Assembly (NCBI GenBank): GCA_019038645.1
Contig: JAHOYT010000036.1
Span: 62,001-126,000, forward strand
Length of the DNA: 64,000 nucleotides
From: Bacteroidales bacterium
GTDB taxonomy: Bacteria; Bacteroidota; Bacteroidia; Bacteroidales; UBA12077
Reading direction: 5' to 3'
The notes beneath the pieces were generated by a model. It was given only the letters and a program-made list of their open reading frames with translations. It was not told the origin of the DNA and searched no databases. The position numbers and the translations under genes are program-made. Below are positions 1 to 64,000 of this stretch, in pieces. Within the stretch, counting starts at the first letter, position 1, and each line of letters opens with the position of its first letter.

Positions 1-68
1 AATTATAAAGTAAATAAGTAAAAAAAATATTCTAATTTAGAGCAATCAAAAAATATTATTCTTTTGCT

Positions 69-905
69 ATGTTTGAATTTTTAAGAAAGCCTTTTCCATT
101 TAATGATGATCTAAAATATAATAGTAAACTTATATTTTTCTTAAGTTTAGGAGTTTTAGCCTTTTTATATCTTTTTCAACCGCTTGATGTAAGTTCTATG
201 GCTAATAAACAAAAGATATATGTTGTTACTGGTTTAGGTGTAATTACATTTCTTTCTTTAAGTTTAAATTTATTAATACTTCCCAGTTTATTTCCAAAAA
301 TATTTTTGAAGCGTATTTGGAATATCAAAAAAGAGATTATATGGAATATTTGGATTTTATCTACTATTTCGGTTGGTTATTTTCTTTATTACAAGGCTTT
401 AGGCATATTTAATATTGATTTTAAAATGATTCTGGGCTTAATACTAATTGCGGTTATACCAATCACAGGACTAATAACCGTTAATCAAAACAGGAAGTTA
501 CGTTCATATCTTAATCTTGCCGAAGGAATTAATAGGAAACTTCAGGAAAATAAATCAATCGAAGAAAAATTGGTGCATTTCCAATCAGATTATGTTAAAG
601 ACAATCTTTCAATAAAAGTTAGTTTTTTATTGTTGATTCGTGCAGCTAATAATTACATTGAAGTGTTTTGGAAAGAAGGTGAAAAGATAAAAAACCAGAT
701 GATAAGAACTAGTTTAAGTAAAGCAGAAGAATTATTACATGAGCATAAGTTTATTTTTAAATGCCACCGATCATTTATGGTAAATGTAAATTATATTGAT
801 AAAATCGAAGGAAGCATTCAAGGATATAAACTATTTTTTGAAAACCTGGATTTTTCTATACCTGTTTCTAAAAATTTCGCATATAAATTAAAAGAACTTA
901 TTTAG
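69..905 (+). CDS. Membrane-anchored LytTR-family DNA-binding protein
   Basis: N-terminal TM helices; C-terminal LytTR-like region (FLLLIRAANNYIEVFW...FKCHRSFMVNVNYIDKIEG). Confidence 0.85.
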   Translation: MFEFLRKPFPFNDDLKYNSKLIFFLSLGVLAFLYLFQPLDVSSMANKQKIYVVTGLGVITFLSLSLNLLILPSLFPKIFLKRIWNIKKEIIWNIWILSTISVGYFLYYKALGIFNIDFKMILGLILIAVIPITGLITVNQNRKLRSYLNLAEGINRKLQENKSIEEKLVHFQSDYVKDNLSIKVSFLLLIRAANNYIEVFWKEGEKIKNQMIRTSLSKAEELLHEHKFIFKCHRSFMVNVNYIDKIEGSIQGYKLFFENLDFSIPVSKNFAYKLKELI

Positions 906-1057
906 TTCACGTCAGAAATATGCTTAATTCGCCCCTGAATAAAGAATTTTCATCCCTAAACGAGTTATTTTAAACCTAACTTATACTATTAGCACCTATT
1001 TTTTCCTGAATACAGTGTTTCCAATTAATTTTGCCTTGTTTTAAACTATATTGAATC

Positions 1058-2233
1058 ATGAATCCATTAAACATAGGAAACTTAAAAGTTAATTTGCCAA
1101 TAATTCAGGGAGGCATGGGAGTTGCTATTTCATTGTCCGGATTAGCATCAGCAGTTGCAAATGCGGGAGGAATAGGTATTATCTCTGCAGTGGCAATAGG
1201 AATGACCGAGCCTGATTATATGAAAAATTACCGTGAGGCAAATAAAAGAGCATTGCGAAAAGAAATACGAAAAGCCAGAAGCTTAACAAATGGCGTTCTT
1301 GGTGTAAATTTAATGGTTGCAGTAACAGATTACGAAGAGTTACTTACTGTTGCTCTTGAAGAAAAAATTGATGTGATCATTTTAGGTGCAGGTTTGCCAT
1401 TAAGAATGCCACAATATGTTACGGAAAAAGGATTTGATAATATTCATACCAAATTTATTCCTAAAGTATCGTCGGCAAAAGCGGCTAAAGTAATTTTTTC
1501 ATATTGGGCAAAAAACTTTAATTATATACCTGATGCAGTTGTTGTTGAAGGACCCATGGCAGGTGGACATCTTGGATTTAAAAAAGAAGATCTTTTAAAT
1601 GATGTTGTACCTTTGGCTGATTTAGTTGAAGAAACAGTTTTAGAAATCAGTCATTTTGAAAAAGAATTCAAAAAAGAGGTACCTGTAATTGCTGGTGGAG
1701 GGGTGTATTCTGGCCGCGATATGTATGAAATTATGCAAAAGGGAGCAAAGGGAGTAAAAATGGGAAGTAGATTTGTTCCAACTCATGAATGTGATGCATC
1801 AATAAAATTTAAAGAAACTTACATTAATAGCAAAGAAGAAGATATTACAATAATTAATAGTCCTGTAGGGCTTCCGGGACGAGCAATACGAAATAAATTT
1901 GTTGATCAGATTAACTCAGGCAAGACCAAACCGTTTAAATGTTATTGGAAATGTCTCAAGTCGTGTGATTCTAAAAATGTTCCTTACTGTATAGCACAAG
2001 CACTACATAATGCTGCAACGGGAAATATGGAAGAGGGGTTTGCTTTTGCCGGATCAAAAGCATATTTAGCAACCAAAATACAGTCTGTATATCAGGTTGT
2101 TATGGAATTAAAAGTAGAGTATTATAAAATGAAATATATAGAGTATGTAAAAAACTTTCTTGGTCAAAGATTTGTGCCTGAGCAAATTAATCTTCCAAAT
2201 CTTATACCCGGCATTAGTATAAAGTTGGCTTAA
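1058..2233 (+). CDS. Nitronate monooxygenase / NPD-like flavoprotein
   Basis: PIIQGGMGVAIS start, VVEGPMAGGHLGF, VPVIAGGGVYSG and GAKGVKMGSRF motifs. Confidence 0.88.
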   Translation: MNPLNIGNLKVNLPIIQGGMGVAISLSGLASAVANAGGIGIISAVAIGMTEPDYMKNYREANKRALRKEIRKARSLTNGVLGVNLMVAVTDYEELLTVALEEKIDVIILGAGLPLRMPQYVTEKGFDNIHTKFIPKVSSAKAAKVIFSYWAKNFNYIPDAVVVEGPMAGGHLGFKKEDLLNDVVPLADLVEETVLEISHFEKEFKKEVPVIAGGGVYSGRDMYEIMQKGAKGVKMGSRFVPTHECDASIKFKETYINSKEEDITIINSPVGLPGRAIRNKFVDQINSGKTKPFKCYWKCLKSCDSKNVPYCIAQALHNAATGNMEEGFAFAGSKAYLATKIQSVYQVVMELKVEYYKMKYIEYVKNFLGQRFVPEQINLPNLIPGISIKLA

Positions 2234-2266
2234 ATCATACAGATAGTGTTTTTTTTTGATATTTTT

Positions 2267-2294
2267 ATATAAGCAATACAATATATGCTTATAT
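2267..2294 (+). promoter_or_regulatory. 9-bp perfect inverted repeat (ATATAAGCA-N10-TGCTTATAT) upstream of the cold-shock gene
   Basis: Direct reading; ends 28 nt before the csp ATG. Confidence 0.4.
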
Positions 2295-2322
2295 TTATAC
2301 TAAATTTTTTTAAATTACTATT

Positions 2323-2514
2323 ATGAATAAAGGAACAGTAAAATTTTTCAATGAATCAAAAGGTTATGGATTCATTAAAGACACAGAAACAGAAAAAGAG
2401 TACTTTGTACACGTATCTGGTTTAATTGATGAAGTTAATGAAAACGACGAAGTTACTTTCGAATTACAAGAAGGTAAAAAAGGATTAAATGCAGTAAATG
2501 TAAAATTAGCTTAG
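2323..2514 (+). CDS. Cold-shock domain protein
   Basis: 63 aa; GTVKFFNESKGYGFI RNP1 motif. Confidence 0.95.
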   Translation: MNKGTVKFFNESKGYGFIKDTETEKEYFVHVSGLIDEVNENDEVTFELQEGKKGLNAVNVKLA

Positions 2515-2544
2515 TCTAAAGATATTACGCTCATTTAAAAATTT

Positions 2545-2583
2545 AAAAGCCGTCTCAATTTTTTTGAGACGGCCTTTATTTTT
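2545..2583 (+). terminator. Intrinsic terminator after csp
   Basis: GCCGTCTCAA-N5-TTGAGACGGC followed by T-rich tract. Confidence 0.85.
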
Positions 2584-2624
2584 ATGAAGAATTGCTAATA
2601 AAACAGTTCTCTGTTAAATTAATA

Positions 2625-3674
2625 TTATTCCTTGTCAAATTCTTTTATAACAGGTGTTTCATCAATAACATCCTGTTGAGTTTTTAACTTTCTTAACCAG
2701 AGTTTTTGACCGACTTCAGGTTCAGAACCTTTTTTCATCAGGTTTTTTTCATAAAGTTTATTAAGTTTTATACCATACATTTGAGAAATAAGATACATAG
2801 TTTCTCCTTCATTTACTTCATGATATTCTAAGCCATGTCCTGCTTTACTTCTTTTTGGTTGCAGATATAGTATTTGACCATCAATTAATTTTGCTGATTG
2901 TTCTAATTCATTGTATTTATATAATTCGAATAACAACATTCCGAATTCCTCGGTTAAATCCTGAAAAGTATCTCCTTTTTTAACAATAATATAATCTATA
3001 CGATTTTTATTGTAGACTTTATGTTTATTAATACTAATGGAGAAATTATCTACATCGCCAGGAACTATTTTTAGAGAATCAGGCTGTGCTTCTTCCGAAT
3101 ACGTATTTGATATACCATTTCCGGTATCAAAAAGATATAGCTTATTATCTTCAATAATCTTAATTAACATTGAGGCATATGTTTTGCTGGTTGCATATCC
3201 TGCTTTTTGTAAACCCTTCGCCCATGATTTATAATCATTAGCCTTATAATTAAATAAAAACTGATATCTGTTCCCGTTTACAATAAAGCTTGAATGATCG
3301 ATGTATGATTCGTAAACAGATTTGTATTTTCTGAAACATTCATTTCTCCTGTCATCATCATGATATACTTTAGGTCCATTCCAGCTACTGTGACATTTTA
3401 TTCCGAAGTGATTATTTGCTTTCCTGGCAAGTGTACTGTTTCCATTATCAGACTCTAACATAGCCTGTGCCAGTGTAATACTGGCAGGAATACCGCTTCT
3501 TTTCATTTCTTTAACAGCCAAATCATTATAGCTCGCTATATATCCTTTTCGGCTCTTTAGAATATTGTTGTTTTGATTTGATACTGGCACTTGCTGTACC
3601 TTACAGCCAAATATTAATAACGGGATTATGGGTAATAATAGCTTTTTTGTCATTTTTTTTGTTATTTTGAACAA
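2625..3674 (-). CDS. Glucosaminidase (mannosyl-glycoprotein endo-beta-N-acetylglucosaminidase-like) with LysM domains, lipoprotein; start may be 3653
   Basis: LIFGCKV lipobox; ASITLAQAMLESDNGNSTLARKANNHFGIKC; two LysM-like segments. Confidence 0.88.
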   Translation of the reverse strand: MFKITKKMTKKLLLPIIPLLIFGCKVQQVPVSNQNNNILKSRKGYIASYNDLAVKEMKRSGIPASITLAQAMLESDNGNSTLARKANNHFGIKCHSSWNGPKVYHDDDRRNECFRKYKSVYESYIDHSSFIVNGNRYQFLFNYKANDYKSWAKGLQKAGYATSKTYASMLIKIIEDNKLYLFDTGNGISNTYSEEAQPDSLKIVPGDVDNFSISINKHKVYNKNRIDYIIVKKGDTFQDLTEEFGMLLFELYKYNELEQSAKLIDGQILYLQPKRSKAGHGLEYHEVNEGETMYLISQMYGIKLNKLYEKNLMKKGSEPEVGQKLWLRKLKTQQDVIDETPVIKEFDKE

Positions 3675-3736
3675 ATGTAAAAAAAATATTCGTTTAAATA
3701 TTTTGATTATTACATTGTTGAAATAAAAACCTTAAG

Positions 3737-4219
3737 ATGAATAAACGCGAAATAAAATCTATATTAATTGATTACAATTCTCCTGCCGAACTTGATAAAA
3801 AACAGCAGGAATTAATAAAAAAAGCCAAAGAAGCAGCGATTAATGCTTATGCTCCTTATTCGCAATTTGAAGTCGGCGCAGCAGTTTTGCTTGAAAACGG
3901 CGAGATTATTCAGGGTAGTAATCAGGAAAATGCGGCCTATCCTTCCGGATTGTGTGCAGAAAGAGTTGCAATTTTTTATGCAAATTCAAAATATCCTAAT
4001 GTTGCTATTAAATCGATTGCTGTAACTGCAAATACAAAAAACGGAATTATTAAAAATCCGGTGCCTCCATGTGGATCTTGCTTGCAGGTGATGTTGGAAA
4101 GTGAAAAAAGAGTTGGAAAAGATATACAGGTTATTCTTTATGGAGAAAATAAAGTAACCGTGGCAAAGAATATTAATCAGTTTTTACCAATAAATTTTAA
4201 TAAGGAAATGCTAAAATAA
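3737..4219 (+). CDS. cdd: Cytidine deaminase
   Basis: AYAPYSQFEVGAAV, GLCAERVAIF and PPCGSCLQVM zinc motifs. Confidence 0.93.
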   Translation: MNKREIKSILIDYNSPAELDKKQQELIKKAKEAAINAYAPYSQFEVGAAVLLENGEIIQGSNQENAAYPSGLCAERVAIFYANSKYPNVAIKSIAVTANTKNGIIKNPVPPCGSCLQVMLESEKRVGKDIQVILYGENKVTVAKNINQFLPINFNKEMLK

Positions 4220-4228
4220 AGTTTAAGT

Positions 4229-5830
4229 TTAGTATTTGGATAATAATTTCCGGAATTCTGCATTTGGAATTACGCCTTCTTTATCTTCAGAAAATTCAGG
4301 TTTTAACCTGTTTACAAAATACATATCAAGTTCGATATTGTTTTTTACTTCAACTTTACCACGGTGAGTACAGTCAAAATATTCTTTAATATACTCATAA
4401 GTATCACCTGATACGTTTACTTTCCCAACCTCACCTGATTGCTCCATCCTGCTTGCTTTATTTACTGCATCACCCCAGATGTCGTATGCAAATTTTTTCT
4501 TTCCAATTACTCCGGCAATTACTTCTCCTGTATGAATGCCTAAACGCAATTCCCAGGCAGTTTCTCCATTTATTTTTTTCTCTTTCGCGTAATCATTCAT
4601 AAACTTTTGGATTTCAAGTCCGGCAAGAGTAATATCTATCGGATTACTTTTATTTCTTAATGGTAAACCGCCTGCACACATATATGCATCACCAATAGTT
4701 TTAATTTTTTCTATATAATGTCCTTCAATTAGTTCGTCAAATTTTTGGATATAAACATTTAATTCATTAATTAATTCCTGACTTTCCATTACACCGGTAA
4801 GTTTCGAAAAATCCTTAAAATCTGTAAAAAGAATCGAAACCATTTTGTATTGTTTCGATTTTGCGAACCCTTTTTTCTTTAATTGTTCAGCAGTTTCGAA
4901 TGGGAGTATATTAAGCAGAAGTTCATCAGATTTTTTCTTTTGTTCAGTGATAAACTCTTTTTGTATTTCTATTTCCTCTCTTTGTTTTTCAAGTAAAACA
5001 TTAGAATTTTCCAGATGTTCTGTTAAAGTTAATAAACTTTCGTTTTTAGCTTCAAGCCTTTCTTCCGCTTCCTTAATTGCCGTTACATTTGATTCAATTG
5101 CAATATATTTAATTATTATATCCTGCTCGTTGTAAACAGGGGTAAGCGTTGTATGAACCCATATTGGATTCCCTTCACTTGTTTCCCATTTGTTTTCATA
5201 AACAAAACTATCAGCACCTTCTTTACATTTTGATATGGCATTTGCTAATTTAGGATTGTAGTCTTTGTTAAAAATACTAGCTTCAAATTTCTCTTTAAAT
5301 TCTTCCAGATCATAGCCATACATCTTCTCAAATCCTTCATTAACCCATTCGATTATACCGTCGCCACTTAATATAGCTACACCTGTTGCAGTCTTTTTTG
5401 CGACAATAGAAAGTTCACGAAGTAATTCGTGTTCTTTATAAATATCATGCTGAAATTCTCTTCGACTCTCAGCTGCTTCGATACGCATTAATAACTCATC
5501 TTTTGAATATGGTTTTTTAATGAAATCCACTATACCATATTCAAATATGCGGTCAAAATTTGTTCTGGGAGAATATTCGGTAATAAGTAAAACAGGTATC
5601 CCGTGGGTTAACTTATCCTGCTTTAATGACATGATACTTTCAATACCATGTCTTGACAATGATTCAACATTGACTAAAATAATATCAGGATTGTGTTCAA
5701 GCGAAGTACTGTAAATGTTATTTTTGGCAGTTTTAATAATTCTAAATTCGTCATTATCATCTTTAAGAACATCTTGCAAATATTCAAATGCATCACTATT
5801 ATCATCTGCAATTAATATTTTATAGCTCAT
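4229..5830 (-). CDS. Receiver-PAS-coiled coil-class III adenylate/guanylate cyclase
   Basis: N-terminal REC fold; PAS (GVAILSGDGIIEWVNEGFEKMYGY); cyclase homology domain FTDFKDFSKLTG, KIKTIGDAYM, YDIWGDAVNKASRM. Confidence 0.92.
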   Translation of the reverse strand: MSYKILIADDNSDAFEYLQDVLKDDNDEFRIIKTAKNNIYSTSLEHNPDIILVNVESLSRHGIESIMSLKQDKLTHGIPVLLITEYSPRTNFDRIFEYGIVDFIKKPYSKDELLMRIEAAESRREFQHDIYKEHELLRELSIVAKKTATGVAILSGDGIIEWVNEGFEKMYGYDLEEFKEKFEASIFNKDYNPKLANAISKCKEGADSFVYENKWETSEGNPIWVHTTLTPVYNEQDIIIKYIAIESNVTAIKEAEERLEAKNESLLTLTEHLENSNVLLEKQREEIEIQKEFITEQKKKSDELLLNILPFETAEQLKKKGFAKSKQYKMVSILFTDFKDFSKLTGVMESQELINELNVYIQKFDELIEGHYIEKIKTIGDAYMCAGGLPLRNKSNPIDITLAGLEIQKFMNDYAKEKKINGETAWELRLGIHTGEVIAGVIGKKKFAYDIWGDAVNKASRMEQSGEVGKVNVSGDTYEYIKEYFDCTHRGKVEVKNNIELDMYFVNRLKPEFSEDKEGVIPNAEFRKLLSKY

Positions 5831-6069
5831 AAAGGTTAATGGTAGAATTATTATTCAGTTTTCCCGTTTAAAAATATAACAATTAAACTAAATAATAATT
5901 TTTTTACCTTGTTTTTTAATCTCATTATAAAGTTGTTTATACATACTTTTTGCTATTTCATCAAAAACAGCAATAAAGCATGCATCTAAAAATCAAAAAA
6001 TACGTTCAGATTCTAGAATTATCTGTTAGTATTCACTATTTTTATTTGCCAAATTATTAGATACTTAAA

Positions 6070-7308
6070 ATGGATCAAAAATTACTCTTAATAAATATAG
6101 AAGACCAAAGTGCAGAAAGGATCAATTCCATTTTAAAAAAAGAATTTCCGTTATTAAATATAAATGCCCCAATAAATTCTGATATAGTTCCGGATTGTAT
6201 TGACAAGATATTACCTGACATAGTTCTTTTCGATTTTGACATTTCTGAAAATCAGATACAAAAAAACATTGATTTACTTGAGTATATAACTAAAAATAAA
6301 AAATTGCCGGTTATTGCACTTTCTTCATCAAAAAATTACAATGCTCTGTTTAAAGCGGGGGCAATAAATTTTATTCACAAGCCTTTTAAGGATGTTACTT
6401 TAATTTCTAATATAAACACGGCTTTTAACCTAAAGGGAATCATAAATTCCATTAGAATTAAGGAAAAAGTAATTGATGAAAAAAATCAGAAAATTCAGTT
6501 TCAGGTTGAGAATGAACTTAAACAGCGTGAGATGATTACTCGCAAGAATAAGGAAATTATGGCAGATATAAGATATGCCAGTAGAATACAGCACGCTATT
6601 TTACCTCAGCTTGATTTTATTGAAAAATTCTTTCATGATTATTTCATTTTGCATCAACCTAAAAGACATGTTAGCGGAGACTTTTACTGGGTTTCATGTC
6701 AGGGAAACAAAAAAATTATTGCTGTTGGCGATTGTACTGGTCATGGTATTTCAGGAGCCTTAATGCACATGTTAGGTTCCGCATTTTTGAAAGAAATTAT
6801 AGTCGGTAATAATTTTAGTACAGCCAGCGATATTCTGGAACAGCTTAGAGATCATATTATGCAATCTCTAAACCAGACTGGTGAAACAGGGGAAGCACAG
6901 GACGGACTAGATATTTCTCTTTGCATAATTGATTGCGAAAACAATAAGCTTCAGTTTTCCGGTGCCAATAACCCTGTTTATATTATCAAGAACAATGAAT
7001 TAACAGAAATAAAAGGTGACAGAATGCCTGTTGGTATTCATATCAACTTTAATAAACCTTTTACTAATCATAACATTGATCTTGAACCTAACGATCAGAT
7101 ATATTTATTTTCAGATGGATATGCTGATCAGTTTGGAGGGCCGCATGGTAAAAAATTCCGCTATAAGCAATTTAAAGAATTGCTCGTAAAAGTTAGTCAT
7201 GAACCTATGAATATTCAAAAGGAAATATTAAATAACGTTCATGATAACTGGCGGGGTGAGGCAGAGCAAATTGATGATATTCTTGTTTTTGGATTAAAAA
7301 TAAAATAA
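6070..7308 (+). CDS. Response regulator receiver-SpoIIE/PP2C phosphatase (SiaA/RsbU-type)
   Basis: REC N-terminus; ASRIQHAILP, SGDFYW, DCTGHGISGALMHMLG, FSDGYADQFGG. Confidence 0.92.
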   Translation: MDQKLLLINIEDQSAERINSILKKEFPLLNINAPINSDIVPDCIDKILPDIVLFDFDISENQIQKNIDLLEYITKNKKLPVIALSSSKNYNALFKAGAINFIHKPFKDVTLISNINTAFNLKGIINSIRIKEKVIDEKNQKIQFQVENELKQREMITRKNKEIMADIRYASRIQHAILPQLDFIEKFFHDYFILHQPKRHVSGDFYWVSCQGNKKIIAVGDCTGHGISGALMHMLGSAFLKEIIVGNNFSTASDILEQLRDHIMQSLNQTGETGEAQDGLDISLCIIDCENNKLQFSGANNPVYIIKNNELTEIKGDRMPVGIHINFNKPFTNHNIDLEPNDQIYLFSDGYADQFGGPHGKKFRYKQFKELLVKVSHEPMNIQKEILNNVHDNWRGEAEQIDDILVFGLKIK

Positions 7309-7333
7309 CTTTAACCTTTATAAATTTTTTGGT

Positions 7334-9076
7334 GTGAGAAGCTCAATTAAAATTCATTTTCTGATAATTATTAACCTGCTCTTTTATTTTTCAGTTTTCG
7401 CACAGGAAATACCGGAAAATATAAAAACGGAACTTTCAGAATATGAAAATCAAATTGAAAAATATAAAAATGAAAATAATACTCAACAGGAACTAGGTTT
7501 GTTAAACAAAGCCGCATTTCTGTGCTGGAATAACCAGTTATACTCACGTTCAATAAATCATTTTAAAAGAGTTCTCGAGTTGAATGAGCAATCAGGAAAC
7601 CAAAATGGGATACTACTTAGTACAAATTATATTGGAATGATCTATGATGAAACTGAGGATTATAATTCAGCAATATTATACTTTAGTAAAGGATTGAATA
7701 TTAGTAAAAAACTTAATGACAAAAAAAATATTACTTCTGCCTTAATTAATATTTCGCAATCATATCAACAACTAACGAACTATGACGAGTCAAATAAATC
7801 AGCACTGGAGGGTGTTGATATTGCTAAAGAATTGAATGACTTAAAGTTGGTTAGGAGTTTTTATGGAATTTTAGCAAATAATTATCAAAATTTAGGGAAC
7901 TCAGAAAAAAGCATAGAATATTTTGATTTATTTGCATCTATTGATAAATTCCTGAAAAAGGAAGAAATAAAAGATATTAAGCAACAATCTGCTACAGAAA
8001 TAAATAAAGCACAAGAAGAAAAAAAGCAAACAAAAGAAAGGCTTGATGAACAAACTGATAAGTTAATAGAAACTGAAAGCTCTCTTGCAAAAGTTGAAGA
8101 AGTTTCCTCTGAACAAAAAACGCAACTTGAACTTCAGGAATCAAAAATAAGAGCACAGGCAGCGCAATTGAAATTTGAAAGACTTGTCAGGAATTTTCTT
8201 ATTTATGGCTTTATTGCTATTCTTATTTTTTCAGGTGTTTTAATATTATTCTACCGAAAAATAAATACACAGAAAAATAAAATTGAAGAGCAGAGAGACA
8301 AACTGGATTTACAAAATCAAAAAATCAATTCAAGCATTCAGTATGCACAAAATATTCAAAGGGCTATTTTGCCGGTTAAGAATCAGATTAAAAACCTGTT
8401 TGATAGTTTTATCATTTATAAACCAAAGGATATAGTTTCAGGAGATTTTTATTGGTTTACCCGACTAAAAGACAGAGCTTTTTTGGCGGCTGTTGATTGT
8501 ACTGGTCATGGAGTACCAGGCGCATTTATGTCGATGATTGGGAGTAGTTTGTTAAATGAAATTGTTTTGGAGAAACAGGTGTCAGAACCATCAAAAATAT
8601 TATCTTTATTAGATGAAAAAATTATTGAATCGTTAAGACAGGATGAAACAGAAAATAATGATGGTATGGATGTATGTTTTATTTCTATTGACTTAAAATC
8701 AAATGAAATTGCATTTTCCGGTGCAAAAAGACCATTGTTTATTTTTAAAAATAAAACTTCCGAATTTAATGAAATCAAAGGCGACAGAATATCAATAGGA
8801 GGTGCAAAAAAGGATAAAAAGAATGAAACATTCAATAACCATATTATTCAGACTGAAACCGGAGATATACTTTATTTATCTTCGGACGGTTTAACTGACC
8901 AGAATAATTTGGAACGTAAACGTTTCGGAAGTAACAGACTTAAAGAAGTTATATTGAGCAGTATTGCAGAACCAATGGATGTTCAGAAAGAAATAATAGA
9001 AAAAGAGCTAAATGATTTCCAGCGGGATGAAGAACAGCGGGATGATATTACATTAATAGGAATAAAAATAAATTAA
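7334..9076 (+). CDS. TPR-repeat, TM, SpoIIE/PP2C phosphatase (GTG start)
   Basis: Signal peptide, TPR-like repeats, one TM, AQNIQRAILP, SGDFYW, DCTGHGVPGAFMSMIG, LSSDGLTDQ. Confidence 0.92.
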   Translation: MRSSIKIHFLIIINLLFYFSVFAQEIPENIKTELSEYENQIEKYKNENNTQQELGLLNKAAFLCWNNQLYSRSINHFKRVLELNEQSGNQNGILLSTNYIGMIYDETEDYNSAILYFSKGLNISKKLNDKKNITSALINISQSYQQLTNYDESNKSALEGVDIAKELNDLKLVRSFYGILANNYQNLGNSEKSIEYFDLFASIDKFLKKEEIKDIKQQSATEINKAQEEKKQTKERLDEQTDKLIETESSLAKVEEVSSEQKTQLELQESKIRAQAAQLKFERLVRNFLIYGFIAILIFSGVLILFYRKINTQKNKIEEQRDKLDLQNQKINSSIQYAQNIQRAILPVKNQIKNLFDSFIIYKPKDIVSGDFYWFTRLKDRAFLAAVDCTGHGVPGAFMSMIGSSLLNEIVLEKQVSEPSKILSLLDEKIIESLRQDETENNDGMDVCFISIDLKSNEIAFSGAKRPLFIFKNKTSEFNEIKGDRISIGGAKKDKKNETFNNHIIQTETGDILYLSSDGLTDQNNLERKRFGSNRLKEVILSSIAEPMDVQKEIIEKELNDFQRDEEQRDDITLIGIKIN

Positions 9077-9080
9077 TCTG

Positions 9081-9611
9081 ATGATTGATACGAATATTGT
9101 TTCACTTATGAAAAGCAAAACATTATTATCATACAGAGGTCCTTTTTACATTGAATTAATTTCTGTTTTTGGAATGAATATCAGAAATTTTAATGACATT
9201 TATATAAATGCACGAAAGAAATTATTTAAAATTTTCATTGAACTTTCACAAAATGTTTCAAATTACTCAGAAGATTTCCATATGGTAAATAATGTTCAGA
9301 GAATTGGAATAGGAGAACTCTATTTAACGGAATTGGGTGAATCGTACAGCTTTACAACCAAAAATCAGGTTAAAGTTACAGATGCTAATATTTTAGCTGA
9401 ACGTTGTGAGTTGGTAAATGCTTCTGATCAGGGTAAATTAAGAGAACTTAAAAGGGAACAAAGAATAAATTCTCCTGGAGAAAAATTCGGAGCAAGAATC
9501 GGACTAATTCAGGCTGTAATGCTTTCCCGAAATAAGCTGGATTATAAGGTTGAGGAAATAGATGAAGATTTTTCCTATTTTTCTCTTACGGTAACAATTG
9601 ATAAATATTAA
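9081..9611 (+). CDS. SiaB-family protein kinase
   Basis: 176 aa; SiaB/DUF6272-like (NVSNYSEDF, GIGELYL); immediately precedes a SiaC-like gene. Confidence 0.8.
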   Translation: MIDTNIVSLMKSKTLLSYRGPFYIELISVFGMNIRNFNDIYINARKKLFKIFIELSQNVSNYSEDFHMVNNVQRIGIGELYLTELGESYSFTTKNQVKVTDANILAERCELVNASDQGKLRELKREQRINSPGEKFGARIGLIQAVMLSRNKLDYKVEEIDEDFSYFSLTVTIDKY

Positions 9612-9624
9612 AAAGCAATATATT

Positions 9625-10014
9625 ATGGAAAATATTTCTTTACAAAGCTCGCCAACTACGCCATATTTCCCCGAAGTTAATTTCAATGCTGACCAGGGTA
9701 TTTGTGATTTAAAAGGAGAATCGTATATGGAAGAAACGTATAAGTTTTATCTGCCATTAATAAACTGGTTAAAAGATTATACTAAAAACATTAAAAGGAA
9801 ATTAGAAGTAAATATAAAACTGATCTATTTAAACACAAGCTCAACCAAGTGTGTGCTTGATATATTGGAGCTGTTAAAGGATTATGAAGATCAGGGAGGC
9901 GAGGTAAAAGTAAACTGGTATTATGACAAATCTGATCCTGATATGATAGATGAAGTTGAAGATTTTGAAGCCGAATCCGGTATGAAAATAGAACTCAAAG
10001 AATTTGAACAATAG
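9625..10014 (+). CDS. SiaC-family (DUF1987) regulatory phosphoprotein; ATG at 9625 preferred over the 9598 alternative start
   Basis: TPYFPEVNFNADQGICDLKGESYMEETYKFYLPLINWLKDY and YLNTSSTKCVLDILELL. Confidence 0.85.
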   Translation: MENISLQSSPTTPYFPEVNFNADQGICDLKGESYMEETYKFYLPLINWLKDYTKNIKRKLEVNIKLIYLNTSSTKCVLDILELLKDYEDQGGEVKVNWYYDKSDPDMIDEVEDFEAESGMKIELKEFEQ

Positions 10015-10033
10015 ATGTAATAGCAAATTTACA

Positions 10034-10060
10034 GGGAGTTTTATTGAACTCCCTTTTTTA
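10034..10060 (+). terminator. Hairpin plus T-tract closing the Sia-like operon
   Basis: GGGAGTT-TTATTG-AACTCCC-TTTTTT. Confidence 0.75.
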
Positions 10061-10077
10061 AATCCTTACAAAGTTTT

Positions 10078-10962
10078 ATGAAATATTTAATATTAGCTTT
10101 TTTGATATTTTTCCTATATAATCCTGCTTATTCTCAGAATTATATAAAAAATGTAGAAGGTGATTATTTAGGAATGGAGATTCCTGGTGATACAGCAGAA
10201 ATCTTTGCCCCAGGAATTGTTTCTGTTTCAGACAGATATGAATATGGTCTGGCAATATCGCCAAATCAGGATCAAATTTTTTTTACTGCAGAAAGCGCAG
10301 GTGATCAGGCGCAATTGACAGGTTTATTGTTACTTAATAGAGAAGGTGATAGATGGTTTGAACCTAAAAAAGCAAATCTAAATCAAAAAGGATTGTGGGA
10401 GCAAGAAGCATTTTTTAGTCCGAACGGAAGCTCTGTTTTCTATGCAGTCGTATATAATGATTCAGTTAAACTATGGAAGTCATTAAAAACAGATTCAGGA
10501 TGGAGTGGAGGTATAGAGTTAAATTCACCTATTAACAAGTCGGGAAAAATACTATTCTATTCTACATTAAGTAATAATCAGAATATGTATTACACCGATG
10601 TGATGAAACGAAAAATATTAATGTCGCCTTTTGAGAATGGAAGATATGACAGAATAATTGATCCCAAAATTGAAAAAGGAGGACATGGTTTTATTTCTTC
10701 CGACGAAAGTTTTGTACTACTTGATGCATCAGGAGATGATTCAAATGGCAAAAAAGATATTTATATTGCTTTTAGAAATGAAGATGGGGGATGGAGCAAA
10801 CCTGTAAATTTAGGCCAACAAGTTAATACAGAATTCTCTGAAACGTGCCCTTCGCTTTCACCTGATGGTAAATATATTTTCTTCGGACGGTATAATGATA
10901 TAAATGAGAAATCTAATATTTACTGGATAAGTTCAAAAATACTGGAAGAACTGAAGCCGTGA
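10078..10962 (+). CDS. Exported PD40/WD40-like beta-propeller protein
   Basis: Signal peptide; repeated LSPDGKYIFFG / FSPNGSSVFYA type motifs. Confidence 0.75.
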   Translation: MKYLILAFLIFFLYNPAYSQNYIKNVEGDYLGMEIPGDTAEIFAPGIVSVSDRYEYGLAISPNQDQIFFTAESAGDQAQLTGLLLLNREGDRWFEPKKANLNQKGLWEQEAFFSPNGSSVFYAVVYNDSVKLWKSLKTDSGWSGGIELNSPINKSGKILFYSTLSNNQNMYYTDVMKRKILMSPFENGRYDRIIDPKIEKGGHGFISSDESFVLLDASGDDSNGKKDIYIAFRNEDGGWSKPVNLGQQVNTEFSETCPSLSPDGKYIFFGRYNDINEKSNIYWISSKILEELKP

Positions 10963-11001
10963 AATTTGTTTTCCTGAGGTTACTACTTTTTACAAATGAT
11001 G

Positions 11002-11490
11002 TTATTTTTTACTAAGAATTTTAGCAGGCACTCCTGCAACCTTTTGTCCTTCCGGAACAGATTTATTAACCAGACTTCCTGCACCTATTATACTACCTTT
11101 TCCAAGAATTAGTTGATTCTTACCTGAAATTATATTGCATCGCATACCAATGTATGCACCGTCTTCAATTTTAATTGTTAATCTACTCTGACCTTTTCCG
11201 TGCAACGCAAAATAGCAACCATAAGAAATGGTTACGCCATTTCCTATGGTAGTGTTTTTAGGCTCAATATCGTCCAGATAACATTTCATGCCAATAAAAG
11301 TATTTTTGCCAATTTTATATCCAATTAATCGGTATAATCCTATACGGATTCCATTAAAGGGAGTATTTGGAATCACAACCACACTCAGGTATTTTCTGAT
11401 AGGTTTCCATAAAATTAGCCACAGGGGATATTTTGCATAGTAAGGTATTTTTCTACCTCTTTTTTTATAATATCTTTCAAGTATCTTCAT
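11002..11490 (-). CDS. Left-handed beta-helix acyltransferase (hexapeptide repeat)
   Basis: Hexapeptide-like repeats, IGAGSLVNKSVPEGQKVAGVPAKIL. Confidence 0.85.
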   Translation of the reverse strand: MKILERYYKKRGRKIPYYAKYPLWLILWKPIRKYLSVVVIPNTPFNGIRIGLYRLIGYKIGKNTFIGMKCYLDDIEPKNTTIGNGVTISYGCYFALHGKGQSRLTIKIEDGAYIGMRCNIISGKNQLILGKGSIIGAGSLVNKSVPEGQKVAGVPAKILSKK

Positions 11491-11560
11491 GAATTACCTT
11501 TTCCAAAACTTAAACCATAAAAAGCAACTAATTGTTGTTTTTTATAAGTTATAATAACAT

Positions 11561-12580
11561 TTATTTAATAATTTCAACCCAATTATGGGGATCTGTTTCA
11601 TCACCGTACTGAATAGCTACTAATTTTTCATAAATCTGTGTTGAAATTAGTCCGGCTTTACCGTCTTTACAGAAATTATACTTTTTATCTTTATCGATAT
11701 CATAAATTTCGCCTATAGGAGAAATAATAGCAGCAGTACCGCAAGCACCTACTTCTTCGAAAGTTTCTAATTCTTCAATGTCGATAGGCCTTCTTTCAAC
11801 TTTCAATCCCAGATCTTCGGCCAATTGCATAATACTCATATTAGTTATTGATGGTAATATTGAAGGCGATTTAGGAGTAATGTAAGTATTATTTTTAATC
11901 CCAAAGAAATTTGCTGCTCCAATTTCATCGATATATTTTTTATGAATCGAATCGAGATACATTGGTGCACCATATCCCTCGTCATGTGCTTTTTTTGCTC
12001 CAGTTAAACTTGAAGCATAATTACCACCAACTTTGATACTTCCTGTTCCTAATGGTGCTGCACGATCAGAATCCCTTACTACAGCAATTTTAATTGGTGT
12101 AAATCCTTCTTTAAAGTATGGTCCAACCGGAGTTGTAAATACCATAAACAAATACTCTTCAGCCGGTTTAACACCAATTTGCGGACCTGATCCAATCAAT
12201 AAAGGACGTAAATATAATGCAGCACCAGTTCCGTGTGGCGGAACAAATCGTTCATTTATTAATACAGCTTTTGTAATTGCATCCTTAAAAAGCTCCTTTG
12301 TAATAGGTTGCATTAATATTCCATCGGCGGAACGTTGCATGCGCTTAAAATTTTCTTCCCAGCGGAACAATCTTATTTTATTATCTTTTCCACGATAAGC
12401 CTTCATTCCTTCAAAAGCCTGTTGCCCGTAGTGTAAAGCAGTTGCTGAAATATGTAAATTTATATATTCAGATGAAGACACTTCCAATTCTCCCCATTTA
12501 CCATCTCTGTAATAACATCTGATATTATAGTCGGTCTTTAAATAACCAAAAGGTAACTGACTCCAATCTAAGTTTTGCAT
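11561..12580 (-). CDS. ilvE: Branched-chain amino acid aminotransferase
   Basis: HYGQQAFEGMKAYRG, KVGGNYASSL, EIGAANFFGI, EEVGACGTAAIISPIG. Confidence 0.93.
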   Translation of the reverse strand: MQNLDWSQLPFGYLKTDYNIRCYYRDGKWGELEVSSSEYINLHISATALHYGQQAFEGMKAYRGKDNKIRLFRWEENFKRMQRSADGILMQPITKELFKDAITKAVLINERFVPPHGTGAALYLRPLLIGSGPQIGVKPAEEYLFMVFTTPVGPYFKEGFTPIKIAVVRDSDRAAPLGTGSIKVGGNYASSLTGAKKAHDEGYGAPMYLDSIHKKYIDEIGAANFFGIKNNTYITPKSPSILPSITNMSIMQLAEDLGLKVERRPIDIEELETFEEVGACGTAAIISPIGEIYDIDKDKKYNFCKDGKAGLISTQIYEKLVAIQYGDETDPHNWVEIIK

Positions 12581-12702
12581 AATTTCTTATTTTTTGATTT
12601 TCAATTTTTGCAATTCAAATATACCAAAATCATTTAAGATTTTAGACAAAAAGAATTTTTGCGCAAAAGCTTTTTAACAAATATCTTAATAGCAGAATTA
12701 TA

Positions 12703-12735
12703 AAAAAAGCCGCTCCAAATTAGAACGGCTTTTTT
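12703..12735. terminator. Hairpin with A/T-rich flanks between ilvE and the M3 peptidase gene
   Basis: AAAAAGCCG...CGGCTTTTT inverted repeat. Confidence 0.6.
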
Positions 12736-12753
12736 ATTATTTAAATTGTCGTA

Positions 12754-14853
12754 TTATTTTTCAATACCTAAGCTTTTTAATAAAGCTTCAATTTTAGGTT
12801 CACGACCTCTGAATGCAACATACATCTCCATTGCATTTTTAATGCCATTCATTGCAAGAACATTATCTCTGAAAGATTTTGCAGTTGCCTGATCAAAAAT
12901 ATCGGTTTCTTTGAAAGCTTCAAAAGCATCATTATCAAGAACACTTGCCCATGTATATGAATAATATCCTGCATCATATCCACTCATGATATGACGGAAA
13001 TATGTAGGTCTGTACCTTGAATAAATTTCAGGAATCAAACCAATTTCTTCCATATATTTCTTTTCGAAATCCATAACATTTAAGTCAGGATCTTCTTCTG
13101 TCATCATATGGAATTTAATATCAAGTAAAGAAGCAGCATAAATCTCTATTTTTTCAAATCCTTTATTAAATTTTGCACTTGCTTCAATCTTTTTTACCAA
13201 TTCTTCAGGAATTACTTCACCTGTTTCATAATGCGTAGCATACATCTTAAGAACGTCTGGTTCAAATGCCCAGTGCTCCATAATCTGCGATGGCAATTCT
13301 ACGAAATCCCATGCTATATTACTTGCAGAATATGAAGTTTCAGAAAACATTCCATCTAATGCATGACCAAATTCGTGAAACATTGTACTTACTTCATCAG
13401 CGCTTAAAAGAGCAGGAGTATCACCACTTGGACGAGTAAAGTTACATACATTGTTTACTAAAGGAGTTATTTCTTTACCATCTTTAGTAAAATGATGATC
13501 CTGATAACTTCCGCACCACGCACCACCACGTTTACTTGCTCTTGGATGCATGTCCATAAAGAATACGGCTAAGTGTGACCCGTCAGCTTCTTTCACTTCA
13601 TACACAGTAGTTTCCGGATGAGGAACGGGAATTCCATCAATTTGAGTAAATGTAATTCCAAAAAGTTTTTCAGCAACCGTAAAGATTCCTTGACGTACGT
13701 TTTCTAATTCAAAGTATGGTCTTACTTCACTTTCGTCTAAATCGTATTTTTCTTTTCTAAGTTTTTCAGTATAATAAAACCAATCGTGTGGTTCTAATTT
13801 AAAGTTTCCACCTTCGTTATCGATCATTTCTTGTAAAGCTGCTCTTTCTTCTTTTACTTTAGGTAAGATACCTTCCCAAAGTTGATTTAATAAATCAAAT
13901 ACTCTTTCAGGATTTTGAGCCATTCTAGGCTCAGTGACAAATGCTGCATGATTTTCGTAGCCAAGTAATTTAGCTCTTTTAACTCTTAAGTTAAGAATCT
14001 TAGCTATGTTCTCTTTGTTATCTTTTTCATCATTATGATTACATTGATTTACATAAGCATCATAAATTTCTTTTCTTAACTCACGGTTATCTGCATATTG
14101 TATGAAAGGAATCATGCTTGGTTTCTGAATTGTAAACACCCAGCCTTCAATACTGTCTTTAGCAGCAGTTTCTGCAGCAGTCTGGATTGAGGCATCAGGT
14201 AAACCTGCAAGATCAGCCTCTTCGGTAATTACTAATTTAAACTCGTTAACTTCAGCCAAAATATTCTGACCAAATTTTAATGTTAAAGATGATAATTCCT
14301 GATTAATTTGTTTTAAAATTTCTTTTTTATCTTCAGGTAAGGCAGCACCACTACGAATAAATCCTTTGTAACCATTTTCCAATAAGAATAATTGTTCATC
14401 GTTTAAGTTAAATTTATCCTTATTCTCATAAACAACTTTCATCCTTTCAAAGGATCTTGGATCAAGTCTGATTTCATCACCAAAAGCAGATAATTTTGGA
14501 TAGATTTCTTGTGCAAGTATTTGTACTTCATCACTAATATTTACACTATTAAACTGTGTAAATACACCACTAACTCTTCCTAATAATTCACCTGCATAAT
14601 AAGAAGCTTCAACTGTATTTTCATATGTTGGCTCTTCAGGATTTGACAGGATAACTTCCATTTCAGCTTTGGTCTGTTTCATAGCTTCTTCAAAAGCAGG
14701 AATAAAGTGTTCTAATTCTACTTCCTCAAACGGAGGTACATCAAATGGAGTATCCCATTCAGCTAATAATGGATTTACATCATCAACTTCTTTTTGTGTA
14801 CAAGACATAATAAATACTCCTAAAGCTAAAATAATTAAAAATGATTTTTTCAC
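12754..14853 (-). CDS. dcp: M3 family peptidyl-dipeptidase Dcp-like lipoprotein
   Basis: Lipobox MSCTQKE; MFHEFGHALDGM zinc motif. Confidence 0.93.
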   Translation of the reverse strand: MKKSFLIILALGVFIMSCTQKEVDDVNPLLAEWDTPFDVPPFEEVELEHFIPAFEEAMKQTKAEMEVILSNPEEPTYENTVEASYYAGELLGRVSGVFTQFNSVNISDEVQILAQEIYPKLSAFGDEIRLDPRSFERMKVVYENKDKFNLNDEQLFLLENGYKGFIRSGAALPEDKKEILKQINQELSSLTLKFGQNILAEVNEFKLVITEEADLAGLPDASIQTAAETAAKDSIEGWVFTIQKPSMIPFIQYADNRELRKEIYDAYVNQCNHNDEKDNKENIAKILNLRVKRAKLLGYENHAAFVTEPRMAQNPERVFDLLNQLWEGILPKVKEERAALQEMIDNEGGNFKLEPHDWFYYTEKLRKEKYDLDESEVRPYFELENVRQGIFTVAEKLFGITFTQIDGIPVPHPETTVYEVKEADGSHLAVFFMDMHPRASKRGGAWCGSYQDHHFTKDGKEITPLVNNVCNFTRPSGDTPALLSADEVSTMFHEFGHALDGMFSETSYSASNIAWDFVELPSQIMEHWAFEPDVLKMYATHYETGEVIPEELVKKIEASAKFNKGFEKIEIYAASLLDIKFHMMTEEDPDLNVMDFEKKYMEEIGLIPEIYSRYRPTYFRHIMSGYDAGYYSYTWASVLDNDAFEAFKETDIFDQATAKSFRDNVLAMNGIKNAMEMYVAFRGREPKIEALLKSLGIEK

Positions 14854-15012
14854 GTTTTTTATTTTTATGGTTAATATTATTTGTTAATAAATATTCCTAA
14901 TTTTATTTGACTCAATTCATTAAACAGAGTTTAATTGATAGTTGGCAAAAATATGAATTCCTATTTAAATAATATAACTCTTTGCTCTTAACGAACTATT
15001 TTTAACATATAA

Positions 15013-15981
15013 TTAAAATGTAAAATCAGTTATATTCTGAAAACCTTTAAGAAATTCATTAATAGCTAATTTCTTTTTGCCAGCTAATTGTAATTCTGTA
15101 ATTACTACAAACCCTTCTTTTACAGCAACTTTCAAATAAGTTTTATTGTCAGTAAAGATTTTGCCTATAGGGTTGTTATGTTTCTTAGTTTCTTTTTCAG
15201 TTTTAAAAATTTTTAACTGCATTGAGTTTTCATCCTGACTTTTTATTTCAGTCCATGCAGCGGGATAAGGGCTTAGGCCCCTAATTAGATTGTATATAGA
15301 ATGAATATCACTATTCCAGTTTATCATACAATCCTTTTTAAAGATCTTTGGAGCAAGTTTTATCTTATTATCTGATGAAAGCAAATCGTTTTGATTTATT
15401 TGAGGATAATTATTTAGTATTATAGCCTCTACGGTTTTTAAGACCAAACCTGCGCCTTTGAACATTAAGCGGTCGTGTAATGCACCGGCATCATCGCTTT
15501 CATTTATGGAAACTTCTTCCTGAAATATTATTTCCCCGGTATCTATTTCATGCCTTAAAAAGAACGTAGTGACTCCGGTTTTATCATCCCCATTTATTAT
15601 AGCTCTGTTAATTGGTGCTGCACCACGATATTGAGGAAGAAGCGAAGCGTGTAAGTTAAATGTCCCGATAGGAGGCATGTTCCAGACAACTTCAGGTAGC
15701 ATTTTAAATGCTACTACAATTTGCAGATCAGCTTTAAGAGTTTTAAGTTTATTAAGAAATATTTCATCACGGAATTTTTCTGGTTGCAGGATTTTTAAAT
15801 TATTGCTTTTAGCATATTTCTTTACAGCCGATTCCTGAATCTTTTGACCTCTGCCTGCAGGTTTATCAGGATTTGTTACAACCCCCACAATATTGTAATT
15901 ATTTTCAACCAGATTTTTTAAGGGCTCAACTGCAAAATCAGGTGTTCCCATATAAACAATTCTTAAATCCCTTTTATTCAT
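15013..15981 (-). CDS. fmt: Methionyl-tRNA formyltransferase
   Basis: RIVYMGTPDFAVEPL, FNLHASLLPQYRGAAPINRAIINGD. Confidence 0.96.
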   Translation of the reverse strand: MNKRDLRIVYMGTPDFAVEPLKNLVENNYNIVGVVTNPDKPAGRGQKIQESAVKKYAKSNNLKILQPEKFRDEIFLNKLKTLKADLQIVVAFKMLPEVVWNMPPIGTFNLHASLLPQYRGAAPINRAIINGDDKTGVTTFFLRHEIDTGEIIFQEEVSINESDDAGALHDRLMFKGAGLVLKTVEAIILNNYPQINQNDLLSSDNKIKLAPKIFKKDCMINWNSDIHSIYNLIRGLSPYPAAWTEIKSQDENSMQLKIFKTEKETKKHNNPIGKIFTDNKTYLKVAVKEGFVVITELQLAGKKKLAINEFLKGFQNITDFTF

Positions 15982-16072
15982 TTTAAATCTGTTTATTAAA
16001 TTTTTAACAAAAGTATTAAATAATATTTTAAACCCTGGATAAAAAATGTTATCTATATGAAAAAATATAAAT

Positions 16073-16738
16073 ATGAATAATAAGTTTAGCTGGCAGAGTT
16101 TTATAAGTATAGGATTACTTTTATCTTTTGTAATAATGTTGATTTCGGGTATTATTCTTTACATTGCTCCGGAGGGAAGTATCTCAAGATGGATTGGGTG
16201 GAAGGTTTTTAATTTAACAAAGGGTCAGTGGGAACAACAACATACAATTTTCTCATTTTTATTTATGGGTTTTTCGATTTTTCACATTTTTAGTATTAAC
16301 TGGAGATTATTGCTTTCGTATTTTACTTTGCGAAAAAAGAAACTGAAAAATATTCGAGAACTTATAATTTCATTAATCATTACTATTATAGTTTTTACTG
16401 GTACATATTTCAATTTTAGTCCGTTAAAAACTATTATTAATATTGGAAAGAATGTTTCTGAAAGTTATTCTGTTAATGCCAAAATACCGGAAATTCCGGA
16501 TGCAGAGAAATTATCGATAAAGGAATTCTCAGGGAAAGTTTTTAATATTTCGTTACCGGAACTTGAGCTAATTCTTAATAAAAATAATCTAAATCTAAAT
16601 AATACGGATATTCCTGTTAATGAGTTTTGTGGAATAAATAAAATAACTCCACAGGAGTTTTATCTTTTACTAAAAAATGAAATTTCTGTTTCAGGAAATA
16701 CTTTACAAATGGAATCTTTTGATTTTAGCTCCGATTAA
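16073..16738 (+). CDS. DUF4405-like membrane protein
   Basis: Multiple TM helices with HxxFSFLFMGFSIFHIF pattern. Confidence 0.6.
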   Translation: MNNKFSWQSFISIGLLLSFVIMLISGIILYIAPEGSISRWIGWKVFNLTKGQWEQQHTIFSFLFMGFSIFHIFSINWRLLLSYFTLRKKKLKNIRELIISLIITIIVFTGTYFNFSPLKTIINIGKNVSESYSVNAKIPEIPDAEKLSIKEFSGKVFNISLPELELILNKNNLNLNNTDIPVNEFCGINKITPQEFYLLLKNEISVSGNTLQMESFDFSSD

Positions 16739-16799
16739 TCATTAATGAATATATGATTACGATTTTGCGATTAAAATCCGGACAAAAGGAAATAATATT

Positions 16800-18059
16800 T
16801 TACTTGTCTTTTTTTTGAGATTTTGTATTCACCAACTCCAGAGAATGTCCCATTTTTACTCTTTTTGTCTCAAGATAAAATTCATTATGCTCGTTTGGTT
16901 CAATCTCCAGGGGGATATTTTCAACTATTTCAAGTCCGTATGCTTCGAGCCCTTTTCTTTTAACAGGGTTATTAGTTAAAAGTTTTATTTTTCCTAGTTC
17001 AAGTTCTCTTAAAATACTTGCTCCAACACCATAATCTCTTTCATCATCATCAAAACCGAGCTCAATATTAGCTTCAACAGTATCCATTCCTTCTTCCTGT
17101 AATTTATAAGCCTTCATTTTATTAAATAAGCCTATACCTCTTCCTTCCTGGTTCATGTACAAAACAACTCCTTTGCCTGCATGGTCAATTTTTTTCATGG
17201 CTTCGTGTAGTTGTTGTCCGCAATCGCATCGCTTTGATCCGAAAATATCACCTGTTACGCATGATGAATGAACTCTTACACAAACCGGTTCATCTTTTGC
17301 CCATGTACCTTTTATTAGTGCAACATGTTCCAGTCCATTGGATTTTTGCTTAAAAGGGACCAGATCAAAATTGCCATATTCTGTGGGAAGCTTAACTCTA
17401 ACACCTTTTTCAATCAGGCTGTCGTCATTTAGTCTATATTTGATCAGATCTTCAATAGAAATTATTTTCAGATTGAATTTCGCAGCTATCTCCAGTAACT
17501 GTGGCATACGGGCCATCGTACCATCTTCATTCATTATTTCTACCAAAGCTCCACCTGGTTTTAACCCCGCCAATACTGTAAGGTCAACAACAGCTTCGGT
17601 ATGACCGGCTCTTCTAATAACTCCCCGCTGACGTGCTTTTAAAGGAAAAATATGTCCCGGACGCCCGAGGTCTCCAGGTTTAGTATTCGGATCGACAAGG
17701 GCGTTTATTGTTTTAGCTCTATCGGAAGCAGAAATGCCTGTTGTACAACCATGCCCGTTTAAATCAACCGATACAGTAAAAGGAGTAGCATGTAAAGCCG
17801 TATTATTACCAACCATTAGTTCAAGTTCAAGTTCTTCGCATCTGTCTTCCGGAAGTGGAGCACAAATTAAACCTCTGCCATGCGTTGCCATGAAATTAAC
17901 TATTTCAGGAGTAATAGTTTCTGCAGCAACTACGAAATCACCTTCGTTTTCACGATCTTCATCGTCAACAACAATAATAACTTTTCCAGCTTTAATATCT
18001 TCAATAGCCTCTTCAATTGTATTCAGTGTGCTATTGTTATTATATTGATTATTAGACAT
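16800..18059 (-). CDS. ribBA: Bifunctional 3,4-dihydroxy-2-butanone-4-phosphate synthase / GTP cyclohydrolase II
   Basis: [59 protein letters not shown]. Confidence 0.96.
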
Positions 18060-18142
18060 TTTATTAAATTAATGGTGTTAATTCACTGCAAAAGTATAAT
18101 AAGTCATTAGAATTCCCTAGAAAAGATAATATAAATTAGAAT

Positions 18143-19318
18143 TTAAAAATCTCTTTTTGATTTTTCCCAGTTTACAGACTGTTTTTTTCTTAAAAATCTA
18201 AGTAATCCGATAATTTGAGATAAATTCATAATAAAGATATAGTAGGGTGTAAAAAGGATTTTAAAATTAATTTTTTTAGATTGAAAAATATAACCAAATA
18301 GCACAAAAGCATAAAAAACAATTTGCGCCAGAAATATTAATTCAAAAATGTAGCTATGAATATTTAAAACCAGAATAAGAAAGTTTATTAATAAAAGCAT
18401 AAAAAAAGAAAAAGGAACTAATGTCCATCGTAAAATCTTATGCGAATAATATTGAAAAGTTAATATTTGATTTTTGAAAGGATTAAGAGATTTTTTAAGC
18501 CTGCTAATTGCCTGAAATCCTCCGTAAGCAATTCTAACTTTTCGCTTAAGTTCTTCTTTAATATTTATTGAAGCTCTCTCTGTTGCATAAGCATTGGGTG
18601 CATATTTTATTTTATATCCGTTTTGTGCTATGCGCATGGATATTATGAAATCATCAAGTATTGTATCATTTTCAATTTCTTCGAACAGATTGGTCCTGAT
18701 AGCAAATAATTCTCCTGCAGCACCAATAACAGAGTTTAATTCAGATTCTTTCTTTTTAATTAACGATTCATATTTCCAGTAAAAACCTTCTCCGGAATTA
18801 ACAGCATTATCTTTTTCTTTTGAAAAGATCCTTTTTTCTCCAGCCACACAACCAACCATCTGATCTTTGAACATTTTTACAATTTCATTTATAGCTTCTC
18901 TGTTTAAAATAGTATTGGCATCGGAAAAAATTACAACAGGTGTTTTTATAAACTTCATACCTCTGTTAATAGCTCCGGTTTTTCCATTTCGTTCTTGCTG
19001 ATGATAAACATTTATGAAATCATATTTTTCTAAAGCTTTGTCTGTGCCGTCAGTTGATCCGTCAGCTATCCAAACGTGGTGTAGTTTTTCTTCAGGATAA
19101 TTTAATGATATTGAGTTAGATACTTTCTTTTCAATGAAATCTTTTTCGTTGTACGCAGCAATAAATAATGTAACCTCTGGCTCATAATCTATATTCTCTT
19201 CATTTATTTTTTTTGAGCCGAAAAATCCTGAAAAGAAACAGAAAACTATTAAAAGCAAGGGATAAACTACATATGCATAGAGAACTATTATTAGTAATAT
19301 CCAGAATAGTATAATCAA
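18143..19318 (-). CDS. Glycosyltransferase family 2 membrane protein
   Basis: VTLFIAAYNEKDFIEKK, WIADGSTDGTD, C-terminal TM helices. Confidence 0.88.
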   Translation of the reverse strand: MIILFWILLIIVLYAYVVYPLLLIVFCFFSGFFGSKKINEENIDYEPEVTLFIAAYNEKDFIEKKVSNSISLNYPEEKLHHVWIADGSTDGTDKALEKYDFINVYHQQERNGKTGAINRGMKFIKTPVVIFSDANTILNREAINEIVKMFKDQMVGCVAGEKRIFSKEKDNAVNSGEGFYWKYESLIKKKESELNSVIGAAGELFAIRTNLFEEIENDTILDDFIISMRIAQNGYKIKYAPNAYATERASINIKEELKRKVRIAYGGFQAISRLKKSLNPFKNQILTFQYYSHKILRWTLVPFSFFMLLLINFLILVLNIHSYIFELIFLAQIVFYAFVLFGYIFQSKKINFKILFTPYYIFIMNLSQIIGLLRFLRKKQSVNWEKSKRDF

Positions 19319-19319
19319 A

Positions 19320-20525
19320 TCAGTTTTGCTTAATAAAATTTATAATATTATCGGATATATTCTCAAAATCAAAATTCATATTTACAAATTCGAATGCCCT
19401 TTTTCCGGTTTCTTTTTGAAACTCCTGATCCTGTAATGTTTTAATAATTGAAACGGCGAAATCTTCTGCATTATCTGCTATTACAATATTTAAATTGTTT
19501 GTACAGTCAATTCCACAGGCGGCGATGGTTGTTGCTACAACTACTTTTCTTAAGGCCATAGCTTCAATGATTTTGATTCTTAGTCCGCTACCTGAAAACA
19601 GAGGGACAATTATTGGTCCGGAGCTTTGAATAAATTCAAAAGCATTTTCAACCTCACCAATAAATTTTATGTTATTGTGTTTTATCTTTTTAATGAACCA
19701 GAACGGGGCATTCCGACCGGCTATATTAAATTTTATACCCGGAAATGTATCTAAAACTAAAGGAAAGCAATGATCAATGAACCAAATCAGACCTTCCTGA
19801 TTAGGAATCCAGTCAAGTGCACCAATATAATTTATTTGGTTTTGGCTGGTAATAACATTATTTATTGGAGTCTTTATGAGTTTTTTGATATCAATTCCGT
19901 AAGGTGATACAAGTGAGGGCTTTGTGTTACCTTCTTTTTGAAAAGTTTCTGCATCAATATCTGAAATTGGTAATATATAGTCATATTGGTTTAATAAACT
20001 CTGTTCAAAAGCCTTAAGTTTTTCAGAGAGAATTTTGAAGTAAATCTTTTTTAATACGTGATGTGATTCTTTATAATTTGCCTCCCATATTTTAAATTCA
20101 GCATTATGAGGTCGGTAAACAATTTTCCCCTTATATACAGATTTTATAATATGGATATATTGAAGCGTGTATAATCCTTCAATTTGAACTAAATCAAAGA
20201 GCTTATTATTAAGCAATTCTATTATTTTTTCGGAGAAATTCCTGGAATAAAATCTTTTAGCTATGTACGGTTTTTTAGAAAAAAACAGATTAAACAAGAG
20301 TTTAAGAATTGAAATATTTGTATCAACTTTAACACTAGTAATTTCCAGAGAATCTTTGTATTCATTTTCAATAACTGTAAGATTATTATAGTGTTTATGG
20401 GTTGTCATATTCAGTAAATGAACATGGTGATTGTTGCGGATGTAACCTTTTGACATACTCAGAATTGCCAATGAACCACCATCTGGAGGATATATTGCTT
20501 TATTTGCAATCTGTAGTATATTCAT
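19320..20525 (-). CDS. Glycosyltransferase family 4 (GT-B)
   Basis: INYIGALDWIPNQEGLIWF, VVPLFSGSGLRIKIIEAMALRKVVVAT. Confidence 0.87.
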   Translation of the reverse strand: MNILQIANKAIYPPDGGSLAILSMSKGYIRNNHHVHLLNMTTHKHYNNLTVIENEYKDSLEITSVKVDTNISILKLLFNLFFSKKPYIAKRFYSRNFSEKIIELLNNKLFDLVQIEGLYTLQYIHIIKSVYKGKIVYRPHNAEFKIWEANYKESHHVLKKIYFKILSEKLKAFEQSLLNQYDYILPISDIDAETFQKEGNTKPSLVSPYGIDIKKLIKTPINNVITSQNQINYIGALDWIPNQEGLIWFIDHCFPLVLDTFPGIKFNIAGRNAPFWFIKKIKHNNIKFIGEVENAFEFIQSSGPIIVPLFSGSGLRIKIIEAMALRKVVVATTIAACGIDCTNNLNIVIADNAEDFAVSIIKTLQDQEFQKETGKRAFEFVNMNFDFENISDNIINFIKQN

Positions 20526-22103
20526 TTAGTTAGATTTTTTTAAGAATCTTTTTATAAATTTCTTAAAGAAAAGAATATAGGTATCTGAATTTAATATTAC
20601 AGAATCCGTAGTTGCTTTATATGTAAGGAAAATCCCAAGGGGCATTAAAATAAAAGAAGATAGCCACATTCCCATATAAGGAGGCATAACTGCTTCTCTG
20701 GCAAATTTTTCGCCCGAAATTGAAATAATATAATAGAGAATAAAAAATAATATAGAAATTACAACTGGTGTTCCAAAACCTCCTTTTCGTATTATCGCTC
20801 CAAAAGGTGCTCCGATAAAGAAAAATACCAGACATGCAAAAGACAAAGCAAATTTCCTGTGCCATTCAATCTGGTGTCTTCTTATTGTTTCTTGTTTTCT
20901 ATTAATCTGATTTTTTGAATTTGTAATATTGTTTTTAGCTGACCGTGCATAAGTTAATGCAAATTTAACTGCATCTTCTTTGGCTTTTTTATTTTGAGAA
21001 TTAAAAATACTATCGGTATTATAGGGTATAATTATTTTAGGCGATGATTTTTGTTTGCCAATTATTTTTTTAGAAGAATTAGTACTATTAACACTATTTT
21101 TCTTTATTGTTTTATATTCTGATTTTTCTTTTCTTTTTCTTATTCTTTCCTGGTCAACTATTAGAAAATCTTCTTTTTTAAAATAGCTGTTAATTGCTAT
21201 TGTCTTAGAAAAACTTGTTATTAGGTTATTAAGCTGTATTTTTAATGAGTCTTCCGCGTAATCCAACTGCTTTAAATTTAGCATCCTGAAGTGATTTTTA
21301 AATAAATCTTCATCGCTTCTGTTAAAATCAAAGCCTGTAAGTTCAAATATTATTTCCTGCTTTTCAAAATTTTGTCTTCGGTGAGGGAAAGCCCTGTCTT
21401 TCTTCCGCCGACCTGATTTTTTTTCTTTAACTTCTTCATAAGTATAACCATTATAAAGAGTTAGGATTAAGTTTTTTTCATCCGCTGTCATTTTCATATA
21501 ACCGGAATCAGCAACAGTAACTTTAACATTTTCCTGATTATTATGATGGTCATATACCATAACGTTTTTTAAAAGATTTGTTTTATAATCTTTTTCGGCA
21601 ATTTTAATACTGTAATTTTCAATTCCGTTATAAAATAAACCTTCTTTGATTTGCAATTCAGGACGTTGATTCTTAACGTCGTATATTAAAGTATTGGTTT
21701 TCAGATTAGTATATGGAATGATATTGTCGGAGTAAAAAAAAGCTGCAATACTGATAAAAATTATAAGATAGATAAGTGGCGACATAAAACGCTGTAATGA
21801 AACACCTGCTGATTTAACTGCAGTTAGCTCAAAATTTTCACCTAGATTTCCAAAGGTCATTATTGATGATAAAAGTACTGCAAGAGGTAAAGCCATAGGA
21901 ACCAGCTGAGCCGACATGTATAAAATTAATTCAGCAATAACAGTCCATTCAAGACCTTTTCCTGCAAGATCGTCAATGTACTTCCATAAAAACTGCATTA
22001 ATAAGATAAATAGAGAAACAAAAAATGTTGCTATCAGAGGGCCGAAATATGATTTTAATATGAATTTATGTAATCGTTTCACGGTTTGGATTCTTTTAAA
22101 CAA
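20526..22103 (-). CDS. LptF/LptG family permease
   Basis: LHKFILKSYFGPLIATFFVSLFILLMQFLWKYIDDL...AQLVPMALPLAVLLSSIMTFGNL. Confidence 0.9.
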   Translation of the reverse strand: MFKRIQTVKRLHKFILKSYFGPLIATFFVSLFILLMQFLWKYIDDLAGKGLEWTVIAELILYMSAQLVPMALPLAVLLSSIMTFGNLGENFELTAVKSAGVSLQRFMSPLIYLIIFISIAAFFYSDNIIPYTNLKTNTLIYDVKNQRPELQIKEGLFYNGIENYSIKIAEKDYKTNLLKNVMVYDHHNNQENVKVTVADSGYMKMTADEKNLILTLYNGYTYEEVKEKKSGRRKKDRAFPHRRQNFEKQEIIFELTGFDFNRSDEDLFKNHFRMLNLKQLDYAEDSLKIQLNNLITSFSKTIAINSYFKKEDFLIVDQERIRKRKEKSEYKTIKKNSVNSTNSSKKIIGKQKSSPKIIIPYNTDSIFNSQNKKAKEDAVKFALTYARSAKNNITNSKNQINRKQETIRRHQIEWHRKFALSFACLVFFFIGAPFGAIIRKGGFGTPVVISILFFILYYIISISGEKFAREAVMPPYMGMWLSSFILMPLGIFLTYKATTDSVILNSDTYILFFKKFIKRFLKKSN

Positions 22104-22156
22104 AACGAATACAAAAATAGATTATTTTACAATATGAACTTATGATTTGGAGAAAA

Positions 22157-22531
22157 TTAAAGCCCGAGAGCATGTTTTAGTTCATCAATTTGTCTGTTCC
22201 ACAGATCTATTGTATCATCTTTTTCATCGTCGTCTGCAAAATCAGTAATAATAAGGGCTACATCGCCTGTTAATTCGTCTTTATGAATTTTAAATTCAAA
22301 ATATTCATTATCTTCATTATCAATCCATTTAAAGCGAACCAATTGGTTTTGTTTTTTACAAACCTGTTCAGCTTGTTGCTCCGATCCATCCCAAATAAAA
22401 GTATAGATATCACCTCTGATATTAATGTCATCAGCAAACCATTCGGATAATCCACCTGGAGTACTTAATCTTGTATATAAAATCTTGGGAGATGAATTTA
22501 TCGAATATTCCAGTTCAAATTTATTTTTCAT
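22157..22531 (-). CDS. START-like domain (SRPBCC) protein; start at internal Met 22531 preferred
   Basis: MKNKFELEYSINSSPKILYTRLSTPGGLSEWFADDINI. Confidence 0.8.
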   Translation of the reverse strand: MKNKFELEYSINSSPKILYTRLSTPGGLSEWFADDINIRGDIYTFIWDGSEQQAEQVCKKQNQLVRFKWIDNEDNEYFEFKIHKDELTGDVALIITDFADDDEKDDTIDLWNRQIDELKHALGL

Positions 22532-22601
22532 AGATAATAATATTTGTAATTTTTCTCCTTTACGCAATATATAGTTTTTTTTTCAGAAAACTTATATAAC
22601 C

Positions 22602-22633
22602 TTTATAAAAGATAAATTATTATTTTATATTTG
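22602..22633 (+). promoter_or_regulatory. Bacteroidetes-type promoter for the tRNA: TTTA-N20-TATATTTG
   Basis: Perfect TAnnTTTG -7 box 16 nt upstream of the tRNA 5' end; weaker -33 element. Confidence 0.55.
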
Positions 22634-22649
22634 CACCCCAAAAGTATTT

Positions 22650-22723
22650 GGCGAGGTAGCTCAGGTGGTTAGAGCGCATGATTCATAATCATGAGGTCGC
22701 GAGTTCAAGTCTCGCTCTCGCTA
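22650..22723 (+). tRNA. tRNA with CAU anticodon (elongator Met, or Ile2 if lysidine-modified)
   Basis: Cloverleaf read by eye: acceptor GGCGAGG/TCTCGCT, D stem GCTC/GAGC, anticodon loop TTCATAA, T arm GCGAG-TTCAAGT-CTCGC; no initiator GGG/CCC stem. Confidence 0.93.
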
Positions 22724-22727
22724 CAAG

Positions 22728-22755
22728 AGGCAGGCGAAAAACGCTTGCCTTTTTT
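22728..22755 (+). terminator. Terminator after tRNA
   Basis: AGGCAGGCG-AAAAA-CGCTTGCCT-TTTTT. Confidence 0.75.
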
Positions 22756-22882
22756 GTTTATAAACAGGAGTTTTTACTGTTTTAGCTATAAGATGACGTT
22801 TTACATCATACGATTTTCATCTTCACTTAAATATTTTATATTTTTGTATATAAGCAAATAATTTTGAATAAGGAGAATAATT

Positions 22883-23977
22883 ATGAGAAGAGTATTAGTA
22901 GCTACTGCTGGTGGAGATTGTCCGGGACTGAATGCAGTTATCAGAGCTATTGTAAAAAGAGCTTCACAAGAACGTGATTGGGAAGTAGTCGGAAGCATTC
23001 AGGCATTTAATGGTATTTTATGGGAACCTACCGAAATAAAAATTCTGGACGAAAGTGCCGTTGCAGGTATTCATTTCCAGGGAGGCACAATAATAGAAAC
23101 AACTAACAAAGGGGGCCCTTTTGCTTGGCCGGTAAAGGATAAAGATGGGAATTGGGCGACAGCTGATCGTTCCGAGGAGATGATACGTAAATTAATGTAT
23201 ATGGGAGTTGATGCTGTTATTAATATTGGTGGAGATGGTTCTCAAAGAATATCTCAGCGTCTCTACGAAAAAGGCCTTAATATTATTGGTGTTCCAAAAA
23301 CTATTGATAATGACCTGTCGGCAACGGATACAACTTTTGGATTTCAGACTGCAGTTCAAATTGCCACCGAATCGGTCGACAAGCTGGTAACAACGGCAGC
23401 TAGTCATAACAGAGTTCTTATACTTGAAGTTATGGGGAGAGATGCCGGTTGGATTGGTTTAAATTCTGCCATTGCGGGTGGTGCTGAAATTTGTCTTATA
23501 CCAGAAATACCGTATGATATTAATAAAGTAGTTGATAAGATAAATTCCAGATTTGTACGTGACAGAGGTTTTGTTATCGTAGTAATGGCAGAGGGGGCTC
23601 ACGCAATTGGAGAAAATTCATCAACAATAAAACTGGATGAAGTAGGTTATAATAATTCCAAAATTTCGGGGGGGGCTTCACGTTTAATGAGAGAATTGAA
23701 GGAAGCCGGATGTAAGCATGATATGCGTAAAACCGTATTGGGGCATATTCAAAGAGGAGGTGTGCCAATTGCATACGATAGAGTTCTTGCTACTCAATTT
23801 GGTGTAAAAGCTTTTGAATTAGTTTTGGAGGGAAAATTTGGTGAAATGATTTCTTACAGACACCCAAATATTATATCAGTTCCATTTAATGATGCAATCA
23901 GGGAACCTCATTTTGTTACCATGGATTCAGATTTAATGAAAAGCGCCAGGGGAGTAGGAATTGACTTTGGAGATTAA
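22883..23977 (+). CDS. pfkA: 6-phosphofructokinase
   Basis: GGDCPGLNAVIR, NIGGDGSQ, PKTIDNDL, GFQTAV, EVMGRDAGWI. Confidence 0.95.
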   Translation: MRRVLVATAGGDCPGLNAVIRAIVKRASQERDWEVVGSIQAFNGILWEPTEIKILDESAVAGIHFQGGTIIETTNKGGPFAWPVKDKDGNWATADRSEEMIRKLMYMGVDAVINIGGDGSQRISQRLYEKGLNIIGVPKTIDNDLSATDTTFGFQTAVQIATESVDKLVTTAASHNRVLILEVMGRDAGWIGLNSAIAGGAEICLIPEIPYDINKVVDKINSRFVRDRGFVIVVMAEGAHAIGENSSTIKLDEVGYNNSKISGGASRLMRELKEAGCKHDMRKTVLGHIQRGGVPIAYDRVLATQFGVKAFELVLEGKFGEMISYRHPNIISVPFNDAIREPHFVTMDSDLMKSARGVGIDFGD

Positions 23978-23996
23978 TTTAGAAAAAAGATAATAT

Positions 23997-24029
23997 AAAA
24001 AGAGGAGATCATTTGATCTCCTCTTTTTA
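23997..24029. terminator. Terminator between convergent pfkA and POT transporter genes
   Basis: AAAGAGGAGATCA-TT-TGATCTCCTCTTT plus T tract. Confidence 0.85.
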
Positions 24030-24127
24030 TTTGTGATAGTGTGTTTACACTATGATATCTTTTCCAATTTTTTCATTACTGAGAAAATAAATCCGGCAGT
24101 AATAAAACTAATATTATGTGAATTATT

Positions 24128-25648
24128 TTATTTAGCAACTCTTTCTAACCATTTTACCATAAATAGAACAGTAAACATGGAGATAGCACAAGCAACTACA
24201 AAAATTCCCCAGGTCATCCAAATAGGAATTTGTTCATAAAGGATAGCTCCAATAAATAATAATCCATTACCAAGAGCAGTAGCACCCAGCCAACCACCTT
24301 GCATTAAACCTTGTAGGTGTGGAGGAGCAACTTTAGATACAAATGAAATACCCATAGGGCTAATAAATAATTCAGCTACAGTAAGAATAAAGTATGTTCC
24401 TAACAATAAAAATGGAGTTACTTTAGCAGATTCAATTAACGGAGAGCCACCCATGCTTGGACTGATTTCAGAGAATAAAGGAATATTGAATGAACCTAAC
24501 AACATTACAACAAAACCTAACATTGCAATACCCATACCAATAGCTATTTTCTTTGGAGTAGAAGGTTCAATACCTTTACTTCTTAGCCATCCAAAAATAG
24601 CAACAATAATTGGAGTCAGAAATACAACAAAGAATGGATTCATTGACTGGAATATTTCAGCTGAAAATTCAAATTGACCTATTTTTAATACTGTATAGTC
24701 TTTTGCAAACATCGTTAATGTAAGTCCATTTTGATGGAATGAGAACCAAAAGAAAATAACAACAGCAAATACAGCAAGAAGAGCATATATTCGTTGAGCT
24801 ACTTCTTTAGCTTCCATTTTTATATCACCAGTTGCTTCACCAGAAGATTTTGAATCTGATGGATTTGGGAATCTATTCTTATTAGCGATATATACTGTAA
24901 GGGAGATTAACATAGCAATTATTGCTATTCCAAATGCATAATGGAATCCTGTATTAAATACATTTAAGTAATCATTAGAAAATAAAGTAAGATCATTAAT
25001 AGGAGTTGTTGAAGCGTTGTTTGCAAATTCCTGAAAATTTTGAATGTTTTCTGAAGACATATTTCCGCCTAAATAAGCATGACATTGCTCAGGTAAACTT
25101 GCATCGTAAGTAAAGTTATGTTTTTTTAACCACCAGCTTCTAATTCCTACTCCAGCAAAAGGAGCAAAAATAGCACCTACATTGATAAATGCATAGAATA
25201 ATGAAAAACCAGAATCCCTTTTATTAGAATATTTTGGATTATCATACATTTGACCAACTAGTGCTTGTAGATTTCCTTTAAATAAACCATTACCAAAGGC
25301 TATTACAAATAAGCCAATAATAGTAATTGTAAGGAAGAATGGAACACTAGATACAGGTGTTGGTGTTGGTATAGCCAATATAAGATAACCTAAGCCCATT
25401 AATATTATCCCAACCATAATTGTGCCTTTGTAGTTTTTTAGTTTGTCGGCAATTATACCACCTACTAAGGCTAACATGTAAATTGAAAAATAAAATCCCG
25501 AATATATATAACCGGCATTTGTACCACTGAGTCCAAATTTTGCTTGTAAAAATAGTACCAGAATAGCCATCATAGTGTAAAAACCAAATCGTTCCCCCAT
25601 ATTGGCTAAAGAAGCAGCAATTAATCCTTTAGGATGTCCTTTTAACAT
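24128..25648 (-). CDS. Proton-dependent oligopeptide transporter (POT/PTR2 MFS)
   Basis: MGERFGFYTMMAIL motif, YSGFYFSIYMLALVGG, 12+ TM helices. Confidence 0.92.
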   Translation of the reverse strand: MLKGHPKGLIAASLANMGERFGFYTMMAILVLFLQAKFGLSGTNAGYIYSGFYFSIYMLALVGGIIADKLKNYKGTIMVGIILMGLGYLILAIPTPTPVSSVPFFLTITIIGLFVIAFGNGLFKGNLQALVGQMYDNPKYSNKRDSGFSLFYAFINVGAIFAPFAGVGIRSWWLKKHNFTYDASLPEQCHAYLGGNMSSENIQNFQEFANNASTTPINDLTLFSNDYLNVFNTGFHYAFGIAIIAMLISLTVYIANKNRFPNPSDSKSSGEATGDIKMEAKEVAQRIYALLAVFAVVIFFWFSFHQNGLTLTMFAKDYTVLKIGQFEFSAEIFQSMNPFFVVFLTPIIVAIFGWLRSKGIEPSTPKKIAIGMGIAMLGFVVMLLGSFNIPLFSEISPSMGGSPLIESAKVTPFLLLGTYFILTVAELFISPMGISFVSKVAPPHLQGLMQGGWLGATALGNGLLFIGAILYEQIPIWMTWGIFVVACAISMFTVLFMVKWLERVAK

Positions 25649-25778
25649 AATTTAAATTTATTTAGTTAATATTAATTTTCAATTTCTTAAATTGGAATGA
25701 CAAATATAAAAATCTTTTTTTTGTGACCAAGTTTTTAATTAAAGGTTTAAGCATTAAATTTGTTTAAAAGAATATAAA

Positions 25779-27299
25779 ATGAAAATACTTAAATCATCTC
25801 AAATAAGAGAAGTTGATTCGTTTACAATAAAAAATGAACCTATACTCTCTATTGATTTAATGGAGAGGGCAGCCAGGACTATTTCGGTGTGGATTTCTGA
25901 GAATATTTCAAAAGAAAAAAATATTAAAATATTTGTTGGTCCTGGTAATAATGGAGGAGATGGATTAGCTGTTGCACGTCAACTAAAGGATTTTGATTAT
26001 AACGTAGAGGCTTTTATTCTGAAAATTTCCAATAATCTATCAAAAGATTGTGAAATCAATTTAGATAGATTAAAAATAACAGAAAATACATCAATACAAG
26101 AAATTAGAGCCAAATCTGATTTCCCTGAAATAAATCAAAATGATATTCTCGTAGATGGATTATTTGGATCAGGCTTAACAAGAAAATTAGAAGGTTTACC
26201 CAAAGAGTTAGTTCAATATTTGAATAATTCAAATGCAGATATTGTCGCAATTGACATCCCTTCAGGTTTATTTGGTGAAGATAATACAGGTAATGATTTT
26301 GATGCTATTATTAAAGCTAAATACACATTAACTTTTCAGTTACCTAAACTTTCTTTCTTTTTTGCTGAAAATGAACTTTTTGTTGGCAAATGGAAGGTGT
26401 TACCAATTGGGTTAAACCAGAATTTTATTAATAGTTTGGATTCTGATTATTTTATGATTGATAATGATTATGTCGAGAAAAAAATCATCAATCGCAAAAA
26501 ATTTTCTCATAAAGGAACTTATGGTCATGTGTTGTTAATAGCCGGTAGTTATGGAAAAATGGGAGCAGCTATTCTGGCAGCAAAAGCTTGTTTGCGCGCC
26601 GGATCAGGATTGGTTACTGTTCATGTTCCAAAAATAGGATACGAAATAATGCAAACGGCTTTACCCGAAGCTATGATTAGTATTGATTGGTCTGATATAA
26701 TATTTACCAATGTTAATGATCCGGAAGATTATACTTCGGTGGGAATTGGTCCGGGAATGGGAACAAAACAAAATACAAAAAAGGCTGTATCAAATTTATT
26801 TGAAAGAATTTCAACGCCAATAGTAATCGATGCGGATGGTTTAAATATATTGTCAGAACAAAAGGAACTGATAAAAAAAGTTCCAAAGAATAGTATTTTA
26901 ACCCCTCACCCGAAAGAATTTGAAAGATTGATTGGAGAATCCTTAGAAGATTATGACAGAATTCAGACTCAAATAAATTTTTCTGTTAATCATCAATTGT
27001 ATGTTGTTTTAAAAGGTGCTCATACTTCAATAACTTGCCCTGATGGTTTATGCTATTTCAATAGTACTGGTAATCCGGGAATGGCAACTGCTGGTAGTGG
27101 CGATGTACTTACAGGAATAATACTGTCGTTATTAGGTCAGGGTTATAAACCTAAATATGCTGCGATAGTTGGTGCATATTTACATGGTTTGGCTGGTGAT
27201 ATTGCGACTGAAAATACCGGACAAGAAGCATTAATTGCATCAGATATTATAGAAAATTTGGGTTATGCTTATTTAAAAATTAAAGAAAATAAGATATGA
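25779..27299 (+). CDS. nnr: Bifunctional NAD(P)H-hydrate epimerase / ADP-dependent dehydratase
   Basis: GPGNNGGDGLAVARQL, ILTPHPKEFERL, GNPGMATAGSGDVLTGII. Confidence 0.95.
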   Translation: MKILKSSQIREVDSFTIKNEPILSIDLMERAARTISVWISENISKEKNIKIFVGPGNNGGDGLAVARQLKDFDYNVEAFILKISNNLSKDCEINLDRLKITENTSIQEIRAKSDFPEINQNDILVDGLFGSGLTRKLEGLPKELVQYLNNSNADIVAIDIPSGLFGEDNTGNDFDAIIKAKYTLTFQLPKLSFFFAENELFVGKWKVLPIGLNQNFINSLDSDYFMIDNDYVEKKIINRKKFSHKGTYGHVLLIAGSYGKMGAAILAAKACLRAGSGLVTVHVPKIGYEIMQTALPEAMISIDWSDIIFTNVNDPEDYTSVGIGPGMGTKQNTKKAVSNLFERISTPIVIDADGLNILSEQKELIKKVPKNSILTPHPKEFERLIGESLEDYDRIQTQINFSVNHQLYVVLKGAHTSITCPDGLCYFNSTGNPGMATAGSGDVLTGIILSLLGQGYKPKYAAIVGAYLHGLAGDIATENTGQEALIASDIIENLGYAYLKIKENKI

Positions 27300-28444
27300 A
27301 AAATATAAACATATTTATTATTTTGAGTTTGGTTGTATTTTTCTCATGTAAACCAAGCTCAGAAACACGTGTTACTAAAATTAAAGATTCCGGTCCAATA
27401 CCGGAAAGTGGAATAATTTATGCTTTGCCACGAACCAATCTTAAGTTTACAGTTGAGGCAAAAAAAATGAATGTTATTCCCGGACCTTATAACGAATATG
27501 CTGAGAAATATCTTGGAATAGAAAATGCACCAAAGCAGGAAACTTCTATTTGGCAAATTACCGATATTTCAATTAGCACTTTTAATGATATTGATCCTGA
27601 TCAGTATTATATTCTTGAGCCATCGGGTAAAATGAATATTGATTTTAAGAAGCTTGTTCAAAATGGGAATGTATTACCTGTAAATAAATCTATTGAAAAT
27701 AATTTCTTAAATGAGTTTTATGGAAAGAATAGCACAGATAAAGAAATAAAGTTTACCGATTTAAGCGTATCTAAATATATTGGTGAAGAGCAGGTTACTT
27801 ACTATAAAAGAGTACAGAGGGATTCGCTTTTTGCCAAAGTTCCGGTAGTCGAAACTCGCACAGTGCATAAATCTTTTGAAGATAAAGCAGAAGAAGCAGC
27901 GAACTTTATATTTATGATTCGTGAAAAGAGGGTTGAACTTATTACCGGGATGGCAGATTTTTATCCTGAGGGTAATTCTTTGGAGGTGGCATTGCTTGAG
28001 CTAAATAGACTTGAAAATAATTATCTGACATTATTCATTGGCAAAAAATATGAGAGTTGGGCGACTGTAAGTTTTGAGTTTACTCCTTCTAAAGCAGAAT
28101 TAAATCAGCCATACATTTTGTTTAGGTTTAATGAAGAAAGTGGTGTGCTATCACAAAATAATTTGAGCGGAAGACCAATAATTATTGAACTGGAAAAAAC
28201 AGATCAGACTAAAAACCTGAATTATTTAATATCTGACCAGATTAACAGAGAAGGACTTGAATATAAAGACAAGTTATATTATAGAATTCCGGAGTTAACC
28301 CACGTAAGAATATTCGATGGAAATACATTGCTTGGAACTCATAAGGTGAATATTGAACAATACGGAATAGTTGTTTCTTTCCCTGTAATGTTTTTAATGG
28401 AAGATGAAAGATTTATTGAATTTTACAGGAAGGAAGAGCAATAA
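27296..28444 (+). CDS. DUF4831 family lipoprotein
   Basis: Lipobox FFSCKP; GIIYALPRTNLKFTVEAKK; 4-nt overlap with nnr. Confidence 0.75.
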   Translation: MKNINIFIILSLVVFFSCKPSSETRVTKIKDSGPIPESGIIYALPRTNLKFTVEAKKMNVIPGPYNEYAEKYLGIENAPKQETSIWQITDISISTFNDIDPDQYYILEPSGKMNIDFKKLVQNGNVLPVNKSIENNFLNEFYGKNSTDKEIKFTDLSVSKYIGEEQVTYYKRVQRDSLFAKVPVVETRTVHKSFEDKAEEAANFIFMIREKRVELITGMADFYPEGNSLEVALLELNRLENNYLTLFIGKKYESWATVSFEFTPSKAELNQPYILFRFNEESGVLSQNNLSGRPIIIELEKTDQTKNLNYLISDQINREGLEYKDKLYYRIPELTHVRIFDGNTLLGTHKVNIEQYGIVVSFPVMFLMEDERFIEFYRKEEQ

Positions 28445-28514
28445 ATATACTTGTAAGTTAATTGATTTAGTTACAGACTAATCGTGAAAATAAATTTCTG
28501 CATGACAGGAATGA

Positions 28515-28651
28515 AAAGAAGGTGTCCAAAAAGTTCCTAAGTTGTCATTCCCTTGAAAAAGGGAATCTCATTTTTGACAGTACTGCAACTTAATAAGAGA
28601 TCTCCAATCAAGTTGGAGATGACAAATAACTACTTTTTGGACACCTTCTTT
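28515..28651. repeat. 137-bp MITE-like palindromic element with perfect 20-bp terminal inverted repeats
   Basis: AAAGAAGGTGTCCAAAAAGT ... ACTTTTTGGACACCTTCTTT, with two internal hairpins (ATTCCC/GGGAAT and ATCTCCAA/TTGGAGAT). Confidence 0.85.
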
Positions 28652-28669
28652 ATTTATGTAGAAACTATT

Positions 28670-29206
28670 TTAGTTTACAATTATATTGCTTTTAAAATCT
28701 TTTTGATACTCCTCAAATGATTTGACTTTGAAAGCATCTTCAGCAAAAAACTTAAGAATAGGCTCAAGCTTATCAGCTGTATAATAACCCGGAACAGCAG
28801 TTAAAAGCTGATTATCCTCATTTAAATAGGCTACCGAAGGATATGACATTTTACCTTGTAGTAAAGCTATAGCTAATTGATGAGGTGATCTGCTTTTTAA
28901 TCCTTCATTAAAAAATTTTTTACCACCAAAATTAATTGTATCATTTGTTTCAGCATCAAATCTGACAGCGTAATAGTCTTCATTTAAAATTTTAGCAATT
29001 TCAGGATTAGTAAATGTTGTAGCTTCCATTTTTTTACACCATCCACACCAATCAGTATAAACATCAATAAAAATCTTTCTGTGTTCTGTTTTGTTCAACT
29101 CTACAGCTTCTTCAAAAGAGTACCATTTTACTTCTGTTTTTTGAGCGAAGCTATTACTAGTCAGGGTAATACTAAATGTTATTATAATAAATATTATCTT
29201 CTTCAT
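28670..29206 (-). CDS. Exported thioredoxin-family protein
   Basis: Signal peptide; DVYTDWCGWCKKMEATTF. Confidence 0.9.
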   Translation of the reverse strand: MKKIIFIIITFSITLTSNSFAQKTEVKWYSFEEAVELNKTEHRKIFIDVYTDWCGWCKKMEATTFTNPEIAKILNEDYYAVRFDAETNDTINFGGKKFFNEGLKSRSPHQLAIALLQGKMSYPSVAYLNEDNQLLTAVPGYYTADKLEPILKFFAEDAFKVKSFEEYQKDFKSNIIVN

Positions 29207-29538
29207 AATCTGATATTTTCTCCAAACAATAATTAATATAAATAGTTATATATGTAATAACAAGCCACAAATAAAAATGTTTTGTTTCAATTTTGCAATT
29301 ATTATTAACAATATTTCAATAGTAATTAGACGGCTAAAAAGCTAAAAAGTTTCCTGATACTTAATCTTTTTCGTTAAGAAACGTTAACAAAAAGAATTTA
29401 AATATAATGATTCTTACTATCCCGGTATTTTTTTCTAAATTTGAGCTTTCTAATTTTTCACTCTTTTCATTAAACAATTTGTTAAATAATTAGTCATTGT
29501 ATAAATATTAATTAAAATAAATAAACGGAGGAATAATA

Positions 29539-30996
29539 ATGAGCGAAATTCGTAATTTGGAACCAAAAGCTGTTTGGGAAATTTTTCAACAATTATGTGA
29601 TATACCACGTCCATCAAAAAAAGAACAAAAAGCAGTTGAGTTTGCTAAAAAATTTGGTGAAGATCTTGGATTAGAGACAATTGTAGACGAAATACAAAAT
29701 GTTATAATTAAAAAGCCGGCAACTCCAGGAATGGAAGACCGAAAAACTGTTGTTCTTCAGGGCCACTTAGATATGGTACCACAAAAAAACAGCCATATTG
29801 ATCATGATTTCGAAAAAGATCCGATTCAGGCATACGTTGATGGTGAATGGGTAACTGCAAAAGATACAACTTTAGGTGCTGATAATGGTATTGGTGTTGC
29901 AGCTTCATTAGCTGTTCTTAAAGCTACGGATATAGTTCATGGCCCGTTAGAAGTTTTACTAACAATTGATGAGGAAACCGGAATGACCGGAGCAGAAAAT
30001 TTAAAACCAGGAATTTTAAATGCTGATATTTTAATAAATACAGACTCTGAAGACGAAGGTGAATTATATATCGGTTGTGCAGGAGGTGTTGATACCAACG
30101 CAAAATTTTATTATAAAGAAGAGGAAGTTGCGGCTGACTCTGCTGCCTTTAGAATTGATATAAAAGGATTAAAAGGGGGACACTCAGGACTGGATATTCC
30201 GTTAGGTCGTGGGAATTCTAACAAACTTTTAAATAGAATTTTATATACAATAAATAAATCACTGGATATTCGTTTAGCTGATATCCAATCAGGAAGTTTA
30301 CGAAATGCGATTCCACGTGAAGGTTTTGTAATTGTAACAGTTCCTAATGCGCAAGTAGGTGAATTTAAAAACTTTATTGATGAGCTTGTTCCTCAAATTA
30401 AAAGTGAACTTTCAGTTACTGAGCCTGATTTAGATATTGCTTATACTGAAGCTGATATGCCAGTTAAGGTTATTGATGAAAAAACACATAATAATTTAAT
30501 AAAAGGTATTTATGGAGTTCCAAATGGCGTAATCAGAATGAGCGACGCTATGGAAGGCCTTATTGAAACTTCAACCAATCTTGCAATTGTAAAAAAACAA
30601 GAAGGATTTATTGAACTTGCTTCGCTACAACGTAGTTCTGTTGAAAGTGCTAAGGAAGATTTGGCTAATATGATTCGTAGTGTATTGGAGTTAGCAGGTG
30701 CTGATGTTGTACATGAAGGTGATTATCCGGGATGGAATCCAAATATTAATTCAGAAATTCTGAAAATTATGCAGGATGCTTACAATAATAAATGGGGTAA
30801 AGTTCCTGAAATTAAAGGTATACATGCAGGTTTAGAATGTGGTATAATAATGGAAAACTATCCAAATCTTGATACTATTTCATTTGGTCCAACTATTCGT
30901 TTTCCGCATTCTCCGGATGAAAAGGTAAATATTAAAACCGTAGGAATGTTTTATGACTTTTTAATCGAAACACTTAAGAATATCCCTAAAAAATAA
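29539..30996 (+). CDS. pepD: Aminoacyl-histidine dipeptidase (M20)
   Basis: VVLQGHLDMVPQKN, LGADNGIGVAA, TIDEETGMTGAENL. Confidence 0.95.
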   Translation: MSEIRNLEPKAVWEIFQQLCDIPRPSKKEQKAVEFAKKFGEDLGLETIVDEIQNVIIKKPATPGMEDRKTVVLQGHLDMVPQKNSHIDHDFEKDPIQAYVDGEWVTAKDTTLGADNGIGVAASLAVLKATDIVHGPLEVLLTIDEETGMTGAENLKPGILNADILINTDSEDEGELYIGCAGGVDTNAKFYYKEEEVAADSAAFRIDIKGLKGGHSGLDIPLGRGNSNKLLNRILYTINKSLDIRLADIQSGSLRNAIPREGFVIVTVPNAQVGEFKNFIDELVPQIKSELSVTEPDLDIAYTEADMPVKVIDEKTHNNLIKGIYGVPNGVIRMSDAMEGLIETSTNLAIVKKQEGFIELASLQRSSVESAKEDLANMIRSVLELAGADVVHEGDYPGWNPNINSEILKIMQDAYNNKWGKVPEIKGIHAGLECGIIMENYPNLDTISFGPTIRFPHSPDEKVNIKTVGMFYDFLIETLKNIPKK

Positions 30997-31012
30997 TTAG
31001 TCTTCATAAAAT

Positions 31013-31066
31013 AAAAGGGTGTCTCACGATTCCGATAACTATCGGGACGGGATGACACCCTTTTTT
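31013..31066. repeat. Compact palindromic element / terminator-like repeat with a nested hairpin
   Basis: AAAAGGGTGTC...GACACCCTTTT arms enclosing CCGATA-AC-TATCGG. Confidence 0.7.
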
Positions 31067-31134
31067 ATTGCATCATAAAATTTACTTTCTGTCGTTTTAT
31101 TTGTAAATTGGCTAATAATCAATATTATGATGTT

Positions 31135-31782
31135 ATGAGACGCAATCTGATTATTTTTCTGATTCTTGCTTTCTTTGTGGGTTGTGGACCATATATATGG
31201 TTTAAAGCACCACAGCCACAAGGTGAGGAAAACCTGAATGTTTTCCCTGAAAACTTATTAGGTAAATATTCTTCAGTAAGCGATACCTCAATAATTAGGA
31301 TTGAAACAGATAAAATTATTAGTGAGTACCGTGAAAACTTATTGATGACCAAAGCTGAGTTTCGTGAAGAAACTGGTGATACAATTTCTGAAGATACTTC
31401 ATTTACTTTTACCGATAATTGGGATATTACCATAAAATCATTTGGAGACTCTGTAAAAGTATTTTCAAGTAAGGATGATGAATTATTTAAAATCTCAGAT
31501 CAGCAAATTCTTCGGGAATACAAAGGAATATACTTCCTTAATTATAAGGATACCAACGATTACTGGAAAGTAAAAATCCTGAACCTGGAAAAAGATACGC
31601 TTGAATTCGATATTATTCTTTTTGAAAAAGATATGGAGAATATCAGGAATATTACAATGGTAGAAATTGTTCAGGATAGTACTGAAGAATCGACAAGGTA
31701 TTATTTAAATCCAACCAAAAGAGAATTGAAGAAAATTCTAAAAAAAAGGTCTACAGGCGAAAAGTTTGTGAAAATCGATTAA
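31135..31782 (+). CDS. Hypothetical lipoprotein (ATG at 31135 preferred)
   Basis: MRRNLIIFLILAFFVGCGPY lipoprotein signal. Confidence 0.65.
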   Translation: MRRNLIIFLILAFFVGCGPYIWFKAPQPQGEENLNVFPENLLGKYSSVSDTSIIRIETDKIISEYRENLLMTKAEFREETGDTISEDTSFTFTDNWDITIKSFGDSVKVFSSKDDELFKISDQQILREYKGIYFLNYKDTNDYWKVKILNLEKDTLEFDIILFEKDMENIRNITMVEIVQDSTEESTRYYLNPTKRELKKILKKRSTGEKFVKID

Positions 31783-31846
31783 AGCTAAAATCATTTAAAT
31801 TTTCAAATAACGTATGTATTTTCATTTACTGAAAAGGAAATCTATT

Positions 31847-32818
31847 ATGGCTAAGAATAATGAAATTAAGAAAATACAAAAGAAAAACGAGGAAGTTTCT
31901 AAATACGATTTTATAATATGCCCGAATTGTGGTGCCGGAGAGGTTGGAAAGTTTTGTCCGAACTGCGGGCAGTCCAATAAAGACTTTAACAGGCCTTTAA
32001 AAGAGATTATAGGTGATTTGTTGGATTCAATAAATCTTGATATACGTTTATTAAATACTTTAATTCCGTTCTTTACTAAGCCAGGTTTTTTGGCACAGGA
32101 ATATTTTGAAGGTAAACGAAAAAAATATGTTCCTCCCATGCGAATGTATATTTTATTTAGTGTTTTATTTTTCTTTTTGGCTCAGTTTGCCGACTTTGAT
32201 GATTTTGAGGGAATTGGGAAAGTAAATATGGATACACCATTGGATTCAATACAACAGAAAAGTAATATTGTTTCGAATGATACTTCAAATATAGTAACTT
32301 TTGAAAACTTAACACTGACTGACCGCGAGAAGATTAAAAAAGATGTTTTAGCTGATACAACTTTAAGCGAGGGTATTAGGAAAGTTGTAGTTGGAGCATT
32401 AAATGTAACAGAAAATTCAGGTTTGTTCCAGGAAAAAGTTTTAAAATATATATCGTATGTTTTATTTTTATTGATGCCTGTTTTTGCATTATTGCTTGCT
32501 ATGATTTTGTGGCGTTCTAATAAGCTGTATATAAAGCATCTTATTTTTTCTATTAATTTTCATTCATTTATATTTGGTTTATCATCATTAATAATAATAT
32601 CCGGAATGATTTTTCCTGAAGGAGTTGCTGTATATTTTTCATACCTGCTTTTAGGAATCCCTCTTTATCTTTTATTTGGAATTGAAAGATTTTATAATCG
32701 ATCTTATGTAAGATCATTTTTTAAAACGATTGGGGCATTAACTTTGTATTTCTTCATAATTCTTATTGTAATTGGTACAATATTTTTAATTACTGCTAAA
32801 GGATTTTATGAAGTTTAA
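31847..32818 (+). CDS. DUF3667 zinc-ribbon membrane protein
   Basis: CPNCGAGEVGKFCPNCGQ and FKRPLKE-like segment, then TM helices; RBS-like AAAAGGAAA before 31847. Confidence 0.85.
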   Translation: MAKNNEIKKIQKKNEEVSKYDFIICPNCGAGEVGKFCPNCGQSNKDFNRPLKEIIGDLLDSINLDIRLLNTLIPFFTKPGFLAQEYFEGKRKKYVPPMRMYILFSVLFFFLAQFADFDDFEGIGKVNMDTPLDSIQQKSNIVSNDTSNIVTFENLTLTDREKIKKDVLADTTLSEGIRKVVVGALNVTENSGLFQEKVLKYISYVLFLLMPVFALLLAMILWRSNKLYIKHLIFSINFHSFIFGLSSLIIISGMIFPEGVAVYFSYLLLGIPLYLLFGIERFYNRSYVRSFFKTIGALTLYFFIILIVIGTIFLITAKGFYEV

Positions 32819-32867
32819 TAATTCCTGATCCTTTCGTGAATACGTTTTAGAAAATAATAGAGAAAAA

Positions 32868-32892
32868 ACCGCCTCCAGTAAAGGAAGCGGTT
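32868..32892. terminator. Hairpin between convergent DUF3667 and FtsX genes
   Basis: AACCGCCTCC-agtaaa-GGAAGCGGTT (one mismatch). Confidence 0.5.
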
Positions 32893-32912
32893 CAGGATAT
32901 AAACCTTTTTTA

Positions 32913-35258
32913 TTATTCGTATCTTAAACTTTCTGTTGGATTTTTTATTGCTGCTCTATAAGCTTGTGCAAAAACAGTTATTATGGCAATAACAAAAGTC
33001 AGTGTAGTTGCAAGTGCGAAGATATAAACTGAAATATCTACTTTATAAGTAAAAGATTCTAACCATTTATTGGCAAAGTAGTATGAAACAGGCCATGCAA
33101 TAATATTACTTATTAAAACCCATTTAATAAAATCTTTTTCTAAAATGAATATTATACCAGAAATGGAACTTCCCATTGCTTTTCGAATTCCAATTTCTTT
33201 TGTTCTTTGTTCAGCAGAATATGCCGATAATCCAAATAAACCTAAACACGATAGTAATATTGCTAATATTGCAAAATAGTTAAAAATTTGTCCTACTCTT
33301 TTATCATTAGTGTATAATTCATTGTAACGATCTGTTAACGTTCTATATGACAATGAGTAGTTCGGAAAGTTTTCATTTATTTTATTTCTTATTTTATCAA
33401 TAGTAGCTTTTAAATTGCCATCTTTTACATTTAATATTAAATTACCTGAAGATTTGCCTCTATATAAAATCAAAGGACTAATTGCTGAATGAATAGATTG
33501 AGAATGAAAGTCTTTAATAACTCCAATAACCTTACAAGAGCCTCTGACAAAAGTTATTTCTGTTCCCAAGGGATTTTCTAATCCCATTTGTTTGGCTGCC
33601 GACTCATTAATTATATATGAAGCAGTATCTACTTCAAAAATTTCACTAAAATTTCTACCTTCTATTATCTCTAATCCAATAGCAGGTATAAAATCATTAT
33701 CCACTTCGCAAAAATTTGTTAAATACAATTCATCAGGATCTTTTCCGGGCCAATTTCCACCATATGTACCTTCTATTATCTGAATAGGTAAGCTCGACGC
33801 AGAAGTCACATTTAGTACATCAGGAATTTCAAGTAAGACACTTTTAATATTGGTATAGTCATTAGCTATGTCTCCTCCTAAATCAATCGTGATTAAATTA
33901 TCGATTTTATAACCAAGATCTTTATTCTGAATAAAATTCATTTGCGATTTAACAACAAATGAAAATATAATTAAGCTTATTGAAATTGAGAATTGAGTAA
34001 TAACTAAAATCTGTCTGAAAATCCTCCCCTTTTTTCCATGGATAGGCTCTTTTGAAAGTATTTGCGCGCTTTTAATTTTTGATAAATATAAAGCAGTATA
34101 ACTTCCTGAAAATAAGCCAGTAAGAATTGTGATGGTAATAAGCCACCCAATTTCTTTATACGTGAACACTTTCATGGTAATCTCCTTCTGGCTAATACTA
34201 TTAAAAGCAGGTAACATAAAATCAACAAATAATAATGCAAATAATAATGCAATAAAAGCTATGAAAAGGGATTCTCCTAAGTATTGCGTAATTAATTGAC
34301 TCCTTCGTGCACCTACAACTTTTCTTATTCCAACATCTGTTAATCTTTTAGTTGCTTTAGCGGTTGATAGATTCATGAAATTAATACATGCAATAATTAA
34401 AATAAAGATTGATACAATAGCAAAAATTAAAACATATTTAATGTCCCCTAATTTAGCATACAGTTCAGTTAAATGGCTTGATCTCAAATGAACTTCAGTA
34501 ATTGGTTGAATTCCTAACTTTATCTTATTACCATCTTCCCCAAATATTTTTGTAAAGTAATTTTCAATTTTGTTTGCTACAGTATCAGGAATGGCTTCAC
34601 TGGCAATTTTAATAAATGGGTAACAACTAAAACTTCCCCACACATTTTCAGAATCTTTTATACTTTGAATGGATTTATAATTAATTAAAAAATCAAAGCT
34701 AAAATGGGAATTTGTTGGGGTATTTTGAATAATTCCAGAGACAATATAGTCATGATCTAAATTAAGATTTATTGTTTCACCTAAAGGATCTTTTTCACCA
34801 AATAGTTTTTCTGCAGTTTCTTGGGTTAAAATAATCTCATTTAAATCTGTTAATAAACTATCTTTTTGTTTCTTTAATATTTTGAAAGTAAAAATATCAA
34901 AGAATTCTTTGGTAGAGTATATTCCTTTAATATTATTATAGGATCTGTCATCAACTTTTAAAAGCACATTTCCTCCTCTCAAATTGCATGATGCTATTAT
35001 TTCCGGATATTCATCTTTTAAGGCTTGAGCTAATGGAAGGGGCCCAACAGCAGCTTCCATGCTTGGTAACTTAGCTATAATGCGATAAATATCTTCAGAA
35101 TCTTTATGAAATTTATCAAAACTTAACTCATCATAAACCCAAAGCATAATAAGTATAGAGCAACTCATTCCTATGGCTAATCCAATAATATTTATTCCCG
35201 AATAGAATAAATCACGTCGTATATTTCGGATTGCAGTTATAATATAATTTTTAAACAT
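32913..35258 (-). CDS. FtsX/MacB-type ABC transporter permease
   Basis: FSGINIIGLAIGMSCSILIMLWV, TDVGIRKVVGARR, RTKEIGIRKAMGSS, RAAIKNPTESLRYE C-terminus. Confidence 0.95.
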   Translation of the reverse strand: MFKNYIITAIRNIRRDLFYSGINIIGLAIGMSCSILIMLWVYDELSFDKFHKDSEDIYRIIAKLPSMEAAVGPLPLAQALKDEYPEIIASCNLRGGNVLLKVDDRSYNNIKGIYSTKEFFDIFTFKILKKQKDSLLTDLNEIILTQETAEKLFGEKDPLGETINLNLDHDYIVSGIIQNTPTNSHFSFDFLINYKSIQSIKDSENVWGSFSCYPFIKIASEAIPDTVANKIENYFTKIFGEDGNKIKLGIQPITEVHLRSSHLTELYAKLGDIKYVLIFAIVSIFILIIACINFMNLSTAKATKRLTDVGIRKVVGARRSQLITQYLGESLFIAFIALLFALLFVDFMLPAFNSISQKEITMKVFTYKEIGWLITITILTGLFSGSYTALYLSKIKSAQILSKEPIHGKKGRIFRQILVITQFSISISLIIFSFVVKSQMNFIQNKDLGYKIDNLITIDLGGDIANDYTNIKSVLLEIPDVLNVTSASSLPIQIIEGTYGGNWPGKDPDELYLTNFCEVDNDFIPAIGLEIIEGRNFSEIFEVDTASYIINESAAKQMGLENPLGTEITFVRGSCKVIGVIKDFHSQSIHSAISPLILYRGKSSGNLILNVKDGNLKATIDKIRNKINENFPNYSLSYRTLTDRYNELYTNDKRVGQIFNYFAILAILLSCLGLFGLSAYSAEQRTKEIGIRKAMGSSISGIIFILEKDFIKWVLISNIIAWPVSYYFANKWLESFTYKVDISVYIFALATTLTFVIAIITVFAQAYRAAIKNPTESLRYE

Positions 35259-35292
35259 GGCTCTTATTTTTATTATTAATAGCTTTTAATAG

Positions 35293-35307
35293 CCAAATTA
35301 AATGCCA
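35293..35307 (-). promoter_or_regulatory. Candidate sigma54 -24/-12 promoter for the FtsX gene
   Basis: Minus strand TGGCATTTAATTTGG versus consensus TGGCAC-N5-TTGC (final C is G). Confidence 0.5.
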
Positions 35308-35372
35308 TGAATGATAATCTTCAGTATATGAGCGACATAGGTTGTCATTTAGTTAGTTGAAATAATTTAAAC

Positions 35373-35410
35373 TGTCCATGAGGAAACACTACAGTGTCCA
35401 TGAGTGGACA
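35373..35410. promoter_or_regulatory. Tandem candidate enhancer sites (TGTCCATGAGGAAACA and TGTCCATGAGTGGACA)
   Basis: TGTCCATGAG repeated at exactly 22-bp spacing; second copy is a perfect 6-bp palindrome with a 4-bp spacer. Confidence 0.6.
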
Positions 35411-35460
35411 TATTTGATTTTTTAATTACCTTTATAGAATATACAAAGTACTGATATATT

Positions 35461-36834
35461 ATGAATGATCAAAATAATAGAATTCTTATTGTTGATGATG
35501 ATGAACATATTCATTTAAGTTTAAAAGTGCTTCTGGAACCAGAGTTTGGTGAAATATCCTGTATTAAAAACCCGGATAAAATACCAGAAATGCTAAAAGA
35601 AAATTCGTTTGATGCTATTCTTCTTGATATGAACTATGCTCAGGGAGAGACTAGTGGCGATGAAGGTATGTACTGGCTTAAGCAAATTCTTAGCATTGAT
35701 CCGGAAAGCAACGTATTATTAATTACAGCTTACGGAGACTTAAACATTGCAGTTACTGCGCTAAAGCATGGTGCAATTGATTTTATTGTTAAACCGTGGA
35801 ATAATGAAAAACTATTAGCAACCATAAATTCTACGTTAAAATTAAGTAGGAATAAAAAAGAAATAAAGAACCTCAAATCAAAGCAGAAGGCTCTGATTAC
35901 TGCCCTGGAAAGTGATTTGCCGGAGTTAATAGGTAAGTCACAAATAATGAAAGATTTATACAATTTGATAAATAAGGTTGCTATAACTGATGCAAATGTT
36001 TTAATTCAGGGCGAGAATGGAACCGGAAAGGAGTTGGTTGCAAGAGCATTGCATAAGAAATCTCTTCGCTCTAAGAATCCATTTATTAATGTAGATCTGG
36101 GAGCGATTTCAGAAACTCTTTTTGAAAGTGAAATGTTTGGCCATAAAAAAGGATCTTTTACTGATGCTAAGGAAGATCGTGCTGGAAGATTCGAAGCCGG
36201 GAATGGGGGAACTGTATTTTTAGATGAAATAGGGAATTTGCCTTTAGCTATGCAGTCTAAACTATTATCTGTAATTCAGAATAGAGAGGTTTATTCAGTG
36301 GGCAGTATGAAAGCCTTAAATATTGACGTAAGATTAATTTGTGCATCAAATATTTCATTAAGAAACGCCGTTGAACAAAATAATTTTCGACAGGATTTAC
36401 TTTACAGAATTAATACTGTTGAGATTACAATGCCTGCTCTTAGAGAAAGAAGAGAAGACATTCCGTTACTTGCCAATTATTTTATCGAAAAATACTGTAA
36501 AAAGTATAGAAGAAATAGCATGAAACTTCCGGATTATGTGGAACGTAAGTTGCAAAAATATGATTGGCCCGGCAATATTCGGGAATTACAACATTCAATT
36601 GAAAGAGCTATAATTCTTAGTAGCGAAAGTGTTTTGAAATCGTCGGATTTTGATTTTTTGGAACGAAAAGATGTAAATGATAATCCATTTGATAATTACG
36701 ATTTAGAAAATCTGGAAAAGTGGGCCATATCAAATTGTTTAAAAAAACATTCAGGAAATGTTTCGAGGGCTGCAACAGAGTTGGGTTTAACCCGTGGTGC
36801 TTTATACAGGAGAATAGAAAAATATGGTGTTTAA
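35461..36834 (+). CDS. Sigma54-dependent response regulator (REC-AAA+-Fis)
   Basis: ILIVDDDEH receiver; GENGTGKELVARALH Walker A; GSFTDA loop; C-terminal Fis HTH. Confidence 0.96.
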   Translation: MNDQNNRILIVDDDEHIHLSLKVLLEPEFGEISCIKNPDKIPEMLKENSFDAILLDMNYAQGETSGDEGMYWLKQILSIDPESNVLLITAYGDLNIAVTALKHGAIDFIVKPWNNEKLLATINSTLKLSRNKKEIKNLKSKQKALITALESDLPELIGKSQIMKDLYNLINKVAITDANVLIQGENGTGKELVARALHKKSLRSKNPFINVDLGAISETLFESEMFGHKKGSFTDAKEDRAGRFEAGNGGTVFLDEIGNLPLAMQSKLLSVIQNREVYSVGSMKALNIDVRLICASNISLRNAVEQNNFRQDLLYRINTVEITMPALRERREDIPLLANYFIEKYCKKYRRNSMKLPDYVERKLQKYDWPGNIRELQHSIERAIILSSESVLKSSDFDFLERKDVNDNPFDNYDLENLEKWAISNCLKKHSGNVSRAATELGLTRGALYRRIEKYGV

Positions 36835-38149
36835 TAATAAAATTAGATTTTTAGTAAGAATTCTGATTCTTTCAGTTGGTATATTCGCTTTAATATATTC
36901 TGCCGTGATTTTACATAGTTTTATCAAAAGTCTTTTTGCGCTGGCATATACGATTTTGAGTATTTCTGAAATGCTATTATTTATGAATAAAACTAACAAT
37001 GATTTTATATCATTCTTAAACGCACTTATTTATGAAGATTTTACAAATTATTATTCCAGATCTAAAAAACATGATCAGGATGTTTATAGTTTATTTAACA
37101 AACTGAATGAAAAGTATCGTAAAATAGCATTTGAAAAAGAGGTGCAACACGCTTTTCTCCAAACAATAATAAAGCATATAAATATTGGGGTACTTGTTAT
37201 GGATAATGAAGGTGGAGTTGTGCTGGTGAATAGCTATTTTCTTAGATTGTTAAATGTTAATTCTGTTAAATCAATAAAAGAAATAAAAAATAAATCAGCA
37301 AAACTGCAGAATGAGATTGAAAATATTGAATCTAATAAACCAAAATTACTTGAATTGATATTAGACGGAGAATTGTATCGCCTTTCAGTTAATGCATCAC
37401 ACTTTAAACTCGACGGAATTTCGTATAAACTTGTATCACTGCAAGACATAAATATTGAGCTGGACGAGCAGGAAATTAATGCCTGGCAAAAATTAATTAG
37501 AGTTCTTACTCATGAAATTATGAATTCAGTTACTCCAATTAGTTCACTTGCTTCAAGTTTAAATAAATTGTTAACCAAAGCAATAAATAATAACAATGTA
37601 GATCCAAAACACCTGGAATATTTGTCAGATGGTTTAAATGCTGTACAGAACAGAAGTGAGGGTTTAATTAAATTTACAGAAGCATATAAAAAACTTACCC
37701 AGGTTCAATATCCTGACTTTAAAAGTATTAACATTCATAAACTTTTTGAAAATGTAATATTGTTGCATAAATCTAAGATCGAAGAATTTAAAATAGAAGC
37801 AACAATATCAGTAAAGAGCGATTTGAATTTATTAGCAGATAAATCTATGATAGAACAAATCATGATTAATTTAATAAAGAATTCAATTCAGGCGCTTGAA
37901 GAGATAAAGAACCCAATAATTCAAATAAAAGGCTTTATAGAAAATAAGCGTGTTATAATCCAGGTTATAGATAACGGAAAAGGGATTCCGGAAGATAAAA
38001 TCGATAAAATATTTATTCCCTTTTTTACTACAAAAGATAGCGGGTCTGGTATTGGACTAAGTTTTGCACGACAGGTAATGAGATTGCATAAAGGGGTTAT
38101 ATCAGTAAAATCAGTACCGGAAAATACAATATTTACTTTGAAATTTTAA
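36824..38149 (+). CDS. Membrane sensor histidine kinase partner of the upstream regulator
   Basis: Two N-terminal TM helices; LTHEIMNSVTPISSL H-box; DNGKGIPEDKIDKIF; GSGIGLSFAR; overlaps RR by 11 nt. Confidence 0.95.
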   Translation: MVFNNKIRFLVRILILSVGIFALIYSAVILHSFIKSLFALAYTILSISEMLLFMNKTNNDFISFLNALIYEDFTNYYSRSKKHDQDVYSLFNKLNEKYRKIAFEKEVQHAFLQTIIKHINIGVLVMDNEGGVVLVNSYFLRLLNVNSVKSIKEIKNKSAKLQNEIENIESNKPKLLELILDGELYRLSVNASHFKLDGISYKLVSLQDINIELDEQEINAWQKLIRVLTHEIMNSVTPISSLASSLNKLLTKAINNNNVDPKHLEYLSDGLNAVQNRSEGLIKFTEAYKKLTQVQYPDFKSINIHKLFENVILLHKSKIEEFKIEATISVKSDLNLLADKSMIEQIMINLIKNSIQALEEIKNPIIQIKGFIENKRVIIQVIDNGKGIPEDKIDKIFIPFFTTKDSGSGIGLSFARQVMRLHKGVISVKSVPENTIFTLKF

Positions 38150-38155
38150 ATATGA

Positions 38156-38221
38156 TTATTTATAATTTAAACTTTCTGTTGTATTTTTAATAACTGCCTA
38201 AAAGCTGACAAATAAAACTAC
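38156..38221 (-). pseudogene. Decayed C-terminal fragment of an FtsX-type permease
   Basis: Minus strand encodes *AVIKNTTESLNYK* versus intact AAIKNPTESLRYE* of 32913-35258; 30/36 nt identical at the 3' end by eye. Confidence 0.7.
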
Positions 38222-38255
38222 ATTAGCATAACACTTTAAGTAGGGTAATATCATA

Positions 38256-38768
38256 TTAATTTTGTCTTGCATTAAACCCAAATAATAAGCTTAATCTAAC
38301 TCCTTTATCGGATGGAACCACGGCGATATTAATTGGAAAATTAATATTGCTTGATTTCAGGGTTACGCCTGCTGCTAATGCAAAAGCTACACCAGAAACC
38401 GATACATTTGGACCCAAGCCAAATTCTAACCCTTTTGCATTTCTAATTCCTATTAGAAATGTGCCGCTAGGTAAAAAAGTGTTTTGTTCTACACCCCCAA
38501 TTAATATTATACCTTCTATTAAACCAGCTACTCCTGATTCAAGAGTAAAGAATCTGGTTTCAAATTGCCATCCGAACTGTGTAAGAATAGGACTTATATC
38601 ATATTCAGCTAATTGATCAACAGTTTCCCCAGGTGTAATATAAGTAAAACCCAATCTTGGGCCCATTAATTTTACCGGAGGAATAATTTCATCATCAAAT
38701 TGAGCTTGGCAATAAAGGTTTAATAAAGAAAAGAATGTAATAAACAAAAGGCAAATAAAATTTCTCAT
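38256..38768 (-). CDS. Hypothetical exported, possibly outer-membrane protein
   Basis: Signal peptide MRNFICLLFITFFSLLNLYCQAQ; amphipathic beta-like C-terminus. Confidence 0.55.
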   Translation of the reverse strand: MRNFICLLFITFFSLLNLYCQAQFDDEIIPPVKLMGPRLGFTYITPGETVDQLAEYDISPILTQFGWQFETRFFTLESGVAGLIEGIILIGGVEQNTFLPSGTFLIGIRNAKGLEFGLGPNVSVSGVAFALAAGVTLKSSNINFPINIAVVPSDKGVRLSLLFGFNARQN

Positions 38769-39020
38769 AATACACAATTTTAAGGTTCATTATAAGCAAG
38801 TTAGAATTTATATTTATCAATTCCAATAAAATTATTATTTAGTTATTGTTTAATGTATATGTAAAATGTTAAACAAATAAACGAGTAACAGGAAGAAAAT
38901 GATTCTTTCAAGAGTCTAAAATGAATTGTATCTAAGACTATATGTTGAAATAGGTTTTAATAATGTTTATCTTGATATTATAAGGGCTTTTGAGTATTTT
39001 GTGAGAAAAAATAATTAGCT

Positions 39021-39383
39021 ATGATTAAATTGATAAAATTGCCATCCATAATTAAGGCAGCAGGAACCAAAGGGAAAATTATTGAAGAATTTTTCGGGAG
39101 AGTAAACAGTAATGATTCCGAAATTAGTATTGCAAAAATGAAAAGCCCCGAAGGTTGGGAAGAACCTGGCCAAAAACCCAAATTTGATGAATACACTGTT
39201 GTTTTAAAAGGAATATTAAAGGTAAAGACTAAAACAGAAGAGTATAATGTGAATGCCGGACAGGGAATATTAACCGGTAAAAGTGAATGGGTGCAGTTCA
39301 GCACACCTTTTGTCGGTGGAGCTGAATATATTGCAGTTTGTCTTCCTGCTTTTTCGCCTGATATAGTTCACAGAGATGAATAA
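39021..39383 (+). CDS. Cupin-domain protein
   Basis: YTVVLKGILKVKTKTEEYNVNAGQGIL cupin core. Confidence 0.75.
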   Translation: MIKLIKLPSIIKAAGTKGKIIEEFFGRVNSNDSEISIAKMKSPEGWEEPGQKPKFDEYTVVLKGILKVKTKTEEYNVNAGQGILTGKSEWVQFSTPFVGGAEYIAVCLPAFSPDIVHRDE

Positions 39384-39410
39384 AAAACCCTGCTTTGCGC
39401 AGGATCTATT

Positions 39411-42400
39411 TTAAAATTTTATTCCAATAAAAATTATATCATCAATTTGATATAATTCGCCTTTCCATTGCTGAAACTTATCTTCCAGTATTTGTTTTTG
39501 TTCCGACATAGGTTTTTGGTGTATTTCCAGTAGCATCTTTTTTAAATTAACACTCTTGAATTTAGTTTCGCCGGGGCCACCAAACTGATCAACATATCCG
39601 TCAGAGAAAATATATATTGTATCTTCTTTTTTAATTTTTATTTCATGATTAGTGAAATGTTCCTTTTCAACATGGTAAATTCCAATTGGCATTCTGTCTG
39701 CCTTGTATTCCTGAAGTTCTCCATCTCTTATCAGGTATAATGGATTATATGCCCCGGCATATTCCAGGATATTTTTATTCTTATGTAAAATACACATAGC
39801 CATATCCATTCCGTCTTTATTTTCACCATCTTTACCAGTTTGGTGCAATGAGAATTTTATTTTTTCCCGTAATTGATTAAGGATTTTGCTTGCTGTGAGT
39901 TTTGCACTTTTACTACCAAAAATTTCGTTCAGCGACGATATCCCAAGCATACTCATGAATGCTCCCGGAACACCATGACCTGTACAATCTGCTGCTGTGA
40001 AATAGAGTTTATCCTTATCTTCGGCTATCCAATAAAAGTCGCCGCTAACAATATCGCGCGGATTGTAAAGTATAAAATGATCATTGAATGATTTCTCGAA
40101 ATGATCTTTAATAGGTAACACTGCATTTTGAATTCGGCTGGCATAATTAATACTAGCAGTGATTTCTTCTTTTTGACTTAATATTTCATCTCTCTGAAAT
40201 ATTATTTTATCGCGATGACCTTCAATTTCTTCTTTTTGTTTTTGAATCTCGATGGTCCGTTCTTTCACCTTTTGTTCAAGGATTTTTTTATCGCGCGAAT
40301 GTTTTCTTTCTCTGATTTTCGATATTGTAAAAAACAAGGCTAGAATTCCAATTCCAATTATCACATAAAACCAAATACTTTCAGAAAAAGGTGGCTCAAT
40401 TTTAAATTGTAATGATTTTAGTTCACTCTTATTGCCCCAAATATCTTTTGCTCTTACATGTAAATTGTAATTCCCTGATTGAACAATCAAATTTATATTT
40501 TGATTTGCGCTCCAGTCCGACCATTTATTCATGAGCCCTTCAACAAAATATTGATATTGTGTTGTGTTTTGTTTAATATAATACGGGGCGATAATTCTAA
40601 CATAAATTGCCTTGTTTTCGGGCTTAAAAATAAGGTCTGATAACTCAAAATGAATTCCTTCTTCGTTTTTTATGTCATTAAAAAACACATTAAAATCTGG
40701 TCGGTGATCTATATAATTAGCATGATTAATTTTGTATAATTCTCTGTTGTTATTAATAATCCACAGATTATTATCTATATCTGAATTAATTGATGAAATG
40801 TCATCGAATAGTTTCAATATGGATTGTTCATTTTCGGTCCAAACCTTTTCTGAATTAATACATTCCCAGTTATTGTTAATTTTTAACCACGGAAATTTTT
40901 GTTCAGGGAGTAAATACAAAAATCTTGAATCATTAACCATTGATTTATTTGTAGATACTATGAAGGAATCAACGCCTGAGTTATATGTAAACATCCCTGA
41001 CTCAAGAAAAAGATATAAAGAGTCATTTACATAATCCAGCCTGTATTGTTCCGGGAAATCCGTTTTTACTTTGTATTTTTTCAGTTCGATCAGATTTTCT
41101 GAAGTATCAACTGAAAAAGAATAAACTGCCTCGTTGCTTCCAAGCCATGTGGAGCTGTCGGGCAAAATATTTATTGTATAAATAGGTTCAGTAAAGTCTA
41201 TTAATTCAGGGATTATGTGCCAGTTGTCCTCTTTATATTTTACAGAGAAGAAACCATTATTTGTGCCGATAAAATAATTGCCATTTATTTCTTTTGATAT
41301 TTGATTTATGTATCTGTTTTTAACCAGTGTAGTTACTTTTTTCTCTTCAATATGAAATAAACCATTGTTTGAAGCCACTAAAATTCCTTGATTTGTTGAA
41401 ATAAGCTGTGTGCATTTTTCGTCAAATCCTTCAATCTTTTTATATATATAATTTATTGATTTTAATTCGCTTCTGGTTCTTTTTACATATCTGGGTTTTG
41501 TTTGTGTTGATTTGACAGATTTTTTTGAGGTTGGTTTTTGTTCAGTCGGCGCAATGGATTCAGATTCTTTTTTGCTAAAAAGTCTTGAGAAGAGTCTCTT
41601 ATCAGTTTTTTTTGAACCTGTCGATTCAGATACGGAAGATTTTTCAGATGTTGTCCGGACTCTTTCCTTAACTGGCTTGGATTTAACCCAAAACTCAATT
41701 TCATTAAAGTCCTTTACTTCTGAAAGATAATAAACACCCTCATTAGTAGCTACGTAAAGCTCATTATTGTGCCATAAAGAAGATATTAAATTTCCTTTTA
41801 GCCCCGGATAATTGCTGAAATTGCGCAAAGGTAAACTGAAATCAACTCTGCTTATTCCAAATTCGTGAGTAATCCATAAACCATTATTATTATCAAGTCC
41901 CAATGAATATATTTCATCATCTGGCAACCCATTCTGATAATTTACAGTATATACAATCTTGCCTGTTCGTTTGTTAACAATTTCAACGCCACCGTATAAC
42001 GTACCGAAAGCATATAAACTATCCGAAATTATTTGTCCATCGGCCAGTATACTTTCTTTCAGATAACCATCGTCATTAATATCGTAGTTGTAATATTTAA
42101 TTCCGTCAAAAGTATAAAGTTCACTATTGTCGGTACCAACCAGAATTTTTTGATTGTTATAAGGCAGGCTAAATAATATTTCACTGTTTTCGGTATAAAA
42201 TCCTGTTACAATAGGAAATAAAGTATCGCTCTCAAGCCGGTACAAACCCTCCCCTGATACATTTATAAATGTATTCCGGTTAGTTATAAACATTCCGGTA
42301 AAACGTTTGTTATTTTTTGCAGACCATCTTTTATTCATATCAGGATTCTGAATAAAATATCTGGTGATTGTTTGTTCTCCGTAGAAGAATATTGTGGAAT

Positions 42401-42794
42401 CGGTAAAAATAATTCTGGAAATTATTCCCAGATCAGTTGAATCAGAAACCAGCGATTTGTATTCGACAAAACCTTTCGCATTTCTTTCCAGAAAACCAAA
42501 ATTATTATTTGTACCTACGTAAACCTTATTATCGTACGGACTTTTTTTAATTGCAAATGGAATAAACGGAATCTTAATCATATCCCATTTTACACCATCA
42601 AATGACATAATCCCACGCCTGTTTGCAAAAAACATAATATTATGATCGTCCTGACTTACAGACCAGTTCTGAGTTTCAATTTCTTTACATTCTTTATAAT
42701 GCGTAATAAATGGAGTTCCTTCCTGTGCAATTAATTCGGTTGTGCATAGGAAAATTATTAACAACGGAAGAATAATCCTTATCCTTTTAAGCAT
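39411..42794 (-). CDS. Periplasmic beta-propeller (reg_prop/Y_Y_Y)-TM-SpoIIE/PP2C phosphatase
   Basis: Propeller-like repeats, Y_Y_Y-like region, TM, coiled coil, ASRIQNAVLP, SGDFYW, DCTGHGVPGAFMSMLG. Confidence 0.92.
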   Translation of the reverse strand: MLKRIRIILPLLIIFLCTTELIAQEGTPFITHYKECKEIETQNWSVSQDDHNIMFFANRRGIMSFDGVKWDMIKIPFIPFAIKKSPYDNKVYVGTNNNFGFLERNAKGFVEYKSLVSDSTDLGIISRIIFTDSTIFFYGEQTITRYFIQNPDMNKRWSAKNNKRFTGMFITNRNTFINVSGEGLYRLESDTLFPIVTGFYTENSEILFSLPYNNQKILVGTDNSELYTFDGIKYYNYDINDDGYLKESILADGQIISDSLYAFGTLYGGVEIVNKRTGKIVYTVNYQNGLPDDEIYSLGLDNNNGLWITHEFGISRVDFSLPLRNFSNYPGLKGNLISSLWHNNELYVATNEGVYYLSEVKDFNEIEFWVKSKPVKERVRTTSEKSSVSESTGSKKTDKRLFSRLFSKKESESIAPTEQKPTSKKSVKSTQTKPRYVKRTRSELKSINYIYKKIEGFDEKCTQLISTNQGILVASNNGLFHIEEKKVTTLVKNRYINQISKEINGNYFIGTNNGFFSVKYKEDNWHIIPELIDFTEPIYTINILPDSSTWLGSNEAVYSFSVDTSENLIELKKYKVKTDFPEQYRLDYVNDSLYLFLESGMFTYNSGVDSFIVSTNKSMVNDSRFLYLLPEQKFPWLKINNNWECINSEKVWTENEQSILKLFDDISSINSDIDNNLWIINNNRELYKINHANYIDHRPDFNVFFNDIKNEEGIHFELSDLIFKPENKAIYVRIIAPYYIKQNTTQYQYFVEGLMNKWSDWSANQNINLIVQSGNYNLHVRAKDIWGNKSELKSLQFKIEPPFSESIWFYVIIGIGILALFFTISKIRERKHSRDKKILEQKVKERTIEIQKQKEEIEGHRDKIIFQRDEILSQKEEITASINYASRIQNAVLPIKDHFEKSFNDHFILYNPRDIVSGDFYWIAEDKDKLYFTAADCTGHGVPGAFMSMLGISSLNEIFGSKSAKLTASKILNQLREKIKFSLHQTGKDGENKDGMDMAMCILHKNKNILEYAGAYNPLYLIRDGELQEYKADRMPIGIYHVEKEHFTNHEIKIKKEDTIYIFSDGYVDQFGGPGETKFKSVNLKKMLLEIHQKPMSEQKQILEDKFQQWKGELYQIDDIIFIGIKF

Positions 42795-42895
42795 ATGTTG
42801 AAATTATTATTTGGCGAACAGATTCATAAGTTAGTGAAAAATATCATACTACAGGTTTTAGATTTGATAAATTTGCACAAGATTTTTTTGGTAAA

Positions 42896-43040
42896 AAAGA
42901 ATAAGCTGTCTTGAAAGTAACAAAACTGTCATTCCCTTGAAAAAGGGAATCTCATACTTAGTCCTTATACAAATACTTATGAGATCTCCAATCTAGTTGG
43001 AGATGACCAAAAAAGGACTTTTTGGACAGCCTCTTTGTTA
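42896..43040. repeat. Second MITE-like element related to 28515-28651, with degraded left terminus
   Basis: Shares CTGTCATTCCCTTGAAAAAGGGAATCTCAT...GAGATCTCCAATC(A/T)AGTTGGAGATGAC and ACTTTTTGGACA(C/G)C(C/T)TCTTT. Confidence 0.8.
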
Positions 43041-43044
43041 AGGT

Positions 43045-44946
43045 TTAAAACCTGCTTATCTCATCGAGATTATTACTATTCGTAATTTCTTTAGCTTCCG
43101 GAGTAAAGAGATAATCCAGTTTTTTTGTATGATATTCAACTATTTTTCCGCGAACCATTTTTAGTGTTGAATTAATTAATTTATTTTCTTCGGAAAATGG
43201 TTCTCCAACTATTGCAGTAGCAGCAGGTAACCAACGTTCCGGAAACATACCTACGTATTTACCTCCTTTTTTATATTCATCAATTTCCTGCTGGATTTTT
43301 GTTAATGCCAGTTTTTGACCTTGTTCTGTTTCAAATGTTAAGTTGTTTTCTTTCAAATATCTCCTTAAAGCCTCTTTGGAAGGAACAATTAATCCAATTG
43401 TGTAAGGATTTTGTTCATTATATAACATCACCTGGTCGATAAATTTAGATTGTTCAACCAGAGCTTCTTCAATTGATTCCGGACTGTACTTTTCTCCGTC
43501 GTTGCCAATCAATAAACTTTTAAAACGACCTAAAACATACAGGAAGCCGTCCTTATCCATATAACCTAAATCGCCGGTATATAGCCATTTATCTTTAAGG
43601 GTTTCATTTGTAGCATTTTCGTTTTTCCAGTAACCAACCATAATGTTTTCGCCACGAACAATTATTTCACCTTTTTCACCAACCGGTAATTCATTACTAT
43701 CATCATCACAAATTTTAAGATCCAGATTTGTAACCAAATAACCTGATGAACCAAGCTTATGTTTTTTCATCGAGTTAGACGAAATAATAGGTGCAGATTC
43801 TGAAAGACCATAACCCTGAAACATTGGCATTCCTATTGCGTAATAAAATCGTTGAAGTTCAATATCAAGTAAGGCGCCACCACCAATGAAGAACTCAAGT
43901 TCGCCACCGAATCCTTCCCTGATTTTACTAAATAGAATCTTATCGAAGAGATTAAGAAGCGGCTTCTTCCAAAAATGCAGGATACCTCCTTTATTAAATC
44001 CATCTTTATTATAACTATATGCAAGTTTTAATGCAAAATTGAATAAGTTTTCTGCTGTTGCTCCTTTATCCAAAATTCCTTTCTCGATATTCTTTTTAAA
44101 ATTCTTGGCAAGTGCCGGAACACTCAATAATAAATTTGGTTTTATTTCTTTTATATTATGAGGAATATTTTTTAAAGTCTCCATTAGAGTTTTGCCCGAT
44201 TGTATAAACGCAAGACTTGCTCCATATGCCATAAAGCTGTAAATGCCAGCAGTATGCGCGAATGAATGATCAAGAGGAAGTATAAGCAAAGTTTTATAAG
44301 TGTCGGGTATATCCATTAAACTACATGCCTGCTCAACATTGGCCGTATAATTCCGGTGAGTTAACATAATTCCTTTAGGATCGGCTGTTGTACCTGATGT
44401 ATAACTAATATTTGCAAGATCGTTTGGTTTTATAGAAGATTTCGTTTTTTCAAAATCATCTTTATAGGATTTTAAATATTCGGTTCCTAAACTAAAAACG
44501 TCATCAATAAATAATTCATCTTTCTCATAAGTATCCTGAGGATCGAGATATATTATTTTTTCAAGATTTGGCAAGTCTTTTTTTATTAGTCTTATTTTAT
44601 GAGCTTGCGCATTGGAAACAATTATTATTTTAGCACCCGAATGTTCAAGTCTGAATTTAAGATCAGTACCGGCATCCAATTTCACTGATAACGGAACATT
44701 AATTGCTCCTGCATATAAAATTGCAAGCTCACTCATTACCCAATAATTTCTTCCTTCTGACAAAAGAGCTAATCGATCTTCTTTTTTTATTTTAAGGCTA
44801 ATTAAACCAGCAGCTAATGTTTTGGTTTGTTCAAGAACTTCGCCATAGGTTAAGAATTCATATTTATCTGTTTTCTTTTCCCTTAGAAAGGGATTATTAG
44901 AATATTTACGAACACTGTTTTCGAAAAGATCAATAATAGTAGTCAT
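43045..44946 (-). CDS. AMP-dependent long-chain acyl-CoA synthetase
   Basis: SYTSGTTADPKGIMLTHRN, GYGLSESAPIIS, YTGDLGYMDKDGFLYVLGR. Confidence 0.94.
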   Translation of the reverse strand: MTTIIDLFENSVRKYSNNPFLREKKTDKYEFLTYGEVLEQTKTLAAGLISLKIKKEDRLALLSEGRNYWVMSELAILYAGAINVPLSVKLDAGTDLKFRLEHSGAKIIIVSNAQAHKIRLIKKDLPNLEKIIYLDPQDTYEKDELFIDDVFSLGTEYLKSYKDDFEKTKSSIKPNDLANISYTSGTTADPKGIMLTHRNYTANVEQACSLMDIPDTYKTLLILPLDHSFAHTAGIYSFMAYGASLAFIQSGKTLMETLKNIPHNIKEIKPNLLLSVPALAKNFKKNIEKGILDKGATAENLFNFALKLAYSYNKDGFNKGGILHFWKKPLLNLFDKILFSKIREGFGGELEFFIGGGALLDIELQRFYYAIGMPMFQGYGLSESAPIISSNSMKKHKLGSSGYLVTNLDLKICDDDSNELPVGEKGEIIVRGENIMVGYWKNENATNETLKDKWLYTGDLGYMDKDGFLYVLGRFKSLLIGNDGEKYSPESIEEALVEQSKFIDQVMLYNEQNPYTIGLIVPSKEALRRYLKENNLTFETEQGQKLALTKIQQEIDEYKKGGKYVGMFPERWLPAATAIVGEPFSEENKLINSTLKMVRGKIVEYHTKKLDYLFTPEAKEITNSNNLDEISRF

Positions 44947-45201
44947 GTTATTTAGAGTTTAATTTGACCTCACAAGTTAAAAAAAATCATTAAAATTTTA
45001 TGATCTTCCATTTTATATTATTGTTCTTTAGTTCAAGTTAGCTGAAAAACAGAGTGTTATGATCGATCAATTTAAGATCATTTTCATATTGATGTATAAA
45101 TGTTTTAAATTCAGATTTTTATGTCAATATTTTTGATTGTCACAGGTATTTTTATATATCTTTGTATTATAAACTCAAAATCAATATTTAATCGGAATAG
45201 T

Positions 45202-45654
45202 ATGAGAAATTTAGTTATAGTATTAAGTTTATTAGTTGTTCTTAGTTCAGGATGTGAAATGTTTGGAAAGAAAAAGCGCGCCGAGCAAGCAGCAATTGAG
45301 CTAAAAGCTAAAAATGATAGTATTGCAAAAGCTAAGAAGAAAGCAGAAGATGCTAAAATAAAAAAGCAAAAAGAAGAACAGGCTAAAAAGGCTGCAATTA
45401 AAAAGGCAGAAGAAGAAAGACGAAAATTATATAAGTTTCATATTATTGTTGGAAGCTTTAAAACTCCTGAATATGCAACTGCTTATAACAATTTAATGAG
45501 TAGTAAGGGATATCAGACTGAGTTAATTACTAATAGATATAATTTCAAAATGGTGAGTATAGGTGCATCTAAATCCTGGAAAGAAGCTGTAATTGAATTA
45601 AATAAAGCTCGCGAAGCCATTGAGCCAACCTCATGGATTCATATTAGAGAATAA
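45202..45654 (+). CDS. SPOR-domain lipoprotein (ATG 45202 preferred)
   Basis: LVVLSSGCEMF lipobox; Lys/Glu/Ala-rich helix; FHIIVGSFKTPEYATAYNNLMSSKGYQTE SPOR motif. Confidence 0.85.
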   Translation: MRNLVIVLSLLVVLSSGCEMFGKKKRAEQAAIELKAKNDSIAKAKKKAEDAKIKKQKEEQAKKAAIKKAEEERRKLYKFHIIVGSFKTPEYATAYNNLMSSKGYQTELITNRYNFKMVSIGASKSWKEAVIELNKAREAIEPTSWIHIRE

Positions 45655-45678
45655 AACAGAACTTAAAATTGAAATATG

Positions 45679-45704
45679 AGCCGGCATTTGCCGGCTTTTT
45701 TTTT
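45679..45704 (+). terminator. Intrinsic terminator
   Basis: AGCCGGCA-TT-TGCCGGCT-TTTTTTT. Confidence 0.9.
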
Positions 45705-45838
45705 GTTACTTATTAACAATTTCTTAAAAAGATTTTAATGCTATACACTTATATTTAGATTAAATCATTTTTTAAAACAATGAATTATTTTATATTCGCA
45801 AGATGTTTTTGAAAAATAATTAATTAATTAAAATAATT

Positions 45839-47233
45839 ATGGGTGAGAAAATAGTTCAATCTTTAAGAAATTCTAAGGGTGCAAGATGGGGAGCCTTAGC
45901 TGTTGTGTCGTTTACAATGATGACTGGTTATTATATCAATTATGTAATATCTCCTTTAAAACCTCTTTTCGAAGAATATTTTGGCTGGAATAGTGTTGAT
46001 TTTGGCTTATGGAATAGTGCTTACGGTTGGTTTAATGTTTTCTTTTTAATGTTAATTTTTGGAGGAATAATATTAGATAAAATTGGAGTAAGATTTACGG
46101 GACTTGGAGCTGCACTTACCATGATTATTGGAACTATATTACAATATTTAGCAGTTGAAGGCTTGGTTCCTATGGAAGGACTCTTTTTTGAAGGAACATT
46201 TTTAGAAATGAAATCTCAAATTTTTTATGGGGCACTTGGATTTGCAATTTTTGGAGTTGGTGTTGAAGTTGCCGGAATAACTGTTTCAAAAGTAATTGTA
46301 AAGTGGTTTAAAGGTAAAGAATTAGCACTTGCAATGGGATTAGAAATGGCAACTGCGCGTATGGGAACAGCTCTTGCATTAGCATTACCATTACCTATGG
46401 CAACAGTTTGGTTCGGAACAAGAGCTGAACCAGCAATTTCTGCTCCGGTTATGCTCGGCCTAGGCCTTTTAGTTGCAGGTTTTGTAGCTTTTATCTGGTA
46501 TACATTTATGGATAAAAAATTAGAAGCATCAGAAGGTATTGATAAGGCTTCCAAAGAAGATGAGTTTAAAGTAAGTGATATTTTTACCATCCTGGTAAAT
46601 AAGGGTTTTTGGTTAATTGCATTACTTTGTGTATTATTTTACTCTGGTGTTTTTCCATTTTTATATTATGCTACAGATTTAATGATTAATAAATACGGTG
46701 TTAATCCAGATTTTGCAGGAACTATTCCTGGACTTTTACCATTTGGAACAATATTATTAACTCCAATATTTGGTAGTATTTACGATAGAAAAGGAAAAGG
46801 AGCTACAATTATGTTAATTGGTTCTGTTATGCTATTGATTGCCCATACATTTTTTGCAATTCCATTTATCGACAATTATGTTATTGCAATTGCCCTTATT
46901 TTATTTTTAGGTGTTACATTCTCTCTAGTACCTTCAGCAATGTGGCCTTCAGTTCCAAAGATTATTCCTGAAAAGCAATTAGGAACAGCATACGCTCTTA
47001 TATTTTGGGTTCAAAACTGGGGATTAATGGGAATGCCATTATTAATTGGCTGGTCATTAGAGAAATACGGACGTGTTGCTGATGAGTCAATAAAAGGATA
47101 TCATTATGACTATACTGTTCCTATGATGATATTTGCGGCTACAGGCTTTTTAGCTATTATCGTTGCTATAATGCTTAAAGCAGAAGATAAGAAAAAAGGT
47201 TATGGACTGGAATTACCTAATATGCAAAAGTAA
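45839..47233 (+). CDS. MFS transporter (MFSD1-like), copy 1
   Basis: 12 TM-like helices; VPSAMWPSVPKIIPEKQLGTAYALIFWVQNWGL. Confidence 0.88.
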   Translation: MGEKIVQSLRNSKGARWGALAVVSFTMMTGYYINYVISPLKPLFEEYFGWNSVDFGLWNSAYGWFNVFFLMLIFGGIILDKIGVRFTGLGAALTMIIGTILQYLAVEGLVPMEGLFFEGTFLEMKSQIFYGALGFAIFGVGVEVAGITVSKVIVKWFKGKELALAMGLEMATARMGTALALALPLPMATVWFGTRAEPAISAPVMLGLGLLVAGFVAFIWYTFMDKKLEASEGIDKASKEDEFKVSDIFTILVNKGFWLIALLCVLFYSGVFPFLYYATDLMINKYGVNPDFAGTIPGLLPFGTILLTPIFGSIYDRKGKGATIMLIGSVMLLIAHTFFAIPFIDNYVIAIALILFLGVTFSLVPSAMWPSVPKIIPEKQLGTAYALIFWVQNWGLMGMPLLIGWSLEKYGRVADESIKGYHYDYTVPMMIFAATGFLAIIVAIMLKAEDKKKGYGLELPNMQK

Positions 47234-47253
47234 TTTATTCTAAAATATATTTC

Positions 47254-47287
47254 GGGCTGTTCAAATAAATGAGCAGCCTTTTTTTTA
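47254..47287 (+). terminator. Intrinsic terminator between tandem MFS genes
   Basis: GGGCTGTTC-N8-GAGCAGCC-TTTTTTTT. Confidence 0.75.
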
Positions 47288-47322
47288 GTTTTTATTTGTA
47301 TTATTGTGTTTCGAAAATCTAA

Positions 47323-48684
47323 ATGAAATTTATTATGTCAAAAAAGCTAGCTGATTCAAAATATTTACGTTGGGGAATTTTAATTCTAGTAGGATTTATT
47401 TTATCTGTAAATTATTATTTCTACGATGCCTTTTCAACTTTAAAAGATTTATTAGTGCAGGAATTTAGTTTCACAAATACACAATATGGTTTATTTGTTG
47501 CATTTTATTCTATTCCAAATACGTTCCTGTTAATGGCTGTAATTGGAGGAGTAATTCTTGATAAATTGGGTATTCGCAGAACTGGATTTATGTTTATATT
47601 CTTTATGGCTTTTGGAGCTGTTCTTACTGCATATGGAGCAAGTGATTTTTATAAAGATGGTTTAGGATATGGTTTTATGAGTTCATTCTTACCCAATTAT
47701 TCGCCGGAATTAAAAATGATGTTATTAGGTCGGTTCTTTTATGGCTTAGGTGCTGAAACAAGTATTGTTGTTATTAGTAAAGTTTTGGTAAAATGGTTCA
47801 AAGGAAAAGATTTAGCTCTTGCATTTGGTTTAAAAGTTGGATTTGGAAGATTAGGTACATTTGCAGCATTAAATTTATCTCCTGTATTAGCTAATAATGG
47901 ACAAACGCTTGGTGTAGCTGTATGGTTTGCAGGAATTTTAGTTTGCATTGGATTATTAGCATTTATTATTTATATCATCTTCGATTTAAAATTTGATAAA
48001 GAAGTAAAAGATACTCAAGTGCTATTATCAGAAAAGGATAAGTTTAAAATATCTGATATATGGGGAATTTTATCGAACAGGGCTTATATTTTTATTGCAC
48101 TTTTATGTGTTACTTTTTATTCAGCAGTATTTCCTTTTGTGGCATTTGCTCCTGATTTTTTTGCTAATAAGTTTGGAATGAGTGCAGTAGCTAGCGGGCA
48201 AATAACCTCATTATTACCTTTAGGAACAATGATTTTTACTCCGATCTTCGGAGCCTTAATTGATAGATTAGGGAAAGCTGCGTCAGTAATGACCTTTGGT
48301 GCACTTATATTGTTAATAGTGCATTTAACATTTGCTTTGACCAATATTCCCCCATATATCCCAATGGTTTTATTGGGAATTTCATTTTCATTGGTTCCGG
48401 CAGCCATGTGGCCAACAATGGTTAAATTAGTTGAAGAAAAACAAATTGGGACTGCATATGGTTTAATGTACTCAATTCAAAATTTAGGATTGTGGGGATT
48501 TCCAATTCTTGCAGGTGTAATTCTTGATACTACAAATCCTGGTAATCCCGAAGTATTAAATTACACATATACAATACTAATGTTTGCAGCATTAGGCTTA
48601 TTAGGATTGTTTTTTGGTTATATGTTAAAACATAATGATAAAAAATATGGTCTTGGTGTTGATCAACCATTAAATAAAAAATAG
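47323..48684 (+). CDS. MFS transporter (MFSD1-like), copy 2
   Basis: VPAAMWPTMVKLVEEKQIGTAYGLMYSIQNLGLWG; tandem paralogue of 45839-47233. Confidence 0.88.
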   Translation: MKFIMSKKLADSKYLRWGILILVGFILSVNYYFYDAFSTLKDLLVQEFSFTNTQYGLFVAFYSIPNTFLLMAVIGGVILDKLGIRRTGFMFIFFMAFGAVLTAYGASDFYKDGLGYGFMSSFLPNYSPELKMMLLGRFFYGLGAETSIVVISKVLVKWFKGKDLALAFGLKVGFGRLGTFAALNLSPVLANNGQTLGVAVWFAGILVCIGLLAFIIYIIFDLKFDKEVKDTQVLLSEKDKFKISDIWGILSNRAYIFIALLCVTFYSAVFPFVAFAPDFFANKFGMSAVASGQITSLLPLGTMIFTPIFGALIDRLGKAASVMTFGALILLIVHLTFALTNIPPYIPMVLLGISFSLVPAAMWPTMVKLVEEKQIGTAYGLMYSIQNLGLWGFPILAGVILDTTNPGNPEVLNYTYTILMFAALGLLGLFFGYMLKHNDKKYGLGVDQPLNKK

Positions 48685-48705
48685 ACACAAGATACTTGAG
48701 TAATA

Positions 48706-48735
48706 AAAAAGGCACGTATAAAACGTGCCTTTTTG
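48706..48735. terminator. Bidirectional terminator between convergent genes
   Basis: AAAAAGGCACGT-ATAAA-ACGTGCCTTTTT. Confidence 0.9.
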
Positions 48736-48755
48736 GTATGTGTAAAAAGAAATGA

Positions 48756-51743
48756 TTATTTGGTTATATTTAGAATCTCATCAAACAATTCTTTATTTTC
48801 TTTTATTTTATCAGTATTTCCATAAACACAAATAGCATTTTGTGAAAGGATGTCACTTACCATTTTCTCAAAAGATTTAATATCTTCTGCGGTAGTATTT
48901 AAAACTGCATTTCTTTCAGTTTTTAATTCTTCAATTGTAGTTTTTCTGAAATAACGTGAAACAGCTATTGATCCTCTTTGGGATGCCGTTGTTGGTCTAT
49001 CCATACGTGAAATTGTACCAATAATAAAGCGGGTCATCTCATTTTCGTCAGCTTCAAATTTTTGTAAAAATTCAGGAGAAGCATCATAATTATCAAGAGT
49101 TTCCCTCAGGTTAGGGTCACGATATGAGGCAAAATATACATTGCCGGATTGACTAAATCCTGTGAAACCTCCATAAGCTCCACCAATTACCCGAACTTGA
49201 TTTCGAACCCATTCTCTTGAAAGTATTTGGTTTAAAACTCTCATTTTACCGTCCCATTCATAATCTAACTTTTTAAAGTCATATCCTTTAATTACATACT
49301 GAACTTTGGAAGCCGACATTAGCCCTTCGTTCTTTTTTGTTAAATCAAATTCCCATTCATTAATTTGTCCTTCACCTGCTGGTAATGATGAAACCAAAAT
49401 TTGTAGACCTTCAGTATAAGTCGGATAATTTTCTTCTGAGCATGTAATTGCAGCAATCATATTATTTTGATTGAATAATATCTCAGCTGTTTTAGCAAGT
49501 TTTTCACTTACTTCTTGGTTTTTAGAATCAAAATTTTCGATAATTTCTGTAATAAAGTTATAATAATCTAAACCACCTGTTAGTTCATCGAACATTCCGT
49601 CATTTGAATAGTAAGAATGTAATCTGGTCATGGCATATCCAATTCCGTTATTTTTCACTCGTGATTCAACTCTGGATTGATGCCGCGTAAGAACAGCTTG
49701 TAATCTTTCGGCATCATCATATTTAGATGTATTAAGGATTTCTGCAGCCAATTCAAAAAGCTTACTTCCTTTTTCTGTAAAAGCTTTTGACGTTACTACA
49801 AAATATGGTAAAATTTTGTCATCTGAATAATCTTCAAGATAAGAATTTAGATTAGTATAAAATCCACCAGTATGTATATTTAACGCATTGTCAAGTTCGC
49901 CAAATGTATAGTTTTCAGTACTCATTAAACCAATTATCTCTGCAAGAAGCTTTGTGTAAGGGATTAACTCTTGCGGAACAGCACGTAAATCAAAGAATAA
50001 ATTAGCATACAAAATATTATTTGTAAAATCTTCGTGATGCAAAACCGGAATATCAGCAACAATTTTATTCTCTAAATCATACCATTCAACTTCAGGACTA
50101 ATATCTGAAAGCGATAACATAGGAATTGTGGCAAGTGCCTCCGGTGTATCTTCTTGTTTTTGATATTCCTTAAGTGCTTTTGTTTCTTCAACCAGCTGGA
50201 TTATTTCCTCTTCGCTTAAACTAGCTTTATAATCAGCTAATTCCTTTTTGATTTGTGCTGATATTTCTTTTTCAAGTCCGGGTTGTGGTTTCAATACCAT
50301 TAAAAGCGCATGTGGATTAGAGATCATCTGTTCTTTAATAATAGTTTCAAGTAACCCATTGTTAATTCCTGCTTTGATATCGGCAAGTGGTTTCTCAAAT
50401 TCTAAACCTAAGAACGGATCGTCAGCAAAGAACCATCCCTGGTATGACATCATGATATACATCATTCCTTTTTGAGGTGTATTACCTTCTCTTAAATTAA
50501 ATTCCATTCGGTTTACAATACCTTCAATCATAGATTTATCAAAACCTTCTTCACTTACTTTCTGAAGTGTTTCATAAACAATTTTATCGAATTTATCTTT
50601 ATCTTCCGGATTAGCATTTTGAACTCTTATTTGAAAGATATTTTGTTTTGAGTTGTCTACAGACGCTCTTACTTCTTTACCAATACCTGCCTCCTGTAAT
50701 GCAAGTCGTAAAGGTGCTGATTCATGATTAACCAGGGCTTCTCTTATTATATTCAGAGCCATTACATGTGATTGATCGGTATTTAAGCCTGTAACAAAAT
50801 TAATGCTTAAGTAAGTATTGTCTTTTGTAGAACTGCCTTCAGGAACAGGATATGACTTTTCTGCATATTTTTTAGCATCGAAAGGCTTCTGTAATGGAAT
50901 TTCTACTTTTTCATCTGATTTTTCATACTTAGAAAAGTATTCAGAATCAATAAATTGCAATTCTTTATTCAAATCGGCGTTACCATATAATAATACATAA
51001 CTATTTGATGGATCATAGTATTTTTTATGGAAGCTTTTAAAATACTCGTAATCTAAACCAGGAATTGCAGTTGGGTAACCTCCTGATGAAACTCCATAAG
51101 TATTATCAGGGAAAAGTATTTTATTTACCTGGTAACTCAATTCTCTGGTCGGGCTTGAGAAAGCTCCTTTCATTTCGTTATAAACAACACCTTTATAAAC
51201 AACCTCGCCATCAATATCATCCAGTTCATAATGCCATCCTTCTTGTTTAAGAATCCTTGGATCTTCATATAATAATGGATTGAAAACTGCATCAAGATAT
51301 ACATGCATTAAATTGAAATAATCTTTATCGTTCATACTGGCAACAGGATAAGTTGTAACATCAGATCCTGTCATAGCATTTAAAAATGTATTTAACGACC
51401 CTTTACTTAGTACATCAAACGGGCTTTTTACCGGAAAGTTTTTTGATCCGTTTAATACTGAATGTTCCATAATATGAGGCGTCCCATAATCATGTTCAGG
51501 AGCAGTTTTAAATGCAATATTGAAAAGTTTATTTGCATCGTCGGCATCAATTTTTAGTAATCGGGCACCGCTTTTTTCGTGAATAAAGTATAAGCAATTG
51601 GCATTTACCTCTTTCACAAATTTCTTTTCAACGAGTTTAAATCCGTTATAAGTTTGATCAACTTTAAACTCAGACTGTGGAGTACACGCCCATATCAGGG
51701 CTACTAAAGCTAATAAGATTAGAGAAAAAAATTTGTTTTTCAT
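48756..51743 (-). CDS. M16C (PreP-like) zinc metallopeptidase lipoprotein
   Basis: Lipobox LIWACTP; GTPHIMEHSVLNGSKNFP inverted HxxEH motif; ~1000 aa. Confidence 0.92.
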   Translation of the reverse strand: MKNKFFSLILLALVALIWACTPQSEFKVDQTYNGFKLVEKKFVKEVNANCLYFIHEKSGARLLKIDADDANKLFNIAFKTAPEHDYGTPHIMEHSVLNGSKNFPVKSPFDVLSKGSLNTFLNAMTGSDVTTYPVASMNDKDYFNLMHVYLDAVFNPLLYEDPRILKQEGWHYELDDIDGEVVYKGVVYNEMKGAFSSPTRELSYQVNKILFPDNTYGVSSGGYPTAIPGLDYEYFKSFHKKYYDPSNSYVLLYGNADLNKELQFIDSEYFSKYEKSDEKVEIPLQKPFDAKKYAEKSYPVPEGSSTKDNTYLSINFVTGLNTDQSHVMALNIIREALVNHESAPLRLALQEAGIGKEVRASVDNSKQNIFQIRVQNANPEDKDKFDKIVYETLQKVSEEGFDKSMIEGIVNRMEFNLREGNTPQKGMMYIMMSYQGWFFADDPFLGLEFEKPLADIKAGINNGLLETIIKEQMISNPHALLMVLKPQPGLEKEISAQIKKELADYKASLSEEEIIQLVEETKALKEYQKQEDTPEALATIPMLSLSDISPEVEWYDLENKIVADIPVLHHEDFTNNILYANLFFDLRAVPQELIPYTKLLAEIIGLMSTENYTFGELDNALNIHTGGFYTNLNSYLEDYSDDKILPYFVVTSKAFTEKGSKLFELAAEILNTSKYDDAERLQAVLTRHQSRVESRVKNNGIGYAMTRLHSYYSNDGMFDELTGGLDYYNFITEIIENFDSKNQEVSEKLAKTAEILFNQNNMIAAITCSEENYPTYTEGLQILVSSLPAGEGQINEWEFDLTKKNEGLMSASKVQYVIKGYDFKKLDYEWDGKMRVLNQILSREWVRNQVRVIGGAYGGFTGFSQSGNVYFASYRDPNLRETLDNYDASPEFLQKFEADENEMTRFIIGTISRMDRPTTASQRGSIAVSRYFRKTTIEELKTERNAVLNTTAEDIKSFEKMVSDILSQNAICVYGNTDKIKENKELFDEILNITK

Positions 51744-51995
51744 TTTTAAGGGTTTTATTTTATAAGGTTAATATTTAATTAACTATGTAAAAAAAAGAAT
51801 TTTAAATATACAATAATTTGATTATTTAACTAGTAGAAACAAGAGTTTTAATATTTTATTCTTATCGATTATCAATATGTAGATATTGAAGTGTAGTATA
51901 ACTATACAGTATTTATGAATCAGGAGTTTCTAATTTTCTCAATCACATTGTCAAGATAGGAGTACATTCCATTAAAAGACTGATACCTGGTTTTT

Positions 51996-53258
51996 CTATA
52001 ATATGATTGTTTCCTCCCGGTTTGGACCCACAGAAATTATTTTAATCGGGACATTAACCTCATTCTCAATATACTTAAGGTAAACTGTAAATTCTTTTGG
52101 TAGTTTATTATATGAATTGATTTTCGAAATATCTTCTTTCCATCCATTAAATTCTTTTAAAACAGGCTCCAATGGTTCGTTTATTTCATAAGGCAGATAA
52201 TTAATTTCTTTACCATTTAGTAGGTAATGAGTACACACTTTAATGGTATCAAAACCAGTTAAAACATCAGCTTTTGTAACTATAAGTTCTGTAACGCCAT
52301 TAAGCATTACGGCATATTTAAGTGCTGGCAAATCGAGCCAGCCACATCGTCTTGGTCTGCCAGTTGTAGCACCAAATTCATGTCCTTGCTTTCGCAATAA
52401 TTCTCCTTCTTCATTTTCTAATTCGGTAGGGAATGGACCACTGCCAACACGGGTGCAATAGGCTTTAAATATTCCAATTACATTTCCTATTTTATTAGGA
52501 GCTACACCTAATCCTGTACAAGCGCCTGCACATATTGTATTCGATGATGTAACAAATGGATACGAGCCAAAATCAATATCAAGTAATGTGCCTTGTGCAC
52601 CTTCGGCCAAAATTAATTTTTCTTCATTAATGTAATTGTTAATTTCATGTTCGCTTTCAATTAGCTTAAAAGATTTAATAAGTTCAATTCCTTTAAACCA
52701 TTTTTCTTCATATTCCTCAAGATCAAACTTAAAATCATATTGCTTTAAGAGATCTTTGTGTTTATTAGTCAGAAAATTGTATTTTTCTATAAACCCGGGA
52801 TTAATTATATCACCAATTCGTAATCCATTCCGGCCGGTTTTGTCCATATATGTTGGTCCAATCCCTTTTAAAGTAGAACCAATTTTTGTTTTCCCTTTTG
52901 CTGCTTCAGATGCAGCATCAAGAATTCTGTGAGATGGTAATATAAGATGAGCTCTTTTAGATATAAATAGATTCTTTGTTAAATCAACATTAAGATCTTT
53001 AAGTTCTTCAATCTCTTTCATGAAAATTGCCGGATCTATAACAACACCGTTTCCAATAATATTAATTGTATCAGATCTGAATACACCAGACGGAATTGTA
53101 TGCAAAACATGTTTTATTTCATTAAATTCAAGAGTATGCCCTGCATTTGGTCCACCCTGAAATCGAGCAATTACGTTGTATTTAGGAGCTAAAACATCAA
53201 CAATTTTACCTTTTCCCTCGTCTCCCCACTGAAGACCTAATAATACATCTAACTTCAT
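51996..53258 (-). CDS. purA: Adenylosuccinate synthetase
   Basis: LLGLQWGDEGKGKIVD, GGPNAGHT, STLKGIGPTYMDK, TTGRPRRCGW. Confidence 0.97.
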   Translation of the reverse strand: MKLDVLLGLQWGDEGKGKIVDVLAPKYNVIARFQGGPNAGHTLEFNEIKHVLHTIPSGVFRSDTINIIGNGVVIDPAIFMKEIEELKDLNVDLTKNLFISKRAHLILPSHRILDAASEAAKGKTKIGSTLKGIGPTYMDKTGRNGLRIGDIINPGFIEKYNFLTNKHKDLLKQYDFKFDLEEYEEKWFKGIELIKSFKLIESEHEINNYINEEKLILAEGAQGTLLDIDFGSYPFVTSSNTICAGACTGLGVAPNKIGNVIGIFKAYCTRVGSGPFPTELENEEGELLRKQGHEFGATTGRPRRCGWLDLPALKYAVMLNGVTELIVTKADVLTGFDTIKVCTHYLLNGKEINYLPYEINEPLEPVLKEFNGWKEDISKINSYNKLPKEFTVYLKYIENEVNVPIKIISVGPNREETIIL

Positions 53259-53370
53259 ATCTTGTTTTGAATTAATATTAACGAATACAAATTACAACAA
53301 ACACTAAAAATAAAAAAATCCCCGCGTATAGAACGGAAATTATCAAATGTTTTATAACTAGTTATTAACT

Positions 53371-53838
53371 TTATTTTTTCGGTTTTTTAGTTTTGCAATC
53401 ATTACAGATTCCGTAAAAATATAGCGAATGATAAATAATATTAAATCCCATCATATTTGAGGCGGTTTCCTGAATTTCCTGTATTCTGGGATCGCAAAAT
53501 TCCAGAACTTTTCCACATTTCTGGCATATAAGATGATCATGTTGTTTGCAATTATGTGCTTTCTCAAACTGAGCAATGTTCTTGCCAAACTGATGTTTAA
53601 TAACAAGATTGCTTTCCAATAATAATTCAATGGTATTGTACAAAGTTGCACGGCTTACTCTGTAGTTTTTATTTTTCATTGAAATATATAATGACTCTAT
53701 ATCAAAATGATTATCTCTAGAATATATTTCATCGAGGATAGCATATCGTTCAGGAGTTTTTCTGTGACCACGTTTTTCCAGATATTCCGTAAAAATTTTT
53801 TTTACGGTTTCTTTTGTATCACTACAAATCATAAACAA
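53371..53838 (-). CDS. fur: Fur-family transcriptional regulator
   Basis: [53 protein letters not shown]. Confidence 0.93.
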
Positions 53839-53904
53839 TCATTTATTATTGATTGCTAAAAGTATGAATTTTTTTCCGTTATTTAGAATTAATTTAAAGA
53901 AAAA

Positions 53905-56175
53905 TTATTTTACGATTTCTTCGTTTCGTTTAACTGAATCAACACCTTTTATTTTGCTGATATTCATAATTAGATTATTGAGGTCGCTTACGTTATGAAC
54001 ATATAATTCAATTTCTCCCTCGAATATGCCATCATGAGTTTCGATAAATATTTTACGGATATTTACTGTTAACTCATTGGAAATAACGTTAGTAATGTCT
54101 GATGCGATAGCAATTCTGTCGATTCCGTTTAAGGTGAGTTTTGCAAGTGATGAAAGAAATTTTTGAGAAGTCCATTTTGCCGGTACGATATAATTCCCTT
54201 CGCTCGACATTAATCTAATAGCAGTCGGGCATTTGGCTTTATGTATAATAATGAAATCTTCTTTAGGGTTTTTATATCCGATAACATTATCACCAGGAAT
54301 AGGATTACAACATTTAGCCATGTTCAAATTATGACTTTCATTTTCAGTAATTTCTTTTATTATGAGTGGATTTTTATAACTGAATTTACTTTCTTTTTTA
54401 GAAGCCTCTGTACTTTTTTTGCTTTTACCTGATGAGGTGCTTTTTGAAATTTGCAAACCCCAATATCTGATAAGCTTATTTTTAGTATTTTTCTTTAGTA
54501 TTTTTTTAAGGTTATCAAGTTTAATTATACCGCTTCCTATTTTACTGTACAGTTCATCTTTACTAATAACTTCATATTCAGGTAAAATTTTCCTGAAAAC
54601 TCTTGAGCTTGGGTGAACTTTTAATTCTTTCAATTTAGTTTCCAGAAACGATTTTCCTTTCTTAATCCGGTCTTTGGTTTCTGCCTTTATTGCATCAGTA
54701 ATACTTGTTTTAGCCTTTGCTGTTCTAACCTGATGCAACCATTCGTTTTGTATTTTTTGTTTGTTCGATGTGATAATTTCAACCTGATCACCACTTCTTA
54801 ATACATGATTTAAAGCGACAAGCTTATGGTTTATTTTAGCACCAATAGCTTTATTCCCGATTTCACTATGAATTTCATATGCAAAATCCAGAGCGGTACA
54901 GTATTTCGGAAGTGTTTTAAGATCACCTTTCGGTGTAAAAACCATTATTTCAGATGAAAAAAGATTCATTTTAAATTCATCAAGAAACTCCAGAGCATCT
55001 GAATTAGGATTTTCAAGCATCTCTCTTATTTTCTTAATCCATTTGTCAAGCTCACGCTCACTTGTTTTTTCACCTTTATATTTCCAATGGGCTGCGAATC
55101 CTCTCTCAGCAATAGCATCCATCCTTTCCGATCTAATCTGGATTTCAACCCATTTACCATTTGGTCCCATTACAGTTGTATGTAAAGCTTCATAACCATT
55201 GGCTTTAGGAGAGCTAATCCAGTCACGTATTCTGTCAGGTTTTGGAGTATAAATGTCAGTAATTAGCGAATAAATCTGCCAACATTGTGCTTTTTCTGTT
55301 TCTCTGTTAAGGGCTTTAAAAATAATCCGGATAGCAATTAAATCATAAACCTCTTCAAACGGAATATTTTTATTTTGCATCTTATTCCATATAGAAAAAA
55401 TCGACTTTGGCCTTCCGTTAATATCAAATTCAATATTACTTTTCTCTATTTTTTCAATAATTGGTAAAGAGAAACGGTTTATTTCCAGTTGTCTTTTTTT
55501 CTCATTATCCTCAATTTTTGTCACAAGTTCATCAAAAATTTCAGGATGACGGTATTTTAAGCTTAAATCTTCCAGTTCTGATTTAATAGCATATAAACCT
55601 AAACGATGAGCTAGCGGTGCGTAAAGGTATATTGTTTCTCCTGCAATTTTTAATTGCTTGTTAGGAGGCATCGATGCCAGTGTTCGCATATTATGCAAAC
55701 GATCAGCAAGCTTTATCAGGATAACTCTCACATCATCCGATAACGTCAGTAACATTTTTCTAAAATTTTCGGCCTGTAATGAAGAGTGTTTGTCAAAAAC
55801 GCCTGAAATTTTAGTCAGCCCATCAATTATAGAAGCAATTTTTTCACCAAAAAAGTGATCAATATCTTCGATAGAATATTCGGTATCTTCAACCACATCA
55901 TGCAATAAAGCACATGCAATGGAGGTGGCTCCTAATCCTATTTCAGATGTTACAATTTTTGCTACCGCAATCGGATGCAGTATATAAGGTTCTCCGGATC
56001 TTCTTTTTACCCCTTTATGTGATTCTTTTGCAAGATCAAATGCTTTTCTTATGAGTTTAATATCTTTAACCTTGACATGTTTTGAGCAGCTTAAAATCAG
56101 ATCATTATATAATTCCTCTGCATAAGCATCTTCATCAGTGATATTAATATTATTTACAGATTTTATATTACTCAT
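53905..56175 (-). CDS. spoT: Bifunctional RelA/SpoT (p)ppGpp synthetase/hydrolase
   Basis: HPIAVAKI, LLHDVVEDTEYS HD motif, SPKANGYEALHTTV, TGS (FTPKGDLKTLP) and ACT regions. Confidence 0.96.
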   Translation of the reverse strand: MSNIKSVNNINITDEDAYAEELYNDLILSCSKHVKVKDIKLIRKAFDLAKESHKGVKRRSGEPYILHPIAVAKIVTSEIGLGATSIACALLHDVVEDTEYSIEDIDHFFGEKIASIIDGLTKISGVFDKHSSLQAENFRKMLLTLSDDVRVILIKLADRLHNMRTLASMPPNKQLKIAGETIYLYAPLAHRLGLYAIKSELEDLSLKYRHPEIFDELVTKIEDNEKKRQLEINRFSLPIIEKIEKSNIEFDINGRPKSIFSIWNKMQNKNIPFEEVYDLIAIRIIFKALNRETEKAQCWQIYSLITDIYTPKPDRIRDWISSPKANGYEALHTTVMGPNGKWVEIQIRSERMDAIAERGFAAHWKYKGEKTSERELDKWIKKIREMLENPNSDALEFLDEFKMNLFSSEIMVFTPKGDLKTLPKYCTALDFAYEIHSEIGNKAIGAKINHKLVALNHVLRSGDQVEIITSNKQKIQNEWLHQVRTAKAKTSITDAIKAETKDRIKKGKSFLETKLKELKVHPSSRVFRKILPEYEVISKDELYSKIGSGIIKLDNLKKILKKNTKNKLIRYWGLQISKSTSSGKSKKSTEASKKESKFSYKNPLIIKEITENESHNLNMAKCCNPIPGDNVIGYKNPKEDFIIIHKAKCPTAIRLMSSEGNYIVPAKWTSQKFLSSLAKLTLNGIDRIAIASDITNVISNELTVNIRKIFIETHDGIFEGEIELYVHNVSDLNNLIMNISKIKGVDSVKRNEEIVK

Positions 56176-56239
56176 AAGTTTATAACTGAAATATAGAATA
56201 CAAATTTAAGGAAAAAATGACTATTTTTTTTGAATTGTA

Positions 56240-57706
56240 TTATTGTTGCGGATATATGACAGTAACACTACCTCTGTTTTCAACTGATTGATTATCCCCG
56301 GTTTTAATTTTTAATAAATAAATATAAGAACCCACTGGTGCAGGTTTTCCATTCGATTCTTTCCCGTTCCACCCCTTTGAAGGATCCGATGTTTCAAAAA
56401 CTATATTTCCCCAACGATTATATATTCTTAATTCATATTTTTTAGGTAAAAAAGAAAAAACTGGTAAAAAAAGATCGTTTATACCATCATCGTTTGGTGT
56501 AAATGCTTCCGGAATGTATATTTTTGGTTTAATGTATACGCATTCAGTATTTGACTGGCTATAATATTCTTCCATCTCACTATCACAAATAACTTTTACA
56601 TAATAACAAAACTGGCCAGCAAGGTTTTGTCCCTGTAAGAGTTCAGTATCGTCTGTAATACTATAATAATTAGAAATTGATCTGATTAACTCAGGTTCTG
56701 AATTACCGGAGATTCTATAAACCTCGTACGTGGCAGATAATAAATCATAATCCTTCAACAGATTCCATGATAAGGTATTTACGAAATCGGTATTTTCCAG
56801 ATTTAAAACTATATTATTAATTACATCTGAATTAGTTGTTTCATTGCCACATTCATTTACAGAAGCTAATTTATAGTAAGTTATTTTATTGTCAGGTTCT
56901 GAATTATGATCAGTAGCAGTAATAATAGAATAATTGGAAATAAAAGTTTCAAGTGAATAAAAAGTGCCGTTATAGGAATCTGATTTTAATAAGCGGTAGC
57001 TATTTAATTCACTATTTGAAGCAACTTTAAATTGCAGGTTTGAATTTTCTCCATCTGAAATAACTGATAATGCATTAATATAATCAGGGCTTTGAGGCAT
57101 TTCGGTAAATTTACTTACCGGATTAGAAAAACTTGTTGAGTCTTCTCCAAGCCATTGCGTTTCAATTGAAAAGGTGTAGTTTGTATTTTCCAAAATATTT
57201 TCAACGGTATATTCATTTTCTGAAGCACTAACAGAAGTATTTTGCGTTATTCCACCTTCTGTTTTTTTTACAATAAATTGAGTTGGTGTCCAGTCATTAG
57301 CCGTAAAGGCTGTTGTTTCAAGATCATTCCATTTTAAATTTATTTGTTGCAGGCACGAATCATATGAATAAGTTAAATAATAAGTAGAAATTATTTCTGA
57401 ACTCACAGAAGTAGTTATTTCGCTTTGTATTTTGTAAGATCGTGGTTTTTTATGTGCATTTGCTGTTAAATCAATATAACTTTTTACCATTGAACCCAGA
57501 GTTATAATAGGAGAAAGATTACTAATTTCAAGGCTATCCCTGTAAACTACCAGATTTTCTCCTCCGTTATACTCCCATGATAATCTTACATGACCCTGCT
57601 CATTAATTACACTAACATTCTTAATAGTTAATGTTTGTGATCTTCCTTTTTTATTTATAAGGATAAATGAGGAAATAATTAATATATAAATTAATAATTT
57701 ACGCAT
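56240..57706 (-). CDS. Secreted fibronectin III-like protein with gliding/T9SS type B C-terminal sorting domain
   Basis: IYIPEAFTPNDDGINDLFLPVF...LRIYNRWGNIVFET...GWNGKESNGKPAPVGSYIYLL. Confidence 0.92.
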   Translation of the reverse strand: MRKLLIYILIISSFILINKKGRSQTLTIKNVSVINEQGHVRLSWEYNGGENLVVYRDSLEISNLSPIITLGSMVKSYIDLTANAHKKPRSYKIQSEITTSVSSEIISTYYLTYSYDSCLQQINLKWNDLETTAFTANDWTPTQFIVKKTEGGITQNTSVSASENEYTVENILENTNYTFSIETQWLGEDSTSFSNPVSKFTEMPQSPDYINALSVISDGENSNLQFKVASNSELNSYRLLKSDSYNGTFYSLETFISNYSIITATDHNSEPDNKITYYKLASVNECGNETTNSDVINNIVLNLENTDFVNTLSWNLLKDYDLLSATYEVYRISGNSEPELIRSISNYYSITDDTELLQGQNLAGQFCYYVKVICDSEMEEYYSQSNTECVYIKPKIYIPEAFTPNDDGINDLFLPVFSFLPKKYELRIYNRWGNIVFETSDPSKGWNGKESNGKPAPVGSYIYLLKIKTGDNQSVENRGSVTVIYPQQ

Positions 57707-57742
57707 AGTTAGTAATACAATTCTATAACGAAAATAAGAAAC

Positions 57743-59029
57743 TTAATTGTATTTACCGGCTATAGTTCTTATTAAAGTATCTTCCTTCAGATATTTATTG
57801 GTAAGAATAATTATTTCGGCAGGAGTTATTGTGTTTATTGCTTCAACGGCTTTATCATAATAATTAGTTTCGAGCCCTAAATCAATAATGTTTTTAAACC
57901 CGGCCGATATTTCAAACGGACCATCGAAAGATCTTAGCAGTTCGCCCAGCATATAATTCTTAACCAGACGAAGCTCCTGCTGGCTAATTTGCTCTTCTCT
58001 TAATTTTTTTATTTCAGTCAGAATATCAGCAATGGCATTTTTAGCAACATTGGCTCCGACTTCTGAAAGTATTACGAGATATTCAGCATGTTTTAATGAA
58101 ACCATAACAGAACTAATCCCATATGTATAGCCTTTTTCTTCGCGAATGGATTTCATTAAGCGTGAACCAAAATATCCGCCTAAAATGGTATTAACCACAT
58201 TTAAATTATGATAATCGGGATGATCTTTTCTGATTATTATTTTTCCAAGTCGAATAGCGGATTGTGTTACGTTCTTTTTTTCCACAAATGATTCCATTTC
58301 AGGCTTATGTGAAATATCGAAATTTATGAATTTAGTTTCATTTTCTAAATTCCAGGTTTTATTTCCTAAATACTGATTGAGAAGCTTAATGTCAGAGTCG
58401 TCTATTTTTCCGGACAGTATTATTTTGCAGTTTTTGGAATTGTATAGCCTTTTATGAAACTGAACAACATCTTCGCGATTAACCAGATCATAATCATCAA
58501 GTTTTGTTTTTCTGCCATAAGGATGATTTTTTCCAAAAAGCTGTTCATTGAATTCGCGTCGTGCAATATTTGTAACCTTCTCTAATTCAATCTGAAATTG
58601 TTGTTTTCTTTTATTCAGGAAAGTCCTCAGCTCATTTTCAGGGAATACTGGGTTTTTAATAATATCATCAAAAATCTTTATTGTTTCGGGCAGATATTTT
58701 TTTAAAGTATATAATGTGATGTTTGCAAAATCCTTTGTTGGGTTGGGGTGAATAAATGCACCATAGTAATCCAGTTTTTCTGCAATTTGTTGTGATGTAA
58801 AACTTTTGGTTCCTTCGATAAGCATTTCGTTTACGATGGTTGCAATTAAAGGTTTTTCCTGATGCCAGCTTCCGGCATTAAATGTCACGTCTATTTTAAC
58901 AACCTCCTGTGTTCCAGCATTTATAATATAGGTTTCAATTCCATTATTCAGGTTTATTTTTTTGGGAACAGGAATATTAATATTCTCTATATTTTTAAAT
59001 TCAGGCTGTTGTTTTCTGTTTAAATGCAT
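57743..59029 (-). CDS. M16B peptidase-like subunit lacking the HxxEH zinc motif
   Basis: M16 fold signature (FGSRLMKSIREEKGYTYGISS) but TIVNEMLIEGT at the zinc-motif position. Confidence 0.9.
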   Translation of the reverse strand: MHLNRKQQPEFKNIENINIPVPKKINLNNGIETYIINAGTQEVVKIDVTFNAGSWHQEKPLIATIVNEMLIEGTKSFTSQQIAEKLDYYGAFIHPNPTKDFANITLYTLKKYLPETIKIFDDIIKNPVFPENELRTFLNKRKQQFQIELEKVTNIARREFNEQLFGKNHPYGRKTKLDDYDLVNREDVVQFHKRLYNSKNCKIILSGKIDDSDIKLLNQYLGNKTWNLENETKFINFDISHKPEMESFVEKKNVTQSAIRLGKIIIRKDHPDYHNLNVVNTILGGYFGSRLMKSIREEKGYTYGISSVMVSLKHAEYLVILSEVGANVAKNAIADILTEIKKLREEQISQQELRLVKNYMLGELLRSFDGPFEISAGFKNIIDLGLETNYYDKAVEAINTITPAEIIILTNKYLKEDTLIRTIAGKYN

Positions 59030-59033
59030 TCTA

Positions 59034-60272
59034 TTATATTTTAGATAAATAGTAAAGAGTGGATGAATTTTTTGTGCTGAACATTTTAGAAGCTACCTGT
59101 TTTAAATCTTCTTTCGTTACACTTCGGTACTTCTCAACTTCTTGATTAATACTATCAGCATTGCCCAAAAGCTCATGATAAGCCAATTCCATAGCTTTGT
59201 TTAATGCACTTAGCTGTCCGAATTGGTGTACTGATTCAAACTTATTCTTTACTTTCTCTATTTCGTAATCATCTATAATACTGGTAGATATTTGATTAAG
59301 TTCTTCATTAATGGCTTTATCTGCATCATCCATTTTTACATTGTTCATTAGTTTACCAGTAACAATAAAAAGACCTGCATCAATATCACCGGTAATGTAT
59401 GCGTTAATATCGCTAAACAATTTTTTATTTTTAACTAAGTTCTGATATAATCTCGATGATTTTCCATTTGACAAAACATCAGAAATTAAATCCGCTACAT
59501 AATATTCTTTTTCCATTTTGGAGCTCATGTGAAATGCTTTATAAATAGCATCAAAAGGCACATTTCGTTCAATTGTTTGTGTTCTGGCTTCATTTTGTTC
59601 CGGTTCCTGTGGAATATTTCTTAAAGCAATTTCCTGTTTTTCTATTGGGCCAAACCATTTTTCTGACAGTTGTTTAATTTCCTTTGTAGTAACATTTCCT
59701 GCAATACTTAAAATAGCATTATTAGGTGCATAGTGATGATTAAAAAAATCCTTTACATCATCTAAACCTGCATTTTTAATATGTGAAATTTCTTTGCCTA
59801 TTGTTGCCCATTGGTAAGGGTGAACTTTATAGGACAATGGTTTTAAAAGTAATGATGAGTCTCCATAAGGTTGGTTTAAATATCTCTGGTTAAATTCTTC
59901 AATAACAACGTTCTTTTGAATTTCTAGTTTTTGTTCTGAAAAATCCAGTCCCGACATCCTGTCTGATTCCAGCCAGAAAGCGGTTTCAATATTTTCTTTG
60001 GGTAGTGTAATGTAATAATTAGTTATATCGTTTGTAGTAAAAGCATTGTTTTCTCCACCAGCCAGTTGTAATGGCTTGTCATACGAAGGAATATTAACGC
60101 TTCCTTCAAACATTAAATGCTCGAATAAATGAGCAAAACCTGTCTTTTCAGGATTTTCGTCTCTTGCGCCAACATTATACAAAATATTAAATGCAACTAA
60201 AGTTGTTGATGGATCATTATGCACTATAACTTTTAATCCATTTTTTAGCGTAAACTTTTCGAATTCTATCAT
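59034..60272 (-). CDS. M16B zinc peptidase, catalytic subunit
   Basis: GFAHLFEHLMFEGSVN (HxxEH) and downstream Glu region. Confidence 0.93.
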   Translation of the reverse strand: MIEFEKFTLKNGLKVIVHNDPSTTLVAFNILYNVGARDENPEKTGFAHLFEHLMFEGSVNIPSYDKPLQLAGGENNAFTTNDITNYYITLPKENIETAFWLESDRMSGLDFSEQKLEIQKNVVIEEFNQRYLNQPYGDSSLLLKPLSYKVHPYQWATIGKEISHIKNAGLDDVKDFFNHHYAPNNAILSIAGNVTTKEIKQLSEKWFGPIEKQEIALRNIPQEPEQNEARTQTIERNVPFDAIYKAFHMSSKMEKEYYVADLISDVLSNGKSSRLYQNLVKNKKLFSDINAYITGDIDAGLFIVTGKLMNNVKMDDADKAINEELNQISTSIIDDYEIEKVKNKFESVHQFGQLSALNKAMELAYHELLGNADSINQEVEKYRSVTKEDLKQVASKMFSTKNSSTLYYLSKI

Positions 60273-60419
60273 CAGCAGATTTTATAAAACTATTGCAAAC
60301 ATAAATAATTAACTAATATGATATGACTTGTAAGTATAAATGTTAATTAATTATAGGATATTAAAAAAAAATCTGTTTTTTTACATTCTTGTTAAAAAAT
60401 TAAAGAACCAAAATAAAAC

Positions 60420-62198
60420 ATGGCTGTAATTTCATCATTGATAAAACGTTTGCTGATTTGGCGTGTCAGGAAAATTGATGATAAAAAATTTATGATGTTT
60501 TTAAGTGTAATGGTTGGTATAATTGTTGGTTTTGCCGCAGTGATTATTAAAAATTCTGTACATTTTATTCAAAGCCTGCTTACCGAGAATGCTGGTCAGC
60601 AATATCATAACTACATGTATTTTGCATATCCGGCCATTGGTATTTTACTGGTTTATGTTTTTACAAAACATATCTTAAAAAAACCTGTTGGACATGGTAT
60701 TCCAACAACACTTTATGCTATCTCCAAGGACAATGGAAAAATAAAACAGCACAACATGTTTTCTTCCATTATTACAAGTGCATTAACTGTTGGCTTTGGA
60801 GGTTCTGTTGGTCTTGAGGGTCCTACAGTTGCAACAGGTGCAGCCTGGGGCTCAAATATCGGGCGCTTTTTTCATTTAAATTACAGACAGGTATTATTAC
60901 TTCTGACTTGTGCGGGAGCCGGAGCCATGTCTGCTATTTTTAAAGCACCTATCGCTGCAATCGTTTTTGTTTTGGAAGTATTAATGCTTGATTTAACTAT
61001 AGCTTCACTTTTACCATTACTGTTTGCATCTGTTACAGCCGCAATCACTTCGTACCTTTTTTTAGGAATGGATGTTTTGTATCCGATTGAAATAACGGAG
61101 AAATTTAATATCAGTTTTATTCCATACTATATTTTATTAGGAATTCTTGCAGGATTAGTTTCAGTTTATTTTACAAGGATTTATAAATTTTTACAGGAAT
61201 GGTTCGATAAACAAAAAAATAGTTTTTTTAAATGGTTTATTGGAGGTTCAACGTTAGGATTATTGATATTCTTATTTCCTTCGTTGTATGGTGAAGGCTA
61301 TGAGGCAATTAACGGATGCTTGCATGGTACAAATGAACACTTATTTAATAATAGTTTGTTTTACAATCTGAAAGATAATATGTTCTGGGTTTTTACCATT
61401 TTTGCTTTAGTTATTATTTTTAAGGCAATAGCCACTTCTGTTACGTTTGGAGCGGGTGGTGTTGGTGGAATTTTTGCTCCGACTTTATTTATTGGTGCCA
61501 ATACAGGTTTATTATTTGCACAGGTGCTTAACTATCTTGGATTTAAAGAATTACCGTATAGTAATTTTGCATTGGTAGGAATGGTTGGATTAATTGCAGG
61601 CGTTTTACATGCGCCACTTACAGCAATATTTTTAATAGCAGAAATTACCGGTGGCTATAGTTTAATTCTGCCTTTAATGATTGGTGCCAGTGTTTCTTTT
61701 GCTACAACGCGTTTATTCGATAAATACTCGGTTTACACCTATCAGTTAGCTCGTAGAGGAGAATTGTTTACACATGATAAAGATAAGGTTGTTCTTTCAA
61801 TCTTAAAAGTTACTAAACTTATAGAAACAGACTTTTTAACCATATGTGAGGAAGCAACATTAGGAGATCTGGTTAAAGTAATTGCCAAATCGAAAAGAAA
61901 TATAGTTCCTGTAATTAATGAAGAAAAAACGCTTTTAGGTATTGTCTTTATTAATGATATTCGCGATATAATGTTTAAACGCGAAATGTATGATTCGGTT
62001 TATGTTAATGAGCTAATGTATATGCCAACACCAATTGTTTCGCCTGAAGAATCGATGGAAGATGTTGCGAAAAAGTTCAAAGAAACCAATAATTATAACC
62101 TTCCTGTTGTTGATAATGGTAAGTATGTAGGTTTTGTCAGCCGTGCAAATGTATTTTCAGCTTATCGTAATTTGTTAAAAAAATTCTCCGAAGATTAA
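60420..62198 (+). CDS. ClC-family chloride channel/transporter with CBS domains, copy 1
   Basis: GHGIP, GGSVGLEGPTV, GVGGIFAPTLFIGA, C-terminal CBS pair. Confidence 0.94.
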   Translation: MAVISSLIKRLLIWRVRKIDDKKFMMFLSVMVGIIVGFAAVIIKNSVHFIQSLLTENAGQQYHNYMYFAYPAIGILLVYVFTKHILKKPVGHGIPTTLYAISKDNGKIKQHNMFSSIITSALTVGFGGSVGLEGPTVATGAAWGSNIGRFFHLNYRQVLLLLTCAGAGAMSAIFKAPIAAIVFVLEVLMLDLTIASLLPLLFASVTAAITSYLFLGMDVLYPIEITEKFNISFIPYYILLGILAGLVSVYFTRIYKFLQEWFDKQKNSFFKWFIGGSTLGLLIFLFPSLYGEGYEAINGCLHGTNEHLFNNSLFYNLKDNMFWVFTIFALVIIFKAIATSVTFGAGGVGGIFAPTLFIGANTGLLFAQVLNYLGFKELPYSNFALVGMVGLIAGVLHAPLTAIFLIAEITGGYSLILPLMIGASVSFATTRLFDKYSVYTYQLARRGELFTHDKDKVVLSILKVTKLIETDFLTICEEATLGDLVKVIAKSKRNIVPVINEEKTLLGIVFINDIRDIMFKREMYDSVYVNELMYMPTPIVSPEESMEDVAKKFKETNNYNLPVVDNGKYVGFVSRANVFSAYRNLLKKFSED

Positions 62199-62267
62199 AA
62201 ATTTATCTGATAACTGATTATTAAATACATCATTTGATTACTTTTGCAAAGTGATTAAAAAAATTTA

Positions 62268-64000
62268 ATGCTCTCTTTCATAAATTTAAAAAGGCAACGA
62301 TTTTCCCGCAGAATCCTTATTTGGCGAAATAAAAAAATAAGCGAACGTAAGTTTGTTCTTATTTTAAGCTTTGTTGTTGGTATTTTAAGTGGCCTAGCCG
62401 CTGTTCTTTTAAAATCTACTGTGCACCATACTCATCATTTCCTGACGAACGGATTTGAAGAGGGATTTAATTTTACTTTTTTAATTTTTCCTTTTATAGG
62501 AATTATCTTAACCGTGCTATATGTAAAATTTTTTGTCAAAGATAAAATTGGCCATGGTGTTTCGCGTATTTTATATGCTATTTCAAAAAATAACGGACGA
62601 ATAAAGGCTCATAATAATTACTCATCAATTGTGGCAAGTACACTTACAATAGGTTTCGGTGGATCAGTGGGAGCTGAGGCACCTATTGTTTTAACAGGGG
62701 CGTCTATTGGATCAACTCTTGGACATTATTTCAGGTTAAACTTTAAATCTATTGCATTATTAGTAGCTTGTGGAGCCGCAGGAGCCATCGGCGGCATTTT
62801 TAAAGCTCCCATAGCAGGCATGATATTCACGTTAGAAGTTTTAATGTTAGACTTAACTTTAACTTCAATAGTTCCATTATTGATTTCTTCGGTAACAGGT
62901 GCAACTGTTGCATATTTTCTGATGGGTGAAGGTGTTGTTTTATCAGTTGCTAATACACAAAATTTTGAATTAAATTTTATACCTTTTTATATTTTACTTG
63001 GATTAATCTCAGGTTTGATTTCTTTCTATTTTACCAAAACTACAATGCAAATTGAATCTAAATTAAACAAGGTGAAAAATACTTTTGTGAAGATTTTAAT
63101 TGGTGGAACTGTTTTGGCAGGATTAATATTTATATTCCCATCACTTTATGGTGAGGGGACTCAAACTCTACAGTCATTATTAAATGGAAATACAGACGGA
63201 TTGCCGACAGATAAAATCTTTTCATTTGTTATGCAGAACAACTGGTATATATTAATTTACCTTGGTATGTTGCTTTTGTTTAAAGTTGTTGCAATGGCTT
63301 TTACTAACGGGAGTGGAGGAGTTGGAGGTATTTTTGGTCCTACATTGTTTGTGGGAGGAGTTACGGGTTATTGGCTTTCTAATTTCATCAATTCGTTTGG
63401 TTTTGTAAAATTGCCCGAAGGTAATTTTGCTCTTGTTGGAATGGCTGGTTTAATGGCAGGAGTTATGCATGCTCCCTTAACAGCAATATTTCTAATTGCA
63501 GAAATAACTGGTGGTTATAGTTTGTTTATTCCTTTAATGATTACATCAACAATAGCTTATATTACAATTCTTTGGTTTACTAAACATTCAATTTATACTC
63601 ATAGGTTAGCTGAGCGGGGTGAGCTGCTTACACATCATAAGGATGAAGTTGTACTAACTTTAATGAAACTGGATAGCGTTATCGAAAAAGATTTTGTTAC
63701 GGTAAGTATTGATGATTCTCTGGGTCAATTGATAAAAGCTGTATCAAAATCGAAAAGAAATATTTTCCCTGTATTAAATAACGAAGATGAATTAGTTGGC
63801 ATCGTGCTTCTTGATAATATAAGAGAAGTTATGTTCCAGCGCGATAAATATGAAGAAATTTTGGTCTCAGATGTTATGATATCACCGCCCGAAATAGTTG
63901 ATGTTAAGGATAACATGGATATTGTAATGAAAAAGTTTAATTCCAGTGGCGCGTGGAATTTACCTGTTATGAAAGAAGGAAAATATACAGGGTTTGTTTC
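62268..64000 (+). CDS. ClC-family chloride channel/transporter with CBS domains, copy 2 (truncated by window end)
   Basis: Open frame from ATG 62268 (MLSFINLKRQRFSRRILIWRNKKISERKFV...), GGSVGAEGPIV, GVGGIFGPTLFVGG; absent from the ORF track because it runs off the edge. Confidence 0.93.
   Translation, partial: MLSFINLKRQRFSRRILIWRNKKISERKFVLILSFVVGILSGLAAVLLKSTVHHTHHFLTNGFEEGFNFTFLIFPFIGIILTVLYVKFFVKDKIGHGVSRILYAISKNNGRIKAHNNYSSIVASTLTIGFGGSVGAEAPIVLTGASIGSTLGHYFRLNFKSIALLVACGAAGAIGGIFKAPIAGMIFTLEVLMLDLTLTSIVPLLISSVTGATVAYFLMGEGVVLSVANTQNFELNFIPFYILLGLISGLISFYFTKTTMQIESKLNKVKNTFVKILIGGTVLAGLIFIFPSLYGEGTQTLQSLLNGNTDGLPTDKIFSFVMQNNWYILIYLGMLLLFKVVAMAFTNGSGGVGGIFGPTLFVGGVTGYWLSNFINSFGFVKLPEGNFALVGMAGLMAGVMHAPLTAIFLIAEITGGYSLFIPLMITSTIAYITILWFTKHSIYTHRLAERGELLTHHKDEVVLTLMKLDSVIEKDFVTVSIDDSLGQLIKAVSKSKRNIFPVLNNEDELVGIVLLDNIREVMFQRDKYEEILVSDVMISPPEIVDVKDNMDIVMKKFNSSGAWNLPVMKEGKYTGFV

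Follow-up and report, generated by a model that had tools for sequence, protein, structure and literature searches.

A SiaABC-type partner-switch operon beside a receiver-dead class III adenylate cyclase in an uncultured Bacteroidales bacterium

Genes and domains at the locus

The window analysed here (the whole stretch of DNA, 64,000 nucleotides) belongs to an uncultured member of the Bacteroidales whose draft genome spans 3.39 Mb and is 96.9% complete; among named records, MAGs lie nearest to it, for instance CSMAG_1991, UBA12171 and GWF2_33_16. Five open reading frames between positions 4229 and 10014 were confirmed where the original prediction had placed them; the intergenic gaps were as claimed, and Pfam and NCBIfam agreed with the domains it had assigned. 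Four of the genes form an operon on the + strand (6070-10014), in the order REC-PP2C, TPR-TM-PP2C, SiaB, SiaC and with gaps of 25, 4 and 13 nt between them, while the fifth encodes a cyclase and is divergent to the operon. The hairpin described at the operon end is also real: it is an intrinsic terminator at 10033-10054 (+) with a T tail, in a stretch (10010-10065) with a folding energy of -14.6 kcal/mol (z -3.6).

The first gene of the operon (6070-7308, +) encodes a SpoIIE-type PP2C phosphatase with a receiver domain (SpoIIE, 1.2e-20). The second (7334-9076, +) has a GTG start and encodes a PP2C phosphatase with a signal peptide, a TM segment and TPRs, the latter probably periplasmic (SpoIIE, 4.5e-24). 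For both phosphatases the best NCBIfam match was SiaA (9e-54 and 2e-57, respectively), over the catalytic part and below the equivalog cut-off; scores against the SiaA, SiaB and SiaC equivalog models were all under cut-off. The product of the third gene (9081-9611, +) matches Pfam DUF6272 (1.6e-25) and scored 101.3 bits against the NCBIfam SiaB_fam_kinase model (NF038262), above its cut-off of 85. Alignment to the SiaB chain of 6KKO showed that the IE-x-x-QN motif is retained. The last gene (9625-10014, +; ATG start) encodes a 129-aa SiaC phosphoprotein (PF09345, 1.8e-40). Its YLNTSS motif is identical to the T68 region of Pseudomonas aeruginosa SiaC, a match that gives T71 (9835-9837, +) as the predicted phospho-site. 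The domains, the SiaB family score and the phospho-threonine of the SiaC NTSS motif all agree with the SiaA-like/SiaB/SiaC partner switch that had been proposed, and the + strand operon is a genuine partner switch of the SiaABC type, without SiaD.

The locus shares with P. aeruginosa SiaABCD the PP2C-SiaB-SiaC gene order, the Y-L-N-T-S-S phospho-site and the SiaB-family kinase. Unlike that system, it has two PP2Cs, with REC or TPR inputs, and a divergent class III cyclase as its neighbour, in a genome that has neither SiaD nor GGDEF. To our knowledge there is one worked example of a SiaC (DUF1987) protein, which activates a c-di-GMP enzyme. In P. aeruginosa SiaD, the target of SiaC, is encoded in the same operon (PMC8457831). 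A diguanylate cyclase gene also lies downstream of siaC in Azospirillum. The original prediction had supposed that no GGDEF gene lies nearby, and none was detected, either near the locus or anywhere else in this genome.

The divergent gene (4229-5830, -) encodes a 533-aa REC-PAS-coiled coil-class III adenylate cyclase (Pfam Response_reg, PAS_9 and Guanylate_cyc, the last at 9.5e-50). When aligned to adenylate cyclase 9 (AC9), the catalytic domain (4310-4861, -) retains the metal-binding residues D337 and D381, the Lys of EKIKTIG, the Asp of YDIWGD, and the Asn and Arg of VNKASR, a set that is complete for a homodimer. Both metal aspartates are present, as had been claimed, but the second of them is D381 in TIGDAYM and does not lie in FTDFKDF. 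The same alignment bears out the Lys/Asp pair of ATP-type class III cyclases, suggesting that ATP rather than GTP would be the substrate and cAMP the product. A 63-aa coiled-coil linker (4868-5059, -) joins the PAS domain to the cyclase domain. In the receiver domain (5480-5818, -) the orthologue alignment places Asn54 at the phospho-acceptor position, in place of Asp, a substitution that the original prediction had not recorded. The protein resembles other REC/PAS class III adenylate cyclases in its full catalytic residues, PAS domain and coiled-coil transducer, but differs from them in a receiver that lacks the phospho-Asp.

Conservation of the linkage and loss of the receiver aspartate

In 19 of the 20 genomes of the genus, the REC-PAS cyclase and the operon are divergent neighbours, even though the linked genomes have diverged down to ~52% identity in REC-PP2C. 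These 19 include G004, whose contig stops before SiaC, and G010, which has no REC-PP2C gene. In the exception, G014, the cyclase has cdd-lysM neighbours and TPR-PP2C-SiaB-SiaC lies on another contig, again with REC-PP2C missing from the locus; because the tree places G014 inside the genus, this seems to be a secondary separation. Across the genus the spacing between the divergent units is retained at 189-298 nt (239 nt here, 5831-6069). A TTTCATCAAAAA-like block (window 5945-5970) in this intergenic region is common to most genus members; the region is otherwise poorly conserved in the genus alignment, and no regulator site was identified in it.

Outside the genus the two partners occur apart. 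The sister genus carries an orthologue of the operon (L139; SiaC 57-61% identical) with no adjacent cyclase, and an orthologue of the cyclase with cdd and lysM and no SiaC. Since SiaC is also absent from the cyclase locus in the G062 (lysM-cdd-cyclase) and G048 (cdd-cyclase) families, the cdd-lysM-cyclase neighbourhood, of which G048 has cdd only, predates the SiaC linkage. In several named Bacteroidales MAGs (L160-L164, L167, L183 and L214) the four-gene operon is present with no cyclase. SiaC loci were found by profile search of genome contigs with an alignment of SiaC orthologues, and beyond the linked set the flanks retrieved for 69 named SiaC loci contained no cyclase. Conversely, SiaB or SiaC lay within 6 kb in 3/57 cyclase loci from other SiaC-bearing families (the distance is 0.55 kb in G040 and 5.8 kb in G041, and in G042 SiaB is located 75 bp upstream), a frequency that by rough estimate is at about chance level for 6 kb and slightly above chance for immediate neighbours. 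The co-conservation proposed earlier thus holds within the genus but does not extend beyond it. Even there, the cyclase-operon pair is kept about as well as the flanking cdd-cyclase and siaC-ilvE pairs, so its conservation alone is not proof of function. Co-occurrence of SiaC and the cyclase over families ([[32,2],[19,21]], Fisher 1e-5) is real, although these and the other counts and statistics were taken on related genomes with phylogeny ignored, and it is far weaker than that seen between SiaC and the transporter described below.

The cyclase receiver has a residue other than Asp (N, C, G, F, S or T) at the phospho-acceptor position in 20/20 genus orthologues, whereas Asp is kept in all six of the sister-genus orthologues that have a receiver and in 8/11 orthologues from other families. 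On the tree, this loss maps to the lineage in which the cyclase gained the switch as its neighbour. In G068, G079 and G080 the Asp has been lost with no SiaC beside the cyclase, and the G014 receiver also lacks it, yet its operon is unlinked. Because the aspartate is lost in all genus members, the cyclase needs an input other than aspartyl phosphorylation. The receiver of REC-PP2C retains its phospho-acceptor Asp in 18/18 cases.

SiaC grips an element in SiaD that resembles the PAS-cyclase stalk (PMC8457831). Taking RISDxxQ as the reference for the SiaC-binding motif of SiaD (RISDRYQ and RISDGFQ, 7E6G; KISDRMQ, Azospirillum), we found that no window protein has a counterpart scoring higher than the best of 100 shuffles, and linkers of the whole REC-PAS-cyclase family scored no higher than 14.7 against 44-51 for true motifs. 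The stalk looks no different in relatives that lack the operon. In G001 and G003, with the operon still adjacent, it is shortened by 14 aa, a heptad multiple, and in G016, a species that retains the operon, by 28 aa (four heptads). One SiaD-like motif, VNSMLKLSESYQTI, came up in the REC-CYC paralogue (p ~0.005 against its own linker); it was rejected because these residues close the last helix of the receiver, and was further discounted as one among many linkers tested.

SiaC paralogues and TerB-domain ABC transporters

The window SiaC is one of 14 encoded in this genome, together with five SiaB domains in four genes, 18 SpoIIE phosphatases, four class III cyclases and 11 cNMP-binding proteins. 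With 14 SiaC genes to four SiaB genes, several SiaC proteins must lack an adjacent kinase, and the paralogues sit in very different gene contexts. Genomes of this order of Bacteroidota carry as many as 21 SiaC genes and mostly lack a GGDEF enzyme altogether, which means that SiaC must have another role there. The present locus offers one concrete candidate, a cyclase left without a phospho-input of its own, and TerB-ABC transporters are a second, with far better genomic support.

In this order, the partner signal for SiaC is strongest for TerB-ABC, an ABC-2 transporter of ~1020 aa with a TerB domain at its N terminus. Over 98 genomes, 57 have both SiaC and the transporter, one has SiaC only, none has the transporter only and 40 have neither; over families the association is [[33,1],[0,40]] (3e-20, phylogeny ignored). 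A SiaC gene is found within 1 kb of 61 of the 71 best-scoring TerB-ABC copies; these 61 come from 44 genomes, with 21 other families represented, and two arrangements recur, with the transporter gene either in line after PP2C-SiaB-SiaC or convergent to SiaC. When 20 further copies were picked for having no SiaC listed nearby, ten proved to have SiaC within 110 bp, and the other ten had none within ~2.5 kb on each side. No pThr-binding (FHA) domain was found in the TerB-ABC protein, and our literature search found no description of the SiaC/TerB-ABC pair. These data suggest that serving transporters is a frequent role of SiaC in this order, and make TerB-ABC a strong candidate for a SiaC output not described so far. 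In the genome studied here TerB-ABC lies beside SiaC at L015:5065-8127 (-), and we saw the same neighbours at L128, L129, L131, L143, L145, L228, L230, L239 and L243.

Signalling through the switch and the place of the cyclase

The genes and their catalytic residues, the linkage in the genus, the missing receiver Asp and the lack of GGDEF are shown by the data; what we infer about this locus is the direction of signalling, the SiaC target and cAMP as the product. The balance of the evidence leans, somewhat beyond even, towards an autonomous SiaABC-type switch whose target is elsewhere, beside an independent, phosphorylation-dead REC-PAS cyclase. Here the membrane phosphatase TPR-TM-PP2C, with its probably periplasmic TPR sensor, and the soluble REC-PP2C would dephosphorylate SiaC at T71, and SiaB would phosphorylate the same residue. 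Dephosphorylated SiaC would then bind its target, most likely encoded elsewhere because no partner gene is constant across the operon clade. The cyclase would be a separate REC-PAS class III adenylate cyclase that has neighboured the operon since the genus ancestor, and would probably be driven through its PAS domain since its receiver is no longer phosphorylatable. Independence of the two units is supported by the recurrence of the operon without the cyclase in the sister genus and other Bacteroidales, by the 0/69 and 3/57 counts, and by the lysM-cdd-cyclase neighbourhoods without SiaC. It is further supported by a linker that lacks a SiaD-type motif and has undergone a four-heptad deletion in G016 with the operon present. 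Several observations sit less easily with it: the linkage persists despite the sequence divergence within the genus, the loss of the receiver Asp falls in the linked lineage, this genome has a SiaC gene within 6 kb of three of its four cyclases, and no alternative target was identified for the window operon. The precedents also favour a target close by, as SiaD is in the SiaC operon of P. aeruginosa (PMC8457831) and the Azospirillum diguanylate cyclase gene follows siaC.

Those same observations open a tentative alternative, which we think rather unlikely, in which dephosphorylated SiaC, bound to the PAS-cyclase stalk or the dead receiver, would raise or lower cAMP synthesis and so stand in for the lost phospho-input. 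The receiver Asp, lost throughout the genus and retained in all six sister-genus receivers, is the main new point in favour of such gating. Together with the linkage in 19/20 genus genomes, the genome lacks GGDEF, its 11 cNMP-binding proteins are possible cAMP receivers, and SiaB or SiaBBC lies beside cyclases in the unrelated families G042 and G040. The authors of the SiaC-SiaD work, moreover, suggest that DUF1987 proteins modulate adjacent proteins (PMC8457831). However, both partners exist apart outside the genus, the cdd and ilvE neighbours are about equally conserved within it, and the cyclase has a deletable stalk with no SiaC-binding motif. In addition, G014 combines a dead receiver with an unlinked operon, and G068, G079 and G080 have lost the Asp with no SiaC beside the cyclase. 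The original proposal that SiaC is coupled to the cyclase thus finds partial support: the genus linkage stands, joined by the receiver loss, but a wider linkage and a SiaD-type motif were not found. The evidence does not go far enough for the enzyme to be called a SiaC-gated adenylate cyclase. The fuller proposition, that a Sia-type switch took over a receiver-dead class III cyclase in this genus and that SiaC phosphorylation controls cAMP and not c-di-GMP, is if anything slightly more doubtful. If gating does hold, the system would share with the HptB-HptR-HsbA-HsbD and BgrV-BgrR switches, which have been compared with SiaC (PMC8457831), the control of a nucleotide cyclase by phosphoprotein switching; those switches, however, use STAS proteins and GGDEF enzymes, whereas here there is SiaC/DUF1987 and no GGDEF.

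It is improbable that the window switch instead has a TerB-ABC transporter as its output, with this SiaC reaching it in trans in the way that the paralogues may in cis. The near-identical phyletic profiles (57/1/0/40) and the proximity of 61/71 best copies to SiaC would fit this, but no TerB-ABC gene lies beside the window operon or was found beside its orthologues, and the SiaC paralogue that neighbours TerB-ABC here (L015) shares only 33% identity with the window SiaC. Equally poor odds attach to simple co-expression, with the divergent units sharing a regulatory region or physiological theme and no protein contact, as the divergent arrangement, the conserved spacing and the short common block have to be set against an intergenic region that is otherwise poorly conserved and yielded no regulator site.

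Other associations of these domains were seen in passing. A class III cyclase with an HD domain (L023:8268-10072) abuts a SiaC gene in this genome, and in at least 10 genus genomes this cyclase-HD is convergent with one or two SiaC genes, its end ~30 bp or less away; similar cyclases in other families occur without SiaC. On L018 a REC-cyclase lies ~5.7 kb from a SiaB-SiaB/SiaC pair. Eight genus members (G002, G004, G011-G013, G015, G016 and G018) encode a single GGDEF protein of ~200 aa, which is ~25-53 kb from the cyclase where both share a contig, and G010 has a different, longer GGDEF protein. Fused SiaB-SiaB and SiaB-SiaB-SiaC proteins are encoded at L053:2067-3584 and L018:7447-8553, and in G040 a SiaB-SiaB-SiaC triple fusion lies directly upstream of a REC-cyclase.
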